Counted from the first letter of the stretch, positions 1 through 64,000 are shown. The stretch: 64,000 nt of DNA from Acidobacteria bacterium Mor1 (GCA_001664505.1 CP011806.1:5814152-5878151); one strand, 5' to 3'. The notes: generated by a model not told the origin, from the sequence alone. Made by a program: numbers and translations.

Positions 1-1
1 G

Positions 2-688
<687 letters not shown>

Positions 689-703
689 TTCGATGATTGC
701 GAT

Positions 704-731
704 AGCCGGGGGAGGGAAACCTCTCCCGGCT
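704..731 (+). terminator. hairpin terminator-like structure after mdh
   Basis: AGCCGGG (704-710) pairs with CCCGGCT (725-731), with an inner GAGG/CCTC helix around a GAAA-type loop. It lies 15 bases after the mdh stop, in a convergent intergenic gap. No clear T-tract follows, so it may be a factor-assisted terminator or simply an mRNA-end hairpin. Confidence 0.5.
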
Positions 732-754
732 GCCTCGGCTCCCGCCGCCGCCCG

Positions 755-1357
755 CTAGGGCATCTGGCCTGCCTCCAGTCGCGTGAGCCGCCGGGCCATG
801 TTCCGGTTCTGATCTTCCAGGTCGCCGAGGGTGTCCCTCAAGGTCTCGACCTGCTCCGTCAGCTCCTGCCGCTGCGCATCCGCCGCGTCCAGCTCGGCCT
901 GAAGATTGATCTGCCTCCACCCCATCCATCCGATCACGGCCAGCAGAAGCAACCCCCCTGCGATCCAGGGCGAGCTGTTGGGAAGAGGCCTGTCGGTGGT
1001 CGCCGGCGTGACGCGTTCTCCGGCAGCCGCGGCCACCGGTTTCGATGGGCGCGAAACTGCGCGTCCTTCCGCCGCGGCTCCTTCGGCCCCGCGCCAGGTC
1101 TGGAGCGCCATGGTGGTCTCGGCCATGGTCTGCATCCGGGGGGAGGTTTCCAGCATCGCCGCGATGCCGCGGCCGGTCGCGTCGTCCAGTTCACCCCGGA
1201 CGTAGGAGTCGACCAGGTCGCTCTCGATGGCCGACAGTTCGTCGAACAGGGCATCGTCGTCGAAGGCGGCCCGTTCGAGTTCGTCCCGCTCCTCGTCGCC
1301 TAGCTCTCCCGAAAGATGCCGGGCGAAGCGCTGGGGAAGATCATTCTTCGGACGCAT
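755..1357 (-). CDS. anti-sigma-factor-like single-pass membrane protein
   Basis: A 200-residue protein with an acidic helical N-terminal domain (about residues 1-75; motif LSGELGDEERDELERAAF) resembling the sigma-binding domains of anti-sigma factors. A low-complexity linker, one transmembrane segment (about 131-147, WIAGGLLLLAVIGWMGW) and a C-terminal coiled coil (about 150-195) follow. The start ATG at 1357 has a GAGGGGC Shine-Dalgarno and overlaps the end of the upstream ECF sigma gene by 17 bases, the usual translationally coupled sigma/anti-sigma arrangement. There is no Cys/His zinc motif, so it is not a classic ZAS protein. Sequestration of the neighbouring sigma factor at the membrane is inferred from gene order and architecture. 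Confidence 0.65.
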   Translation of the reverse strand: MRPKNDLPQRFARHLSGELGDEERDELERAAFDDDALFDELSAIESDLVDSYVRGELDDATGRGIAAMLETSPRMQTMAETTMALQTWRGAEGAAAEGRAVSRPSKPVAAAAGERVTPATTDRPLPNSSPWIAGGLLLLAVIGWMGWRQINLQAELDAADAQRQELTEQVETLRDTLGDLEDQNRNMARRLTRLEAGQMP

Positions 1358-1985
1358 GGTGCCCCTCCTCGGAATCGGCTTGCATCGCCGCCTCGATCGC
1401 CTTTTCCAGCCGGCTGCGAATGCGGTGGGCGCGGATACGCAGGGTGTTGGGTGCCAGGCCGAGCTCCTCGGCCAGTTCCTTGCGGCGGCGGATCCGTTCG
1501 GCGTGATCGCCGGTGTAGTAACGCATGATCAGTTCACGGTCCTGTTCGGGGAGTTCCTCGACGCAGCGGTTGAGGCAGTGCAGGCGCAGGTCGGTGGTCT
1601 CGTGGATTCCCGGCACGAAGGGGGCCCGCTCGGAGTCGGCCGCCGAGGGTTTGGCTCGCTTGACCGCCCGCAGGTGTTCCAGATGCACCTTCTGGGCCAC
1701 GCCGCAGGCGTAGCGCGGGATCTCCTCCGGGCTCAGCTCGAGGCCGTTGTCCATCAGGCGGATCACCCGGTTGACGGTCTCGTCGGCCAGGTCCTCGGCG
1801 AAGACGCAGCGGCGCCATTCGAACAGCCGCACCAGCTTGAACCGCAGCCGTTCGTACTTGCGGCCGGCCTCTACGATGTCGCGATCGAGCCGGGTCAGAA
1901 ACCGGCCCAGTGCTTCCGGGTTCAGCGTCCACTCCTGGGCGGACTTGCCTCCCGCGGCGCTCGATTGAGTCTCCCGGCTATTCAC
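1341..1985 (-). CDS. ECF-type sigma-70 family RNA polymerase sigma factor
   Basis: A 214-residue extracytoplasmic-function sigma factor. Region 2 lies at about residues 25-95 (RLRFKLVRLFEWRRCVFAED, LADETVNRVI). Region 4 with its helix-turn-helix is at about 140-205 (LIMRYY, KELAEELGLAPNTLRIRAHR). There is no region 1 or 3, as expected for the ECF group. The start is GTG at 1985, chosen because GGAGG stands 5-6 bases upstream. The gene lies 75 bases downstream of the TPR Ser/Thr kinase on the same strand and overlaps the anti-sigma-like gene by 17 bases, so the three may form one signalling operon. Regulation by the kinase is conceivable but not shown by the sequence. Confidence 0.9.
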   Translation of the reverse strand: MNSRETQSSAAGGKSAQEWTLNPEALGRFLTRLDRDIVEAGRKYERLRFKLVRLFEWRRCVFAEDLADETVNRVIRLMDNGLELSPEEIPRYACGVAQKVHLEHLRAVKRAKPSAADSERAPFVPGIHETTDLRLHCLNRCVEELPEQDRELIMRYYTGDHAERIRRRKELAEELGLAPNTLRIRAHRIRSRLEKAIEAAMQADSEEGHHASEE

Positions 1986-2060
1986 GCATCCTCCACCCGG
2001 TATGACCCGAGGTGCCGTTCCGTTACCGCTGGGCCTGTTCCCTGGCGATGGGCCCGGCCG

Positions 2061-5000
2061 CTAGCGTTCGATCAGGGCCCAGCCCCGCTCCTCGGCCTCC
2101 CGCCGGTAGACCGCACGGATCGTGTTTGCCCGAGGTGTATCGCCACTCTCGGCGATGAGGCTGGCCCGTAGTTGGGTCGCCTCGAGCTGGGCCTCGAACA
2201 GTCCGTGCTCCTCGGCCTGCTCCTCGATGCGCTTCAGTTCTGCCTCGAGGGCGGGGGAGGCACCGTCGGCTCGCCAGGCGCACTGCTGTAGCACGATGCG
2301 CCCCTGGAGCAGCACGGTCAGGTGCTGAAACCCATCCATCTGCGACGCCAGCCCGTCGCATGCCTGTCGAATCTCATCGTCGACGCCCTCAGAACGTCCC
2401 ATGTGCAGTCGCGCCATTTCGGCCTGGGCCAGCGCTCGCCAGTGGGGCACACCCAGCTCTTCGAAGGTCTGTTCGGCCTGTCGAAGCTGGTCGCGGGCTT
2501 CCTCGAAGCGCCCCTGGCGCGCGGCGATGCGCCCCAGCATCAGCCGCGATTCTCCCTGTTCGACCGGGAGCTCGATCTCTTCGTATTTCCGGATCAGTTC
2601 CTCGGCGATGGTCCGAGCGGCGTCGAGGTTGCCTCCGGCGAACTCGACCCGCATCAGTTCGAAGCGGGCGTTGTGCTCCAGGCCCCCCTCGGGCCGTGTT
2701 TTCGCCGCCTCGATCGCCTTCTCGGCGTGGGTCCGGGCGACGTCCAGTTCGCCGTACTCGATCCAGACCCTGGAGAGGTGATAGGGCGCCCAGGCGATGC
2801 CGATCTTGTCGCCGACATCCTCGAACTGTTCGGCGGCCTCCTCGAAGTGGGCCCGGGCCTGGCGTAGCCGCCCCAGTTTGAGGAACGAGATGCCCAGGTT
2901 TTCGAGGGTGATCGCCACCCCCTGGCGGATGTTCCGCCGGCGGTAGTTGGCCAGCACGCTCTCCTTGAGCGCAACGCCCTCGTCCAGCTTGCCCTGTTGT
3001 TCGAGCACGATCCCAAGGGAGGTCTCGGCCCGGGCCAGCCGGGCGTCGTTGCCGATCTTGCGCGCGAAGCCGACGACCTCCCGGTAGTGCTCCTCGGCGC
3101 CGCGAAGGTCGCCCCGGGTCTGCGCCTCCTTGCCCATCAGCGACAGGATCGTGACCTGGCCGTTCATGTCGCCGAGCTGGGAGTAGAGCTCGTGGGCCTC
3201 GTCGAGGATCTCGCTGAGCGGCTGCTGGGGATCGGCATTGCCGCCCCAGGTCAAGGCCTGCCGTTCGAGTCCTCCGGCGATCATCCAGCGGGAGCCCAGC
3301 TCCCGGCCGTTCTCGGTGGCGCTCACTGCGGCGCGGAAGCCCCGGGGGTAGTCGCCGGAGTGGTAGGCCACCATGGCCTCGGCCAGGTCCAGCCGCGGAT
3401 CGGTGCCCAGCGGCGGGCCCAGGGCGCGGATCGAGTCGATGGTGCCCAGCGCCTCGTCCAGCCGCCGGCTGCGATCCTGGGACTGCACCAGCAGCAGGCC
3501 GTAGCCCAGGTTGTCGGGGAAGAACTCCCAGAGCGCCCGGCTCAGCTCTTCCGCCCGCTCCCAGTCGTGGGTCGCCATGCGGAAGACCGCCTCGATGCGC
3601 AGCTGGGTTTCCCGGGACAGCCCCTTGGAGTTTTCGAAGGCGCGGGTGGCCTGCTCCCTGGACCGGGCGGAGTAGCCCTTGCCCGACCAGACCTTGTAGA
3701 GCATGAAGTGGGTCATCGGTTGACCCGGCTCGATCTCGAGTGACTGCTCGAGCAGCTGCTGGGCCCTGGCGTAGTCGGAGCTCTGGTAGGCCGCGACCCC
3801 TTCGGCGAAGAGGCGCGCGGCCTCGGGGTCGGTGGGTTGTTCGGCCCGGGCCTGGCCGTCCTGGTCGCCTGTGATCTCGGGCACCTCGAGCCGGTCGCGA
3901 AGAAGCCGGCCCGCCTTGGCCACCAGTTCCCAGGGGTTGTCCGTCTCCGACGAGACGCTCAGTTCGTGCCGGGTCCGCGGATCGTTGGTCGAGGTCAGCC
4001 GCAGGTCGGCGATCAATCCGTTGCCGCCGGCAACTTCGCCCGAGCGGCGCACCGTGCCGGCGAGCATCCAGCCGGCGCCGGAGATGCGGCCGAGTTGATT
4101 GATCTGCGCCGGTTTCAGAGCGTGGATGTCGGTGATCGCCAGATCGGTCTTGATCGAGGCGACCCGTTCCGGGTCGACGGTGAGGACCTGCTCGCCGGCG
4201 GTCAGCGAGGCATGGATGCCGTTGGCCAGGTGGGTCGCGATCCAATCCTGAGCGGGGTCGCCGGTGCCGTTGGCCATACCCAGGGTCACCACCGAGGGGC
4301 GCAGGCCCGCCTGGAGAATCGGCTTGATCCCCGCGGCGACCCCATGGTCCGGATGGTTCCGCAGCCCGAGCCAGAGCCCGCCGGCCGCGAGGGCCGCGAC
4401 CAGGGCCAACCCGGCGGCCCATGGAAACCAGGAGGCCCGGGCCGGCCGGGACGCCGCCGGCCGGGGATCGAGGATGCCGTCGATGGTCTCCAGCAGCGCT
4501 TCGGCGGATCCCGGACGGTCGGCCGGGTCCCGTTCGATGCAGTGCATCACCAGCGCCTCGACTCGCGGATCCAGGTCGGGCAGGTGTCGGGAGAGCGGCG
4601 CCGGGTCCCGCTCGATTCGGGCCAGCGCTGTCGAGACCGGGCTGGTGCCGACGAAGGGCCAGTGTCCGGTCAGCATGTAGTACAGCAGGATGCCGAAGCC
4701 GTAGAGGTCGGTGGCCTCGGTGATGGCGTCCCCGCGTACCTGCTCCGGTGCCATGAATAGCGGAGTGCCCTCGAGCCGCGAAGGAGAAGGGCCGGACTCA
4801 CCGTCGCCATCGGGAGCGGAGACCGCCAGGCCGAAATCGGTGACGACGGCACGGGTGGTTCCGTCGGGCCGGTTCGCCAGGAAGACGTTGGAGGCCTTGA
4901 TGTCCCGGTGGATCACCTGCCGCCGGTGGGCCGCACGAATGCCTTGCAGGATCTCCCGGGCGTAGCCGAGCGCCGCCGGCACGTCGAAGGCGCCGTCGCG

Positions 5001-5444
5001 CCGGATCCGCTCACCGAGGGTCTCGCCGTCCAGCAGCTCCATGGTGACGAAGTAGCGGCCGTCATCGGAGGCTTCCCGTCCGAAGTCGAACAGGCGGCAG
5101 ACATGTTCGTCGGTGACCGTGCGGGCCAGGGCGATCTCCCGCTTGAACTGCTCCACGGCAGAAGGGGAGGAGGCGAGGTCCGGATGCAGGGTCTTGAGAG
5201 CGACCCGCCCGCCGAGTTCCCGGTCTTCGACCTCGTAGACCTGGCCGACGCCGCCCCGGGAAAGAAAACGTTCGACCCGGTAGCGTCCGGCGACCACCTG
5301 ACCGGTCTCGAACACCTTTTTGCCGGCGCCCCGGCGCGCCCCGGAGTCCGAACTCCGTTCCCGCTTGCCGCGCAGCAGCTCCTCGGCCGTCTTACGCGCA
5401 CGGCCGAAGGTGGATTCTCCTCCGGCATCCGATTCTCGCGACAT
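2061..5444 (-). CDS. Ser/Thr protein kinase with transmembrane segment and long TPR region
   Basis: A Hanks-type kinase of 1127 residues. The kinase domain (about 45-320) has a glycine loop SRGGVGQVYEV, the VALK lysine, catalytic HRDIKASN, the Mg-binding DFG in VTDFGLAV, and APE as MAPEQ. A transmembrane segment follows (about 335-360, WAAGLALVAALAAGGLWLGL). Next is a FlgO/adenylate-cyclase-like segment predicted to bind or sense ligands (about 370-530), then many TPR-type helical repeats to the C-terminus (about 545-1115). I prefer ATG 5444 (MSRESDAGG), with GAGGGG about 8 bases upstream, over ATG 5465, which lacks one. It is probably the first gene of a minus-strand unit with the sigma and anti-sigma genes. 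TPRs on such kinases usually dock partner proteins. Confidence 0.9.
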   Translation of the reverse strand: MSRESDAGGESTFGRARKTAEELLRGKRERSSDSGARRGAGKKVFETGQVVAGRYRVERFLSRGGVGQVYEVEDRELGGRVALKTLHPDLASSPSAVEQFKREIALARTVTDEHVCRLFDFGREASDDGRYFVTMELLDGETLGERIRRDGAFDVPAALGYAREILQGIRAAHRRQVIHRDIKASNVFLANRPDGTTRAVVTDFGLAVSAPDGDGESGPSPSRLEGTPLFMAPEQVRGDAITEATDLYGFGILLYYMLTGHWPFVGTSPVSTALARIERDPAPLSRHLPDLDPRVEALVMHCIERDPADRPGSAEALLETIDGILDPRPAASRPARASWFPWAAGLALVAALAAGGLWLGLRNHPDHGVAAGIKPILQAGLRPSVVTLGMANGTGDPAQDWIATHLANGIHASLTAGEQVLTVDPERVASIKTDLAITDIHALKPAQINQLGRISGAGWMLAGTVRRSGEVAGGNGLIADLRLTSTNDPRTRHELSVSSETDNPWELVAKAGRLLRDRLEVPEITGDQDGQARAEQPTDPEAARLFAEGVAAYQSSDYARAQQLLEQSLEIEPGQPMTHFMLYKVWSGKGYSARSREQATRAFENSKGLSRETQLRIEAVFRMATHDWERAEELSRALWEFFPDNLGYGLLLVQSQDRSRRLDEALGTIDSIRALGPPLGTDPRLDLAEAMVAYHSGDYPRGFRAAVSATENGRELGSRWMIAGGLERQALTWGGNADPQQPLSEILDEAHELYSQLGDMNGQVTILSLMGKEAQTRGDLRGAEEHYREVVGFARKIGNDARLARAETSLGIVLEQQGKLDEGVALKESVLANYRRRNIRQGVAITLENLGISFLKLGRLRQARAHFEEAAEQFEDVGDKIGIAWAPYHLSRVWIEYGELDVARTHAEKAIEAAKTRPEGGLEHNARFELMRVEFAGGNLDAARTIAEELIRKYEEIELPVEQGESRLMLGRIAARQGRFEEARDQLRQAEQTFEELGVPHWRALAQAEMARLHMGRSEGVDDEIRQACDGLASQMDGFQHLTVLLQGRIVLQQCAWRADGASPALEAELKRIEEQAEEHGLFEAQLEATQLRASLIAESGDTPRANTIRAVYRREAEERGWALIER

Positions 5445-5666
5445 CCCACACCCCTCAGGATCCATGCCCGCGCTAAAGATCCCTCGATGTTATCCCAGCC
5501 GCAAGGGGGTTCGTGGCCGGCATCGGCGAGATGCCGGGTGCAGGGCCGGCGGATGTCCGAGAAATTCGAGACGGGGTGTAACGGAATCCGCGGGTGGGTC
5601 ATGCAGGGTGTAGGCGGCGAGAAGCCGCCCCGGGTTGAAGGAACCCGAAACACAGGAGATAGAACG

Positions 5667-5978
5667 ATGAAGAAGAACCTGCTCGCTCTCGTCCTCGCCA
5701 CCGCCACGCTGGTTTCCGCCGTGGCCTTCATGGCGCCTGCCGCCTTCGCCATGGGCGATCTCGCCGACGTGACCGTGACCCAGTCCTTCGACCCGGTCGA
5801 CGGTCGCCGGATGATCGAAGTCGAAGGGATGGTCGACGGCGGCAAGAAGAAGATGTGGCTGATGATCTCGGAGAAAAACTACGCGAAGCTGACCAAGTGC
5901 TCCCACGGCCGCGGTGCCGGTCCGGCCATCGCGTACTCCGAAAAGTCCCGCATGGTCAACGTCGTCATCTGCGACTGA
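5667..5978 (+). CDS. small exported protein of unknown function
   Basis: A 103-residue protein starting at ATG 5667 behind a GGAGA ribosome-binding site. Residues 1-28 form a clear Sec signal peptide (KK, hydrophobic core, AFA cleavage site). The mature part of about 75 residues is beta-rich and has two cysteines (TKCSHGRG and VVICD at the C-terminus) that could form a disulfide. I do not recognise the family. A stable hairpin follows, so it is probably monocistronic. It is divergent from the Ser/Thr kinase gene. Real coding is supported by the RBS, the signal peptide and the terminator. Confidence 0.75.
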   Translation: MKKNLLALVLATATLVSAVAFMAPAAFAMGDLADVTVTQSFDPVDGRRMIEVEGMVDGGKKKMWLMISEKNYAKLTKCSHGRGAGPAIAYSEKSRMVNVVICD

Positions 5979-5996
5979 TCCGGGCAAAGGACGTGT

Positions 5997-6033
5997 GGGG
6001 TTCGGGGCGCGGCTCCGAACCCCGCCTTGTGTT
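5997..6033 (+). terminator. hairpin terminator
   Basis: GGGGTTCGG (5997-6005) pairs perfectly with CCGAACCCC (6015-6023) around a 9-base loop. A moderately T-rich stretch (CCTTGTGTT) follows. It lies 18 bases after the stop of the small exported protein. Confidence 0.65.
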
Positions 6034-6101
6034 GGGTCCGCTTCGTGTCTGTAATGGTGGCCTGCGCCGGCCGTGAGGCTTTGACGCCGAGGATGAAGAG
6101 C

Positions 6102-7991
6102 ATGCGACAGTTTGCGGGTTGGGCTTTGATCGGGATCCTGGTGCTGAGCTGGCTGGCTGCAGTTCCGGCACTCGCGGCGACCGCAGGAGAGGGCGCCGAG
6201 GAGAACGGCGCCTTGCGCCGGCTGCTCATCGACTACGACTCGTCGAACTCGATGTGGGGAGAGCTCGCCGACAAGACCCGCAAGTACGAGGCGGGCCGCA
6301 CGGCGCTGGCCGACTTCCTGGCGAGCGAACTGGGGGAGCGGGAGATCGCTTTCCGCGCCTACGGCCACAGAGACAAGACCGACTGCCGGGACTCGGAGCT
6401 GATCGTGCCCTTCTCGGCGCCCGACGAGGCCCGCACGAAGATCGCCGAGGCGGTGGCGGGGATTCGGCCCAAGGGCAAGACACCGATCACCTACAGCCTG
6501 CGGCAGTCCCTGGAAGATCTCGGCGGTGTGCCCGGCGACATCCTGTTGATCAGCGACGGCATCGAGACCTGCGACATCGATCCCTGTGAGCTGATGCGCC
6601 AGTGGCGGGAAGCCAACGTCGGCATCCGGGTCTTCGTCGTAGGCGTCGGGTTGACCGATCTCGAACGCCAGGCGATGAACTGCATCGCCGAGGAATCCGG
6701 CGGCGCCTACTTCGACGCCGACTCGGCCGACGATTTCGCCGAGGCCCTTTCGGGGGTCGGCGAGGCGATCGAGACCCCGGCCGAGCCGGCCACCGTCGAA
6801 CGCGGCGAGACCTACGCGCTGTTGATCAAGACCGCCGACGCCGAGGGCCGGTCCTACGTCTCCCAGGGGCGGCTGTTGCTCGACGGTGCCGAGGTGGCCC
6901 AGGTCGGCACCCACAAGCGCAACGTGCTGGACGGCCCGGGGGAGTACACCCTGGAGATCGGTCCGCTGCTGGCCGACGACACGACCTTCGAGCCGGTCAC
7001 CAAGACCGTCTCGATCAGCGAACCGGGAGAGACTACCGTGGAGGTGCAGGTGCTGAGTCCCTCCCGGGTCACCTCCCGCTTCGTCGACGGCGGCGAGGAG
7101 CAGCACGGCTCGCTGGTCTATGCCTACCTGGACGGCGAGGAGCGCTTCCGCTTCCGGCCGTCGGACGAGGCGCTGGCCCGTCCGGGAAACTACACCTTCA
7201 AGGCGACTCCCAACGACGACAACGAGCTTTCGGTGGACGCCGCCCTCACTGCAGGCGAACACACCGAGGTGCTGTTCGAGATGACCTCGACGGTAACCTT
7301 CACCATCGTCTACGAACTCCCCGACGGCACCGAGGTGCGCCGCGGGTCGGAACTGTGGCGGGACGGCGAACGGCTCTACAAGGTCTTCTCGGGCAACCCG
7401 ACCCGGGTGCGTCCCGGCGTCTATGAACTGCGCTCCGACGACCAGAACGCACCGCTGAAACCACGGCCGATCGAGATCCGCACCGACGGTGAGGAGTTTC
7501 GAATCGCGCTGGCCGCCGGCTTCGTGGTCATCCGCTACGCACCGTCGGAGTGGGACTACGTGCGCACGCCGGACCGGGCGTTCCTCGAGTCCATCGACCG
7601 GGGCAAGAGCAAGTACGCCAGCCTCGACGTACCGATCCCGGTCGCGCCCGGTCGCTACCGGGCCAACCCGCATTCGTCGGTCGGCTTCATGGATCCGGTG
7701 GAGGTCACGGTCGGCGAAGGGGAGACCGTCGAGGCGGTGTTCCAACCGAAGAAGCTGGGCGAGATCGTCGTGGAGTACGCGCCGTCGGACGGCTACAAGA
7801 AGACGCCGGACCGGGCCTCGGTCTACGCCCTGGAGGGGCAACCGATCCTGAAGGGGTTCATGCGCCCGGGCAAGGCCCAGAAGTTCCTGCCGGGCCGCTA
7901 CAAGGTGGACCCGATGCGCTCCGAGGTGGACCCGGTGGAGATCGTGGTCAAGCCCCACGAGCGGACGACGGTGACGCTGAAGCCGAGGTAG
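6102..7991 (+). CDS. exported von Willebrand factor A domain protein
   Basis: A 629-residue protein. I chose ATG 6102 because GAGGA stands 8 bases upstream; ATG 6093 is an alternative 3 codons earlier. Residues 1-26 are a signal peptide ending ALA. A VWA domain follows (about 40-230) with an intact metal-ion-dependent adhesion motif DSSNS (D46, S48, S50). Four or more beta-sandwich segments occupy the rest. The last two (about 465-545 and 550-628) are internal repeats sharing EYAPS..Y.KTPDRA and PGRYK.DP. It is probably a periplasmic or surface adhesion/scaffold protein. The substrate or partner is unknown. Confidence 0.8.
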   Translation: MRQFAGWALIGILVLSWLAAVPALAATAGEGAEENGALRRLLIDYDSSNSMWGELADKTRKYEAGRTALADFLASELGEREIAFRAYGHRDKTDCRDSELIVPFSAPDEARTKIAEAVAGIRPKGKTPITYSLRQSLEDLGGVPGDILLISDGIETCDIDPCELMRQWREANVGIRVFVVGVGLTDLERQAMNCIAEESGGAYFDADSADDFAEALSGVGEAIETPAEPATVERGETYALLIKTADAEGRSYVSQGRLLLDGAEVAQVGTHKRNVLDGPGEYTLEIGPLLADDTTFEPVTKTVSISEPGETTVEVQVLSPSRVTSRFVDGGEEQHGSLVYAYLDGEERFRFRPSDEALARPGNYTFKATPNDDNELSVDAALTAGEHTEVLFEMTSTVTFTIVYELPDGTEVRRGSELWRDGERLYKVFSGNPTRVRPGVYELRSDDQNAPLKPRPIEIRTDGEEFRIALAAGFVVIRYAPSEWDYVRTPDRAFLESIDRGKSKYASLDVPIPVAPGRYRANPHSSVGFMDPVEVTVGEGETVEAVFQPKKLGEIVVEYAPSDGYKKTPDRASVYALEGQPILKGFMRPGKAQKFLPGRYKVDPMRSEVDPVEIVVKPHERTTVTLKPR

Positions 7992-8108
7992 CCGCGAAAG
8001 TCGACTCGGCGTGAGGGGATGATTCGGTTTGACCTCCGGCAGGCTGTGGTGAACCTCGAAGTGTGTACCGTGGTAGGCTTCCTTCAAACAATCAGATAGG
8101 AAGCAACC

Positions 8109-8732
8109 TTGGCACCGTTCCGACGATTGTTCGCGCCGCGAGCCGACTCAGAGGTCAGCGGAATCTGTTCGAATCACCCGCTTTCGAACACCCTTTGGGC
8201 AAAGTTGATTCTTGCGCTGTTCGCGAGCGGCCTGTGTCCGTTCTTGGCGGACGAGTGTCGAGCGTCGAGCTTGGTCGGTTGCAGGATAGAGCAGAGTATT
8301 TGCTCCGGGACGACAGCGCATTGGAAGATGCGTCTCGAGGCAGCGAAGATTGCCAATACCGGTGTTCGAAGGGTGGAACGTTTCGTGTTGGCCGAGAACT
8401 GCAACGGGCGTGCGTACATCGGTACCTGGCTTCTAGTGGATGATCAAGGTGACGGAGTAGTGCTGGAATCCCATGGCAAGCGCTTGAAGAAGAGGAGGCT
8501 CTCTCGGAACCGAACGGCATCCCTACTGCGAGAGTTGTCGGAGTTCGACCTGTCGGCGCTTGCTGACTATGTTCAGAAGGATCCGGTGTCCACTCACGTG
8601 CTCGTTGCGCCGGTCTCAGTTTGTGAGAATGGCGTGTACTACAAAGCGCTGTTTGAGGGCTTCTCCCCTTCTCAGCAGATCGACGGGTGCGGAGTGCTGT
8701 GCGACCTGATCCTCTGGGCGCACGAGTGGTGA
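8109..8732 (+). CDS. hypothetical protein, lower-GC orphan
   Basis: An open frame of 207 residues starting at TTG 8109 behind AGGAAG. A hydrophobic stretch (about 30-47, LILALFASGLCPFLA) followed by DECRA could be a late signal peptide or lipoprotein-like anchor. The remainder has six or seven further cysteines (GCRIEQSIC, ENC, VSVC, GCGVLC) and no family I recognise. The base composition is visibly less GC-rich than its neighbours and codon use is looser, suggesting horizontal acquisition. Another frame (8063-8443) overlaps but lacks features. Confidence that this frame is the real one is moderate. Confidence 0.5.
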   Translation: MAPFRRLFAPRADSEVSGICSNHPLSNTLWAKLILALFASGLCPFLADECRASSLVGCRIEQSICSGTTAHWKMRLEAAKIANTGVRRVERFVLAENCNGRAYIGTWLLVDDQGDGVVLESHGKRLKKRRLSRNRTASLLRELSEFDLSALADYVQKDPVSTHVLVAPVSVCENGVYYKALFEGFSPSQQIDGCGVLCDLILWAHEW

Positions 8733-8784
8733 TTCGCCGCTGATACCCCCGGAATTCCTGTTTGGTCATCAATACCGACAATTC

Positions 8785-8813
8785 TTGACTCCTGGAATTC
8801 CCGACCCTACGTT
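8785..8813 (+). promoter_or_regulatory. sigma-70-type promoter with palindrome in the spacer
   Basis: TTGACT (8785-8790) and TACGTT (8808-8813) are separated by 17 bases, only 9 bases before the ATG of the PAS protein gene. The transcript would therefore be leaderless or nearly so. A GGAATTCC palindrome (8794-8801) sits in the spacer, and a second identical one lies at 8751-8758. Two copies suggest an operator, but this is inference. Confidence 0.45.
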
Positions 8814-8822
8814 CCCCTCACG

Positions 8823-9476
8823 ATGAGTGAGCGCAAGAGACTGGCCGGCCTGGCGCTAACCGTCGGCGGCGGATCGTTTCTCGCCGCCGTCGCGACCCTG
8901 CACTTTCTTTACAGGGTCGATCAAGCCACCGGCACCGACGCCCTGCTGGCGACCTTGTTGATGCTGGGCATCGCCCTGGCCGGGTCGCTGCTGTTTCTCC
9001 GTTTCGCCGAACCGGTGGCCGACCGCCTGGAGATTCAGGAAGATCGTTTGAGCGCGCTGCTCTGGAGCGTCGGCGACGGCATCCTGATCCTCGACGAGCG
9101 TGGTGAAGTGCAGTGGGCCAACCCCGCCTCTCAGGACATGCACGGGATCGAGCCGGTGCAGTTCGGGAGGATGTCGGTGGCGCATCTGTTCCAGGGCGCC
9201 GACGACGCGTTGAACGACTTCCTCGCTTCGGGGGAGCCCCGGGCGATCACCCTGGTCTCGGCGATTCACGCCGGTGGGCAGCAGACGCCGGTGGAGGTCA
9301 CCTTCGGCCGCTCGTTCCATCTGGCCCGGCCGCTGATCACCGCCATCGTGCGGGACATCAGCGAACGGCCGGACCCCGCCTCGGTGATCCGGCAGCTCGA
9401 AGAGAGAATCGTTCCCGCCGCGGCTTCGGCCCACGGCGCTCGGGAACTCGCGCCGGGGACCGGCGCTTCTCGCTAG
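8823..9476 (+). CDS. membrane-anchored PAS domain protein without output domain
   Basis: A 217-residue protein. Two transmembrane helices at about 8-28 and 40-60 precede a single PAS domain (about 70-180; motifs LLWSVGDGILILDERGEV, WANPAS, VRDISER). A short, disordered, Ala-rich tail follows. No histidine kinase, GGDEF or other effector domain is present. It looks like the sensory half of a two-TM PAS kinase that either works with a partner in trans or is a remnant. The start ATG at 8823 has almost no leader. The gene abuts the convergent carboxypeptidase gene with zero spacing (stops at 9474-9476 and 9477-9479). Confidence 0.75.
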   Translation: MSERKRLAGLALTVGGGSFLAAVATLHFLYRVDQATGTDALLATLLMLGIALAGSLLFLRFAEPVADRLEIQEDRLSALLWSVGDGILILDERGEVQWANPASQDMHGIEPVQFGRMSVAHLFQGADDALNDFLASGEPRAITLVSAIHAGGQQTPVEVTFGRSFHLARPLITAIVRDISERPDPASVIRQLEERIVPAAASAHGARELAPGTGASR

Positions 9477-11930
9477 CTACGGGCAGCCCCCGCTCCCGCT
9501 GCGCGCCGTGCCCCCGCTGGAACTCCCGTAACCGCCGGTAGAGAACCCGGACTGGAAACGCACCAGGTAGAAGAAGCCCTGGCCGGCTGCCGGTAACGTG
9601 GCGTCGCTGGCGGCACGGTCGGCGGAGTCCGCCTCGACACAGGTCAACGGGCCCAAAGCGCCCTCGCCGAGGGCCGACAGACCGCCGCGCACCACGTCGA
9701 ACACCGCATCGGGGGCGCCGGGAACTTCTTCCCAGTCGAGCTGGGTCACGCCGGATCCGTCCAAGGTCAGGCCGGCGACCTCTCCCTGCACGGCCAGATC
9801 GAATCCGCGGACGATCAGGTCGTCGATGGCGGCTTCGACCACCGTGTCGACGCTGGCGTCCAGGGCGCGGAAGCGGAAACGCACGTCGGCGCCCGGGGTA
9901 ATCAGGTCATCGAGGCGCACCGCCGGAGAGGGAACCCAGGCGGGGTCGGCATCGGGCGTCGCCGTGGTGTCGGTCACCGTTTCGAGGGTCTGCCAACTCG
10001 ATCCTCCGTCGTCGGAGACCTCGGCGACCAGTTGATCGGTCGGGTCCTGGGTGCGGAAGAACCAGCGCTGCCAGCTCACCTCGACTCCGTAGCTGCCGCT
10101 CAGGTCGTAGGGGGGCGAGGTCAGGGTGGTCGTACCGTTATCGACATCGTCCTGGTCGGGCGTGGCGGCGGGCGGGTTGCCGGTAACGAAGGCGTTGATT
10201 CCTTGACCGGGCGTGCGGTCGAGCTTGGGGGAGATGCGGGTCAGGTTGCTCTGCACCTGTCCCTGATGGGTGCCCTGGGGCTCGCCCCACTCCCACACCC
10301 CTGCGGTGGCGGTGTCGGCGGGATCTCCGATGACCCAGTTCGCGGCCCGGGCGGGGTCTTCGAAGTCTTCGTGGACCAGCAGACCGGAGCCGGTCGGCGT
10401 CAACGCGACCTGCACCGGCTGGAAGCTGCCGGTCACGCTCAACGGTACCGTCGCATCGACGTATCCGGGAGCGGAGACTCGCAGGGTGTAGCTGCCGGGG
10501 ACGACGATGATGTGAAAACGTCCGGTGTCGGAGCGCGAGGTCAGGCGCTTGCCGTCGGGCAGCAGCATCTCATCGAGATCGACGTCCGCCTCGACCGGCA
10601 GGCCGGTGACGGCGTCGGTGACATGGCCGCCGACGGCGGCGCCGTGGACCCGGTCCAGCAACCACTGCCAGCCCGGGCGCTGTCCTTCGACGGTCGGATC
10701 GCGCCAGATCTGATAGTCGGGACGGAAGCCTCCCTCACCGGAACTGTTCAGCTCGGTGACGAAGGCGATGGCGCCGTTCTCGTGGTACTGCTGGTCCCGC
10801 CCGGTGCCGTCGACCCGGCTGCCGAAGGGGGCGGGGTCGTAGCCGATGACTCCGTCGGCACGGATGATCTCGCCGGCGTACTCCTCGGCGATGATCCGGC
10901 TGATGTTCTGATCGGGGCCGGCGATGGTGGTCAGCTTGGGGCTGAACAGGTCGGGATCGCAGGAGGTGGCGTAGAACACGTCCTCGCCGAAGCTGTGGTA
11001 CTCGACGTCGAACACCGGGCGGATGCGGCGGCCCAGATCGAGCATCGCCATGGTTTCGGGCTCGGAACCTTCGAAGGGGCCGCGGTAGATGCCGCTGGTG
11101 AAGCTGCTGGAGGAGCCGTTGCACTGGTCGCCCCAGCCCCACTCGTAGTTGCGGTTGAGGTCGACGCCGTCCTGGTTGTTCAGGGTGCCCGAGCCGTCGT
11201 TGTCCCGGGTGTTCTTGCGCCAGTTGAAATCCTCTTCGTGGACCACACGCACGCCGTCGGGGTTGACCATCGGCACGCACCAGATCTGGAGCGTGTCGAC
11301 CCAGCGGGTCACGTCGGGATCGCTGCCGTAGTTGTCGGTCAGGTAGTCGATGGTGTCGATCATCACCTCGACGGTCATGACCTCGCGGGCGTGGTGCGCC
11401 GCGTTGAACAGCACACTCAGTTCATCTTCGTCGACTCCGGGGTTGTCGGAGATCAGCAGTCCCCAGATGGTCGCACCGTCATGACTCGTGCCCAGCGCTT
11501 CCCTGCGAACCAGGTTCGGATGGTCCAGCACAACCTGGTCCAGGTACGCCTCGAGTTCATCGGGATCGGTGTAGTTGGTGTCGGGCAGGGGATCGTCGGT
11601 GCCCAGCGCCTCGACCTCGGCCAGAGAGAGCCGCTCGGCGTAGCGGGCCTGTTCGACGAATTCGAACCCCGCCCGGCGCAGCGCTTCGGCTCCCCGCAGG
11701 TCGGTGACCACCAGGACACGGTTCCCGGGCAGGTCGTAGCCGGCGATGTCGAATCCCTGGGCGGTCAGCCAATCCCGCTGAGCCGCGTCGGCGGCGACAT
11801 CCAGGTGCAGCACCGGGCCTTCCTGGGGCACGAAGACTCGATCACCGTGGTCTCCGTGAGCCTGGGCCGGCCCGGCGGCAGCCAGCAGAAGACAGACCGA
11901 AATCACCCAGCCGAACCACCGATTGCGCAT
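9477..11930 (-). CDS. secreted M14-family zinc carboxypeptidase with C-terminal beta domains
   Basis: An 817-residue exported metallopeptidase starting at ATG 11930 (MRNRWFGW…, signal peptide to about residue 25). A propeptide-like region (about 30-115) precedes the M14 catalytic domain (about 118-455), which contains the zinc ligands H180 and E183 in HHARE, a third His in EYHSFGE, and the catalytic Glu in FVTELN. A carboxypeptidase-regulatory-like beta domain follows (about 460-545), then a jelly-roll/MAM-like segment (about 560-720) and a C-terminal module FDVVRGG…FFYLV…GGCP shared with other exported proteins here. It should release C-terminal residues from extracellular peptides. The longer frame to 12176 overlaps the divergent gene's control region and is rejected. 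Confidence 0.9.
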   Translation of the reverse strand: MRNRWFGWVISVCLLLAAAGPAQAHGDHGDRVFVPQEGPVLHLDVAADAAQRDWLTAQGFDIAGYDLPGNRVLVVTDLRGAEALRRAGFEFVEQARYAERLSLAEVEALGTDDPLPDTNYTDPDELEAYLDQVVLDHPNLVRREALGTSHDGATIWGLLISDNPGVDEDELSVLFNAAHHAREVMTVEVMIDTIDYLTDNYGSDPDVTRWVDTLQIWCVPMVNPDGVRVVHEEDFNWRKNTRDNDGSGTLNNQDGVDLNRNYEWGWGDQCNGSSSSFTSGIYRGPFEGSEPETMAMLDLGRRIRPVFDVEYHSFGEDVFYATSCDPDLFSPKLTTIAGPDQNISRIIAEEYAGEIIRADGVIGYDPAPFGSRVDGTGRDQQYHENGAIAFVTELNSSGEGGFRPDYQIWRDPTVEGQRPGWQWLLDRVHGAAVGGHVTDAVTGLPVEADVDLDEMLLPDGKRLTSRSDTGRFHIIVVPGSYTLRVSAPGYVDATVPLSVTGSFQPVQVALTPTGSGLLVHEDFEDPARAANWVIGDPADTATAGVWEWGEPQGTHQGQVQSNLTRISPKLDRTPGQGINAFVTGNPPAATPDQDDVDNGTTTLTSPPYDLSGSYGVEVSWQRWFFRTQDPTDQLVAEVSDDGGSSWQTLETVTDTTATPDADPAWVPSPAVRLDDLITPGADVRFRFRALDASVDTVVEAAIDDLIVRGFDLAVQGEVAGLTLDGSGVTQLDWEEVPGAPDAVFDVVRGGLSALGEGALGPLTCVEADSADRAASDATLPAAGQGFFYLVRFQSGFSTGGYGSSSGGTARSGSGGCP

Positions 11931-12107
11931 CAGGATCTCCCCCCGGGTATGCGGGCCGCGCCGGGCCGGAGCGGGTCCCGGCGGGCTCGTCGTCGAGGCT
12001 GATTGTACGGTGATTTCACCCTGTTTGAGGCGGTTTCCACTCTCCGCGGGCTCTCGATTGGACATCGCCGCTAGAGTAGGACAGGGGCTCGTTTGGGAGG
12101 AGTGCGC

Positions 12108-12389
12108 ATGAAAGCGGTGTGGAATGACGAGGTGCTTGCCGAGAGCGACGAGACGGTGGTGGTCGAGAGCAACCACTACTTCCCGCCGTCATCCCTCAAG
12201 CAGCAGTTTCTGAGGCCGAGCGACACCAGGACTCACTGTCCCTGGAAGGGCAACGCCTCCTACTTCCATGTGGAGGTCGAGGGAATGACCCTGCCCGACG
12301 CCGCCTGGACCTATCAGGCTCCCAAGGACGCCGCCCGGGAGATCACCGGACATGTGGCCTTCTGGAAAGGGGTCGAAGTCCGCGAGTAA
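12108..12389 (+). CDS. DUF427 domain protein
   Basis: A 93-residue protein that is essentially a single DUF427 domain: W.....LAES..T..VE..HYFP near the N-terminus, LRPSDTRTHCPWKGNASYF in the centre, and AAWTYQ.P in the C-terminal half. These are the conserved blocks of this small beta-tent-like family of unknown biochemical role. The start ATG at 12108 has a strong GGGAGGAG site 5 bases upstream. It is divergent from the carboxypeptidase and convergent with the MOSC gene (20 bases apart). Confidence 0.9.
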   Translation: MKAVWNDEVLAESDETVVVESNHYFPPSSLKQQFLRPSDTRTHCPWKGNASYFHVEVEGMTLPDAAWTYQAPKDAAREITGHVAFWKGVEVRE

Positions 12390-12409
12390 CCGCCGTACGG
12401 ATCGCGTGG

Positions 12410-12841
12410 CTATTCCCAGATGAGCTCGTCGCCGAGTGCGATGAGGCCCCCCTCCAACACCACCCCGAAAGCGCCCCCTCCCCAGTCGTCGAACAGTGCA
12501 TCCTTGAGCCCGGGCTGAATCTCGTCCATCAGCCGGCAGGGTTTGGTTTCTCCGCGGATCTCCACCCGGGTGTCCCCGATCCGCAGGATTCGGCCGGTGG
12601 TGCGCGCCAACGGGAAGCCACTGACCAGCAGGTTGGCGCGCCGCACGGCCGGGTCCAGAATGCCGAGCTCGCGGGTACGGTCCTCCCAGACCTCTCGCTC
12701 CATCAGGGTCACCTGGCGGCGCCCGCCGAGGCGGGCGTTCGGATCCAGCCCGCGTCCGGCGATCAGCTCCGCCCGCTCCCGGGCGTCCAGCGGCAGGCCG
12801 CGGCCCCGCTTGGTCCAGATTCGCTCCAACACGCCGTTCAT
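12410..12841 (-). CDS. MOSC domain protein
   Basis: A 143-residue single-domain MOSC protein. The start ATG at 12841 (MNGVLERIW) follows a GGAGGAAG site. The pattern TKRGRGLPLDA…, GRRQVTLMEREVWED, PAVRRANLLVSG, and GETKPCRLMDE with the conserved Cys matches stand-alone MOSC proteins. These are relatives of the C-terminal domain of molybdenum cofactor sulfurase and of YiiM-type proteins. It probably binds a sulfur or metal-sulfur substrate; the exact reaction is not deducible. A longer upstream extension is open but has no SD and overlaps the divergent neighbour's promoter. Confidence 0.85.
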   Translation of the reverse strand: MNGVLERIWTKRGRGLPLDARERAELIAGRGLDPNARLGGRRQVTLMEREVWEDRTRELGILDPAVRRANLLVSGFPLARTTGRILRIGDTRVEIRGETKPCRLMDEIQPGLKDALFDDWGGGAFGVVLEGGLIALGDELIWE

Positions 12842-12996
12842 GGCTTCTTCCTCCACCGTACCCGGCGTCCAAGGGGAACCCCCTGGTCCTCGTTGTCCCG
12901 GGCGTCCCGTGCGCGGTGCGCTAGTGTAGTCACGAGGGGGCTGTTCACCACATGCGCATCCCGCCAAAGTCCGGATGCGCCTCGAGGAGCCAGGCC

Positions 12997-13941
12997 GTGA
13001 GCCAGCAAAACGCACAGTTCGCCAAGGAGACCGACAAGAAAGGCGCCTTCGTTCGCCAGCAGAGCGCCTTCCGCAACCACGTCACCGCCGACGGTTCGTC
13101 GGGCTACCCGGCCGAGGCCGGGCGCTACCACCTGTACGTCTCGCTGGCCTGTCCCTGGGCCCACCGCACGATCATCTACCGCAAGTTGAAAGGTCTCGAG
13201 GGCGCCGTCTCACTGTCGGTGGTCGACCCGATTCGCGACGAGAAGGGCTGGGCCTTCCGCGAGGGCCGGGGCCACGGTGCCGATCCGATCAACGGGTTCG
13301 CGTTCCTGAGTGAGGCCTATCGCAAGACCGATCCGAATTTCGCCGACCGGGTCACGGTGCCGGTGCTGTGGGACAAACAGCAGGGGCACATCGTGAACAA
13401 CGAATCGTCGGAACTGATCCGCATGCTGAACAGCGAATTCAACGCCTTCGGCAACGCGGAGGTCGATTTCTATCCGGAAACGCTTCGTGGCGAGATCGAT
13501 GAACTGAACGGCTTCATCTATCCGGCGATCAACGACGGCGTCTACAAGTGCGGCTTCGCCGCCAGCCAGGAAGCCTACGACGAGGCCTTCCGCACGCTGT
13601 TTGCCGCGCTGGACAAACTCGAGGAGCGGCTGGCGACCCGGCGCTTCCTGGCCGGTGCCCGGCAGACCGAGGCGGACTGGCGGTTGTTCACCACCCTGGT
13701 GCGCTTCGACGCGGTCTACGTGACCCACTTCAAGACCAACCTGCGGCGAATCGCCGACTACCCGAACCTCTGGGGCTACCTGCGCGATCTGTACCAGACC
13801 CCCGGAGTTGCCGAGACCGTCGACTTCGATCACATCAAGCGCCACTACTTCGTGACCCACCGCCGGATCAACCCGCTGGGCATCGTGCCCAACGGTCCGG
13901 CGATCGACTTCGACGAACCCCACGGCCGCGAGGGCAGGTAG
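12997..13941 (+). CDS. glutathionyl-hydroquinone reductase-like glutathione transferase (omega/ECM4 type)
   Basis: A 314-residue enzyme of the YqjG/ECM4 family, which reduces glutathionyl-hydroquinones to hydroquinones using glutathione. The thioredoxin-fold N-terminal half carries the signature YVSLACPWAHRT with catalytic C52. The family-typical long insert (VVDPIRDEKGWAF) and VTVPVLWDKQ…IVNNESSELIRM follow, and then the helical C-terminal GST domain (TEADWRLFTTLVRFDAVYVTHFK). I set the start at GTG 12997 because GAGGAG lies 7 bases upstream and the length fits the family; an ATG at 12952 is less well placed. It probably acts on quinone or chlorinated-aromatic adducts. Confidence 0.9.
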   Translation: MSQQNAQFAKETDKKGAFVRQQSAFRNHVTADGSSGYPAEAGRYHLYVSLACPWAHRTIIYRKLKGLEGAVSLSVVDPIRDEKGWAFREGRGHGADPINGFAFLSEAYRKTDPNFADRVTVPVLWDKQQGHIVNNESSELIRMLNSEFNAFGNAEVDFYPETLRGEIDELNGFIYPAINDGVYKCGFAASQEAYDEAFRTLFAALDKLEERLATRRFLAGARQTEADWRLFTTLVRFDAVYVTHFKTNLRRIADYPNLWGYLRDLYQTPGVAETVDFDHIKRHYFVTHRRINPLGIVPNGPAIDFDEPHGREGR

Positions 13942-13947
13942 GGTCGG

Positions 13948-14850
13948 CTAGTAGGCTCGATGGGCCAGGGAGAGGATGTCCGTCGCCAACGACGGCATCC
14001 CTTCCGGGTTGCGGCCGGCTACCGTCCAGTCCCGGCAGATCCCGTTGAGGCACCCTGTAATGGTGGTCGTGTCGGTCGCGTGGGCGTCAACCCATCCGGC
14101 GTAGGACCGCGCCACCTGGCCGATGAGCGGATTGCGGGCATCAAGCATGCCCGCCCGCCCCGGCCCCGGGCTGAGCCAGACCTCCACATCGCCGGCCAAC
14201 GGCAGTTGGGAGCGCAGCCCCTGCTCGTTGCTCAGGTGGATCGATAGTCCCGATCGGTTCGCTCGGTAGTGGAGCGCTTCTCTCCCGGCCAGTTGCACCA
14301 GTTCTCCGCTGTTCCAGAGCGACAGGCGATCCTGCAGGGAGAGCCTGCGCGTGCGGCCGCACTCGCCGTAGTAGCGGTCAGTCGAGAGGGTGGCGCTGAA
14401 CCAGATCGCCCCCGGGCAGTCCTCGAATCGCCGGAAATTGAAGGGATCATCTTCGGGGTCGGCCGCGTTCTTGTCGAAGGACACTCGCCCGGCGCAGCCC
14501 TGGCGCTCCGGAGAGCAGTAGAGATCGTCGGAGAAAGTTGCCTCTCCTTCGACGGAAATGTTCGAGTGCGTGTACAGGGTCTGTGCGCCATCGGTATTCT
14601 GGCGCACGTAGTTGAGTTGTTCGATGGTCTCACCGGCAACCCAGAGAGCCCACTGGCTCCCGTGAACCAGCTTGGCCTTGCCACGGGTGTCTCTGATCTC
14701 CCCGGGACCGCCGCCGGCACGCGTCTGGTTGTTGTCCGTGATCAGGCCGTAGTTGGAGATCTGGCAGCCGGAGGTGGCGAGGCACAAGAGAACCGAGCCG
14801 GTGATCAGCACCGAAGCCGACATCTTGCGCGTCTCGAACGTAATTCGCAT
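13948..14850 (-). CDS. putative lipoprotein, LITDNNQT paralogue family, copy A
   Basis: A 300-residue exported protein. ATG 14850 gives a 29-residue lipoprotein signal peptide ending in the lipobox TSGC. The mature protein starts C-QISNYG followed by LITDNNQT, a motif shared by four proteins in this window. Other conserved blocks are GGGPGEIRDTRGKAKLV, VRQNTDGAQTL, DDLYCSPE..GCA, YYGECGRT, LSLQDRLSLWN, GLSIHL.NEQGL and GC..GIC.DWTVAG. Six to seven mature cysteines recur at the same places, suggesting disulfides. I recognise no known domain. It is encoded divergently from copies B-D and lies 6 bases from the convergent hydroquinone-reductase gene. Starts at 14877 or 14823 are possible. Confidence 0.8.
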   Translation of the reverse strand: MRITFETRKMSASVLITGSVLLCLATSGCQISNYGLITDNNQTRAGGGPGEIRDTRGKAKLVHGSQWALWVAGETIEQLNYVRQNTDGAQTLYTHSNISVEGEATFSDDLYCSPERQGCAGRVSFDKNAADPEDDPFNFRRFEDCPGAIWFSATLSTDRYYGECGRTRRLSLQDRLSLWNSGELVQLAGREALHYRANRSGLSIHLSNEQGLRSQLPLAGDVEVWLSPGPGRAGMLDARNPLIGQVARSYAGWVDAHATDTTTITGCLNGICRDWTVAGRNPEGMPSLATDILSLAHRAY

Positions 14851-15199
14851 AGGGTCACCAGTTGTCCTTGGTGCCATGGTTCACCGCCTGGAGAAACAGG
14901 TCAAGCCTGGGGCGGTTTTCGGTTTTCTCTTGGGCCGGTTGTGGCCTGGGCGTATGCTTCCGGCAACGGCATGGCCGGGCGTGAGCCTGGTCGTCGCCCC
15001 GCTGCTTTGTGGGGGAGCGATGCATCTGATGGGGCGCTGGCGGCGCTCCCGAGGTGATGAGCCCTCTCCATGGCGACCTTCTGGGGCGGCGCCCTCTTCG
15101 CCCTCGGCATGGCCGCGACCCGTTTCTGGATGGTTGGTGCTGCGTCGGTCGGCTCTTGATCGACGGTCCGGGAGTCGATCCCGGCGAGAGGGGGGATTC
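14851..15199. other. divergent intergenic region between lipoprotein copies A and B
   Basis: 349 bases without a supported gene. It should hold the promoters for copy A (leftward) and for the B-C-D run (rightward), but no convincing -35/-10 pair stands out. Both strands stay open in places. One 29-codon frame (15070-15159) encodes a hydrophobic peptide but has no ribosome-binding site. No repeats were seen. Confidence 0.5.
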
Positions 15200-16084
15200 A
15201 TGGGGCGCATTCGTGCTCGCCGCACGCGAGGCATCGGATTCGTTGTCTTGCTGGCCTGTCTCACCGGCTGCCATATCAGCAACTACGGCCTGATCACCGA
15301 CAACAACCAGACCAGCGCCGGCGGCGGTCCCGGAGAGGTCCGGAACACCCGGGGCAAGGCCAAGCTCGTGGCCGGGCAACAGGTCGTGTCGTTCACGCCG
15401 ACAGGGACCGAGGAGTCGCTGAACTTCGTACGGCAAAACGCCGACGGAGCACAAACCCTCTCAACCTACCGCAACATGTCGGTCGAAGGTGAGGCGACGT
15501 TCCTCGATGACCTGTACTGCTCTCCCGAATACGAGGGTTGCGCCAAACGCAAGTCCTTCGACGTCGATGCGTCGGATCCAAGCGACAACCCCTACAACCA
15601 GCGTTTCTTCAGCGAGTGTCCCGGAGTGCCCTCCAGCTTCACGCTCTCCACGGCGCGCTACTACGGCGAGTGCGGCCGCACCGGGGCGCTTTCCCTGCAG
15701 CAGAAGCTTTCGTTGTGGAACATGGGGACGATCGTGGACTGGCGTGACGGCGAGGCCTTGTACTTCGATCTGGACCGCTCCAATCTGAGCGTCCATCTGG
15801 CGAACGATGACGGTTTGACCACACCACTCTCGATCACCGGCGACTATCGCAGTTGGGTTCAGGTGCGCGGGCCGAACCGTTGGGTGCTCGATGCCACGAA
15901 CCCTTTGAGCGCCGTTCTCGCGCGCTCCTACGCTGCGTGGGTCGAGGACTACGGCACCGAGACAACCACGATTCGCGGCTGCTATCAGGGGATCTGCCGC
16001 GAATGGACCGTCGCCGGCAAGGCGGACGGGCAAGGGGCGCCGGACACCGTCGGCGACATCCTGCGTTTTGCGGCCCGGATGTAG
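15200..16084 (+). CDS. putative lipoprotein, LITDNNQT paralogue family, copy B
   Basis: A 294-residue paralogue of copies A, C and D. The start ATG at 15200 follows GAGAGGGGGG. The signal peptide ends LLACLTGC, and the mature protein begins CHISNYG-LITDNNQT. The conserved blocks GGGPGEVRNTRGKAKLV, VRQNADGAQTL, DDLYCSPE.EGCA, FSECPG, YYGECGRT and GCYQGICREWTVAG are all present, ending in VGDILRFAARM. It differs from copy A mainly in the loop after KAKLV. It is first of three tandem same-strand copies (30 bases to copy C) and is probably attached to a membrane by its lipid anchor. Function unknown. Confidence 0.82.
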   Translation: MGRIRARRTRGIGFVVLLACLTGCHISNYGLITDNNQTSAGGGPGEVRNTRGKAKLVAGQQVVSFTPTGTEESLNFVRQNADGAQTLSTYRNMSVEGEATFLDDLYCSPEYEGCAKRKSFDVDASDPSDNPYNQRFFSECPGVPSSFTLSTARYYGECGRTGALSLQQKLSLWNMGTIVDWRDGEALYFDLDRSNLSVHLANDDGLTTPLSITGDYRSWVQVRGPNRWVLDATNPLSAVLARSYAAWVEDYGTETTTIRGCYQGICREWTVAGKADGQGAPDTVGDILRFAARM

Positions 16085-16114
16085 GGAAACTTCGTCACGA
16101 CAGGAGGAGGAGTC

Positions 16115-17005
16115 ATGATTCAGGTAATCGCAGCGCGGCTTTCGCGGATCGCCTTCCTGGCGCTCTTGGTGGCGGGGGCCGGCTGTCACATCAGCGACTA
16201 CAGCCTGATCACCGACAATAACCAGACCAACGTCGGCGGTGGACCCGGCGAGATCCGGGATACCCGCGGCCAGGCCAAGCTGGTGCACTCCAGTCAGTGG
16301 GCCTACCTGATGGCCGACGGCGCCCACGAGGCGCTCAACTACGTGCGGCAGAACGCCGACGGTTCCCAGACCCTGACCTCCCACGACAATCTATCGGTGG
16401 AAGGGGACGCCACCTTCTCCGACGACCTCTACTGCTCGCCCGAGCGGGAGGGGTGTGCGACCCGGCGCTCCTTCGACAAGGATCCTACCGATCGCGACGA
16501 GGACCCGTTCAACACGAGGGTTCTCTTCGAGTGTCCGGCGGCCAACACCCTCTGCATGAGCCTTTCGACCTACCGCTACTACGGCGAGTGCGGCCGAACC
16601 GGGACGCTGTCGCTGCAGGACAAACTCTCGCTCTGGAACATGGGAACCCTGGTTCAGGTCGGCGGCGTGGAGGCGCTTCACTACCAGGTGGATCGTTCGA
16701 ACCTCAGCATCGTTCTGGAAAACGACGAGGGCTTGCGCACACCGCTCCAGATCTCGGGAGAGATCGAGTCCTGGACGCGGATGGGAGGCGCCGCGAGGGG
16801 GATCGTCGATTCGAGCCATCCGCTGATCGGGGTGGTGGCTCGTTCCTACGCGGCCTGGGTTCAGCAGCACGGCACCAAGGCGACCACGATCACGGGCTGC
16901 TACCAGGGTATTTGCCGTGAGTGGACGGTGGCCGGCGTCTACGAGGAGGGCCGGGATGCACCGGACACCGTCGGCGACATCCTGCGATTTGCGTCGGCGT
17001 TCTAG
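16115..17005 (+). CDS. putative lipoprotein, LITDNNQT paralogue family, copy C
   Basis: A 296-residue paralogue starting at ATG 16115 behind a near-perfect AGGAGGAGG site. The lipobox is VAGAGC and the mature start CHISDYS-LITDNNQT. It has the same cysteine pattern as the other copies (YCSPE.EGCA, FECPA, YYGECGRT, GCYQGICREWTVAG) and the same ending VGDILRFASAF. One extra cysteine in NTLCMSLS is shared in position with copy D. It stops 2 bases before the GTG of copy D, so C and D are almost certainly co-translated. No known domain. Confidence 0.85.
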   Translation: MIQVIAARLSRIAFLALLVAGAGCHISDYSLITDNNQTNVGGGPGEIRDTRGQAKLVHSSQWAYLMADGAHEALNYVRQNADGSQTLTSHDNLSVEGDATFSDDLYCSPEREGCATRRSFDKDPTDRDEDPFNTRVLFECPAANTLCMSLSTYRYYGECGRTGTLSLQDKLSLWNMGTLVQVGGVEALHYQVDRSNLSIVLENDEGLRTPLQISGEIESWTRMGGAARGIVDSSHPLIGVVARSYAAWVQQHGTKATTITGCYQGICREWTVAGVYEEGRDAPDTVGDILRFASAF

Positions 17006-17007
17006 TC

Positions 17008-17913
17008 GTGGCTGCGGTGCTGCGCACGACGGGGCGGATCGCGTCAGTGGTCAGTGCGTTGGTGTTTCTCCTGGTGTGGGGAGCCGGCACCGGTTGCCAC
17101 GTGAGCGACTACGGATTGATCACCGACAACAACCAGACCAGCGCCGGGGGCGGTCCCCAGGAGATCCGGGACACAAGGGGTAAGGCCAAGCTGGTGTTTG
17201 CGCAAAAGTGGGCGACGCTTCAGGCCGATGGGACCGATGAGATCAACACCTTCGTTCGGCAGAACGCCGATGGGGCCCAGACTCTCAGTTCACACAACAA
17301 CTTCTCGGTCGCCGGGGACGCCACGTTCTCCGATGATCTGTACTGTTCTCCGGAAACCGAGGGCTGCGCGGTGCGCAAGTCCTTCGACAAGGATCCAACC
17401 GATCCTGAGGAAGATCCGTACGATCGCTACACGTTCAAGGAATGTCCCGGCGCCCGCTCGATTTGCCTCAGCCTGGCGACTCAGCGCTACTACGGAGAGT
17501 GTGGGAGGACGAGCACTCTCAGTCTGCAGGACCGGTTGACCCTCTGGAACATGGGGCAGATCGTCGCCGTCGGTGGACGTGAGGCACTCTACTTCCAGGC
17601 CGATCGCAACAGCCTCTCGGTCACGTTGGCCAATGACGAGGGCTTGGTGACGCCGCTGGCGCTCTCCGGAGAGCTGGAAGGCTGGGTCCAGACCGGCGGC
17701 TTGGAGCAGGGGTTGGTCGACGCTTCGAACCCGCTGATCGGGATGGTCGTGCGCTCATACGCCCGCTGGGTTCATGAACACGCCACCGAGGAGACGACCA
17801 TCTCCGGTTGCTACCGGGGTATCTGCCGGCAATGGACCGTGGCGGGGAACTCGCAGGATCTGAGCGGTGGCGACTCCGTCAGCGAGATTCTGCAGTTCGC
17901 AGCCCGTTTCTGA
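17008..17913 (+). CDS. putative lipoprotein, LITDNNQT paralogue family, copy D
   Basis: A 301-residue paralogue. GTG 17008, 2 bases after the stop of copy C, gives a signal peptide with hydrophobic core VVSALVFLLVWGAGTGC and mature start CHVSDYG-LITDNNQT. The motifs DDLYCSPE.EGCA, KECPG, ICLSLATQRYYGECGRT, LTLWNMG and GCYRGICRQWTVAG align with copies A-C. An upstream extension in the same frame merely reads through copy C out of frame. It ends the three-gene run and is convergent with the Mpo1-like gene. Confidence 0.8.
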   Translation: MAAVLRTTGRIASVVSALVFLLVWGAGTGCHVSDYGLITDNNQTSAGGGPQEIRDTRGKAKLVFAQKWATLQADGTDEINTFVRQNADGAQTLSSHNNFSVAGDATFSDDLYCSPETEGCAVRKSFDKDPTDPEEDPYDRYTFKECPGARSICLSLATQRYYGECGRTSTLSLQDRLTLWNMGQIVAVGGREALYFQADRNSLSVTLANDEGLVTPLALSGELEGWVQTGGLEQGLVDASNPLIGMVVRSYARWVHEHATEETTISGCYRGICRQWTVAGNSQDLSGGDSVSEILQFAARF

Positions 17914-17922
17914 ACTCGGCCG

Positions 17923-18231
17923 CTAGCGCTTGCCGAAGGTCTTTCGGGCCCACCAGCGGGTGCCGACCAGCAGGAAGCGCCAGTCCTTGAAAAACTCCGG
18001 CGGCTTCTTCTCGAAGTAGTGGCCGACGAACTGGAAGACCCAGCCGATCACGAACAGGGCACCGGAGAGCGCGAGGAAGCGCAGATCGATGAAGGCCAGG
18101 GGGAGCGCGACCAGGGAGATCACGATCATCGGGATGCCGATGGTGTGGCAGGCCCGGTTGATCGGGTTCTGGTGACTCTCGCCGTACTCGTCGATCCAGT
18201 CGTCCCACGACTTCGAGCTGAATAGCGCCAT
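17923..18231 (-). CDS. Mpo1-like (DUF962) membrane protein
   Basis: A 102-residue protein with the family blocks Y.ESHQNPINRACHTIGIPMI, VGHYFEKKPPEFF and LVGTRWWARK, plus two central hydrophobic stretches. Yeast Mpo1, of the same family, is an Fe(II)-dependent dioxygenase in 2-hydroxy fatty acid alpha-oxidation. Its conserved histidines (ESHQN, ACH, GHYFE) are kept here. The bacterial role is not established. ATG 18231 has GGAGGACACC upstream; a longer frame to 18312 has no SD. Confidence 0.88.
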   Translation of the reverse strand: MALFSSKSWDDWIDEYGESHQNPINRACHTIGIPMIVISLVALPLAFIDLRFLALSGALFVIGWVFQFVGHYFEKKPPEFFKDWRFLLVGTRWWARKTFGKR

Positions 18232-18344
18232 GGTGTCCTCCGCTCCCCGGGACGGGGCTGCCCGAAAATGATACCCCAGGCAACTCGCCCGGGCCTGACG
18301 GGCGGGTTTCAAACCCTGGGCGCCCGGTGTTAAGCTCCCCGGCC

Positions 18345-19169
18345 ATGAGCGAAACCAACGGCACGCTGCGCCCCAAATGGCGCAACCGGCTGCACACCAT
18401 CATTTTCGAGGCCGACACCCCGCTGGGGAAGGCTTTCGACATCGCGTTGATGGTGCTGATCGTGATCAGCGTGCTGGCCGTGATGCTGGAGAGCGTCAAC
18501 TCGGTCGCGGCGGTGTTCGGCACCGAGCTGTTCATCCTCGAGTGGGTGCTGACGATCCTCTTCAGCATCGAGTACGTGCTGCGGTTGCTCTCGGTGCGCA
18601 AGCCGATGGGCTACGCCCGCAGCTTCTTCGGGGTCGTCGATCTGCTGGCGTTGCTTCCGACCTACCTGAGCTTGCTCGTCCCGGGAACCCAGTCGCTGCT
18701 GGTCATTCGCGCGCTTCGCCTGCTGCGCGTTTTCCGGGTATTCAAGCTGGCTCAGTTCGTCGTCGAGGCCCGTTTCCTGCGACGCGCCATGGTCGCCTCG
18801 ACCCGCAAGATCGTCGTGTTCCTCGGTGTGGTAATGACGCTGGTCGTGATCATGGGCTCGCTCATGTATCTGATCGAGGGGGAGGAGAACGGCTTCACCA
18901 GTATCCCCCGCGGAGTCTACTGGGCGATCGTGACCGTGACGACCGTGGGCTATGGCGATATCTCGCCCCAGACCGTGCCCGGCCAGATGTTGGCCTCGGT
19001 GCTGATGATCATGGGCTACGCGATTCTCGCGGTACCCACGGGCATCGTCACCGGCGAGTTGGTCCAGGGAACGTTGCGGCCGGTCTCGACCCAGAATTGC
19101 CCGTCCTGCTCCGGGGGTGCCCACGAGTTCGACGCCAAGCACTGCAAGCACTGCGGGGCGAAGCTCTAG
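18345..19169 (+). CDS. voltage-gated potassium channel family ion transporter with C-terminal zinc ribbon
   Basis: A 274-residue six-helix channel subunit. S1 is about 32-50 and S2 about 62-82. S4 carries regularly spaced arginines (IRALRLLRVFRVFK, about 121-134). The pore helix and selectivity filter TVGYGD are at 200-205, followed by S6. It should form a tetrameric K+ channel in the inner membrane. The last 25 residues contain CPSC…CKHC, a four-cysteine zinc ribbon, an appendage found in some bacterial members of this family. The start at ATG 18345 has no clear Shine-Dalgarno. The gene is followed by the convergent glgB gene. Confidence 0.9.
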   Translation: MSETNGTLRPKWRNRLHTIIFEADTPLGKAFDIALMVLIVISVLAVMLESVNSVAAVFGTELFILEWVLTILFSIEYVLRLLSVRKPMGYARSFFGVVDLLALLPTYLSLLVPGTQSLLVIRALRLLRVFRVFKLAQFVVEARFLRRAMVASTRKIVVFLGVVMTLVVIMGSLMYLIEGEENGFTSIPRGVYWAIVTVTTVGYGDISPQTVPGQMLASVLMIMGYAILAVPTGIVTGELVQGTLRPVSTQNCPSCSGGAHEFDAKHCKHCGAKL

Positions 19170-19208
19170 CCGCCCGGGTCTCCGGCCCGGCTCGAACTCA
19201 GTCGCCGC

Positions 19209-21425
19209 TTACGATGCTTCGCCGGCGGGATTTCCGCTTTTGCCGTTTTTTTTTGAGCGAGGCCGTTCGGCCGAGGGCTTGCGCATCGCTTCCCGGGGGC
19301 GGGGATCAGCAGAGCCGTCGCCACCGGAAGTCCCGACGGCGTCGCTTTCGTCGTCGTCCCCGGCCGGCAGCGCCGGCGCGTCCGGGTCGGGTTCGAAGAA
19401 CAGCACCGACATCGGAGGCAGGGTCAGCTCCATGCCGTAGGGGTGTCCGTGAGAGCCGGGCTCCACGGCGTCGACACCTCCCAGATTGCCCTTGCCGCTG
19501 CCGCCGTACGCCTCGGCGTCGCTGTTGAGCAGTTCCTTCCAGCGGCCGCCGTAGGGCACGCCGATGCGGTAGCCGCTCCGCTCGATCGGCGTGAAGTTGC
19601 AGGCCACCAGCATCACCGGGGGGCGCGGCGCCTCCTCCGGCGCCAGCGTCTCGTCGCCCTCCGCGGGCTTTCCTTCGCTGCCGGCGTCGCTCTCGCCGTC
19701 TTTCGAGGCATGCTGCCCATCCGCGGGCACCTTGCCCCAGCGCATGAACACCAGCACGCTCTGTTCGTAGTCGTGGCAATCGATCCACTCGAAGCCGATC
19801 TCGCCGCAGTCCCGCTCGTGCATTGCCGGGCGGCTGATGTGCATCCGGTTGAGATCCCGGACCCAGTGCTGAAGGCCGAGGTTCGATTCGTGTTGGAGCT
19901 GGTGCCAGGGCAGGGCGTGGTCGTGGTTCCACTCGCTCCAGGGGGCGATCTCGCTTCCCATGAACAACAGCTTCTTGCCCGGCTGGGCGTACATCCAGCC
20001 GTAGAGCGCCCTGAGGTTGGCGAACTTGGCCCAGACGTCGCCGGGCATCTTCGACAGCAGAGACCCCTTGCCGTGGACCACCTCGTCGTGGCTCAGGGGC
20101 AGGATGAAGTTCTCCGATCCGGCGTAGATCATGCGGAAGGTGGTCTTGTCGTGGTGGAACTTGCGGTGGATCGGGTCGAGGCTCATGTACTCGAGGGTGT
20201 CGTGCATCCAGCCCATGTCCCACTTCATGCCGAAGCCGAGACCGCCGAGGTAGACCGGGCGGGAAACCATCGGCCATGACGTGCTCTCCTCGGCCACGGT
20301 CTGAACACCGGGGTACTCGCGGAACACGGTCTCGTTGAGCTGGCGCAGGAAGGCGATGGCGTCGAGGTTCTCCTTGCCGCCGTGTTCGTTGGCGACCCAT
20401 TCACCTTCGTCCCGGGAGTAGTCCAGGTAGAGCATCGAGGCCACGGCGTCGACCCGTAGGCCGTCGGCGTGGTAGCGCTCCATCCAGAACAGGGCGTTGC
20501 TGATCAGGAAGCTCAGCACCTGCTTGCGCCCGTAGTTGTAGATCAGCGTCTTCCAGTCGGGGTGGAAGCCCTGGCGCGGGTCCTCATGCTCGAACAGATG
20601 GGTTCCGTCGAAAAAGCCGAGGCCGTGGGGGTCGACGGGGAAGTGGGAAGGCACCCAGTCGAGCAGCACGCCGATCTCGTGGCGGTGCAGCGCGTCGATC
20701 AACCGCATGAGCCCCTGGGGTTCGCCGAAGCGCGCCGTCGGCGCGAAGTAGCCGGTGGTCTGGTAGCCCCAGGATCCGTAGAACGGATGCTCCATCACCG
20801 GCATCAGCTCGACGTGGGTGAAGCCCATCTCGTTCAGATAGGGGGGGAGCTGTTCCGCCAGTTCGTCGTAGCTGAGGAACCGCCCGTGGGAACTGCCGTG
20901 GCGGCGCCAGGACCCCAGGTGCATCTCGTACACGGTCTGGGGGGCATCCAGGGCGTTCCGCTCAGCCCGGGTGCGCATCCACTCGTCGTCGCTCCACTCG
21001 AATTCCAGGTCGTGGAGCACGGACGCGGTCCGCGGCGGCTCTTCGCAACGAATCGCGAAGGGGTCCGCCTTGTCGACCTTGTAGCCCTTGATGTTCGACT
21101 GGATGTGAAACTTGTAGACGTGGCCGCTCTCGAGGCCGGGGATGAAGGTCTCCCAGATACCCGAGGTGCCGTGGGGCAGCATCACGTTGGCCCTGGGCTT
21201 CCAGTCGTTGAAGCTGCCGACCACCGACACGAAGCGGGCCGCCGGCGCCCAGACGGCGAAGTAGTAGCCCTGCTGCCCGTCATGTTCCATCCGGTGGGCG
21301 CCGAGCTTCTCGTAGAGCCGGCTGTGGGTCCCCTCGCGGAACAGATAGATGTCGTCTTCGCTGAGGCGGGTCGCCCGCGGCGGCTTCTTCTTCTCGGCGG
21401 CATCGTCCCGTTCGTCGCTCGCCAC
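19209..21425 (-). CDS. glgB: 1,4-alpha-glucan branching enzyme
   Basis: A 738-residue GH13 enzyme that introduces alpha-1,6 branches into glycogen. The N-terminal CBM48 domain (about 35-130, [20 protein letters not shown]) precedes the catalytic barrel with [10 protein letters not shown], the nucleophile Asp in [15 protein letters not shown], and the acid Glu in [24 protein letters not shown] follows. GTG 21425 starts one base after the TGA of the phosphofructokinase gene, so the two are coupled. Unusual points are an approximately 40-residue acidic, low-complexity insertion inside the C-terminal beta domain (after VLVFMRWGK) and a charged 50-residue tail. The tail is encoded partly by a run of nine A residues (19246-19254 as T). 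Confidence 0.93.
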
Positions 21426-21426
21426 G

Positions 21427-23040
21427 TCAGGCCTTTCCGGTCCGGTCGAGCACCATGGTGCGTGGCGCTTCGTCGGTGACCTCCGCCGGGCCGAAGAGCT
21501 GGATCGGGCCGGGGTAGAGGTAGCGATCCTCGACCTGCCAACTCTCACGGGCGTCGCGGAAGTGGGTGAACGACGGCGAGTCGAGTTCGACCAGCGCCTT
21601 GCGGATGACCGGCTTCCGGTGCCCGTGACGGGTCTCCATGTTCATCAGGGAGGTCAGCGGAACACCGCAGGCCTCCCACCGATCGACGGGGTGAGAGAGA
21701 TTCGACACCGCGCACATGTAGCCGGTCTTGTCGAAGGCGACCAGCAGCGGAGCGATACGGCCCAGGGTGTAGGTGTAGTCGGCGTCGAAGTTGCTCGGCG
21801 TCGAGCAACGTCCCTCGTAGCCGAAGAAGTGCTTGTGCGCCTTGAAGCCGCCGCCCAGCCGTTCCCGTACGGTCTCGATCAGGAGCGACTCGGTCTCGAT
21901 CAGGCTGACCTGGACGTTGCCGTGGGAGTCCCGGTCGGCCAGGAGCTGCTCCTGGATCTTGCGCGGCAGTCCGCGAAACACCCGGGCGCTCTCGTCGCTG
22001 AGCTTCGCCGCAAGGGCGACCGGCTCGGCGTCGCCGCCTTCAGCCAGCAGATGGTTGATCTCGTCGATCAGCACCCGCATCTCGGGAATGAACTCGATCA
22101 GTCCCTCGGGCACCAGGCAGACACCGTAGTTGCGCCCTGCCTCCTTGCGTGCCTTGACCACATCGACGACCTGAGCCGCGATGGCCTCCAGGGTCGTGCC
22201 CTGGGCTTGAACCTCTTCTCCGATCAGCGCCAGGTTGGGCTGGGTCCGCAGGGCGCATTCGAGGGTCACGTGGCTGGCGCTGCGGCCCATCAGCTTGATG
22301 AAGTGCCAGTACTTGCCGGCGCTACGGGCGTCCCGGCAGATGTTGCCGATCAGCTCCGAGTAGACCTTGGTGGCGGTGTCGAAGCCGAAGGACATCTCGA
22401 CCGCCTCGGCGCGCAGGTCGCCGTCGATGGTCTTGGGTACGCCGATGACCCGGGTGGACGAGCCCCTGGACGCGAAGTGCTCGGCCAGCACCGCGGCGTT
22501 GGTGTTGGAGTCGTCGCCGCCGATGACCACCAGGCCGTCGAGGCCCAGCTCGCCACAGACCTTGCGGCAGGCTTCGAGCTGTTCCTCGGTCTCGATCTTG
22601 TCCCGGCCGCTCCGGATCAGGTCGAAGCCGCCGGTGTTGCGCACGGCGTCGATGGCCGCGTCGTCGAGTTCTCGCTGGACGCCGGTGAAGATCCCCTTGG
22701 GGCCTCCGAGAAAACCGAATAGCCGGGACGCCGGGTCGATCTCCTTGAGGCCGTCGTAGATGCCGGCGATGACGTTGTGACCGCCCGGAGCCTGACCGCC
22801 GCTGAGTACGACTCCAACCGCGAGGGGGCCCTTGCGGACCGGGGCGGCGTCCCCTTCGACGAAGCGCAGGCCGGGGGCGCCGATGGCGCTGGGAAACTGC
22901 TGGCGAATCTCCTCGGCGTCAGCCACAGGGCGGCTGGCCGGTCCCGCTTCCAGATCCAGGTGACCGGCTCCCGCGGCCAGGGCCCGGGGCACTCGCGGAC
23001 GGTAGGCCGCCCGTTGCTGTTCCAGTGGTGATCGCTGCAT
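21427..23040 (-). CDS. pfp: diphosphate-fructose-6-phosphate 1-phosphotransferase (PPi-PFK, long/plant-like type)
   Basis: A 537-residue phosphofructokinase. The nucleotide/PPi loop [25 protein letters not shown] and PKTIDGDL are diagnostic of the PPi-dependent group: Asp after GGD, and Lys in the PKTIDGD motif. [19 protein letters not shown] and VLVPEG-type blocks (here [13 protein letters not shown]) complete the active site. It interconverts fructose-6-P and fructose-1,6-bisP reversibly with PPi, so it can serve glycolysis and gluconeogenesis. It is transcribed ahead of glgB with a 1-base gap, linking hexose-phosphate flux to glycogen. ATG 23040 is preceded by GGGAGAG. Confidence 0.93.
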
Positions 23041-23129
23041 GGGTCTCTCCCGGGTGAAGATGGAACGCTATCACATGCAGATCAACTTTCCGGGCGCTGG
23101 CCGGCGGCCGATTTCCCCCGGATAATGGC

Positions 23130-23178
23130 CCCTTCGACCGGGCTCAGGGCGGGTCCCTTCGACCTGGCTCAGGGCGGG
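23130..23178. repeat. tandem pair of 24-base REP-like repeats
   Basis: Two copies of CCCTTCGACC(G/T)GGCTCAGGGCGGG (23130-23153 and 23155-23178) differ at one base and are separated by one base. Each is an imperfect palindrome (CCCT…AGGG). Closely similar sequences are widespread dispersed intergenic elements in high-GC bacterial genomes. They lie between the divergent pfp and metallo-hydrolase genes. Confidence 0.75.
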
Positions 23179-23209
23179 GCCGTCGCGGCAGGGGCGTAGG
23201 AGTGGCGAG

Positions 23210-24079
23210 ATGACCTGGATGCGAGTCTGGATCGGGCTGATCGGGCTGCTGCTGGCGCTGCCGGCGGCGGCACATTCCCACGCGAGGGCGACCTACCTGG
23301 GAAACGAGGGGGTGCTGGTTACCCGGGGCGAGGTCAAGGTGGTCTTTGACGCCTTCTACGCCGACGGCCTGGGCACCTACCTGGTGCCCTCCCGCCAGGT
23401 GGTCGAGGGCTTGCTGGAAGGCCGGGCGCCCTACGACGGGGTCGACGCGGTGTTCGTCTCCCACGTGCACGCCGATCATTTCGCACCGGCATCGATGTTG
23501 AAGTTCCTCCGCACCAAGCCGGAAGTCTCCCTCTACGCACCCGCCCAGGTGGTGGATGCTCTACGGGAACACGCCGGGGACGCTGAAGTGCCGGGCAACC
23601 TCCACCCTCTCGACCTGAAGCCGGGTGAGGAACGCCGCTTCCAGCAGGGCGGGCTCGAGATCCTGGCGGTGCCGGTGCCCCATGCGGGCGGAAAACGGAT
23701 GGAGCACATCCAGAACGTGTTGTTCCGGGTGACCCTGGATGATCAGACCACCGTCATGCACCTCGGCGACGCCGGTGCCGACGAGAAGGTTTTCAAGCCG
23801 CTCTACGAGACCTTCGATGACCGGCCGACCGACGCCGCCTTCGTGCCCTACTGGTTCTTCGGCCAGAAGGCCGGCCGCGCCATCGTCCAACGGATCGGGG
23901 CCGGGCAGACCGTCGGGATTCACGTGCCGCGTGAGGCGGTGGGGCAGGGAGAGGCCTGGCGCGAACGCTACGAGGCGGACCTCTTTGTCGATCCCGGTGA
24001 GGGACGAGATCTGGGTCCCCGCTCCGGACCGGCCGAGGGTTCCGAAGCCCGCCGAGAGGCCTCGTCCGGCGGGGAATAG
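23210..24079 (+). CDS. exported metallo-beta-lactamase-fold hydrolase
   Basis: A 289-residue protein with an N-terminal signal peptide (about 1-22, ending AAAHS) and a metallo-beta-lactamase fold of the UlaG/L-ascorbate-lactonase-like type. Visible motifs are ATYLGNEGVLV, the metal motif HVHADHF, VPHAGGKRMEHIQN, and TVMHLGDAGAD with a further His and Asp ligand. The natural substrate cannot be read from the sequence. ATG 23210 follows AGGAG by 7 bases. It is divergent from pfp and followed on the same strand by the Grx-TrxR fusion after 81 bases. Confidence 0.85.
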   Translation: MTWMRVWIGLIGLLLALPAAAHSHARATYLGNEGVLVTRGEVKVVFDAFYADGLGTYLVPSRQVVEGLLEGRAPYDGVDAVFVSHVHADHFAPASMLKFLRTKPEVSLYAPAQVVDALREHAGDAEVPGNLHPLDLKPGEERRFQQGGLEILAVPVPHAGGKRMEHIQNVLFRVTLDDQTTVMHLGDAGADEKVFKPLYETFDDRPTDAAFVPYWFFGQKAGRAIVQRIGAGQTVGIHVPREAVGQGEAWRERYEADLFVDPGEGRDLGPRSGPAEGSEARREASSGGE

Positions 24080-24160
24080 GGGACTCCCCGCGACCGTTAC
24101 CGTCCGCTCGCGCTTCTGGTACCATGCCCGATTCCGCGCGAGAGGAGGCGGCTACCCAGG

Positions 24161-25363
24161 ATGGCGGACATCACGATCTACACCCGGGACTTCTGTGGGT
24201 ACTGCGTGCGGGCCAAGCGCCTGCTGGACACCAAGGGAGCCTCCTACCAGGAGATCAACATCGATCTCGACCCCGCCAAGGCGGCGGAGATGATCGAGCG
24301 GTCCCAGGGGGGCCGCACCGTGCCCCAGATCTTCATCGACGGCGTCCACGTGGGCGGCTCCGATGACCTGGTCGATCTGGATCGCGCGGGCAAACTGGAC
24401 GAGATGCTGCAGCGAGAAGCGAGGAGGCCTGAACCCGTGGAAACCCATGACGTCGTCATCATCGGATCCGGCCCGGCCGGATTGACCTCGGCGCTCTATA
24501 CCGCCCGTGCCAACCTGAAGCCGGTCGTGGTCGAGGGCCTCAACGCCGGCGGCCAGCTGATGAACACCACCGAGGTAGAGAACTACCCGGGGTTCCCCGA
24601 GGGCATCACCGGCCCCGAGCTGATGGAGCAATTCAAGAAGCAGGCCGAGCGTTTCGGTACGGTCTTCGTGCCGGGTGACGCGATCAAGGTGGACTTCTCT
24701 GCCCGGCCCTTCGGTATCTGGACCGATGAGAAGGAGCTGCGGGCCAACGCGGTGATCGTCGCCAGCGGCGCCTCGCCGCTGACCCTGGGAATCACCGGCG
24801 AGGAAGAGTACGCCGGCCGCGGCGTCTCCTACTGCGCCACCTGCGACGGCTTCTTCTTCCGCGATCAGGAGATCGTCGTGGTCGGCGGCGGCGACACCGC
24901 GATGGAAGAGGCGCTGTTCCTTGCGCGCTACGGCAAGCGGGTCACGGTGATCCACCGCCGCGACGAGCTGCGCGCGTCGAAGATCATGGCCGACCGGGCG
25001 CTGGAGCACGAGAAGATCGAGTTCCTCTGGAATTCGGTGGTCGAAGAGGTGGTCGGCGACGGCACCAAGGTGCAGTCGCTCAAGGTCAAGAACGTGCAGA
25101 CCGGTGAGGTGATCGACCGGGAGTGCGGCGGCTTCTTCGTCGCCATCGGCCACACCCCCAACACCGAGATCTTCAAGAGCGTGCTGCCGATGGAAGAGAC
25201 CGGCTACCTCAAGCTCGAGCAGGGCTCCAAGAGCAATATCGAGGGGGTCTTCATCGCCGGCGACGTCCACGACCACACCTACCGCCAGGCGGTCACCGCT
25301 GCGGGCTACGGCTGCCGCGCAGCGATCGATTGCGAGCGCTGGTTGGAGTCCCAGGGGCGTTAG
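24161..25363 (+). CDS. glutaredoxin-thioredoxin reductase fusion protein
   Basis: A 400-residue natural fusion. Residues 1-84 are a GrxC-type glutaredoxin: FCGYC with C12/C15, TVPQIFI, HVGGSDDL. A short linker (85-95) leads to a complete low-Mr thioredoxin reductase: FAD motif GSGPAG 102-107, YCATCDG with redox C225/C228, NADPH motif GGGDTA 242-247, and GVFIAGDV near the C-terminus. NADPH electrons could be passed from the reductase dithiol directly to the fused glutaredoxin instead of, or besides, a separate thioredoxin. Length and motifs of both halves are intact and no frameshift separates them. ATG 24161 has AGGAGG about 10 bases upstream. Confidence 0.95.
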   Translation: MADITIYTRDFCGYCVRAKRLLDTKGASYQEINIDLDPAKAAEMIERSQGGRTVPQIFIDGVHVGGSDDLVDLDRAGKLDEMLQREARRPEPVETHDVVIIGSGPAGLTSALYTARANLKPVVVEGLNAGGQLMNTTEVENYPGFPEGITGPELMEQFKKQAERFGTVFVPGDAIKVDFSARPFGIWTDEKELRANAVIVASGASPLTLGITGEEEYAGRGVSYCATCDGFFFRDQEIVVVGGGDTAMEEALFLARYGKRVTVIHRRDELRASKIMADRALEHEKIEFLWNSVVEEVVGDGTKVQSLKVKNVQTGEVIDRECGGFFVAIGHTPNTEIFKSVLPMEETGYLKLEQGSKSNIEGVFIAGDVHDHTYRQAVTAAGYGCRAAIDCERWLESQGR

Positions 25364-25476
25364 CAGGCGGGTTTCGGCCGGGGTCCCATCGAGAGACCCG
25401 GGCAGCCGCGAGAAGAAGACAGGTCCGGTCCGTTTGCGCGGGCCGGCGCGGCTGCACTTCCCCGTAGTTTCAGGGC

Positions 25477-26580
25477 ATGAAGCGTCTGCCCTGGCTCGTC
25501 ATCGGCGTGTTGGTCGGCGTAGCGGTCTGGGCCGAGCCAGAACGTGATTGCACCCTCTGCCCCTTCGGCGACCTGCGGCTCCGTCTGGAAGAGGACTGGG
25601 CCTCCCACCGATCCGACGGAACCCTGAGGAAGGACCGGCTCCGCCTGCGGACTCGCGTGCGTCTCGGTGCCCGCTGGGAGGCAAGCCGGCGGACCCGGGT
25701 CGAGCTTCGCGCCCGCGTCGGGGCGGCGGAGGCTCAACAATCTCCTCATGTGACCCTCGAGGACTTTCAAGGCAACCCCCGTGGCGCGGCCGACCTCGTC
25801 CTGGACCGCTGGCAGATCGAGGTCCGGGGGGAACATGGCCGCTGGTCCGTCGGCCGCCAGGCGTTCCCGTTCTGGCGCCCCACCGAGATGACCTGGGACG
25901 ACGACGTGACACCGGCCGGAGTCTCCTACCGGCAGATCGTGGCCGGAGGGGCCGGAAGCCTGCGACTGGGCTACGCGGCACTTCCCGACGGGATGCGGGA
26001 TTTCGACGGAACGCTGCTGGGCGCCCAGTACGTCGATACCCGCAAGCTGGGAGAGCTCCGCTTCATCTCGGCTGGTGGGCTGATGGCGCTGCGCGGCGAT
26101 CATCCTGCGAAGCACTTGCGCCACGGAGACGGGGAGCGGGACTACACACTGTTCACCGCCAGCCTGCGGATTGACGCCCGGCTGGCAGGCCGTGCGGTGA
26201 CCGGCGGGGTCGAGCTGATTCGCAACCTCGAGCGCTACGACGATCCAGCGGATTCGTTCGGCATGGCGTTCGGTGACCAACGCTCAGGCCTGGTCCTGTT
26301 CATCGACTACGGATCCCTGGTCAAGGGCGCATGGCTCTTCGGCTGGCGCTACGCCCATATCGAGGCACTCGCGGTCAACGCCTCGTTTGCCCAGGACGAC
26401 TGGGTTCGCTGGGGCAGCGCCACCCAGGTCGACGCGTCGGATCTGGAGGGTCACGAACTTCGTGTCGGCCGGGGCACCGGACGCCGCTCCAACCTCTTGC
26501 TGCGGGTGTTCACCGTCGACTCCGTAACCTCGGGGCAGGACGGAAACCGCGCCCGCCTCGACCTCAACTACCGCTTTTGA
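25477..26580 (+). CDS. putative porin-like outer-membrane beta-barrel protein
   Basis: A 367-residue exported protein. The signal peptide (1-19, ending VWA) precedes a CTLC pair and then a regular succession of amphipathic beta strands (LRLRLEEDW, LRLRTRVRLGARWEA, TRVELRARVG). The chain ends in the outer-membrane signature aromatic residue (LDLNYRF). This is the pattern of Porin_5/alginate-export-type barrels, though I cannot assign a specific substrate. The start ATG at 25477 has no strong SD. Its last 17 bases overlap the end of the convergent CRTAC1 gene. Confidence 0.7.
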   Translation: MKRLPWLVIGVLVGVAVWAEPERDCTLCPFGDLRLRLEEDWASHRSDGTLRKDRLRLRTRVRLGARWEASRRTRVELRARVGAAEAQQSPHVTLEDFQGNPRGAADLVLDRWQIEVRGEHGRWSVGRQAFPFWRPTEMTWDDDVTPAGVSYRQIVAGGAGSLRLGYAALPDGMRDFDGTLLGAQYVDTRKLGELRFISAGGLMALRGDHPAKHLRHGDGERDYTLFTASLRIDARLAGRAVTGGVELIRNLERYDDPADSFGMAFGDQRSGLVLFIDYGSLVKGAWLFGWRYAHIEALAVNASFAQDDWVRWGSATQVDASDLEGHELRVGRGTGRRSNLLLRVFTVDSVTSGQDGNRARLDLNYRF

Positions 26581-29326
26581 CCAACGCTTCCAGCGCTGCG
26601 GCCGAACGCTTGGACCATCCGCTGTAGATCTCCAACACCTGCCCCTGATCGCTGAGCAGAAGCGTCAGAGGCACAGTCGCCTCACCGTTCGGGTAGAGGA
26701 TGTCCAGTGAGTCGCTGTCGGTCATCAGGACCGGGTACTCCATCCCTTGTCGGGCCACGTAGCCCTGCACGTCCGCAGCGGGATCGACGTCGACACTCAG
26801 CCCGACCAGATCGATTCCGGCCGCGGTGAGTTCGGGGTAGAGATGGACGAGCTCCGGAATCTCCACGGCGCACGGGGTGCACCAGGTGGCCCAGACATTC
26901 AGCAGCATCTTGCGCCCGGGACGCAGCGTGGCCTCGAGCGAGCGCGGCTGTCCGCCGAGATCCCGCAGCTCGAGTCGCGGAAACGTGGCCCCGGGCCGGA
27001 TGCCGAGCCGGGCCAGCATTTCCTCGCGATCGCCCAGCGGGTCGGGGAGGGTGCCCGAAGGGGGGGCGACCCGCTGGAACCCGTTCTGGCCTTCGGTCAG
27101 CCGGATCGTGGTGTCAATCGGGAGGTCGGTCAGCGTCAGGGATTCACCGCCGGGCCAGGCGACCTCGAGCCGGGCGACTTCGGTCTCGTCTCCCAACCCG
27201 AACAATAGCCGCGGGTCGTGCTGGGAAAGAAAGCCGCTCCCGCCGGCCTTGACCTTGGTCTGGATGCCGTGGGCGGTATGCACACGCACGATGGCGCCGA
27301 AGGCGTCGCGGCCACCGCTGCGACCCTCCAGCTCGACCCGCAAGAAGTGGCGGTCGCTGCCGACATTGTTGCGGAACAGGTAGTGCGCCTTGCGCTGGGC
27401 CGAGACGAGGAAGATGTCGCTGTCGCCGTCGTTGTCGAAGTCGGCGAACACCGCGCCTCGGCCGTCGGAGATCGAGTCGACGCCGCTGATTCCGGAGATG
27501 TCGAGGTAGCTTCCATCCCCCATGCTGAGCTTGAGCATGTCCCGCTCGAATCCGCTGAAGGAGAAGCCCTTCTTGAAGATCGTCCCCATGTGATGGTTGT
27601 GGTACGACTCGCCGCCCGCTTGCTCCTGTTTCTCTTCGGCTGCCACCACGTGGCGCCAGAAGAGGCTTCACGTGTCCTTCATCGTCTTGCCGGAGATGAA
27701 GCCGTTGGGCGAGTAGAGGTCTTCCCAGCCGTCGTTGTCGAAGTCGACGAAACCGCCGCCGAAGGCCCAGCCTCCGGAGATGCCGCCGATATCCCGGGTC
27801 ACGTCGGTGAAGCTGCCGTCCCCGTCGTTGCGGTAGAGGCTGTTGCCTGCGGCCTGTTTGCCCAGGGTCTTGCGAATCTCGTGCTCCTCCGGGTAGAGCA
27901 TCGACAGGATCCGATTGCCGGCGGTTGACGACATATTGGTGACCTGCAGGTCGAGATCGCCGTCGTTGTCGTAGTCGCCGAAAGCGACCCCCATGCCGAA
28001 ACCCGGGTCGACGACCCCCGCCTCCCCGGCGACATCGGTGAAGCGCCCTCCCTCGTTGCGGTAGAAGGCGTTCTCGCCGAAGTCGTTGGCGACGTACAGG
28101 TCCTGGTCGCCATCGTCGTCGTAGTCCACGAACCCGGCGGAGTAGCTCCATCGTGCGTCGGCGACCCCGAGGCGCTCGGCGGCTTCTTCGAATCGCCCGT
28201 CTCCGAGGTTGATGAACAACCTGTTGGGCGTGCCGTTCTCCGCCTGGTACCAGGAATCGGGCATCACCGTGCCGTAGCGGTTGTACGAGCTGACGTAGAT
28301 GTCGGTGAGGCCGTCCAGATTGACGTCGGAGGCGAGGGCGCTGAAGCCCACGGCTGGTTTGTCGACCCGAGCCTCCTCGGACACGTCCCAGAAAACGAGA
28401 TCCCCGTCGGGGATGAGCCGGTTTTCCAGCAGCATCTGGTTGCCGACGGCGGCGAGGAACAGATCCTGATCGCCGTCGTTGTCGTGATCCAGGAACAGGG
28501 CGCCGGATCCGATCGGCGCGCTTCCGACCAACGACTCGCGGCTGACGTCGGTAAAGGTGCCATCGCCGGCGTTGAGGTAGAGCCGGTTCCGTTCGACGCC
28601 GGTGACCGCCAGGTCCAGCAGCCCGTCGCCGTTCACATCGGCGACAGCCGCGCCGTGAGATACGAAGCCCTGGTTCCGCCCGACGCCGAAGGGCGGGAAC
28701 ACGCAATCCAGCCCGGCGGGGTAGGCCACTTCGCTGAAGAGGTCCACCGCGGCCACCTTGGACATCAGGCTGTCGGGGACGAAGTGCCGGATCTGCCAGA
28801 CCGCGTCTTCGCCGGACTGCCGGACCACCTCGATGTGCGCGGTGCCCTTGACCCACTCCCGGCGCCCCTGCTCGTCGCGGGCCACCAGGAAGAACTTGAT
28901 CTGCGCCTGTCCCTCGTGCCCGGAGTCAGCGAACGAGGAGTGCTTGACCTTGAAGCGGGCGTCTTCGATCGATTGGAAGCGGCCGACGAGGCTCTCCAGG
29001 CGTTTCAGCGCTTCGTCCCGGTCGAGGGCTTCGGTCCCGGTGCCGAGGTGCCAGGGGCGCTCGAGCACCCACTTCGTCTTGAGCTTCGCTTCCGGAGCCG
29101 GCGGGATTGCTGCCATCGTCACCGATTCGGCCCAGTAGCCCCCGAGGGTTTCGTAGTCCCGGTCCCGGACCGTGACCGACATGGCGAGCAGATCGTTCGC
29201 CAGCGCTTCGGCAAGGTCCTCGTCCCGCTCGAGGCGGTCGCGATCGAACGAGCCGGGTCCCGAACCACAGGAAGCAAGCAGCGGGATGAGGAGCAGGCCG
29301 GCCGTGATGAAAAAGCGAATGTTCAT
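26564..29326 (-). CDS. candidate selenoprotein: CRTAC1/UnbV-TlpA lipoprotein with in-frame UGA
   Basis: I read one 920-residue frame with a single TGA (27670-27668, codon 553) as selenocysteine. A lipoprotein signal (LLASC, C20) leads to an NTF2-like segment (about 30-190). FG-GAP/VCBS repeats with DxDxDG calcium loops follow (about 215-550, DYDDDGDQDL, DFDNDGWEDL), then KTMKDT-U-SLFWRHVV and another calcium loop (DFDNDGDSDI). An ASPIC/UnbV domain (about 660-730) and a TlpA-like thioredoxin domain with WATWCTPC (Cys 816/819) complete it. Both halves are in the same frame and together make the normal CRTAC1 architecture. A SECIS-like hairpin starts 3 bases after the TGA. Read conventionally it would be two genes: 552 residues, then a frame from GTG 27649 lacking RBS and signal peptide. 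Probably extracytoplasmic redox function. Confidence 0.75.
27632..27664 (-). promoter_or_regulatory. putative bacterial SECIS element
   Basis: On the minus strand, 3 bases after UGA, CUCUUC pairs with GAAGAG (6 bp), a U is bulged on the 5' side, GGC pairs with GCC, an A is bulged on the 3' side, and GCCAC pairs with GUGGC around a GUG apical loop. That is 14 base pairs in 33 nt. The loop G is 18 bases after the UGA. This fits the described bacterial SECIS pattern: a stem-loop within about 16-37 nt of the UGA, a G (often GU) at the start of the apical loop, and a bulged U on the 5' side as in fdhF. Confidence 0.65.
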
Positions 29327-29671
29327 GGGGGCAATCTACCGGCTCGACCGGAGAGGTGACGACCGGCTCGGGGTGCCCAATCGCCCCGGGAAGGTCCGGA
29401 ATGAGACGGAAGCGGTTTCGGAGGGGGCAACTCCCCGGGTGCAGTGATGCCGGCCGCAAAAGCCGGTTTCTGGGGGAAAGTTCGCCGGAAACTGCCTCAG
29501 CGGCACCGCCCGGGTTGACTTGCGTCAAGGGTCACGGTAAACGTCGGGGGAGCCCGTGTGGGCCCGAGGGGTCCCGAGTCGGCAAACCCCCTAAACCCTC
29601 CGGGTGGACGATGAGTCTGAGGGGGTGAGGTTTGGAGGGGGATGCTCCAGACCCGTAGACCTGGGGGGGAC
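29327..29671. other. divergent intergenic region with RNA-like secondary structure
   Basis: 345 bases without a gene, between the CRTAC1 gene (leftward) and the DUF1800 operon (rightward). TTGACTT at 29515 could be a -35 element. Several hairpins are visible: GGGG/CCCC around GCAACT near 29425; CCGGC-CGCAAAA-GCCGG near 29451-29467; and a long one in which CAAACC+CCCT (about 29583-29592) pairs with AGGGG+GGTTTG (about 29620-29635) just before the operon. This could be a leader RNA or attenuator. It does not match a riboswitch class that I can name. Confidence 0.4.
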
Positions 29672-31570
29672 ATGGGGAACTCAATCCGGGCGTCGCTGCC
29701 CGTCCTGTCTTTGTTGCTGGTCGCGTCGCTGAGCTACGGAGCGCCGCCCGGTGAGGTCACCGGGATCGGTTTCAGCGGCAAGGATCTGTTGCAGTGGTCC
29801 GCGACCACCGGAGCCGACGACTACAACGTCTACCGTGGCTCCACGTCCCAGCTCGCGAGCGTCGGTGCCCGCTGTCATGGCGACGAGATCGCGGTGCTCC
29901 AGTTCAATACGCCTGCGATACCCGAGCCGGGCGCTTCCTTCTACTATCTGGTGACCGGAGAGTCCGACGTCGACGGAGAGGGGAGCGCCGGCTCCCAGTC
30001 CGCGGGACCTGCCCGCGAGACCCTCGGTCGTTGCGATACGGTCATGCGCAACCACGTGCTCAACCGCAGCGGCTACGGCTGGGATGAATGGAGCGAGGAC
30101 CGCCTGGCCACCCTGGGCACGGCGGCCTACCTGGCCGAGCAGCTCGACCCCGCCTCCATCGACGAAGGGTCCAACACCGAGCTTCAGTCAAGGCTGACCG
30201 ACATCGGCCCGCCGGACCGGGTGGAAGACCTCCAGGCGATCGCCATCGTGCGCGCGGTCTACGCCCGGCGGCAACTCGAGCAGCAGACGGCGCTGTTCTA
30301 CTCGAACCATTTCACGACCCAGTACCAAGAGGTCTACAACTTCTTCAACGTCTACAACCCGGATCTGGTGCGCCGCCGGCTCGAGGCGACCACCCTGCAG
30401 GCCCGTGACGAGGACACGTTCCGGGACCTGGGCTTCAACGGCAACTTCCGGGAGATCCTCGAGGAAGGGGTCGTCGGCGCTTCGATGATCCTCTACCTGG
30501 ACAACGACAACAACGTGGTCGGCCGGCCCAACGAGAATCTCTCCCGGGAGGCCCTCGAACTGCATTCCATGGGGGTGGACAACGGCTACACCCAGCTGGA
30601 TGTCGAGGAACTCGCCGAGATCCTGACCGGCTGGAACGTGTGCAAGAAGGAGACGCCGGACATCGACGATCCGCTGGCGCCCTGTATCCCACGCAATTTG
30701 ATCGGCACCCCCGGGGAGCCCGCAGGGGCCTGGGTGCGCAACTTCAGGGTCGACCAGCACGACTGCAGCCAGAAGACGCTCTTTCTGGGCACGCCCTACG
30801 AGACGGTGATTCCGGATACCTGCGACGGTCTGGGCGATCCGACCTCGGCAGGGGAGGACGACCTCTACCTGGCGCTGGATGCGATCGCCGACCACCCCTC
30901 GACCGCCGAGTTCATGTCGACGAAGTTGCTCAAGCGCTTCGTCAGCGAGTCGCCGACCCAGGCGATGATCGACTCGGTGATCGCCGAGTGGAACGACGAC
31001 ACCCACCCGGCCGGCCGGGGGGACCTGCGGGAGGTGCTGCGCGCGGTGATCGAGCAGTCCGCGTTCCTCGATCCGGACCAGGCCGGCAGCAAGATCCGCA
31101 CGCCCTTCGAGCATGTGGTCGCGGTGTTTCGCGGGATGCGGGGCCAGACCAACGGGGCCAACACCGTGGCCGGCTACATGAACCGCCTCCAGCACGTGCT
31201 CTATCGCAACGCGTCGCCCGACGGCTATTCGGAGCTCGGCGGCGACTGGATCGGTACGACCAACCTGTTGGAACGGCAGAACTTCGGCCTGGATCTCACC
31301 GAGAGCATCTTCATCAATCCGGACTTCTCCGAGCGGATCATTCCGCTACTCAACGACAACGGCATCTCGACCGCCCCGGGCAACGCCGAGGCGATCGTCG
31401 AGTTTTTCAGCGACAAATTGTTCGGAGGCGCATTGACGGTCATGGAAAAGCAGGCCGCCGTCGACTACCTCAACACCGATGAGTTGGGGCAGACGACGCC
31501 GTACAACGACGCGCGCATCCGCGAGACGATTGGCTTCATGACGGGTTATCCCCAGTTCCTGGAACAGTAG
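29672..31570 (+). CDS. DUF1800 family exported protein (first copy)
   Basis: A 632-residue exported protein. ATG 29672 (MGNSIRAS) after a purine-rich GGGGGGGA stretch gives a signal peptide to about residue 24. Residues 25-115 are the Cys-bracketed 'DDYNVYRG…FYYLVTGE…GRCD' module found in other exported proteins here. The rest (about 120-632) is a DUF1800 domain with the usual blocks LAEQLDP, WSNHF-like FYSNHF, NFREILEE, NENLSREALELHSMGVDNGYTQ.DV.E.A..LTGW, F.STKLLKRFVS and TAPGNAEAIVEFF. DUF1800 proteins are almost always paired with DUF1501 proteins, as here (9 bases downstream). Biochemical role unknown. Confidence 0.9.
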   Translation: MGNSIRASLPVLSLLLVASLSYGAPPGEVTGIGFSGKDLLQWSATTGADDYNVYRGSTSQLASVGARCHGDEIAVLQFNTPAIPEPGASFYYLVTGESDVDGEGSAGSQSAGPARETLGRCDTVMRNHVLNRSGYGWDEWSEDRLATLGTAAYLAEQLDPASIDEGSNTELQSRLTDIGPPDRVEDLQAIAIVRAVYARRQLEQQTALFYSNHFTTQYQEVYNFFNVYNPDLVRRRLEATTLQARDEDTFRDLGFNGNFREILEEGVVGASMILYLDNDNNVVGRPNENLSREALELHSMGVDNGYTQLDVEELAEILTGWNVCKKETPDIDDPLAPCIPRNLIGTPGEPAGAWVRNFRVDQHDCSQKTLFLGTPYETVIPDTCDGLGDPTSAGEDDLYLALDAIADHPSTAEFMSTKLLKRFVSESPTQAMIDSVIAEWNDDTHPAGRGDLREVLRAVIEQSAFLDPDQAGSKIRTPFEHVVAVFRGMRGQTNGANTVAGYMNRLQHVLYRNASPDGYSELGGDWIGTTNLLERQNFGLDLTESIFINPDFSERIIPLLNDNGISTAPGNAEAIVEFFSDKLFGGALTVMEKQAAVDYLNTDELGQTTPYNDARIRETIGFMTGYPQFLEQ

Positions 31571-31579
31571 GAGGTTTCG

Positions 31580-32995
31580 ATGCAACACAAAAGCACGTGC
31601 TCATGCTCACGGCGGCACTTCCTGCGAGGATCCGGGCTGACTCTGGCCGGCTTCGGCGCGGCGTCGCTCTTCCCCACCCCGCTGATCCAGAGCGCCATGG
31701 CCGGCAATCTGGAGAACGCGAACAAGCGCATGCTGTTCTTCTTCCTGCGCGGGGGTAACGACGGGATCAACACGCTGATCCCTCACGGCGATCCGGACTA
31801 CAACACCACCAACCGCCCGAACCTCTACATCCCCAACACCTCGTCGATCGATCTGGGCAACAGCTTCGCCCATCTGCATCCGGCGATGGCGGACGTGATG
31901 CCGATGTTCGACGACGGTGAGCTGGCGATCCTGCACCGGGTGGGTTACCCGAACACCAGCCGCTCCCATTTCGACGGTCAGCGGATCTGGGAAAACGGCG
32001 ACCCGACCCAGCCCCAGATGTTCGAGGGTTGGTTGGCCCGCTACATCGCCGAAAACGCCCTGGCCAGTGGTGCGCCGATTCCGGTGATCACCTCCCAGGT
32101 CACGCCGCCGCTGATCCTGCGGGGCAACGAGAAGTTCGTCAATATCGCCAACCCGGACCAGTTCGACTACCTGGACGACGATCCGAACCGCTCGAAGTAC
32201 GCCAACGCCTGGCGTTCGGTGTTCACCGACCTGGTCGGCCTCGAGCAGTACCGGCCGGTGCTGTCCCAGACCGGCGTCAAGCTGGTCGACACCCTCGACG
32301 AGTACCGTTCGTGGGATCAGGAGAACTGGCGCCCGATGGACCCGGACAACCCGACCGACGAGTTGTTCCCCGTCGACGACCAGGCGATCCCCCACAGCAA
32401 GGGTTTCGCCGCCGAGTCCTACGCCTTCTTCCGCTCGCTCAAGATCTGCGCTCTCTCGCTGCTCGAGAGCGACGGTTCCAGCAACGGTACCCGCATCGCC
32501 GGTTCCCAGCTGGGCGGCTTCGACCTGCACGACAACCAGGTGCAGAACGGCAACCCCACCGGCGGTCGCCACGCGGAACTGCTCTCCTGGCTGGCCTACG
32601 GCATGCGCTCCCTGCGCATCGTGTTGAGCGGCGCGGCGATCGACACCCGCACCTATCCCAACATCTGGGCCGACACGATCATGACCACCCTGAGTGAGTT
32701 CGGCCGCACCAGTATCCAGAACGGAAGTCTGGGTAGCGACCACGCGGCGTCCACCGTCGTCTTCGTCGGCGGCGGCGGAGTCAACGGCGGGGTCTACAAC
32801 TGCGACGCCGGGACCTGGCCTGCGGGCATCATGTTCGGTGACAGCGGCCGCTACCTGCCCGAGCGCACGGACTACCGGGCGGTCATGTGGGAGATCCTGC
32901 GGGACCACATGGGTGCCAGTCCCGCGGGTCTCGAGTCGATCTTCCCCGGCTACACCGCCGGCGGCCTGGGTGCCCAGGAGCTGGGAATCGTCTGA
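31580..32995 (+). CDS. DUF1501 family protein with Tat signal
   Basis: A 471-residue protein. The N-terminus SCSRRHFLRGSGLTLAGFG is a twin-arginine signal (SRRHFL), so it is probably exported folded, perhaps with a metal. The DUF1501 body shows FFLRGGNDGINTLIP, LHPAMADVMPMFDDGELAI, NTSRSHFDGQRIWENG, GGFDLHDNQ and LSEFGRTSIQNGSLGSDHA. The latter resemble alkaline-phosphatase/sulfatase-superfamily metal sites. ATG 31580 follows AGGAGG of the inter-gene gap. The stop TGA 32993-32995 overlaps the ATG of the next gene (TGATG), indicating coupling. It is the obligate-looking partner of the DUF1800 protein. Confidence 0.92.
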   Translation: MQHKSTCSCSRRHFLRGSGLTLAGFGAASLFPTPLIQSAMAGNLENANKRMLFFFLRGGNDGINTLIPHGDPDYNTTNRPNLYIPNTSSIDLGNSFAHLHPAMADVMPMFDDGELAILHRVGYPNTSRSHFDGQRIWENGDPTQPQMFEGWLARYIAENALASGAPIPVITSQVTPPLILRGNEKFVNIANPDQFDYLDDDPNRSKYANAWRSVFTDLVGLEQYRPVLSQTGVKLVDTLDEYRSWDQENWRPMDPDNPTDELFPVDDQAIPHSKGFAAESYAFFRSLKICALSLLESDGSSNGTRIAGSQLGGFDLHDNQVQNGNPTGGRHAELLSWLAYGMRSLRIVLSGAAIDTRTYPNIWADTIMTTLSEFGRTSIQNGSLGSDHAASTVVFVGGGGVNGGVYNCDAGTWPAGIMFGDSGRYLPERTDYRAVMWEILRDHMGASPAGLESIFPGYTAGGLGAQELGIV

Positions 32996-35889
32996 TGAAA
33001 CAGCTGCTGCAGTACAGCGTGATGCTCCTGCTGGGAGCCACGCTCTGGGCCCAGGAGCCACGGATCGAGGAGGTGCGCCCGGGGGTGCTCCAGACCGACG
33101 CCGCCACCGTGCTGGAGCTGGCAGGGGCCGACCTGGAGGCCGACGGACATCTGAGCCTGCTGGACGGCGGGCCCTACGAGGTCGGCAACCTGTTGATTCC
33201 GAGCGGCATCAGCGGGGTCTTCTGTGACGGCTCCAAGGTCTACGTGTCCTTCTACGACACGGTGACCAAGCTCGGCGGGATCCAGGTGCTCGACGTCTCC
33301 GATCCGTCCAATCCCACCGAGATGGGGCGGTTCGAGCTGGGCGATTCGGCCAGCAGCGTCGTCGTGCGCGACGGCTACGCCTTCATGCCGTTCCTCAACC
33401 CCTACACCTTCATCGGCGGGATGCACGTCGTCGACGTGCAGCAGCCCGAGACTCCGATCCGGATCGAAACCTACAACACTCTGACGAGTCCCCAGAGCAT
33501 GGCCTTCCGCGATGCTCTGGTGTTCATCGCCGACAGCAGCTCGGGGCTCCAGATCATCGATGTGTCCGATCTGGCGGCGCCGGTGCTCGCCGGTAGTGCC
33601 GACACCCCGGGGATCTCCTGGGATGTGGCTCTCGCCGGCGATCTGGCCTTCATCGCCGACGGTTTCATGGGCCTGCAGGTGGTCGACATCTCCGATCCGA
33701 CGGCGCCGTCGGTGGTCGGCGGCTACACGCCGGCCGGCAGCTTCTCCTTCGGGGTCGCCGCCAGCGGAGACACGGTCTACCTGGCGGACTTCGCCAACGG
33801 GCTCCTGGTGCTCGATGCCTCGAACCCGGCCGCGCCGGTCGAGATCGGGCGCTTCGCCACCCCCGAGGGAGCGACCGGAGCCACCGTCAACGGTTCAAAG
33901 CTCTACGTGACCGACGGCCTCGGCGGTTTGCACGTGCTCGATATCTCCGAGACCACGGCACCTCGCTGGCTCGGCGGCTACAAGCCGAGCGGTTCGTCGA
34001 GCTTCATGTTCGGCGTCGAGGTCGAGGGGGATCTCGCCTTCGTTACCGACACCCAGAACGGGCTGCGCATCGTCGATGTGCGGCGCCCGTCGGCTCCCGC
34101 TCCGGTCTGGCAGGTGCCGTCCGCCGGCGAGTCGCTGGATGTGGCGGTCGCCGGCGACCTCGCGTTGGTCGCCGACGGCGCTGCGGGACTCGCGGTATTC
34201 GACCTGACGGCGGAGCCTGCAGTCGAGATCGCTCGCCTCGCCACGGCGGGGTCGGCTCAGGGGGTCACCCTCGAAGGGGACCTCGCGGCGGTATCTCTCG
34301 GCAGTTCCGGGGTGGAGTTGATCGATGTGAGCGATCCCTCGACGCCTGCTTCGTTGGGGCGTTGGGATACCTCCGGATCGGCGATGGCGGCGGAGATCGT
34401 CGGTGATTTCCTCTACGTGGCCGACGACCGCCGCGGATTGCAGATTGCCGATATCTCGGCACCGGCGCTACCGCTGCGCATCGGTGGATTCGATACCCGT
34501 GGCCGGGCGCTGGACGTGTTGATTGCCGGCGGCCTGGCCTACGTGGCCGACGATAACCGGGGCGTGCGGGTGATGGATATCTCCGACCCGACGGCACCCC
34601 GGGAAATCGGTGATGTCTCGACTCCCGGCCGGGCCAGCGGGCTCGCCCTGCTGGGCGATCTGCTGCTGGTTGCCGACCGCAGCCGCGGGCTGCAGGCGAT
34701 CGACGTGTCCGATCCGACGTCGCCGGTGGTGCTCGGGGACTTCATCGGTGAAGACCGGGCCTCGGCGGTTGCGGCCGCCGGTGATCGAGTGCTGCTCTCC
34801 GATGGACTGAACGGCGTCAAGCTCCTCGACCTGGCCGATCCCGCGTCACCGAGGTTGCTGGCGGCCCACGAGACGCCGGGGCGCGCCGGCGGCGTGGCGT
34901 TGTTCGCCGACGGTTCGTTGCTGGTGGCCGACGGTGTGCAGGGGCTGCGCCGCGTCGCAGCCCAGCCGGTTCCCGGCGAGCTGCAGGTGACCGCCGACGG
35001 GATCTCCGCCGAGGTCCCGGCGGGTCTTCCCAGCGGTCCCTACGACGTGATCTACGAGGCAGCCGGGGGCGCGACGGCTGTTGCGGCCAACGCGGTCGTT
35101 GCTTGCGGCGGTGGAACGCTGCTGTCGGGACTGACTCCCCGGGCGCTTCCCGGGCTTCCCATCGATTGGTATCTGGAGGTCAGTTCCGGCCGCGATCTGG
35201 GGAGGCTTTCCGCCCGGGCACTGCTGCCCGACGGAGATCTCTCCACCGACCCGGTGTTCGTGGCGACCCAGGGTCCCTCGACCATCGATCTGGTCGAATC
35301 CTCCGACGGCTGGGTCGTGCGCCTCAGCGGCGCCGATGAGCAGGGCCTGCGCGCCTTGTGGACCCAGGTGGCCGGTTCGGGCGGGTTCCCCCTGGAAGCT
35401 GCTCCGGACGGCAGCTTCGGGCCGGTCGCGGTGCAGGACGGGCTACCGGGGGGTCCGGTGCTGATCGAGCCGATGGCACTGGGCGCCGGCGCGCTGCCCC
35501 TCCAGCTCGAGGGGCCGGCCACGGCCTACCGCTTCCGCCTTGACGAAAGCGGCCGACTGGTGGCCGCCGGCATGCGCGGTTCCGACACCGATCTGCTGTT
35601 CGAACTGTCGGCAGGGGAGGAGCCCTGCCGCGCCGCCAACCTCCGTTCGTGGAGAGGAGCGGTCTCGAATTACTGTCGTCAGTCCGATCCGATGGATCTG
35701 GCTCGGCGGCGGCTGTGCGGTGGTCCCCTGGTGGGACGTCCCGACGGCCGTCTGGCTCCGCTCGACGACACCGGCGACCGGCCGGTGCCGGTGGGTGGGT
35801 TGAATCCCGAGGGGGCGCCGGATCCGCGTCATCCCGGTGACCGAATCAAAACCGACCGACTGCGGTCCCTGGACTCGGCGAAACGCTGA
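32995..35889 (+). CDS. exported LVIVD-repeat (beta-propeller-like) protein
   Basis: A 964-residue protein, ATG 32995 overlapping the DUF1501 stop. The signal peptide (1-19, LLLGATLWAQ) is followed by a short IPT-like start and then about 13 LVIVD repeats of roughly 42 residues (about 75-690). Each has the core GLQ[VI][VI]D[VI]SDP..P..[VL]G and ends with a strand such as LAFIADG. This family is thought to fold into beta-propellers used at the cell surface. The C-terminal approximately 250 residues are not repetitive and contain a few cysteines (EEPCRAAN, NYCRQSD, RRLCGG). It lies between two DUF1800 genes in the same operon. Ligand unknown. Confidence 0.88.
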   Translation: MKQLLQYSVMLLLGATLWAQEPRIEEVRPGVLQTDAATVLELAGADLEADGHLSLLDGGPYEVGNLLIPSGISGVFCDGSKVYVSFYDTVTKLGGIQVLDVSDPSNPTEMGRFELGDSASSVVVRDGYAFMPFLNPYTFIGGMHVVDVQQPETPIRIETYNTLTSPQSMAFRDALVFIADSSSGLQIIDVSDLAAPVLAGSADTPGISWDVALAGDLAFIADGFMGLQVVDISDPTAPSVVGGYTPAGSFSFGVAASGDTVYLADFANGLLVLDASNPAAPVEIGRFATPEGATGATVNGSKLYVTDGLGGLHVLDISETTAPRWLGGYKPSGSSSFMFGVEVEGDLAFVTDTQNGLRIVDVRRPSAPAPVWQVPSAGESLDVAVAGDLALVADGAAGLAVFDLTAEPAVEIARLATAGSAQGVTLEGDLAAVSLGSSGVELIDVSDPSTPASLGRWDTSGSAMAAEIVGDFLYVADDRRGLQIADISAPALPLRIGGFDTRGRALDVLIAGGLAYVADDNRGVRVMDISDPTAPREIGDVSTPGRASGLALLGDLLLVADRSRGLQAIDVSDPTSPVVLGDFIGEDRASAVAAAGDRVLLSDGLNGVKLLDLADPASPRLLAAHETPGRAGGVALFADGSLLVADGVQGLRRVAAQPVPGELQVTADGISAEVPAGLPSGPYDVIYEAAGGATAVAANAVVACGGGTLLSGLTPRALPGLPIDWYLEVSSGRDLGRLSARALLPDGDLSTDPVFVATQGPSTIDLVESSDGWVVRLSGADEQGLRALWTQVAGSGGFPLEAAPDGSFGPVAVQDGLPGGPVLIEPMALGAGALPLQLEGPATAYRFRLDESGRLVAAGMRGSDTDLLFELSAGEEPCRAANLRSWRGAVSNYCRQSDPMDLARRRLCGGPLVGRPDGRLAPLDDTGDRPVPVGGLNPEGAPDPRHPGDRIKTDRLRSLDSAKR

Positions 35890-35912
35890 CCCGCAGGTTG
35901 GGGGCAATCTTG

Positions 35913-37832
35913 ATGCACAAGACTTCGAACTATCTCTTCGTCCTGCTGGCGCTCTCGGTCGCCGTTTCGGCGGCCGCCCAGGTTCCCGGTGAGGTCACCG
36001 GGCTGCAGATCGACGGCAGCGGCACCCTGACCTGGGATGTCACCGTCGACGCCGATGACTACAACGTGTACCGGGGATCCCTCGCCGGCCTCGCTGCGGG
36101 ACAGCCGCTGCGTTGCCACGGAGACGAGATCGTCGGCACCAGCTTCCTCAGCGCCGAGAATCCGGCTCCGGGCCAGGCTTTCGGCTACCTCGTCACCGGC
36201 GAGGGCGCCGGCGGTGAAGGCACGCCGGGCAACTCCCAGGGGAGTGAGCGCTACATGGGAGGCCTCTGCGACCCGGTGATGAGCCATCACATGCAGCTAC
36301 GCCTGGGTTACGGCCTCGACGAATGGACCGAAAGCCGCATGGCCGCCCTGGGCCTCGACGCCTACCTGGCCGAGCAGCTCGACCCGGCGTCGATCGACGA
36401 GTCGACCAACACCACCTTGAACGACCTGTTGGCGGTGCTGGAGCCGCCGGACTCTCACGTCGAGTACTTCCAGAGCCGGATCGTGCGCAGCGTGTTCGCC
36501 CGCCGGCAGTTCGAAGAGCAGGTGACCGCCTTCTTCGACAACCACTTCAATACCGACTTCTTCGAGGTGTTCGGCTACTTCCTCGGCATCTATCCGCCGT
36601 GCAACGACCAGGGACAACCGCCCTGGTGCGACCCGGACTACCCCAACGAGGCGATCCGCGTCGGCGCGATGCAGCAGTTCAACGACAGCTTCGCCTACCG
36701 GGACATGGCCTTCAACGGCAACTTCCGGGACATGGTCGAGCAGATGTCCCTCGGTCCGGCGATGATGATCTACCTCGATACCATCGTCAGCACCGGCGGC
36801 AACCCCAACGAGAACTTCCCCCGGGAGTTGCTCGAGCTCTACATGATGGGGGTCGACAACGGCTACACCCAGACCGATGTCGAGGAGCTATCCCGGGTGT
36901 TCACCGGTTGGCGCGTTTGCCAAAAGGCCCTGGCCAACCTGGACGACCCGCTGGCTCCCTGTCAGGCGTTCTACTGGATCGAGACCGGCGACTGGACCGC
37001 CAACTTCGATCCGACCCTGCACGACTGCACCGCCAAGACCCTGTTCTCGGGAACGCCCCACGAGACCTTGATCCCGGACACCTGTGACGGGCTGGGGCAG
37101 CCCACCGCCGCCGGCGTCGACGATGTCTACCTGGCTCTCGACGCGATCTTCGACCATCCGTCGACGGCGGAGTTCATCTCGACCAAGCTGCTGCAGCGCT
37201 TCGTCAGCGAGAACCCGACCCAGCCGATGATCGATGCGGTGGTCGCGGTGTGGAACGACGGCGGCAACCCTGCGGGTATCGGCGACGTGCGCGCCGTGTT
37301 GACCGAGATCATGGCCCAGGGGCTGCTGAACCCGGATCTCGCCGGCTCCAAGATCAAGACTCCCTGGGAGCACGTTTCCAGTGCGTTGCGGGCGACCCGC
37401 GGCAATACCGACGGGATCTCGGTGCTGCTCGACTACATGACCCGCATGGGCCATCTGCCCGGATTCAACGACGTGCCGACCGGTTTCGCCGAGGACGGCG
37501 CGGCCTGGATCGGAACCAACAACATGCTGGAGCGCCAGAACTACGGCCGCATCCTCGGGTTCTACGATCCCGTCAGCCTGCCCGAGTTCAACAGCGACGT
37601 GATGGGCCTGCTGTCGGATAACGGCATCTCGACGGCTCCGGGGAACGCCGAGGCCATCGTCAATTTCTTCATCGATCGCTTCTTTGCCGGATCGGTGACC
37701 GAAGCGGAGCGCCAGCTGGCTGTCGACTTCCTCAACACCGATCCCGACGGGGTGCCCAGCGACTACGACGAGGCCCGCATCCGCGAGGTGGTCGGCCTGC
37801 TGCTCGGCTACCCGCACTTCATGGAACAGTAG
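35913..37832 (+). CDS. DUF1800 family exported protein (second copy)
   Basis: A 639-residue paralogue of the protein at 29672. ATG 35913 gives a signal peptide ending AAAQ. Residues 23-115 hold the same 'DDYNVYRG…CHGDEI…FGYLVTGEG…GLCD' module. The DUF1800 body has LAEQLDPASIDE, FFDNHFNTDF, NPNENFPRELLELYMMGVDNGYTQTDVEELSRVFTGW, FISTKLLQRFVSENPTQ and STAPGNAEAIVNFF. Compared with the first copy it has a cysteine-bearing insertion (YPPCNDQGQPPWCDPD) near residue 235. It is the last gene of the operon, with a strong terminator 12 bases after the stop. Confidence 0.9.
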   Translation: MHKTSNYLFVLLALSVAVSAAAQVPGEVTGLQIDGSGTLTWDVTVDADDYNVYRGSLAGLAAGQPLRCHGDEIVGTSFLSAENPAPGQAFGYLVTGEGAGGEGTPGNSQGSERYMGGLCDPVMSHHMQLRLGYGLDEWTESRMAALGLDAYLAEQLDPASIDESTNTTLNDLLAVLEPPDSHVEYFQSRIVRSVFARRQFEEQVTAFFDNHFNTDFFEVFGYFLGIYPPCNDQGQPPWCDPDYPNEAIRVGAMQQFNDSFAYRDMAFNGNFRDMVEQMSLGPAMMIYLDTIVSTGGNPNENFPRELLELYMMGVDNGYTQTDVEELSRVFTGWRVCQKALANLDDPLAPCQAFYWIETGDWTANFDPTLHDCTAKTLFSGTPHETLIPDTCDGLGQPTAAGVDDVYLALDAIFDHPSTAEFISTKLLQRFVSENPTQPMIDAVVAVWNDGGNPAGIGDVRAVLTEIMAQGLLNPDLAGSKIKTPWEHVSSALRATRGNTDGISVLLDYMTRMGHLPGFNDVPTGFAEDGAAWIGTNNMLERQNYGRILGFYDPVSLPEFNSDVMGLLSDNGISTAPGNAEAIVNFFIDRFFAGSVTEAERQLAVDFLNTDPDGVPSDYDEARIREVVGLLLGYPHFMEQ

Positions 37833-37843
37833 ACTGCGCACGA

Positions 37844-37880
37844 GGCGCCGCCCTGACACCCGGGGCGGCGCCGTTTCTCT
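37844..37880 (+). terminator. rho-independent-like terminator of the DUF1800/DUF1501/LVIVD operon
   Basis: GGCGCCGCCC (37844-37853) pairs perfectly with GGGCGGCGCC (37863-37872) over a 9-base loop. GTTTCTCT follows. It lies 12 bases after the stop codon of the second DUF1800 gene. Confidence 0.85.
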
Positions 37881-37910
37881 CCGGCTGCGCCCGCCCTCCG
37901 GGCCCGTTGA

Positions 37911-38270
37911 TCAGCCGACCCGCCAGGCCAGCCACAGAAGCCCCATCGCCACCACGCAGCCGACCCCTTGATCTAGGGGGTGCCAGTTGAAGAAGCGCCC
38001 GCTGAAGACCGCTACCGCGATCAGGGTCACGGCGAACCACAGCACCATCTGCACCTCGACGGCGACGACGCCGAGCCGGGCGAGGAAGCCCAGGGCGACG
38101 TAGTAGGTCCCGATGCCGGCGGCGAAGAGTCCGGCCGCCCGGGCTCCGGCCAGCCAGTCGATACGGCCGCTTTCCCAGATCTTGGACGCCTGGACGAAGC
38201 CCTGGGCGTCGATCATGCCGGTGAGAAGGGTCAGTCCCAGGAACCCGATCGCTGCCGTTAGCTGTCCCAT
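37911..38270 (-). CDS. small polytopic membrane protein of unknown function
   Basis: A 119-residue, four-transmembrane-helix protein (about 5-22, 40-60, 63-85, 98-117) starting at ATG 38270 (MGQLTAAIGFLG). The short loops contain few charges and no catalytic motif. The layout resembles small integral proteins such as half-size transporters or DoxX-like proteins, but no family signature is convincing. The SD is weak. It is convergent with the DUF1800 operon and downstream of the zinc-ribbon membrane protein on the same strand (93 bases). Confidence 0.65.
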   Translation of the reverse strand: MGQLTAAIGFLGLTLLTGMIDAQGFVQASKIWESGRIDWLAGARAAGLFAAGIGTYYVALGFLARLGVVAVEVQMVLWFAVTLIAVAVFSGRFFNWHPLDQGVGCVVAMGLLWLAWRVG

Positions 38271-38363
38271 TGTGGCTCTCCTGTGTGGCGTGTCACAGGG
38301 AGAGAGCCCCGAGCCGGGCCTTTTCACGCCGCCGGGCCGGAAAACCGGCGGAAGGGGGCGGTC

Positions 38364-39443
38364 TCAGGCGAAAGGGGTGAGCGGGGTCTCGTCGCAGTCG
38401 CGGCAGGTCCCCCGGCCGACCCGGTACTGGGTGCGGCAGCTCGGGCAGTACGACAGAGCACCGCTCTCCCGAACCGGTGCCGACCGCAGGACCTCGGGGC
38501 TCAACCCTTCGGCTTCCAGCAGGCGATCGACGCTGCGGGCCAGCTCGGCGGCGTACCAGTCTCTGACCGGCGAGGTGGAGCCGTGGTGGCGTTCGGAATC
38601 CGCCAGCCGGCTGCGGGCCAATTCAGGGAGCCCCGCGGCGTGAAGGGGGGCCGCCGCCAGCGGGTCCAGCCCTGCGAGGAGATCGCGGCCCAGGGCGTCC
38701 TGGAACCGGGCGGTCGACGGGGGGTAGAGCACCATCGAGATCGCCTGCTGCCATCGATCGTCGGGGCCGTGGTCCCCGAGCCAGCGGGCCGCCGCGAAGA
38801 AGAAACCGGTGATGAGCAGGGTCAGCAGTGCGTGAAGCCCGACCCAGGCCGGAACCACCCTGGCCCAACCGAGAAGGGCCGAGAGGATCGGCCCCGCCGC
38901 CAGATTCAGCGTGACCGCCCAGGCAAGCAGGGTCCCCGGCCGGGATGCGCGACGCCACTGTTCGATCCGGCTGCGCGCCTCGACGGCGGAGAAACGGCGG
39001 CGGAGTGCATCCTCGATCACCCCGTGCCGATCCTCTTTCGCGGCAACGGCCAGGCGCCGAATCAAGGCGCTCAGCGCCCGGGCTTCCCGCGCCGAACCCG
39101 CATCGGCCAGGCGCTGCTTATCCACGGTCAGGTGGCTGCCCGCAAGGCCGATCTTCGCTGCGGCCGACCACTCCAGTGCCTCACCGGCCCGAGGACCGCG
39201 GAGGACGCACAGCCCGGCCGGGCTGAGGGCCAGCGGCCAGCCGTGGCTGGGCAGGCGCCCCAGGCAGGGCAGCCACGGTTCAGGGAGCAGCGGCCCTGCG
39301 TGGGAACCACGGCGCCATTCCCGGGGGCTGCGCGGACGCAGGCCGCCCCAGGGCCTCCTGGACCAGAAGATCGAATCCCGTGGCGCCCAGCGCAGTCCCT
39401 CGACGAGGTAGAGCGCCAGCAACAACAGCCCGAGTTCGGTCAC
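38364..39443 (-). CDS. membrane protein with C-terminal zinc ribbon, unknown function
   Basis: A 359-residue protein starting with GTG 39443, 15 bases downstream of the DUF2167 gene, so probably co-translated. A short N-terminal hydrophobic segment (1-16) and two transmembrane helices (about 173-192 and 199-221) surround Arg-rich soluble parts. The C-terminus has CPSC…CRDC, a zinc-ribbon/rubredoxin-like knuckle. An ASREAR/RIEQW helical region (110-165) may be cytosolic. I do not recognise the family. The frame's hydrophobic periodicity and ribbon motif argue that it is real. Confidence 0.65.
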   Translation of the reverse strand: MTELGLLLLALYLVEGLRWAPRDSIFWSRRPWGGLRPRSPREWRRGSHAGPLLPEPWLPCLGRLPSHGWPLALSPAGLCVLRGPRAGEALEWSAAAKIGLAGSHLTVDKQRLADAGSAREARALSALIRRLAVAAKEDRHGVIEDALRRRFSAVEARSRIEQWRRASRPGTLLAWAVTLNLAAGPILSALLGWARVVPAWVGLHALLTLLITGFFFAAARWLGDHGPDDRWQQAISMVLYPPSTARFQDALGRDLLAGLDPLAAAPLHAAGLPELARSRLADSERHHGSTSPVRDWYAAELARSVDRLLEAEGLSPEVLRSAPVRESGALSYCPSCRTQYRVGRGTCRDCDETPLTPFA

Positions 39444-39458
39444 CGTACCGCCGTCGGA

Positions 39459-40361
39459 TCAGGCAGTGGCGTCGCCGTCCCCGGCCGGTTCCGGTTCGGA
39501 CTTGCGGAAGAAGCGGCGGAGGAACGCCCCGGCGCCCACCACGGCCAGCACGATGAATTTCCAGGCCTTCTGCAGGATTCCGCTCTTGAGTGCTACCGCG
39601 GCCACACCGCCGGTGACCAGCGCCGCCAGGCCGTACTCGGCAATCTTGTCCCCTTCCTGGAACTCCGCGTAGCGCTGGCCGGCCACATAGTCGTGACCGG
39701 AGAGGATGCCGTGGAACGCCTCCCGGTTGTCCATCAACTGCTGTTCGCTTCCGACGAAGGTCGCGCTCATCACGCCGCGCCGGCCCAGCAGGCGGGAGTT
39801 GTAGTTGACGGTCTCGTGGTTGTCGCCGGAACGTAGCCGGGTGCCCCATTCGAGGTTGTTGGAGGCGGTGTCGTAGTGCGGCGGCTGGACCCAGCCGACC
39901 AGCTCGAGGGTTTCCCAACCACGCTCCTCCCGGAGCTTGTTGGACTGCCGGCTGCCCTCCTTCATCGATTCCAGCAGCGCGTCGGCGTCGAGATCGGCCT
40001 GCTCGTCATCCTTGACGTAGCCCACCGGATCGAACTCGAAGACGATGAACCAGTCTTCTTCGTCGGATTCGCCCGCCGGCGCGATGAAGCCCATCTCCAT
40101 GTCGGTCAACGGGTTTTGCATCAGCGTCATCAGCTTCCGGGTGTCCTCGGGGCCGGCGAAGATGAAGCCCTCGGGAATCTCGAGGGTCGCGACCGACCCG
40201 AGTTCGCCGACCCCCGGTCCCGGGACCCAGTCGATGACGAGTGCTTCAGCTGGCGGTTCGACACCCTCCTGGGCCCAGCAGGGCAGGGCGAACACGAGGG
40301 CGATGAGCAGCAGGCTCAGCCGGAACGAATGATCGGAGCGATTCAGGGTCCACGCGCGCAT
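39459..40361 (-). CDS. DUF2167 family membrane protein
   Basis: A 300-residue protein. ATG 40361 follows GGAGGC. The signal peptide (about 1-31, ending CWAQ) precedes the DUF2167 domain with G.VATLEIPEGFIFAGPEDTR, MGFIAPA, WFIVFEFDPVGYVKDDE, WVQPPHYD…NNLEWG, NYNSRLLGRRGVMS and the C-terminal membrane helices (about 245-285). The conserved family is membrane-anchored and of unknown function. A basic-acidic tail follows. It is probably the first gene of a small minus-strand operon with the zinc-ribbon membrane protein. Confidence 0.88.
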   Translation of the reverse strand: MRAWTLNRSDHSFRLSLLLIALVFALPCWAQEGVEPPAEALVIDWVPGPGVGELGSVATLEIPEGFIFAGPEDTRKLMTLMQNPLTDMEMGFIAPAGESDEEDWFIVFEFDPVGYVKDDEQADLDADALLESMKEGSRQSNKLREERGWETLELVGWVQPPHYDTASNNLEWGTRLRSGDNHETVNYNSRLLGRRGVMSATFVGSEQQLMDNREAFHGILSGHDYVAGQRYAEFQEGDKIAEYGLAALVTGGVAAVALKSGILQKAWKFIVLAVVGAGAFLRRFFRKSEPEPAGDGDATA

Positions 40362-40470
40362 GGGTGCCTCCGTGAGCGAGCTTGAAGTACGGGGTTTGTC
40401 TGGCGGCAGTGTATCAGCCCCTGACGGAGTCGAGGGAGTGCGCTGCCAGCCGCCAAAGTGCACGGAAAGG

Positions 40471-42330
40471 CTAGGGGCAGGCGTTTCCGGAAGCCGCGAT
40501 CCCCGGATCCCGTGAAGCCGCGACGCCGAGGCCGGTTCCGTCGTAGGAACCGTCGCCGTCGAGGGTCACGCGCCGCACCAGGAACAGAAAGGCCTCTCCG
40601 GGCGGCGGCGTCGCGACGAATGGGACGCTATCGGCGTCCAGCGCGTCGGCCAGGCACTCGTCAATGGCCACGCTGAAGTCGCCTCCGTTCGCCCGAAGGG
40701 CCTCGAGGCTTCCCCGGACGAGATCGAAACCGCTCGACCTTGGTGGCACGCACCAACCCACCGAGTCACGGGTCATCTGGACTTCCATCGAACCGGTGCC
40801 GTCGAACACCGGCAGCGTGACTCCGCCGCTACCGCCCTCGTCGGGGTCGGCGGTTCCGGCGAAGCGGTAGGTGCAGTCCTGGCCGTCGTCGAGGGGGGCC
40901 AATTGCGGCATCTTCCCCTCGATCCCCCAACCGTTGCGGAACAGCGAGATCTCGGTCTCGGCCTTGGGGGTCCCGTCGGCGTTGCGGAACAGCAGCCCGT
41001 CGTCGAGCATCAGGTCGGGCACTCCGTCGCGGTCCCAGTCGCCGGGCATGGCGACCGGCCGCCGCCGGCCCACAATGAAGGACTGCTCATGCCGGACCGA
41101 TCCATCGGGTTCCAGGTAGAGGATCCAGGTGATCTCGTCGTCGGCGACGGCCAGATCGTCAAGGCCGTCTCCGTCCAGGTCGTCGCCGGAGACGATCCGG
41201 CGCCCGAAGTTGTGGAACTCGGTCAGGTCCCCGCCGAACCCGGCAGTGCCCTCGGTGATCTCGGTCTCCGCCTTGACGGTTCCGTCGGGGTTCAAGTGCA
41301 GGATCCACACGGCCCCGATTTCGGTCCCGGCGATCGTGTCTCCGGGAGCCCCGACCGCGAGATCGGCGACCCCGTCTCCGTCGAGATCCCCGGGGCTACC
41401 CAGCGCGAACGGGAATCCGGTCAGCCCGGTCGAAAGCCCCTGCAGGCCGCCGACGCCGGCGGCGATGCGCTGTTCTCCAAGCACGGTGCCGTCGGGGTTC
41501 ATCCGCAGCACGTATACCGATTCGGTACCCGGGACACGGTCGTATTCCGGCAGGTAGTAGTTGGTGCCGACGGCCAGGTCCGGGGTTCCGTTTCCGTCGA
41601 TATCATCGAGATCCGTGAGCACCCAGCCGAAATAGGTCCCGGGAAGGAGCAGCTGGTTGAGCCCGCCGCTAGTCGAGTCGATCTTCTGTTCGCTGCGGAC
41701 GGTGCCGTCGGCGTTCATGAACAGGATCCAGACGGCGCCTTCGCCGTTGCGGTTCCCCGAAGCGCCGACGGCGAGGTCCTGCACGCCGTCCCCGTCGATA
41801 TCCAGCGCGGCCACGGCGGATCCGAACCCGTCATTGGCGTCGAGTGTGCCGTTGAAGCCGCCCTCGTCGGCGTTGATCCGGGTGCGCCCCAGCACCGATC
41901 CGGGCCGCAGCTCCGATTCGATCCAAAGGGTTGCCGAGGTGATGGTGATCGTCTGGTCACAGCAACCGACGGGCCAGGCATTGAGAACGAGGTCGTCGGC
42001 GCCGTCGCGGGTGGACAGGGGGCCGGGCAACTCCACGGTAGCCTGAAAATTCGGATAGCTCGGAAGCTCGATGATCGGGCCGGGGATGCCGCCCAGTTCG
42101 CCGTAAAGTCCGACCGGGACGCCGGGGTGCAGGCTGAATCCCTCGACTTCGATCCACGCCCGGGTCACGACGACGAACTCCCGGCCGAAGTCGAAGCTGC
42201 CGTCGTTGGAGGTATCTCCGATGCCTCCGCCGTAGGCCCCGTTGAGAAACGGCACGTCGAGGGAATAGGTCGCGGCCTGGACCGAAGATACGAGCACGAG
42301 CATGAGAATGACGCCGTAGACGTAGCGCAT
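40471..42330 (-). CDS. exported FG-GAP repeat protein
   Basis: A 619-residue protein, ATG 42330 behind AGGAGGGG, signal peptide 1-19 (SSVQAA). After a beta-sandwich domain (about 20-135) come five to six integrin-like FG-GAP repeats (about 145-460). These carry calcium-loop motifs such as DIDGDGVQDLAVGA, DIDGNGTPDLAVG and DLDGDGVADLAVGAPGD, consistent with a seven-bladed propeller. The C-terminal approximately 100 residues are the shared exported module (FDLVRGSL…DECL…FLFLVRR…GNACP). The protein is probably extracellular; its partner is unknown. Confidence 0.85.
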   Translation of the reverse strand: MRYVYGVILMLVLVSSVQAATYSLDVPFLNGAYGGGIGDTSNDGSFDFGREFVVVTRAWIEVEGFSLHPGVPVGLYGELGGIPGPIIELPSYPNFQATVELPGPLSTRDGADDLVLNAWPVGCCDQTITITSATLWIESELRPGSVLGRTRINADEGGFNGTLDANDGFGSAVAALDIDGDGVQDLAVGASGNRNGEGAVWILFMNADGTVRSEQKIDSTSGGLNQLLLPGTYFGWVLTDLDDIDGNGTPDLAVGTNYYLPEYDRVPGTESVYVLRMNPDGTVLGEQRIAAGVGGLQGLSTGLTGFPFALGSPGDLDGDGVADLAVGAPGDTIAGTEIGAVWILHLNPDGTVKAETEITEGTAGFGGDLTEFHNFGRRIVSGDDLDGDGLDDLAVADDEITWILYLEPDGSVRHEQSFIVGRRRPVAMPGDWDRDGVPDLMLDDGLLFRNADGTPKAETEISLFRNGWGIEGKMPQLAPLDDGQDCTYRFAGTADPDEGGSGGVTLPVFDGTGSMEVQMTRDSVGWCVPPRSSGFDLVRGSLEALRANGGDFSVAIDECLADALDADSVPFVATPPPGEAFLFLVRRVTLDGDGSYDGTGLGVAASRDPGIAASGNACP

Positions 42331-42515
42331 GAGCCCCTCCTGGTCGTTGCGCGAATTCTAGTTGAGTCGCGCCGGAAGGGGACGACATTTTGCTGTCGGC
42401 CGGGCGCTCCGGCCCGCCGAGAGCCCCGGGACTGCCGATTCTTGCCCTGATTGACGGTGTCGGTCCCGGTTCGGCGCTTTCCTGGGTGTAGGCCGACTAC
42501 ATCGGGAGGATCCCC

Positions 42516-42677
42516 ATGAACGAGAATCGCAAGGCATTGCAGGGCACCCTCAACGTGCTGGGGGCCATCTTCCTGGTCGCCGGGCTCGGACTGGACGGCG
42601 GGCTGGCGCTGGCGCTGATCGGCGTCGCGGTGCTTTCCTTCTCGGGCGCGATTCTGACGGCGGTGGTCAGGAGCTGA
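42516..42677 (+). CDS. small membrane protein (53 aa)
   Basis: A 53-residue frame beginning at ATG 42516 with GGGAGGA 5-6 bases upstream. The N-terminal MNENRKALQ is polar. The remainder consists of two short hydrophobic stretches (about 11-29 and 30-49, rich in Gly/Ala/Leu) ending VVRS. It overlaps the end of the convergent haloalkane-dehalogenase gene by 11 bases. The SD and transmembrane profile support translation; function unknown. Confidence 0.6.
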   Translation: MNENRKALQGTLNVLGAIFLVAGLGLDGGLALALIGVAVLSFSGAILTAVVRS

Positions 42678-43560
42678 GTTCGATGAAACGGATCAGGAGG
42701 TCCGCCAGCTCCGGCCCCTTCTCTTCCTGCAGGAAGTGGCCGGCGCCCTCGATGGTGGTGTGAGGCTGGCCGGAAGCGCCGGGCACGAGCTTCTGCCAGG
42801 GACGTTCGCCGCCTCGGGTGATCGGGTCCTTGTCCGAGAAGCAGGTCAGGAACGGCTTGTTCCAGTTCTCGAAGGCCTTCCAGGCCGCGCGGTTGGCCTC
42901 GCTGGCCGGATCGTCCGGCCGGGTGGGAACGAGTGTGGGGAATGCTCGGGCGCCCGCCTTGTACTTGGCCGAGGGGAACGGCGCGTCGTAGCCGGCGATG
43001 ACCTCGTCACTCAAATCTTGCACGGTGCCCTTGTCGATGATCTTGCCGATGGGGAAGTAGGGGCTGCGTTTGGCGAAGAGCTGCCAGGCTTTGAACGCCG
43101 CGGGCAGGGGACGGTCCCCGGTCGGTAGGCCGCCGTTTCCGAGGGTGATGCGGGCGAAGCGCTCTTCGTTCTCGGCGGCGACCCGCAGGCCGATCAGCGA
43201 GCCCCAGTCCTGACAGAAGAGCGAGATGTTCCGGAGTTCGAGCGCTTCGAGAAAGCTGCGCATCCAGGCGACGTGCCCGGCGTAGCTGTAGTCCTCTTGC
43301 CGGGCCGGCTTGTCGGACTTGCCGAAGCCCAGCAGGTCCGGTGCGATCACCCGATGCCCGGCAGCGGCCAGGGGCGGGATCATGAAGCGATAGAGAAAAG
43401 ACCAGCTCGGCTCGCCGTGGAGCAGCAGGACCGGTGCGGCGTCCTGCGGTCCCTCCTCGACGTAGTGCATGCGCATCCCGTCGACCTCGACGTAGTGCGG
43501 GACAAAGGGGTAGTCGGGGAGGTTTGCGAAGCGGGCTTCGGGCGTGCGCAGCGCGTTCAT
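42667..43560 (-). CDS. haloalkane dehalogenase (alpha/beta hydrolase, HLD-I-like)
   Basis: A 297-residue alpha/beta hydrolase predicted to cleave carbon-halogen bonds hydrolytically. The nucleophile is D118 in FCQDWGSLIG, with the halide-binding Trp W119. The oxyanion region HGEPSW (48-53) contributes E50 and W53. The catalytic acid is probably D245 in SDKDPITRG, and the base H275 in GAGHFLQEE. The length equals the family norm. ATG 43560 follows GGAGGC, 13 bases after the CPBP protease gene. Substrate range cannot be told from sequence. Confidence 0.9.
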   Translation of the reverse strand: MNALRTPEARFANLPDYPFVPHYVEVDGMRMHYVEEGPQDAAPVLLLHGEPSWSFLYRFMIPPLAAAGHRVIAPDLLGFGKSDKPARQEDYSYAGHVAWMRSFLEALELRNISLFCQDWGSLIGLRVAAENEERFARITLGNGGLPTGDRPLPAAFKAWQLFAKRSPYFPIGKIIDKGTVQDLSDEVIAGYDAPFPSAKYKAGARAFPTLVPTRPDDPASEANRAAWKAFENWNKPFLTCFSDKDPITRGGERPWQKLVPGASGQPHTTIEGAGHFLQEEKGPELADLLIRFIELSS

Positions 43561-43573
43561 CGGGCCTCCCGGG

Positions 43574-45241
43574 TCACGAGTTTTCTTCCGCCGGGCCCTC
43601 GGCCGTGGCTCCGCCGCCGAAAGCCGAACGCCCGAGCCAGAGCAGCGCCGGGATCAGAGGGACCAGCAGGGTGCCGACCGCCACGGTGGTCGGGCCTGCC
43701 TCTCCGCTCCCCAGCCGGGTCCAGTTGAAGATGAACAGATCCGCCGTGTAGTGGGACAGCACCACCGTCAACGCGTCGTAGCGCAGGAACGCGATTCCCC
43801 AGACCGCTCCCACCAGGGTCAGCACCAGCGCCCGGGCCCAGAAGGGTTCGGCCGGCGGCAAGAAGTCGAGCTGGGTGTGGCTGAGGCCGTAGATCAGTGC
43901 AGGCACCAACACGGCGACCCAACGCCTGCCGCTGAGCTTGAGGAACCAGCTCCCGCCGAAGAAGCGGTAGCCGAGCTCCTCCATCAGCGCGACCATCAGG
44001 AAGAACAGAAGCGTGGCCAACGCCGGGCTCGAGGAGTTGATGGCGAAGAAAAAGAACCCGCGGGGCTGCAGGTCGGTGCGGGCGCCGACCTGCTGCAGAA
44101 GCAGCATCGCGGCCGCCATGGCGCCGCCGCAGAACAGGCCGATCAGGAATCCGCGCAGCGACGCGAGTCCGACCGCCGGATCCCACAATCGTCCGCGGGC
44201 CAGGATCCACAGGGAGCGCCCCCGGCCGGCGCCGAGCTCCCGGTCGAGGACGTCGCCGGCGGCGATCACCGCCAACATCGCCGGCACGATCCAGATGTTG
44301 AACATGCCCTGGAACACCAGGTACTGAAACGAGGCGCCGGCGTAGGACCAGAGCGGCTGCCAGTTGACGAACAGCGCCGGCGTGTCCAGCGCGCGGTTGA
44401 GCATGTAGCAGGCGAAGGCGATCAGCGGGAACAGCGCCGCCCGCCGCAGCTTGATCGTGCCGTCCCGCAGCCGCCGGATGAAGACGAAAAAGGCGCCGAG
44501 GACGGCGATGGCCACCAGGCCGTAACCCAGGGTGCCCAGCACGGCGTAGGGCTCCTGGTCGGCGACACGCTGACGGGCGGCGGCGCGGGGCACCGCCAGG
44601 CCGCGCCCGGCGTAGGTCACCCGGTCGCCGCCGACGGTCACCCAGGCCCGCTCCCGTAGCTCCGGCTCCTCCGAGAGCAGCCGCTCGAAGGTGAAGCGGT
44701 GATCCCGGCGCTCGGGCAGGTCGGTCAGGGTCGCCGAGATCTCGTTCCAGTCGGCGGCCTGTTGCCCCAGACCTTGTTCCAGCGCCTGGATCGCCAGCTC
44801 CCGGGCCGCATCCGCCTCGATGCGCGGGCCGGGTTCGTCCTCCTGCAGGCTGCGGCTCCACTGAACGATGCCGGTGTGGGGCAGGACCGAGACCCGGTAG
44901 GTTCCAGGCGGCGGCTCGTCGGGCCGGATCCGCCGCTTGAAGTAGACCTCGTAGTAGGCCAGGGGAAAGCCGTCACGCAGGCGCTCCTGGGCGGCCTCGC
45001 GACCGAAGGTTCGTTCCAGGTATTCGACGGCGGGGGAGTCGACCCGCAGACGGGCGCTGGAGTCGAACCCTTCGAGGTCGAAGCCCCGCTGGACAAGGAA
45101 CTCCCGTGCCTGCTGCCGGAGTGCACCCCGGTCGGCGTTGAGGTCCATGTCGAGCAGGGGCCACAGCTCGCCGAGCTGGGAGAAGAACAGGGCGCCGCAA
45201 AGCAGACCGCCGAGCAGCAGTGGGATGCCGATGCGTTTCAC
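43574..45241 (-). CDS. CPBP-family intramembrane metalloprotease with N-terminal PepSY-like domain
   Basis: A 555-residue membrane protein. An N-terminal helix (1-22) and a long extracytoplasmic region (about 25-225; repeats of FD.…, AREFLVQRGFDLEG) precede about eight transmembrane helices. The CPBP/Abi motifs are MEELGYRFF (EExxxR) and, further on, YGLSHTQLDF (HxxxD/N-like). These form the glutamate/histidine metal site of Rce1/CPBP proteases. Start codon GTG 45241. The N-terminal extension of about 200 residues is unusual for the family and may gate substrates. It is co-directional with the dehalogenase gene. Confidence 0.82.
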   Translation of the reverse strand: MKRIGIPLLLGGLLCGALFFSQLGELWPLLDMDLNADRGALRQQAREFLVQRGFDLEGFDSSARLRVDSPAVEYLERTFGREAAQERLRDGFPLAYYEVYFKRRIRPDEPPPGTYRVSVLPHTGIVQWSRSLQEDEPGPRIEADAARELAIQALEQGLGQQAADWNEISATLTDLPERRDHRFTFERLLSEEPELRERAWVTVGGDRVTYAGRGLAVPRAAARQRVADQEPYAVLGTLGYGLVAIAVLGAFFVFIRRLRDGTIKLRRAALFPLIAFACYMLNRALDTPALFVNWQPLWSYAGASFQYLVFQGMFNIWIVPAMLAVIAAGDVLDRELGAGRGRSLWILARGRLWDPAVGLASLRGFLIGLFCGGAMAAAMLLLQQVGARTDLQPRGFFFFAINSSSPALATLLFFLMVALMEELGYRFFGGSWFLKLSGRRWVAVLVPALIYGLSHTQLDFLPPAEPFWARALVLTLVGAVWGIAFLRYDALTVVLSHYTADLFIFNWTRLGSGEAGPTTVAVGTLLVPLIPALLWLGRSAFGGGATAEGPAEENS

Positions 45242-45253
45242 GGAAGGAGTCTA

Positions 45254-45281
45254 CAAAAGAAAACGGGCCCCGAGGGGCCCG
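45254..45281 (-). terminator. rho-independent terminator after the ferredoxin gene
   Basis: On the minus strand CGGGCCCC and GGGGCCCG (45264-45281) form an 8-bp perfect stem with a 2-base (TC) core, followed immediately by TTTTCTTTT (45254-45263 as A). It is the cleanest intrinsic terminator in the window. It separates ferredoxin from the CPBP protease gene. Confidence 0.92.
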
Positions 45282-45359
45282 TCGTCATCGTCGTTCGGCA
45301 TTCATCGCCGCCTCCAGGCGGCGACGTTGGTCGCAGCCGGTCGTACCGGCTCGGCCGCT

Positions 45360-45620
45360 CTACTTGTAGTAGTCGGCGTTCTTCTCGGTGTAGTCGGCCC
45401 ACTTCTCCGGCACGGCGTCTTCCTCGAAGATCGCCTCGACCGGGCAGGCCGGCTCGCAGGCGCCGCAGTCGATGCATTCGGCAGGATCGATGAACAGCAT
45501 CTTTTCCTTGTCGAACTTCTCGGTCTCGTCCTTGGTCGGGTGGATGCAGTCCACCGGGCAGACGTCGACGCAGGCGGTGTCTTTGGTTCCGATGCAGGGT
45601 TCGGTGATGACGAAGGTCAT
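45360..45620 (-). CDS. fdxA: 7Fe ferredoxin ([3Fe-4S][4Fe-4S])
   Basis: An 86-residue electron carrier. The first cluster motif CIGTKDTACVDVCPVDC has C-x7-C-x3-CP, i.e. the second CxxC cysteine is replaced, the hallmark of a [3Fe-4S] site. The second, CIDCGACEPACP, is a full [4Fe-4S] motif. The C-terminal AIFEEDAVPEKW…YYK matches Thermus/actinobacterial 7Fe ferredoxins. ATG 45620 has AAGGAGC 7 bases upstream. Monocistronic, with its own terminator. Confidence 0.95.
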   Translation of the reverse strand: MTFVITEPCIGTKDTACVDVCPVDCIHPTKDETEKFDKEKMLFIDPAECIDCGACEPACPVEAIFEEDAVPEKWADYTEKNADYYK

Positions 45621-45752
45621 TGGCTTGCTCCTTGTTGCCCGCCGACCGATCCCGACCGGGCGGCCGCTGGGGCCGCGCCGGGGAGCGTGTCTCCACGCGA
45701 GCTCTGACACAAAGATCGTAGACCCCGGGGCAAATCGCCGCCTTGACTGAGG

Positions 45753-46514
45753 TCAAGCACCCTTTTCGGCCTGTTTTGCCACCGCCTCAGCCGCCTTCCT
45801 GGCCGCCTCGGCGTCGCCCAGGTAGTAGTGCTTGACCGGTTTCAGCTCGGCGTCGAGCTCGTAGACCAGCGGGATCCCGGTGGGGATGTTGAGGCCGACG
45901 ATCTCCTCCTCGGAGATGTCGTCCAGGTACTTGACCAGGGCCCGCAGGCTGTTGCCGTGGGCGGCGATCAACACGTTCTTGCCGTCCTTGATCGCCGGAG
46001 CGATCTGCTCGTGCCACAGGGGCAGGAAGCGGTCGACGGTGTGCTTGAGCGCCTCGGACAGCGGCAGCTCCTCGTCGCTCAGGCCGGCGTAGCGCCGGTC
46101 GTGGCGCGGGTGCCGGTCGTCGTCGAGGGTCAGGGCCGGCGGCGGCGTGGCGTAGCTGCGGCGCCAGATCTTGACCTGGTCGGCTCCGTGCTTCTCGGCG
46201 GTCTCCGCCTTGTTCAGCCCCTGCAGCGCGCCGTAGTGCCGCTCGTTGAGCCGCCAGTCGCGGATCACCGGGAGCCACATCAGGTCCATCCCGTCGAGGG
46301 CGATCCACAGGGTGCGAATCGCCCGTTTCAGGGTCGAGGTGTAGGCCACATCGAAGGCGAAGCCCTCGTCCCGCATCAGCCGGCCGGCGGCGGTGGCCTC
46401 GGCGACCCCCTGCTCGGTCAGGTCGACGTCGGTCCAACCGGTGAAGCGGTTTTCCTTGTTCCATGTGCTCTGGCCGTGGCGCAGCAGCACCAGCTTGTGG
46501 GCGGTCTCGGACAT
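45753..46514 (-). CDS. gpmA: 2,3-bisphosphoglycerate-dependent phosphoglycerate mutase
   Basis: A 253-residue glycolytic enzyme interconverting 3- and 2-phosphoglycerate. The phosphohistidine motif [12 protein letters not shown] is at residues 8-19. [45 protein letters not shown] with the catalytic Glu/Arg, and [15 protein letters not shown] with the second His are all present. The length is that of the GpmA family. ATG 46514 follows GGAGG. It is divergent from rnhB. Confidence 0.97.
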
Positions 46515-46621
46515 CGGGAACCTCCGTGGGGGGAAGCCTGGATTATCGCGCGGCGGCCGCACCCTGGCAATGCCGCGACCGCGGGATTCGAACTCCCGGC
46601 GATCGTTTACAATCCGGGCCG

Positions 46622-47296
46622 ATGAGCGCCGCCCGACGATCGCAGAAACCGGCCAACGTCCGCGCCAGGGCCAGGCGGCGGATGGAGAAGCTGCTGACCC
46701 GCGAGCGGGAGCTGTGGGAGCAGGGGCTCTCCCGGGTTGCCGGCTGCGACGAGGCGGGCACCGGCCCCCTGGCCGGTCCGGTGGTTGCGGCGGCGGTGAT
46801 CTTCCCGCCGGGTGTCGGGTTGCTCGGGGTCGACGACTCCAAGACCCGCACCGCCGAGCAGCGGGAGCGGCTGGCGGGGGAGATCCGCGAGGCAGCGGCC
46901 GATTTCGCCGTGGCGGTGGTCGAGCCCGAGGAGATCGACCGGCTCAACATCTACCACGCGGCGCTCGAGGCCATGCGGCGGGCGCTGAGCGCCCTGGATC
47001 CGGTGCCGGAGCACGTGCTGGTCGACGGCCGGGCGGTCCCCAGGTTCGATCCGCCCCAGGAGCGGATCGTCAAGGGAGACGCCCGCTGCCACGCCATCGC
47101 GGCCGCCTCGATCCTGGCCAAGACCGAGCGGGACCGGCTGATGGCGGCCTTCGATGAGACCTTCCCCGGCTACGGTTTCGCCCAGCACAAGGGCTATCCG
47201 ACCCAGGAACACCGGGACGCCATTCGCCGCCTCGGCCCCAGCCCGATTCACCGCCGCTCCTTCGTGCTGATCCCCCAGCCCCGGCTGTTCGACTGA
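46622..47296 (+). CDS. rnhB: ribonuclease HII with a GTG in place of the GRG motif
   Basis: A 224-residue RNase HII that nicks at ribonucleotides in DNA. The four acidic residues are present: D43/E44 in [14 protein letters not shown], Asp in LVDGRAVP, and Asp of the C-terminal TERDRLM region. [17 protein letters not shown] is typical. The normally invariant Arg of the GRG motif (DEAGRGPL) is Thr here. ATG 46622 follows a TACAAT -10-like sequence by 8 bases (possibly leaderless). An internal ATG 46682 behind AGGCGG is an alternative and would remove a basic N-terminal extension of 20 residues. Confidence 0.9.
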
Positions 47297-47309
47297 AGCA
47301 GGGGCCCGG

Positions 47310-47340
47310 TTCGACTCGCCCCTCTCGCTTGTCCTATAAT
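47310..47340 (+). promoter_or_regulatory. promoter of the sucC-sucD-ndk operon
   Basis: TATAAT at 47335-47340 is a perfect -10 box. TTCGAC (47310-47315) or TCGACT (47311-47316) may serve as a weak -35 at 18-19 bp. It lies about 120 bases before the sucC start, leaving a GC-rich leader. Confidence 0.55.
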
Positions 47341-47459
47341 CCCGCGCCTTTGCTCCCGGTCGATCCGGGCGCACCGCAACGCCGCCCCGGGCGGCCTGCC
47401 GTGAGCCGATCGAGCCCCCGGGGGCCCGTTCCAGATCCCTTCCGTGGAGAGCCATCCAG

Positions 47460-48680
47460 GTGAAGATTCACGAGTATCAGGCAAAAGGCGTGTTCCGCGA
47501 TCACGGCGTTCCGGTGCCCCGGGGCATCGTGGCGAGCACCCCGGCCGAGGCCAAGGCGGCCGCGGTGGAACTCGGCGGCGGGACCGTGGTGGTCAAGTCC
47601 CAGATCCATGCCGGTGGCCGCGGCAAGGGCACCTTCCAGAACGCCGACGGCCAGCAGGTGATGCGGCCGGCGGGGGACAAGCCCCTGGGCGGTGTCGTCG
47701 TCGTATCCGGGCCCGATGAGGCCGAGCAGATCGCCGGCCTGATGCTGGGCAACACCCTGGTGACCCACCAGACCGGTCCCGAGGGGCGGGTCGTAAAAAA
47801 GCTCCTGATCGAAGAGGGCATGGACATCAAGCGGGAGTTCTATCTCGCGGTGCTCCTCGACCGTGAAGTCGGCGGACCGATGTTCATCGCCTCCGCCGAG
47901 GGCGGGATGGACATCGAGACCGTCGCCGCCGAGCGTCCCGACGCGATCAAGAAGGTCGCCGTCGATCCCAAGGCCGGCTTCTCCGGCTGGGTCGGCCGCC
48001 GCCTGGCCTTCGAGCTGGGTCTGGACGAGCGGGTCAAGGAGACCGGCAAGCTGGTCGCCGCCCTGCACAAGTGCTTCATGAGCACCGACGCGTCGATGGT
48101 CGAGGTCAACCCGCTGGTCGAAACCGGCGACGGCCGGGTGCTGGCCCTGGATGCCAAGGTCAGCTTCGACGACAACGCGCTCTACCGGCATCCGGATCTC
48201 AAGGAACTGCGGGACCTCGACGAAGAGGACCCCCTCGAGGTCGAGGCCAGCAAGCACAACCTGAACTACATCAAGCTCGACGGCAGCGTCGGATGCATGG
48301 TCAACGGCGCCGGCCTGGCCATGGGCACCATGGACATCATCAAGTTCCACGGCGGCAGCCCGGCGAACTTCCTCGACGTGGGTGGCGGCGCCAACACCGA
48401 AATGGTGACCCAGGCGTTCCAGATCATTCTCGGTGACCCTAACGTCAAGGCGGTGCTGATCAACATCTTCGGCGGCATCATGCGTTGCGACGTGGTGGCC
48501 GAAGGGGTCGTCGCTGCGGCCAAGAAGGTGGGCGTCGAAGTTCCGGTGGTGGTGCGCCTCGAGGGCACCAACGTCGAGAAGGGCCGGGAGATCCTGCAGA
48601 ACTCCGGCCTCGATTTCATCGTGGCGAACGGAATGAAGGACGCGGCGGAGAAGGTCGTTGCCGCGGCGGGAGGTAACTAG
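47460..48680 (+). CDS. sucC: succinyl-CoA synthetase (ADP/GDP-forming) beta subunit
   Basis: A 406-residue ATP-grasp subunit that, with SucD, converts succinyl-CoA to succinate with substrate-level phosphorylation. N-terminal [11 protein letters not shown]...GVPVPRG, the nucleotide-binding [38 protein letters not shown], and [13 protein letters not shown]…[10 protein letters not shown] are present, with [17 protein letters not shown] at the end. The start codon is GTG 47460. The gene is followed by sucD after 2 bases and forms an operon with ndk. Confidence 0.97.
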
Positions 48681-48682
48681 CC

Positions 48683-49555
48683 GTGGCCGTGCTCGTCGAC
48701 AACAACACTCGTCTGCTGGTCCAGGGCCTCACCGGCCGTGAAGGAACCTTCCACACCGGCCAGGCCAAGGCCTACGGCACCCAGGTGGTCGCGGGGGTTA
48801 CCCCGGGCAAGGGGGGGCAGGAGGTCGAAGGTACCCCGGTGTTCAACACCGTGGCCGAGGCGGTGCGGGAAACCGGCGCCAACGCCAGCGTGATCTTCGT
48901 CCCGCCGCCGTTCGCCGCCGACGCGATCCTCGAAGCCACCGACGCCGGCCTGCCGCTGGTGGTCTGCATCACCGAGGGCATTCCGGCCCTGGACATGATG
49001 AAGGTCATGAGCGTGGTCGATTCCAGCGAGACCCGGCTGATCGGTCCCAACTGTCCCGGGATCATCACTCCCGAGCAGTGCAAGATCGGCATCATGCCCG
49101 GCCACATTCACAAGGCCGGCCCGGTCGGCGTCGTCTCCCGTTCCGGCACCCTGACCTATGAAGCGGTGGGGCAGCTCACCGGCCTGGGCATCGGGCAGAG
49201 CACCTGTGTCGGCATCGGCGGCGACCCGATCATCGGCACCACCTTCACCGACATGCTCGAGCTCTACGAGGCCGACAGCGACACCGAGGTCGTGGTCATG
49301 ATCGGGGAGATCGGCGGCAACGCCGAGGAACAGGCCGCCGACTACGTCAAGGCGCACATGTCCAAGCCGGTGGTGGCCTTCATCGCCGGGCAGACCGCGC
49401 CTCCAGGGCGCCGCATGGGCCACGCCGGTGCGATCATCTCCGGCGGCAAGGGTACCGCGTCGGAAAAGATGAAGGCGCTGCGCGCGGCCGGCATCCACGT
49501 CGTCGACACTCCGGCCACCATCGGAGACAAAGTCAAGGAAGTCATGGGTCGCTAG
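48683..49555 (+). CDS. sucD: succinyl-CoA synthetase alpha subunit
   Basis: A 290-residue CoA-binding subunit. The Rossmann CoA domain ([59 protein letters not shown]) precedes the ligase domain, which carries the active-site phosphohistidine in [21 protein letters not shown] 48683 lies 2 bases after the sucC stop, with GGAGG overlapping the sucC end, so the subunits are coupled. Normal length. Confidence 0.97.
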
Positions 49556-49606
49556 TCGCGGCCCGTCATCTAACTCTAGAGATCTACGATCGAGGATCAG
49601 CGAACC

Positions 49607-50029
49607 ATGGAACGTACGTTTGCCATCATCAAGCCCGACGCCGTCGAACAGAAGTTCTCCGGCAAGATCATCGACCGCATCGAGCAGGAAGGGTTCAAGA
49701 TCCTTTCGATGCGCAAGACCCGCCTGACCCGTGTCGAGGCCGAAGGCTTCTACGCGGTGCACCGGGAGCGCCCCTTCTTCAACGACCTGATCAGCTTCAT
49801 GACCTCCGGTCCGGTGGTGCTGCTGGCGTTGGAAGCCGAGGGTGCGATTCTCAAGTGGCGCGGCGTGATGGGAGAGACCGATCCGGCCAAGGCGCCCGAG
49901 GGCTCCCTGCGCAAGCAGTTCGGCACCAACATCGAGCGCAACGCGACCCACGGTTCCGACGCGCCCGAAACCGCCGCCGAGGAGCTGGGCTACTTCTTCC
50001 GGAACATCGACCTGCTCGAAGCCCGCTGA
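49607..50029 (+). CDS. ndk: nucleoside diphosphate kinase
   Basis: A 140-residue enzyme that transfers phosphate among nucleoside di- and triphosphates. FAIIKPDAV at the N-terminus, the RPFFNDLI…SGPVV block, RGVMGETDP, and the active-site H115 in [10 protein letters not shown] are all present. ATG 49607 has GAGGATC upstream. It follows sucD by 51 bases, and its position gives a natural link from succinyl-CoA synthetase NTP formation to other NTPs. A strong hairpin follows. Confidence 0.97.
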
Positions 50030-50051
50030 GCCGGTCCTGAAGTCCGAGACC

Positions 50052-51797
50052 ATGCGCCCCGCGGATCCGGCCGGTCATCCCGCCGGTTCCGCGGGGCGTT
50101 CTCTTTGGTGGGTCGCCCTGATCGCGGCCCTGCTGATCCTCCCCGGCCTGGGTGCCCGCGATCTGTGGAACCCCAACGAGCCGACCTACGGCCTGGCCGT
50201 TGCCGAGATGCACGAGGCCGGCGCCTGGCTGGTCCCCACCGTCGGTGGCGAGCCCTTCGTCGAGAAACCCGCGCTCTACTTCTGGCTGGCCCGGCTCTCC
50301 GTGCTGGTGCTGGGCCTCAATGAGTGGGCGTTGCGGTTGCCGCTGGCGCTGACCGGCATCGTCGGCGTGGTGTTCTTCTTCGCCTTCGCCCGGCGCCATA
50401 TTCCCACCGGCGCCGGTTGGGCCACGGCGCTGTTCGCCACCACGTACATGGTCTTCTGGGGCTCCCGCTCGATCCAGATGGACCTGATGGTGATGGTCGC
50501 GAGTCTGTGCAGTGTTGGATTGCTCTACGGTTCGGCGTTCCCCGGCGCCGGCCGCGGGATCCCTCCCTGGAGGCGGGAGTGGGCCTGGCCGCTGGCCGGC
50601 CTGGCGGCGGGGCTCGGAGTCGCGGCCAAGGGCCCGGTGGCGCTGGTGCTGCCGCTCCTGATCTACCTGCCGTTCCTTCTGCTCGAACGTTACCGGGGGA
50701 ATCGGCCGGAGCCCCGGCCGGGAGGCTGGCACCCGCTGGTCACCGGTGCCCTCGCGATCGGCGTTTTTCTGCTGGCGGCGGAGCCCTGGTACCTGGCGCT
50801 GGGGATGACCGGGAACTGGGACCTGCTGATGGAGGTGCTGTTCCGCCAGAACGTGACCCGCTTCGTCGATGCCTGGGATCACGCCCAGCCCTGGTGGTAC
50901 TACCTCTACTATCTGCCCATCGACATGGCGCCGTGGATCTGGTGGGTTCCCTTCGCCGTCGGGCTGCCGAACCGCACCGGCGCGGAACGCCGGCTGCACC
51001 GGTTGAGCGGCTGGTGGATCTTCGCGGTGGTGTTGTTCTTCTCGCTGGCCGACAGCAAACGCAGCGCCTACATCCTGCCGGTCGCGCCGGCGGTGGCCTG
51101 GCTCGCTGCCTCGGTACTGGAACGGCTCGACCGCGGCGCTCTCGGCGCCGCTCGCCGCCTGGGGGCGCTCTCGGTATTCGTGGCGGTGGGAGCGCTGATG
51201 CTGATCGCGGCCCTCGTCGGCCGTCCGCAGCTGATCGAACGCTATCCCGAGCTTGCCGCCGAGGCCCGGGTGCTTGTCGGCATGGTCTCCGCCGGAGGGG
51301 CCCTGGTGCTGTTGGCCGCGCTCTGGCCCGGACATCGAGGCCGGTTCACCTCCCGGGCGTTCTTGTCCTTCGTCGTGGCGTTGTATCTCGTCGCGGGCTC
51401 CTGGTTCCTGCCCGCCGCCAACCGCTACAAGTCTCCCCGGGCCTTCGCCGAGCAACTGCAGCAGGCGGTGCCCGCCGAGGCGGAGTTGAGTTCCTGGGGC
51501 TTTTGGCGCTACCGGGGCAGCTACATGTTCTACGCCCGCCGCACCATTCCGAACCTGGACGGGCTCGACCAGCTCCGCGACTACTGGGAGCGTTCGACGC
51601 CGGTTTGCCTGTTGCTCCATGACGACCGGCTGGATGCGGCGAGTCCGGTGCTGGGCACGACACCTCCCAGGCTGCGCCGCACCATCGGCAGCCGCACGGT
51701 GTACCTCTTCTGCCGTGATGAGCCGGTGACCGCCATTGCCGGAATGCGCGCACCGCAGCGTGCCGGTCGATTGCCGGAGCTTCCTCCGGTTCGCTAG
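50052..51797 (+). CDS. glycosyltransferase family 39/ArnT-like membrane protein
   Basis: A 581-residue polytopic protein. An N-terminal TM (about 18-35) leads to the first luminal/periplasmic loop with DLWNPNEPTYGLAVAEM, equivalent to the D-E catalytic region of GT39/GT83 enzymes. GGEPFVEKPALYFWLARL follows, then about 11 TM helices. A C-terminal extracytoplasmic domain (about 450-560, YRGSYMFYARRTIPNLDG) completes it. It probably transfers a sugar from a polyprenyl phosphate to lipid A, protein or polymer. ATG 50052 lies just before the 5' arm of a terminator-like hairpin; no good alternative start exists before the first TM. Confidence 0.85.
   Translation: MRPADPAGHPAGSAGRSLWWVALIAALLILPGLGARDLWNPNEPTYGLAVAEMHEAGAWLVPTVGGEPFVEKPALYFWLARLSVLVLGLNEWALRLPLALTGIVGVVFFFAFARRHIPTGAGWATALFATTYMVFWGSRSIQMDLMVMVASLCSVGLLYGSAFPGAGRGIPPWRREWAWPLAGLAAGLGVAAKGPVALVLPLLIYLPFLLLERYRGNRPEPRPGGWHPLVTGALAIGVFLLAAEPWYLALGMTGNWDLLMEVLFRQNVTRFVDAWDHAQPWWYYLYYLPIDMAPWIWWVPFAVGLPNRTGAERRLHRLSGWWIFAVVLFFSLADSKRSAYILPVAPAVAWLAASVLERLDRGALGAARRLGALSVFVAVGALMLIAALVGRPQLIERYPELAAEARVLVGMVSAGGALVLLAALWPGHRGRFTSRAFLSFVVALYLVAGSWFLPAANRYKSPRAFAEQLQQAVPAEAELSSWGFWRYRGSYMFYARRTIPNLDGLDQLRDYWERSTPVCLLLHDDRLDAASPVLGTTPPRLRRTIGSRTVYLFCRDEPVTAIAGMRAPQRAGRLPELPPVR
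50055..50105 (+). terminator. strong hairpin terminator of suc-ndk, overlapping the next start codon region
   Basis: CGCCCCGCGGA (50055-50065) pairs perfectly with TCCGCGGGGCG (50088-50098); inside it CCGGC pairs with GCCGG. TTCTCTTT follows (50099-50106). This looks like an intrinsic terminator 25 bases after the ndk stop. It covers the first 15 or so codons of the glycosyltransferase frame. Confidence 0.75.
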
Positions 51798-51859
51798 ACT
51801 GGCCGAATGATCCTGTTCGCCGACTGCAGACGGGTCCGTGCCCGCCACCGGGTGGCCGT

Positions 51860-52348
51860 GTGAGCCGCCCGAACAAGCAGGCGCTGCTCGATGCGCTGCG
51901 CGCCCGGCTGCTCGAGGAGCGGGAAGGATTGCTTGCCTCCCAGCGTTCGGCCCAGGAAGGCGCGACCCACGCCGAGGCGCGCCAGGAACACCCCAAGGAC
52001 ACCCGTGCCATCGAAGCGCAGTACGTGGCCCGGGGGTTTGCCGAGCGAGCCGAGGAACTGGACGAGATGCTGGGGGCGCTGGGCCGCTTCCGGGTGGACT
52101 CCTTCAGCGACGAGGATCCGATCGGCGCGTCGGCACTGGTCGGTCTCGATTGCGAGGGGAAGGAGCGTTGCTACCTGCTGGTGCCGGTCGGCGGGGGCAC
52201 GACCCTGGAGGATCGTGGCGTGCGGGTCCAGGCGCTGACGCTCGGGTCTCCCCTGGGCAAGGCGTTGACCGGCCGCCGGGTAGGTGAGGCCTTTGAGCTG
52301 GAGCTTCCGGGGCGCCGCATGCAGGCCCGGGTCGCCTGGGTCGACTAG
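51860..52348 (+). CDS. GreA/GreB-family transcription factor-like protein
   Basis: A 162-residue protein starting at GTG 51860. The N-terminal half (about 3-75) is a helical coiled-coil hairpin (KQALLDALRARLLEER, EHPKDTRAIEAQYVARG). The C-terminal half (about 85-160) has the GreA/Rnk FKBP-like beta fold, ending in LTLGSPLGKALTGRRVGEAFELELPG. This is the class of short Gre homologues that bind the RNA-polymerase secondary channel. The coiled-coil tip carries Glu-Asp-poor residues compared with true GreA, so cleavage-stimulating activity is uncertain. It is separated from the convergent kinase by 13 bases. Confidence 0.8.
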   Translation: MSRPNKQALLDALRARLLEEREGLLASQRSAQEGATHAEARQEHPKDTRAIEAQYVARGFAERAEELDEMLGALGRFRVDSFSDEDPIGASALVGLDCEGKERCYLLVPVGGGTTLEDRGVRVQALTLGSPLGKALTGRRVGEAFELELPGRRMQARVAWVD

Positions 52349-52361
52349 CCCGGAACCTGAT

Positions 52362-53735
52362 TCAAGGTTCGAGCTGGTCGTCGGCTGCGAGGGTCAGCGG
52401 GTCGCCGTCACTACCCGCCTCGAGGATTACCGGTTCGATCTCCCCGCGGCCGACCTCGACCAGCAGGCTGCGCCGTTCGACGGTGCCGCGTTCCTCGTCG
52501 GTGACGTGGACCTGGATCTGATGCTTGCCCGGGGCCACCGGGATCATGGCTTCGAAGGTGTCCGGCCGGGTCAGCGCCAGTTGAGCGTTCCGGATCGGTT
52601 GCCGCAGGTCTCGGGAGAGCACCGCTTCGCCGTCGACCAGCAGGACCACCACTCCCGAACGCAGGTAGCTGCGCGCTTCCAGCTGCACGAAACCCTGCTC
52701 CTCCCGCTCGCCGAAGGCGAACAGTCCACCGAGCAGCAGTGCCAGCAGGGTCCCGGCGGCGAACAGGCCGATGGGACGGCGGGATGATTCGGATTCGGGG
52801 TCGAACCCGGGGTACAGGCTCGGCCCCACGGGATGCTCACCGCTCTCGTCGTGGACCGCTTCACCCCTGGGTGTCGACGGTCGATCGACCCGGCCGCTCC
52901 AGGACAACGCGCCGCGGCTCATCTCCTGGAGCGCCTCGTGCATCTCGCCGGCGCTCTGAAAGCGATCCTGCGGTTCCTTGGCCAGCGCACGATCGATGAA
53001 CGCATCGATGCCCCTGGGTAGGCCGGGCACCAGGTTGCTCAGCGGAATCGGGGAGGTGTGCACGATGGTGTAGGCCAGGCCGGTGAGGTCCTCGCCGGGA
53101 AACGGATGGTTGCCGCAGAGAGCCTGATAGAGCACGACGCCGAGAGAGAAGAGGTCCGAGCGCGCATCGACGTCCCGGCCGCGGATCTGCTCCGGCGACA
53201 TGTGGGCAGGAGAGCCCACGGTGTGCCCCGTGCGGGTCAGCTCCGACGTGCCGTAGCGGGCAACGCCGAAGTCGGCGATCTTGACCGCGTCCTCTTCTTC
53301 GCAGAGCAGCACGTTGGCCGGCTTGATGTCCCGGTGCACGATGCCGGCGCGGTGGGCCACGGCGAGGGCCTCGGCAACCCGGCCGACGATGCGGAAGGCC
53401 TCGTCGGGGGCCAGCCGCCCCTGTTCCTCGAGGCGGTCCCGCAGACTGCCGCCGGCGACGAACTCCATGGCGATGAACGGGACCTCGCGCCGGGGGTCCC
53501 AGTCGATGTCGAAGACGGTCACGATGCCCGGGTGGGACAGGCCCGCGGCTGCGCGGGCCTCACGCATGAAGCGTTCCTGGAACTCGTCGCGCTGGGAGAG
53601 GGTCAGGCCGTCGGGAATCTCGAACGACTTGACCGCCAACCGCCGGTGCAGCTTGGGGTCCCACACCCGGTGTACGACACCCATCGCCCCACGGCTGATC
53701 TCCGCCTCGACGTCGTAGCGGCCGATCTTGTTCAT
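52362..53735 (-). CDS. Ser/Thr protein kinase, membrane anchored
   Basis: A 457-residue PknB-type kinase. The kinase domain (about 5-265) contains ISRGAMGVVHRVWD, LAVK, IVHRDIKPANVLL, VKIADFGVARY and HMSPEQIRGRD. A juxtamembrane linker precedes one transmembrane helix (about 327-345, GLFAAGTLLALLLGGLFAFG). A short C-terminal extracytoplasmic region (about 350-455) with a PEGA/immunoglobulin-like strand pattern (VVLLVDGEAVLSRDLRQP) follows. I chose ATG 53735 (MNKIGRY); GTG 53756 is possible. It differs from the TPR kinase at 2061 in lacking repeats. Confidence 0.92.
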   Translation of the reverse strand: MNKIGRYDVEAEISRGAMGVVHRVWDPKLHRRLAVKSFEIPDGLTLSQRDEFQERFMREARAAAGLSHPGIVTVFDIDWDPRREVPFIAMEFVAGGSLRDRLEEQGRLAPDEAFRIVGRVAEALAVAHRAGIVHRDIKPANVLLCEEEDAVKIADFGVARYGTSELTRTGHTVGSPAHMSPEQIRGRDVDARSDLFSLGVVLYQALCGNHPFPGEDLTGLAYTIVHTSPIPLSNLVPGLPRGIDAFIDRALAKEPQDRFQSAGEMHEALQEMSRGALSWSGRVDRPSTPRGEAVHDESGEHPVGPSLYPGFDPESESSRRPIGLFAAGTLLALLLGGLFAFGEREEQGFVQLEARSYLRSGVVVLLVDGEAVLSRDLRQPIRNAQLALTRPDTFEAMIPVAPGKHQIQVHVTDEERGTVERRSLLVEVGRGEIEPVILEAGSDGDPLTLAADDQLEP

Positions 53736-53897
53736 CGGGGCAAATATGGGGATCACCCCGGCGCTGCGGCAATCGCCCGGCCGGAGGATGGTGTCGGGAA
53801 ACGCGACACCGGCCCAGGGAACCCGCCGTCAGGGGCTTCCCGCGGTCTCTTCGGACCACTAGGATGTGCCCGGAGAGTTCCGGTCGAGGAGAGCCGA

Positions 53898-54347
53898 GTG
53901 CAAATCTGGGTCGATGCAGACGCCTGTCCCCGGGCGATCAAGGAGGTCCTGGTCCGTGCGGCACAGCGCCGCCGGGTGCTGACCGTGTTCGTGGCCAACC
54001 GGGACACCAGGCTTCCCCCCGACGACTGCCTGCGCAGCGTGCGGGTCAAGCAGGGGTTCGACGTGGCCGACCGGGAGATCGTCGACCGGATCTCGGCCGG
54101 CGACCTGGTGGTCACCGCCGACGTTCCGCTGGCGGCCGACGTCGTCGAACGTGGGGCCACCGCGCTGAACCCCCGGGGAACGCTTTACACCGAGGACAAC
54201 GTGCAGGAACTCCTGGCGCAGCGGGACCTGATGGACGAACTCCGCTCCCTGGACATGGTGCGCGGCGGGCCCCCTCCGTTCGGAGCGGGGGAGGTGCGGG
54301 CGTTCTCCAACCAACTCGACCGCTTTCTCACCCGCAACGGAGCCTGA
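53898..54347 (+). CDS. DUF188 (YaiI/YqxD) family protein
   Basis: A 149-residue PIN-like fold protein. It starts QIWVDADACP, followed by PRAIKEVL, VANRDTR, GFDVADREIVDRISAGDLVVTADVPLAADV, and LNPRGTLYTEDNV. These acidic blocks define the UPF0178/DUF188 family, related to PIN/NYN nucleases. Enzymatic activity is unproven for the family. GTG 53898 has GAGGAGAG 4-10 bases upstream. It is divergent from the kinase gene. Confidence 0.92.
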   Translation: MQIWVDADACPRAIKEVLVRAAQRRRVLTVFVANRDTRLPPDDCLRSVRVKQGFDVADREIVDRISAGDLVVTADVPLAADVVERGATALNPRGTLYTEDNVQELLAQRDLMDELRSLDMVRGGPPPFGAGEVRAFSNQLDRFLTRNGA

Positions 54348-54372
54348 TGCCGGGCGGCCCGCCTCGATGCGG

Positions 54373-55449
54373 TCAGCTACTGGAGCAGGTGCGGCAGGAT
54401 CGTTTGAACGCGTCGAAAGCCAGCAACTGGACGTCCGGGGTGAGATAGCCCTCCCGAATCGGTTCCCGCTTCATCAGGTCGGTACTCAGGTACTTCTTGT
54501 TGCTGTCGGGGAAGACGGTGGCGATCACCGAGCCCGGTCCGTAGAGGTTCTGGAGCTTCAACGCGCCGAGCAGGTTGGCCCCTGACGAGATGCCGACCCC
54601 CAAACCGAGATCGGCCGCGAGCCGTTGCGCCATCAGGATGGCGTCCCCGTCCTCGACGTCGACGACCCCGTCGAGGAACTCCAGATCGACGATCGGAGGA
54701 ATGAACTCGTCGGAGATGCCCTGGATCCGATGCTCGCCGACCTTGTGACCGGTGCGCAGCGTGGGAGATCCAGCGGGTTCCAGCGGGTGGAGTTTGACTC
54801 TCGGGTCCATCTCACGGAGGAAGTGGCCCACGCCCATTACCGTTCCGCCGGTGCCGACGCCGGCGACGAAGGCATCGGGAGACAAGCCGTGGTAGCGAAG
54901 CTGCCAGAAGATCTCCGGGCCCGTGGCGGTGCGGTGGGCGTCGATGTTGTCCTCGTTGCGGAACTGGCGCGGCAGGAAAGCACCGATCTCGGCGGCGTAG
55001 GACTCCGCCTGCTGAATCGCGCCGATGAAGCCGCCCTCCTCGGCGGGGACCAGCCGGATGTCGGCCCCGAGACAGCGGATCAGCGCCGTTCGTTCCGAAC
55101 TCATCCAGTCGGGCATGAAGATGGTGACCGGGTGGCCGGTGGCCTTGCCGATTCCGGCCACCGCGATGCCGGTGTTGCCGCTGGTGGCCTCGACGATCGG
55201 CCGGCCCGGCGGCAGCACGCCGCGGGCGCAGGCCTTGCGCAGGATATGCAGCACCATGCGGTCCTTGATGCTGCCGGTCATGTTCAGGTTCTCGGCCTTG
55301 GCGTAGAGCCGCCGCGGCTCGCCGCGATACCGAAGCTCGATCTCGAGGAGCGGCGTGTTGCCCACCATGTGGCGCAGGACGTGGATCCGCCGGGCCGCGT
55401 TGAACTCGGTCGATGGACGCTGGCTCCGCCCGCCGGGTAGTCTTCCCAT
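54373..55449 (-). CDS. cysteine synthase/cystathionine beta-synthase-like PLP enzyme with C-terminal CxxC
   Basis: A 358-residue fold-type II PLP enzyme. The Schiff-base lysine is K62 in [20 protein letters not shown] (phosphate and carboxylate contacts), [37 protein letters not shown] (PLP phosphate loop) and [13 protein letters not shown] are all conserved as in CysK/CBS. It should make cysteine or cystathionine from an activated serine. The C-terminus has an added SCRTCSSS (C352, C355), which could sense redox or bind metal. ATG 55449 is preferred; the upstream frame to 56424 overlaps the peptidase gene. Confidence 0.9.
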
Positions 55450-55578
55450 GGCAACCCCGGTCCTGATGGTTGTGGGTCGAACGACTCTCATTATGCTGTC
55501 AGAATCGGGGGCGGGTCGGCCGCAAACGGGATCAGCCCGGTCCGGTTGCCGGCGGGCATCCGAAGGTGGGGAGTCGCG

Positions 55579-56578
<1,000 letters not shown>

Positions 56579-56592
<14 letters not shown>

Positions 56593-58780
56593 GGACTCTC
56601 CCCGATTGCTTCATCGCGGCCCGGACCGTATCGGTCAGCGTCACGATGCGGAAGGGCTTCTGGACGAACCCCGACAGGTAGCGGGAATCCAGTTCCCGGG
56701 TCGCCGCCTGCTGATCGAAGCCGCTCATCAGCAGCAGCGGCGTGTCCGGCGAGATCTCATGGATCTTGCGGGCCGCCGACAGGCCGTCCAGGCGGGGCAT
56801 GGTGCGGTCGAGCAGCACCACGCCGATCTCGTCCCGCTTGCGGCGGAAGAGTTCGACTCCTTCCAGGCCGTCGCTCGCGCAGAGCACCTGCATGCCGCGG
56901 CGCTCCAGGATGTTGGCCGCCACGTCCCGAACGAGCTGCTCGTCATCGACGATCAGCGCGGTCCCGGCCAGCTGTTCCTCGGTGGAGTTCTGGGCCGAAG
57001 GGGCGGGTTTGATGTTGTCGTTGGGTCCTTCGGCGGGCAGCACGACCCGCACGACGGTACCCCGGCCCGGGGTGCTGTCGACCCGGATGCCGCCGCCGTG
57101 CATCCGCACGATCCCCAGTACGGCCGAGAGTCCGAGGCCGCTACCCGAGAACTTGGTCGAGAAGAACGGGTCGAACATACGGTCGCTGGTCGCGGATTCC
57201 ATGCCGACTCCCGAATCCTCGACCTCGACGAAGGCGTAGCGGCCGGGGAGCAGGACGTCACGCACGGTGTAGTCCCTGAGGTCCGACTCGTCGATACGGC
57301 AGGTGCCGGTGCGCAGGGTGATCCGCCCCGGCCGACCCTCGAGGGCGTCCGAAGCGTTCATCATCAGGTTCATCAGGATCTGCTGGACCTGGGCCGAGTC
57401 GCCGGTGAGCTGGGGCAGGGTGGGCTCGAACTCGTAGTGCACCTCGGCGGTTCGCGAGATGGCCGTTTCGAGTAGCTCGGTCATCTCCCGCACCAGATCG
57501 TTCAGCTGGATCGGGGAGGCCACGAAGTTGACCTTGCCTGCGTAGGAGAGCATCTGCTGGGTCAGCTGCTCGGCCCGTTCCGCCGCGCGTTCGATCTGGG
57601 TGATGCGGCGGTGAGGTTCGGTCGACGCTTCCACGTCGTCGAGTGCCAGGGAGGCGTTGCCCAGGATGCCGGTCAGCAGGTTGTTGAAGTCGTGGGCGAT
57701 GCCCCCGGCCAGCACGCCGAGGCTCTTGAGCTTTTCGGCGTGCATCATCTCCTGCTGGAGGCGTTGCTGCTCGGCCTCGCCGCGCAGTCGCTCGATTTCG
57801 TTGCCGACCCGAACGGCGAGGATCTCGATCATCCAGCGCTCGTTGGTGTTGATCTCGAACGGACCGCGGGTCGCGGCGACCAGGTGGCCGAGCACGCGCC
57901 CGTCTGAGCCCCGTGCCGCGACACCGATGAAACCCTCGATCCCGTTTTCGGTGATCCTGGGGTCGTCGGGGAATCTCTCGGCGAGGCCCTCCCGGTAGTG
58001 GATCACCTCGGGTTGGTCGAGCTCTGCGCAGGGAGTGGTCGCGATGTCGTACTCGAAGTTCTCCCCCGGCTTTCCGTCTTGCCAGACGGCGAGGCTGGCG
58101 GCGCGGGAGTGGTGCTCGTCGAGGCACTGGGAGACGACGACGAGATCGGCGCCCAGGTTGCGGCTGACGGTGCGCACCAGGTTCTTGAAGAACCCGTCGC
58201 CGGCCGAGGTGGCGGTTCCGTCCAGGACGGCGCGGAAGGTGTGCATCAGCGCTTCATGTTCCAGGCCGACCTGCATCCGCTCGGCCACCAGGGTGATCAG
58301 ATCCAGGTCGGTGGAGCTGAAGTCCTGCTCGCGGGGTTGGAAATCGAAGAAGCAGAGAGTGCCCCACGGGCGCCCGTCCTGAGAGATGGGAATGCCGAGA
58401 TAGGACTTGAACCCGACGACGGTGTGGGCGCGATGCTCGCTCCAGTCGGAGTTGGGCACGTCGTGGATCGAGAGGATCTTGCCCGCCTTGACCGCCTCGT
58501 GGCAGAAGGTGTCGCACAGCTCGAAGGCCGCGCCTTCGGCGATCTCGTCGTTGGGGCAGAGCACGTAGCGGGTCGTGAGTTTGCTCTCGTCGACCCGCGA
58601 GACCGCTCCGAAGGAGAGGCCCAGCTGGCGGGCGGTGGCATTCAGCAGCTCACGTGCCTGGTCGGGGAACGGTTTGTCCGCCCGTGTGGTGATGTCGTGC
58701 ATCGCCCGCAGGACGGTTTCCGCACGTAGACGATCGTCCTGGGGCGCCGTACTCCCGCGCCCGTCGTGATGTTCTGCCAT
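56579..58780 (-). CDS. soluble hybrid histidine kinase: GAF-GAF-HisKA-HATPase-receiver
   Basis: A 733-residue cytosolic sensor. The first GAF is at about 30-180 (PISQDGRPWGTLCFFD) and the second at about 190-335. HisKA follows with phospho-acceptor H363 in GGIAHDFNNLL. The ATPase domain (about 455-582) has NLMMNASDAL, EDSGVGM, FFSTKFSGSGLGL, and a C-terminal receiver (606-725) has D658 in VVLLDRTMP. No transmembrane segment is present, so it should respond to a cytoplasmic ligand or redox/light signal. The receiver may relay to an unseen Hpt protein. ATG 58780 follows GGGAGG; an in-frame extension to 59650 only shadows the next gene. Confidence 0.93.
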
Positions 58781-58848
58781 CGAACCCTCCCGGTGGAAAT
58801 AATACCAATTCCGTCCAGGAAGGGGGTGTTTTCCGGCCGCGAGGTCGG

Positions 58849-60615
58849 CTACTCCGGCGTGCGGCTCGACGCGTCCCGGCCGCCGCCTTCGTAGAGGCCG
58901 ACCACCCGGGCGGCCGCTCCGTCGGAGTCGAACTCGAAACGGAGGCGAAAGCTGCTCTCGCCGCGAAGCATGAAGGTCTCGGGAGTCAGAGGGATCAGCT
59001 CTCTCGGAGCCCCGGCCGCGGCGTCCCGCCGCCGGTAGTAGAGCCGGCCCCCGTCGAGGGCCACGTGCCGGGTCTCGTAGTCGCCTGCGAGCCGGGCGAG
59101 GTAGGCCTGGGGCAAGTTCGCCGGGGCCTCCAGTGCCCGGATGTATTCGAGCAGCCAGGTGAGTTCCGAAGGAGAGGCGGCACCGGCGAGAGCAAGAGCC
59201 AGTTCCCGGCGAGCCGGCTCCCAGGCACCGTTCTCCAACAGGGCCCGGCCGAGCAATCCGCGGGCGTCGGCGGATTCGGGGCGGAGCGCGACATCCCGCT
59301 TCAGTAGTTCCACGGCCACCGCCGGGCGGCCTCGCTCCATCAGCAGGTATCCGGCCCGCGCCAAGACCTGCTCGATCCGCTCTCCGCCGTAGCTCTCCCT
59401 CAGCTCCTCGACCGTTGCGGAGACCGCGGCCGGCGGGAGTCCCTCGACCGCCCACACCAGCTGCCGCAAGGCGGAGTCGTAGCGCGGGTAGTTCAGGTGA
59501 TCGCAACCTCCCGACGCTCCACCCAGGGCGAAGGTGACCATCGGCGCGCAGATCGAGAGCCCGTTCTCGCTGTTGGTCAGATAGACCAGCGCCGTGCGGC
59601 GCAGGGGATAGGCCAGGGCGAAGTTGCGGAAGACTCCGAAGTCTCCCCACTGCCAGAAGGCAGGCCCGTTGCGGTCCTGCTGCATGCCGAAGCCCAGGCT
59701 CCAGTCGATTCCCTGCTCGGCATTCACCTCGACCCGCTGCTTCATCAGCTTGCGCAGGGTGGCGGCGGAGAGGGTCTTGCCGTTCATGAAGGCGGCGATG
59801 AAGCGGCCGTAGTCGGCGGCAGTGGTGTACAGGCTGGAGGAAGCATCGGCGCGGGTGCGCCGCCGGTGATCTTCCGAAGCGCCGAGGATGTCGTGTCCTC
59901 GCGCAGCCGTAGCCTCGAAGGTGTCGCTCCAGACCATACGGCTGTGCTCCATACCCAGCGGTTCGAGGACCTGCTCGCGGATCAACGCGACCAGCGGCTT
60001 GCCGGTACGTGCCTCGACCGCCAGGCGCAACAGCTCGTAGCCGAACGCCGAGTAGGCCCAGCTCGTTCCCGGGTCGAAGGCCAGCGGGAAGATCTCGCCG
60101 GGGGGCGCGTGGGGAGTCCCTGCGGAATGGCTCAACAGGTGAACGACCCGGATCTGTTCCAGCCGGTCCCGGCGGAAACCTTCGGCGTCGAGGCCGTGGC
60201 CCATGACGCCGGTCAGGGTCTCTTCGGACAGGAGATCGACCAGCCGGTCCTGGAGGTCGAGCACCCCTTCCTCGGCCAGTCTCAACACGGCATAGGCGAA
60301 CAGCGGCTTGGTCAACGACGCCGCCTCGAAAACCGTCTCGGCGGTCACCGGGTCGCCGCTTCCCGCCACCTTCTCGCCGAAGCCTGCAGACCAGCGAAGC
60401 TCCCCGTCGGCGATCAGCGCCGCCTGCAGTCCGGGGATCCTCGCCTCGGCCATCAGCCGCCGAATCTCCTGTTCCAGCGCTTCGATCCGCTCAGGGGCGG
60501 CCGGCCGGCGATGCAATCGCTCGGGGCCGGCAAGGGCAATCTGGGTTGCGGTCAGCAGCAGTAGTCCGGCAAGGGCCAGCCTCAAGGGCATGGTCGGTCG
60601 GTGATCAGGTCTCAT
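58849..60615 (-). CDS. exported serine hydrolase, class C beta-lactamase-like
   Basis: A 588-residue protein. The signal peptide (about 10-29, IALAG) precedes a penicillin-binding/beta-lactamase fold. The nucleophile is S100 in EAASLTK (SxxK with K103). The second motif is Y188-S-A (YSAFGYE), where most relatives have YSN. The third motif is not a standard KTG. The C-terminal region (about 415-585) contains TPR-like helices and a beta segment. It may be an esterase or D-aminopeptidase rather than a lactamase. ATG 60615 has GGAGGAGC 5 bases upstream. It is divergent from the SGNH gene. Confidence 0.85.
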   Translation of the reverse strand: MRPDHRPTMPLRLALAGLLLLTATQIALAGPERLHRRPAAPERIEALEQEIRRLMAEARIPGLQAALIADGELRWSAGFGEKVAGSGDPVTAETVFEAASLTKPLFAYAVLRLAEEGVLDLQDRLVDLLSEETLTGVMGHGLDAEGFRRDRLEQIRVVHLLSHSAGTPHAPPGEIFPLAFDPGTSWAYSAFGYELLRLAVEARTGKPLVALIREQVLEPLGMEHSRMVWSDTFEATAARGHDILGASEDHRRRTRADASSSLYTTAADYGRFIAAFMNGKTLSAATLRKLMKQRVEVNAEQGIDWSLGFGMQQDRNGPAFWQWGDFGVFRNFALAYPLRRTALVYLTNSENGLSICAPMVTFALGGASGGCDHLNYPRYDSALRQLVWAVEGLPPAAVSATVEELRESYGGERIEQVLARAGYLLMERGRPAVAVELLKRDVALRPESADARGLLGRALLENGAWEPARRELALALAGAASPSELTWLLEYIRALEAPANLPQAYLARLAGDYETRHVALDGGRLYYRRRDAAAGAPRELIPLTPETFMLRGESSFRLRFEFDSDGAAARVVGLYEGGGRDASSRTPE

Positions 60616-60773
60616 GCTTGCTCCTCCGGTGCGCAGCCCCACAACGCAGCGGCGTCAAGCCAGGTTGCAGGTTTTTTGCCGGGGGCAGGCCGGGCTAGAC
60701 TGAACCCCCGGCGGAGTGGTTCGTTGGCGTTCGCCGCCGGGGCACGCCCGGGGGGCGGTCAGGAGTCGGCGCT

Positions 60774-61547
60774 TTGATCGGTTCGGCGATTCTGCTGTGT
60801 GCGTTGGCGTTCGCGGGGCAGGAAGCCGTCGCGCAGCCGCAGGATGCTGAGCGGCCGTCGCTGTTGCAGGCCGGCGAGGACGGGACCTTTCGGTTGCTGT
60901 TCGTCGGCAACAGCCTGACCTACTCCCACGAGATGCCGCGCATGTTGGAGCGGCTTCTGCAGCAGAGCGGCCTGCCGGTGGATCGCATCGAGGTGCAGGC
61001 CTTACCCAACTACGGGCTAGAGGATCACTGGAACCGGCCACAGACCCGCAGGCTGTTGGCCGAGGGGAACTGGGATGTCGTGTTCCTCCAGCAGGGCCCG
61101 TCGGCGACCGAGGGGCGGCCGTCGCTGCTGCGGTTCACTCGCCTGTTTGCCGCCGAGGCCCGCCGCGGGGGATCGAGGGCCGGCGTCTACATGGTGTGGC
61201 CCTCTCGCCGCCGCGCCGGCGACTACACGGCGGTCCTGGCGAATCATCGCCAGGCGGCGGCAGAGGCGGACGCGTTGTTGTTTCCGGCGGGCCACGCCTG
61301 GAAGAGCTATCGGGAGCACGGCGAGGGCCCCGCGGTCTACGGCCGTGACGGTTTTCACCCCAGCCGCGTAGGCGCCTACCTGGCCGCCCTCACCATCTGG
61401 CGGTGCTTCAGCGAGATGCCGCTTGCGGAGGTCGATCATGCCGAGGCGCTCGGCAGGCGCAAGGGCCTGAGTCCCGAAGCGGCCGCAGCCCTGGAGCGGG
61501 CCGTAGACCAGGCGCTGGCCTCCTACCCCCGGCGTTGCCGGCCCTGA
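60774..61547 (+). CDS. exported SGNH-hydrolase-like protein
   Basis: A 257-residue protein, start TTG 60774 behind AGGAG, signal peptide to about residue 20 (AVAQ). The SGNH blocks are FVGNSLTYSHEMP (nucleophile S47), an Asn-bearing LPNYGLEDHW, LQQGPS, and the catalytic D192/H195 pair in RDGFHPSRVGAYLAA. It probably hydrolyses an ester on a carbohydrate or lipid in the envelope. It is convergent with the cytochrome gene by 12 bases. Confidence 0.82.
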   Translation: MIGSAILLCALAFAGQEAVAQPQDAERPSLLQAGEDGTFRLLFVGNSLTYSHEMPRMLERLLQQSGLPVDRIEVQALPNYGLEDHWNRPQTRRLLAEGNWDVVFLQQGPSATEGRPSLLRFTRLFAAEARRGGSRAGVYMVWPSRRRAGDYTAVLANHRQAAAEADALLFPAGHAWKSYREHGEGPAVYGRDGFHPSRVGAYLAALTIWRCFSEMPLAEVDHAEALGRRKGLSPEAAAALERAVDQALASYPRRCRP

Positions 61548-61559
61548 GGCCCGGGCGGT

Positions 61560-62267
61560 CTACTCGAACAGCAACTCGTGACAACTCTGGCAGTCTGCGT
61601 TCCACGGAGCGGCGGAGACAGTATGGGCTCCTTCTTCTCCGTCGGGGCAGTGAGCGCCGGTCTCGATCCAGGCGCGAATCAGGGCCCCGAAGGCGGCCTG
61701 GGTGCCCGGTGCCGGCTCCCGGTCGCCGCCGGGATGCCAGGCCCAGCCCACCAGGCTGTCCTCTTCCATGTGATGCAGCAGGGCTTTCATGTCCATGCCG
61801 CCGTTGCGTTCGGTGTCCTTGATCTGCTCGCAGATCTCCGCCAGCGACCTGTCGATCCAACCCATCTGCAGCGGAGCCAGATGCCAGGCCGGGTGTCCGG
61901 GGATGCCCGCATGGTCGACGTTGGCGCCCTGGTGGCAGGTGTCGCAGCGCTGGGGGGATTCGCCGTGATTGTCCTCGCCACGGACCACCGGCGGCTCGTG
62001 CATGGCCAGCAGCTCCCCCTGCCGCGGATGGGCATCGGAGGGATGGCAGTTGAGGCAGCGGGGGTGCTGGATCACCCGGCCGGCCTCGACGAACAGCGCC
62101 TTCGAGCGAGCGGCCTCGTCGCCGATGGAGGCAAACTCGGCGACGGCGGTCAGCGGGTCGTCCACGTTCTGCTCCGGCGCACCGCCTCCGCAGGCGGCTG
62201 CGATCAGCAGCAGTGCGGAGATCAGGGAAGCGACGATCGATCTGTTGACGAAGGGCCTCACGTTCAT
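61560..62267 (-). CDS. triheme c-type cytochrome lipoprotein
   Basis: A 235-residue exported protein. The signal ends in a lipobox (LIAAAC, C26). Three CxxCH heme-attachment motifs are present: CLNCH (71-75), CDTCH (108-112) and CQSCH (226-230). The His-rich middle (LAMHEPP, EDNHGES, WHLAPLQMGW, WAWHPGG) supplies axial ligands. The ATG at 62267 overlaps the stop of the upstream IorB-like gene (ATGA), so the two are coupled. It is likely the electron acceptor for that molybdenum hydroxylase in the periplasm or on the membrane. Confidence 0.9.
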   Translation of the reverse strand: MNVRPFVNRSIVASLISALLLIAAACGGGAPEQNVDDPLTAVAEFASIGDEAARSKALFVEAGRVIQHPRCLNCHPSDAHPRQGELLAMHEPPVVRGEDNHGESPQRCDTCHQGANVDHAGIPGHPAWHLAPLQMGWIDRSLAEICEQIKDTERNGGMDMKALLHHMEEDSLVGWAWHPGGDREPAPGTQAAFGALIRAWIETGAHCPDGEEGAHTVSAAPWNADCQSCHELLFE

Positions 62268-64000
62268 GCTCCCTTTGCGCTGAAGGGCAGGCGGTAGGTC
62301 GGTTCGCCGGTCAGGGCCAGCTTGGCGTTGGCCATCGCCGGCGCCACCGGCGGCGTCCCCGGTTCGCCGATGCCGGTCGGCGCCTCGTTGCTCGGCACGA
62401 TGTGGACGTCGATGGGCGGCATCTCGTGCATGCGCAGGATGCGGTAGTCATGGAAGTTGCTCTGGCGCACGGCGCCGTTGTCGATGTCGACGCTGCCGTA
62501 CAGCGCGGCGGTCATTCCGTAGGCGATCGCTCCCTGGACCTGCTGTTCGATGTTCCAGGGGTTGATCGGGGTTCCGACGTCGACGGCGCAGGTGACCCGG
62601 TGAGTCAGCGGCATGCCGTCATCGCTCAACGAGCACTCGAACACCTGGCAGACGTAGCTGTTGAAGGACTTGCGCAGCGCGATGCCGTGGGCCCGGCCAT
62701 CTGGAAGCTTCTTGCCCCAGCCCGCCTTCTCCGCGGCGAGGTTGAGCACCCGCATCAGGCGTGGGTCTCCGGAGCGGCCGAGCAGGGCTCGCCGGTATTC
62801 CAGCGGATCCTTGCCGGCGCGATGAGCGAGGATGTCGAGGAAGTGCTCCCCGGCATAGCAGGTCTGGGTGTGGCCGACCGATCGCCACCAGAGCACCGAG
62901 ACATCGACCTCGGGGCTGTGCAACTCGACCTTGCGGTGGGGGATGCGATAGGGCATCCCCGTCGCCCCCTCGACCGTGGTGTGATCGACTCCGTCGTGAA
63001 CCAAGAACGGCTCCAGGGGAGTGCCGGCAACGATCGAGGGTTGCACGATGCGCTGGTGCCAGGCGGCGGGCATGCCCTTGGCATCCAGCGAACCCTTCAT
63101 GCGGTGCAGCGAGATGGGCCGGTAGTAGCCACCCCGAATGTCGTCGGGACGGGACCAGACCACCTTGACCGGTACGTTCTCTCCCAGCGCGGCGTGGACG
63201 GCATCCATCAGGAAGTCGGAGGCGGCGTTGGCCCGCCGGCCGAAGGCGCCGCCGGCCAGCAGGGTGTGGAGCCGCACCTTCTCGGGGGGCAGCCCCAGGG
63301 CCGCCGCAATGTTCATGGTGTCGATGGTCTGGAAGTAGGTGCCGGCCCAGACTGCCGCCTCGCCGTCCCGGATGTGAGCGGTGGCGTTGAGCGGCTCCAT
63401 CGGTGCGTGGGCCAGATAGGGGAAACGGAAGGTCGCCTCGACGGCGTCGTCACCCGCGGCGCCGATGCGGGATTCCGCGTCCCCCTCGCTTTCGGCGGGC
63501 ATGCCCTCGGTCTCGGCGATGCGCGCGTACTCGTCGAGTCTCGCCTCGGTGTCGACTGCGTGTGCCGTCGAGTTGTCCCAGTCGATCTCCAGCCGGTCGC
63601 AGGCTCGCCGGGCCTGCCAGTAGCTGTCCGCCAGCACCGCGATACCGCTGGGGATGCTCTTGACCTTGCGCACGCCGGACATCTTGCTGATCTCGGCCTC
63701 GTTGCGCGCCGTTCCAGAGGTGATGCCGAAGGCGGGCGGACGCGCCACGACGGCGGTCAGCATGCCGGGAAGCCGGAGATCGATACCGAACTCCGCCGCG
63801 CCGGTGACCTTGTCCCGGCCCTCGAGCCGTTTGGTCGACCTGCCGATCAGGGTGAAGCGGGAGGGGTCCTTCAGCTTCGGTTCGGCGGGCGGTTCGATGT
63901 TGGCTGCCGCTTCGGCCAGTTCGCCGTAGCCGAGGGAGCTTCCGTCGGGAGCGAGAACGTTGCCTCGCTCGGTGCGCAGTCGGGAAGCCGGGACGCCCAG
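62264..64000 (-). CDS. molybdopterin hydroxylase large subunit, isoquinoline 1-oxidoreductase beta-like, partial (5' end beyond window)
   Basis: The frame is open to the window edge, giving 578 codons. The visible part begins [22 protein letters not shown], continues [25 protein letters not shown] (the usual start of the xanthine-dehydrogenase-family core) and ends LPFSAKGA. Blocks such as [64 protein letters not shown] and [17 protein letters not shown] are those of IorB/aldehyde-oxidase-type Mo-MCD enzymes. The final Glu-bearing GEPG motif is the active-site base. It is followed by the triheme cytochrome with ATGA overlap. The small 2Fe-2S subunit would be expected just outside the window. 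Confidence 0.92.

Follow-up and report, generated by a model that had tools for sequence, protein, structure and literature searches.

The locus considered here raises the question of whether an in-frame TGA in the middle of a gene of Acidobacteria bacterium Mor1 ends a protein or encodes selenocysteine (Sec) and, in the latter case, what a Sec residue might do in a protein of this kind. Within the window (the whole stretch of 64,000 nucleotides analyzed, CP011806.1:5814152-5878151), the open frames 29326-27668 and 27649-26564 of the minus strand are in one and the same frame, as the first-pass annotation had noticed, with the TGA (27670-27668) and the codons for SLFWRH between them. Reading this TGA as a residue indeed yields the continuous lipoprotein that had been proposed (920 aa, the sole other TGA being the gene end), and the suggested domain order is borne out by Pfam matches to FG-GAP, UnbV_ASPIC and AhpC-TSA/Redoxin, as well as by the motif WCTPC (Table 1). 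The candidate Sec residue lies 263 residues upstream of WCTPC and, thus, outside the thioredoxin motif.

Table 1. Features of the putative selenoprotein gene, in window coordinates.
Feature	Position	Strand	Basis
Full CDS, 920 residues, putative Sec at 553, terminal TGA 26566-26564	26564..29326	-	Translation and full-length UGA homologues (47-63% identity)
Signal peptide with lipobox LLAS-C (Cys20)	29267..29326	-	Translation read directly
FG-GAP (integrin-like) beta-propeller with DxDxDG calcium loops	27377..28654	-	Pfam PF13517/PF01839, AlphaFold2 model, murine CRTAC1 9etn
Putative Sec-UGA codon, residue 553	27668..27670	-	TGA at the aligned site in 103/124 fully read homologues
Extended bulged hairpin with lower stem CUCUUC/GAAGAG	27632..27664	-	Folding; comparison with relatives
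Conserved SECIS core, stem of up to 6 bp, loop C-GUG-G	27640..27656	-	5.6/6 pairs on average, compensatory changes, recoding null
Ser591, often Ala or Asn in sense homologues	27554..27556	-	99% conserved with Sec
UnbV/ASPIC domain	27104..27304	-	PF07593, 64.4 bits
TlpA/ResA-like thioredoxin domain	26618..26992	-	PF00578/PF08534; ResA/TlpA structure matches
TlpA active-site motif CTPC (Cys816, Cys819)	26870..26881	-	CxxC in 85/91 UGA vs. 2/21 sense homologues

Codon-position GC is alike on either side of the TGA (0.67/0.43/0.88 before vs. 0.68/0.45/0.85 after), and both halves are, therefore, coding. A comparison with four homologues revealed that third-position changes dominate both upstream and downstream of the TGA, so the part beyond it is selected as protein. 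The surroundings of the gene include a convergent putative porin (Porin_5; 25477-26580, plus strand), whose end overlaps that of the putative selenoprotein gene by 17 bases, adjoining divergent DUF1800, DUF1501, LVIVD-repeat and second DUF1800 genes (29642-37832, plus strand), and an ORF starting MADITIYTRDFCGYCVRAKRLLD with a glutaredoxin-like N terminus (24161-25363, plus strand). Clustering of the flanking ORFs of family members returned no conserved operon, only scattered neighbours (e.g., sulfatase-like genes) and many antisense artefacts.

The first-pass annotation had asked whether a TGA recurs at this site elsewhere, and it does so widely. A search for relatives returned the full-length protein at 48-63% identity, each with a single in-frame TGA at the same aligned site, and a profile search of named genomes yielded 80 loci, most of them with TGA at the site, spread over Acidobacteriota, Planctomycetota, Verrucomicrobiota and one Latescibacterota genome. 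Further members come from a sample of 149 Planctomycetota genomes, where most matches likewise carry TGA at the site. TGA occupies the site in 103 of 124 fully read homologues (the other 21 have a sense codon) and in more than 100 genes in all. An in-frame UGA at a conserved site, with conserved coding on both flanks, is the pattern of a selenoprotein gene, and we are apparently dealing with a large undescribed selenoprotein family of three major bacterial phyla.

Four subfamilies are distinguished by the motif around the site: A (KDT-U-SLFWRHVVA), which includes the window gene; B (DL-U-SFFWRQVVS), with C-terminal TPR repeats in many members; C (PDG-U-TCLWRAVVT), which has no TlpA domain; and D (PD[YFW]-U-T-x-[FY]-WR), found in Planctomycetota as tandem arrays, with a maximum of nine matches in one genome. 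For instance, several subfamily D UGA propeller genes, each with CxxC, lie within about 17 kb in the planctomycetotal loci L216 and L217. The host genome itself carries a second UGA member (L039, G000:C1:3999793-4001049), of subfamily C, with the motif U-T-C, no TlpA domain and a well-paired SECIS stem. One homologue, L219:304-2094 (plus strand), has extra in-frame TGAs 21 and 25 codons past the Sec site, which may reflect multiple Sec residues, a frameshift or gene decay.

A hairpin had been described immediately behind the UGA of the window gene. It folds as claimed, with the GUG of its loop beginning 18 nt past the UGA, and its conserved part is confined to the core given in Table 1, the lower CUCUUC/GAAGAG stem being unconserved; the two outermost pairs of the core are replaced in this gene by the longer bulged stem. 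Taken alone, the window hairpin is unremarkable (z -0.19 vs. shuffles; 101 of 2000 synonymous recodings are equally stable), and the window had no Rfam match at gathering score. It is the comparison across the family that is telling. In subfamilies A and B the core reads G-C-G-N-C-A, loop GGUCG (in most members) or CGUGG, U-G-N-C-G-C, with the loop beginning 17-18 nt past the UGA; subfamilies C and D have a shifted, yet well-paired stem, within which U-A changes to C-G between L039 and L037. All subfamilies retain a stem-loop behind the UGA. Among 79 distinct homologues, an average of 5.61 of the six stem pairs form vs. 3.62 in a null in which each gene's own synonymous codons are shuffled in (z 18.4; 0/300), and the stem energy amounts to -9.6 kcal/mol vs. 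-5.0 kcal/mol after recoding (z -17.9). The compensatory changes that had been called for are also found: pair 17-27, between the wobble position of an Arg codon and the opening base of a Ser, Thr, Ala or Pro codon, can form in 74 of the 79 distinct sequences (GU 30, CG 17, AU 14, UA 8, GC 5), as compared with 40 on average and at most 53 upon column shuffling. Covariation is informative mainly at this one pair because the short stem overlaps codons of a strongly conserved motif. Thirteen sense homologues exhibit no excess of stem stability over synonymous recoding. The published bSECIS constraints (PMC13188914) are satisfied by 81/81 UGA members, but also by 10 of these 13 sense homologues and, hence, make a weak test on their own; the recoding null combined with compensatory pairs is a stronger SECIS test than this loose model.

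The machinery for Sec decoding, which had been named as a check, is encoded in the host's own genome (a single contig of 5.985 Mb, 99.98% complete), with selA at 442.6 bits, selB at 330 bits, selC at 72.7 bits and selD at 358 bits. The host SelD is itself a Sec protein (in-frame TGA within SCAGUASKMGP), and Sec decoding is, therefore, very probably in use. Across genomes, the family tends to accompany selA. In Planctomycetota (149 genomes sampled, 37 with the family), selA is present in 36/37 vs. 70/112 others (Fisher 1.4e-5, kinship ignored), while in 199 Acidobacteriota genomes it is present in 23 of 25 with a UGA gene, 5 of 10 with sense homologues only and 102 of 164 without the family (kinship ignored here as well). 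The UGA-bearing genomes in which selA was not found are two of Acidobacteriota (75% and 91% complete) and one of Planctomycetota (G327). The homologue in the latter (G327:C36:100371-101549) has one TGA and two TAG codons and looks like a gene decaying after the loss of Sec. In two related Acidobacteriota the association extends to the locus: in one, selA is the next gene behind the UGA propeller gene and has the same orientation (L182:7919-9340, plus strand), and it lies a few kilobases past that gene in the other (L183:11325-12767, plus strand). A fragment at a contig end (L173) suggests a third case of adjoining selA.

These observations bear directly on the simpler accounts of the TGA. It could be an ordinary stop that splits the gene (a broken gene, or two cistrons of which one would be a TlpA domain without a signal peptide), in keeping with the use of TGA as a normal stop elsewhere in the genome, recorded in the first-pass annotation, and with a GTG at 27649 from which the downstream ORF might start, though no ribosome-binding site is seen ahead of it. 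We consider this scarcely credible given a UGA that recurs at the same codon position in more than 100 genes of at least three phyla, protein conservation on both sides with third-position-biased changes past the UGA, continuous ORFs of relatives in which the same codon holds other residues, and the SECIS and selA association. A UGA read as some ordinary amino acid, through near-cognate suppression or reassignment and with no part for selenium, would suit the tolerance of several residues at the site in relatives; it is nonetheless a very improbable reading of a UGA that occurs once per gene at a single position, ahead of a SECIS-like stem with compensatory changes, in genomes where selA-D are present and associated. 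An error of sequencing or assembly for TGG or TGC is ruled out by the recurrence of the same TGA across many independent assemblies, complete and near-complete ones included. That the in-frame TGA encodes Sec is strongly supported by the comparative sequence data, to the point of near certainty.

The homologues with a sense codon offer a hint as to what the residue is for. Cysteine, which was expected at the site in Sec-less homologues, is not there: 0 of 26 sense homologues have it in a search that covered Acidobacteriota, Planctomycetota and the named genome collection, the residues found being Ser (7), Gln (4), Ala (4), Asn (3), Arg (2), Gly (2), Met, Glu, Asp and Leu. Taken by themselves, these homologues would resemble the refuting case named in the first-pass annotation (a sense codon other than Cys and no hairpin); they do not refute Sec in the others because they are few and have undergone a joint decay of SECIS, CxxC and Ser591. 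Indeed, 85 of 91 UGA members have an intact TlpA CxxC vs. 2 of 21 sense members (L038 and L199; Fisher 2e-14, kinship ignored). Among UGA-bearing members it is degraded in L128, L140, L141 and L142, and an aligned CxxC is absent in family C, L220 and L225. Ser591, 99% conserved alongside Sec, is replaced by Ala or Asn in roughly half of the sense members, most independent losses included, and in an Acidobacteriaceae-type sense clade the calcium-loop residues D282, D284, D286 and D637 are changed too. The tree shows about five changes between Sec and sense, and CxxC or Ser591 tracks Sec in approximately 3.7-3.9 of five independent events and never in the opposite direction, a tendency that falls short of significance because five independent pairs are too few. 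The redox partnership of Sec with TlpA that had been surmised gains indirect support from the disappearance of the TlpA CxxC from most Sec-less homologues, and the joint loss of Sec, CxxC and Ser591 in most cases suggests a Sec/TlpA redox relay, which we deem likely. Sec does not appear to be simply exchangeable for Cys, since Sec-less sites drift to other residues and the remaining redox apparatus decays.

The same homologues have a bearing on another account, according to which Sec is inserted mainly as a selenium-dependent switch, with translation stopping before UnbV and TlpA when selenium is lacking and the residue itself being non-catalytic. Both the many non-Cys residues accepted at the site and the proximity of the gene to selA in some genomes would fit such a switch; we find it unlikely, as CxxC and Ser591 are often lost too in sense homologues, as expected if a chemistry had been lost, and changes between Sec and sense are rare (the aforementioned five or so events).

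Returning to Sec as a catalytic residue, the AlphaFold2 model (pLDDT 90, pTM 0.90) has the CRTAC1 fold, an FG-GAP propeller followed by UnbV, and places Sec at the start of a short helix (553-562) within an insertion of the propeller. In the mechanism we propose, UGA 553 would be decoded as Sec by the cell's SelA/SelB/SelC/SelD, steered by the stem-loop 17-18 nt downstream, and the product would be exported as a lipoprotein. Its selenolate, borne by one of the loops of a calcium-binding beta-propeller of the CRTAC1 type, may be the reactive group of a periplasmic oxidoreductase, with Sec reacting with the substrate and then being re-reduced by the C-terminal TlpA-like domain (CTPC), and with Ser591 probably near Sec. 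This plan would be common to families A, B and D; in family C, which is devoid of TlpA, U-T-C may provide its own resolving Cys. We regard the explanation as a whole, i.e., Sec at 553 inserted via the SECIS into a propeller oxidoreductase re-reduced by TlpA, as very probable. A further-reaching reading, that these are widespread exported propeller oxidoreductases in need of selenium itself, for which Cys would be unacceptable in any lineage and loss of Sec would mean loss of the enzyme function (TlpA relay, Ser591), strikes us as about evenly poised.

Several known systems share features with the putative selenoprotein and differ from it in others. The FG-GAP calcium loops and the UnbV domain are those of CRTAC1/ASPIC-UnbV proteins, and the model shares the fold of murine CRTAC1 (PDB 9etn) over 448 residues (Z 44.1, rmsd 2.2, 24% identity). 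In a sequence profile, nothing in the CRTAC1 chain aligns with the Sec loop. CRTAC1 is not known to have a TlpA domain or Sec. In E. coli fdhF, the SECIS presents G-G-U-C in the loop of a short stem at some 18 nt past the UGA, and the element described here is similar in these three respects, while differing in stem sequence and lower stem and residing in a gene for no formate dehydrogenase. The C-terminal WCTPC domain, with its ResA and TlpA structure matches, resembles TlpA/ResA thiol-disulfide oxidoreductases, from which it differs by its fusion behind a putatively Sec-bearing propeller. Models of TlpA-type selenoproteins (e.g., NF041054, WAxxUGC) scored far under cut-off, and assignment to that type (WAxxUGC, UGC-TlpA) was rejected, the active site here being WCTPC with Sec outside it. 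The thioredoxin-motif bacterial selenoproteins (PMC13188914) share with this family a UGA with a downstream bSECIS, a redox domain in the same protein and a SelA/B/C/D-dependent decoding, which for our family is proposed from the genome sequences; here, however, Sec would sit in a propeller loop, its motif is D[TL]-U-S-x-[FY]-W-R instead of UxxC/CxxU, and no Cys homologue was found. The family thereby departs from the Sec/Cys-paired thiol oxidoreductases in having no Cys homologue among the 26; such homologues are a common selenoprotein trait and no requirement for membership.

The family appears neither in NCBIfam 20.0 nor among the 119 prokaryotic selenoprotein families catalogued in 2026 (PMC13188914), and the literature searched contained no paper linking selenoproteins with UnbV, CRTAC1, FG-GAP or a propeller; an overlooked mention in subscription papers or supplementary tables is conceivable. 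An earlier, unrecognised listing is possible among the Planctomycetes P1/P2 selenoprotein candidates in a supplementary table of PMC4807772. Nearly all selenoproteins have Cys homologues, according to a 2026 review (PMC13188914), and the authors of deep-Sep point out that their method may miss those that do not (PMC12013277). Methods based on the pairing of Sec with Cys would miss the present family because none of its 26 sense homologues has Cys, and its omission from the catalogue would be explained by the dependence of most search methods on Cys homologues.

Overall, the family represents a large example of this blind spot in selenoprotein discovery, and it would bring into the selenoproteome a propeller fold that is new to it, together with a suggested reaction for which Cys is no substitute. 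In these phyla, many FG-GAP/UnbV genes have probably been recorded as truncated or split proteins. If selenium itself is indeed obligatory for these enzymes, the family, which reaches nine paralogues in a genome, would rank among the main consumers of Sec in many Planctomycetota. A plausible reason for the retention of Sec machinery by many such bacteria is this very selenoprotein family.
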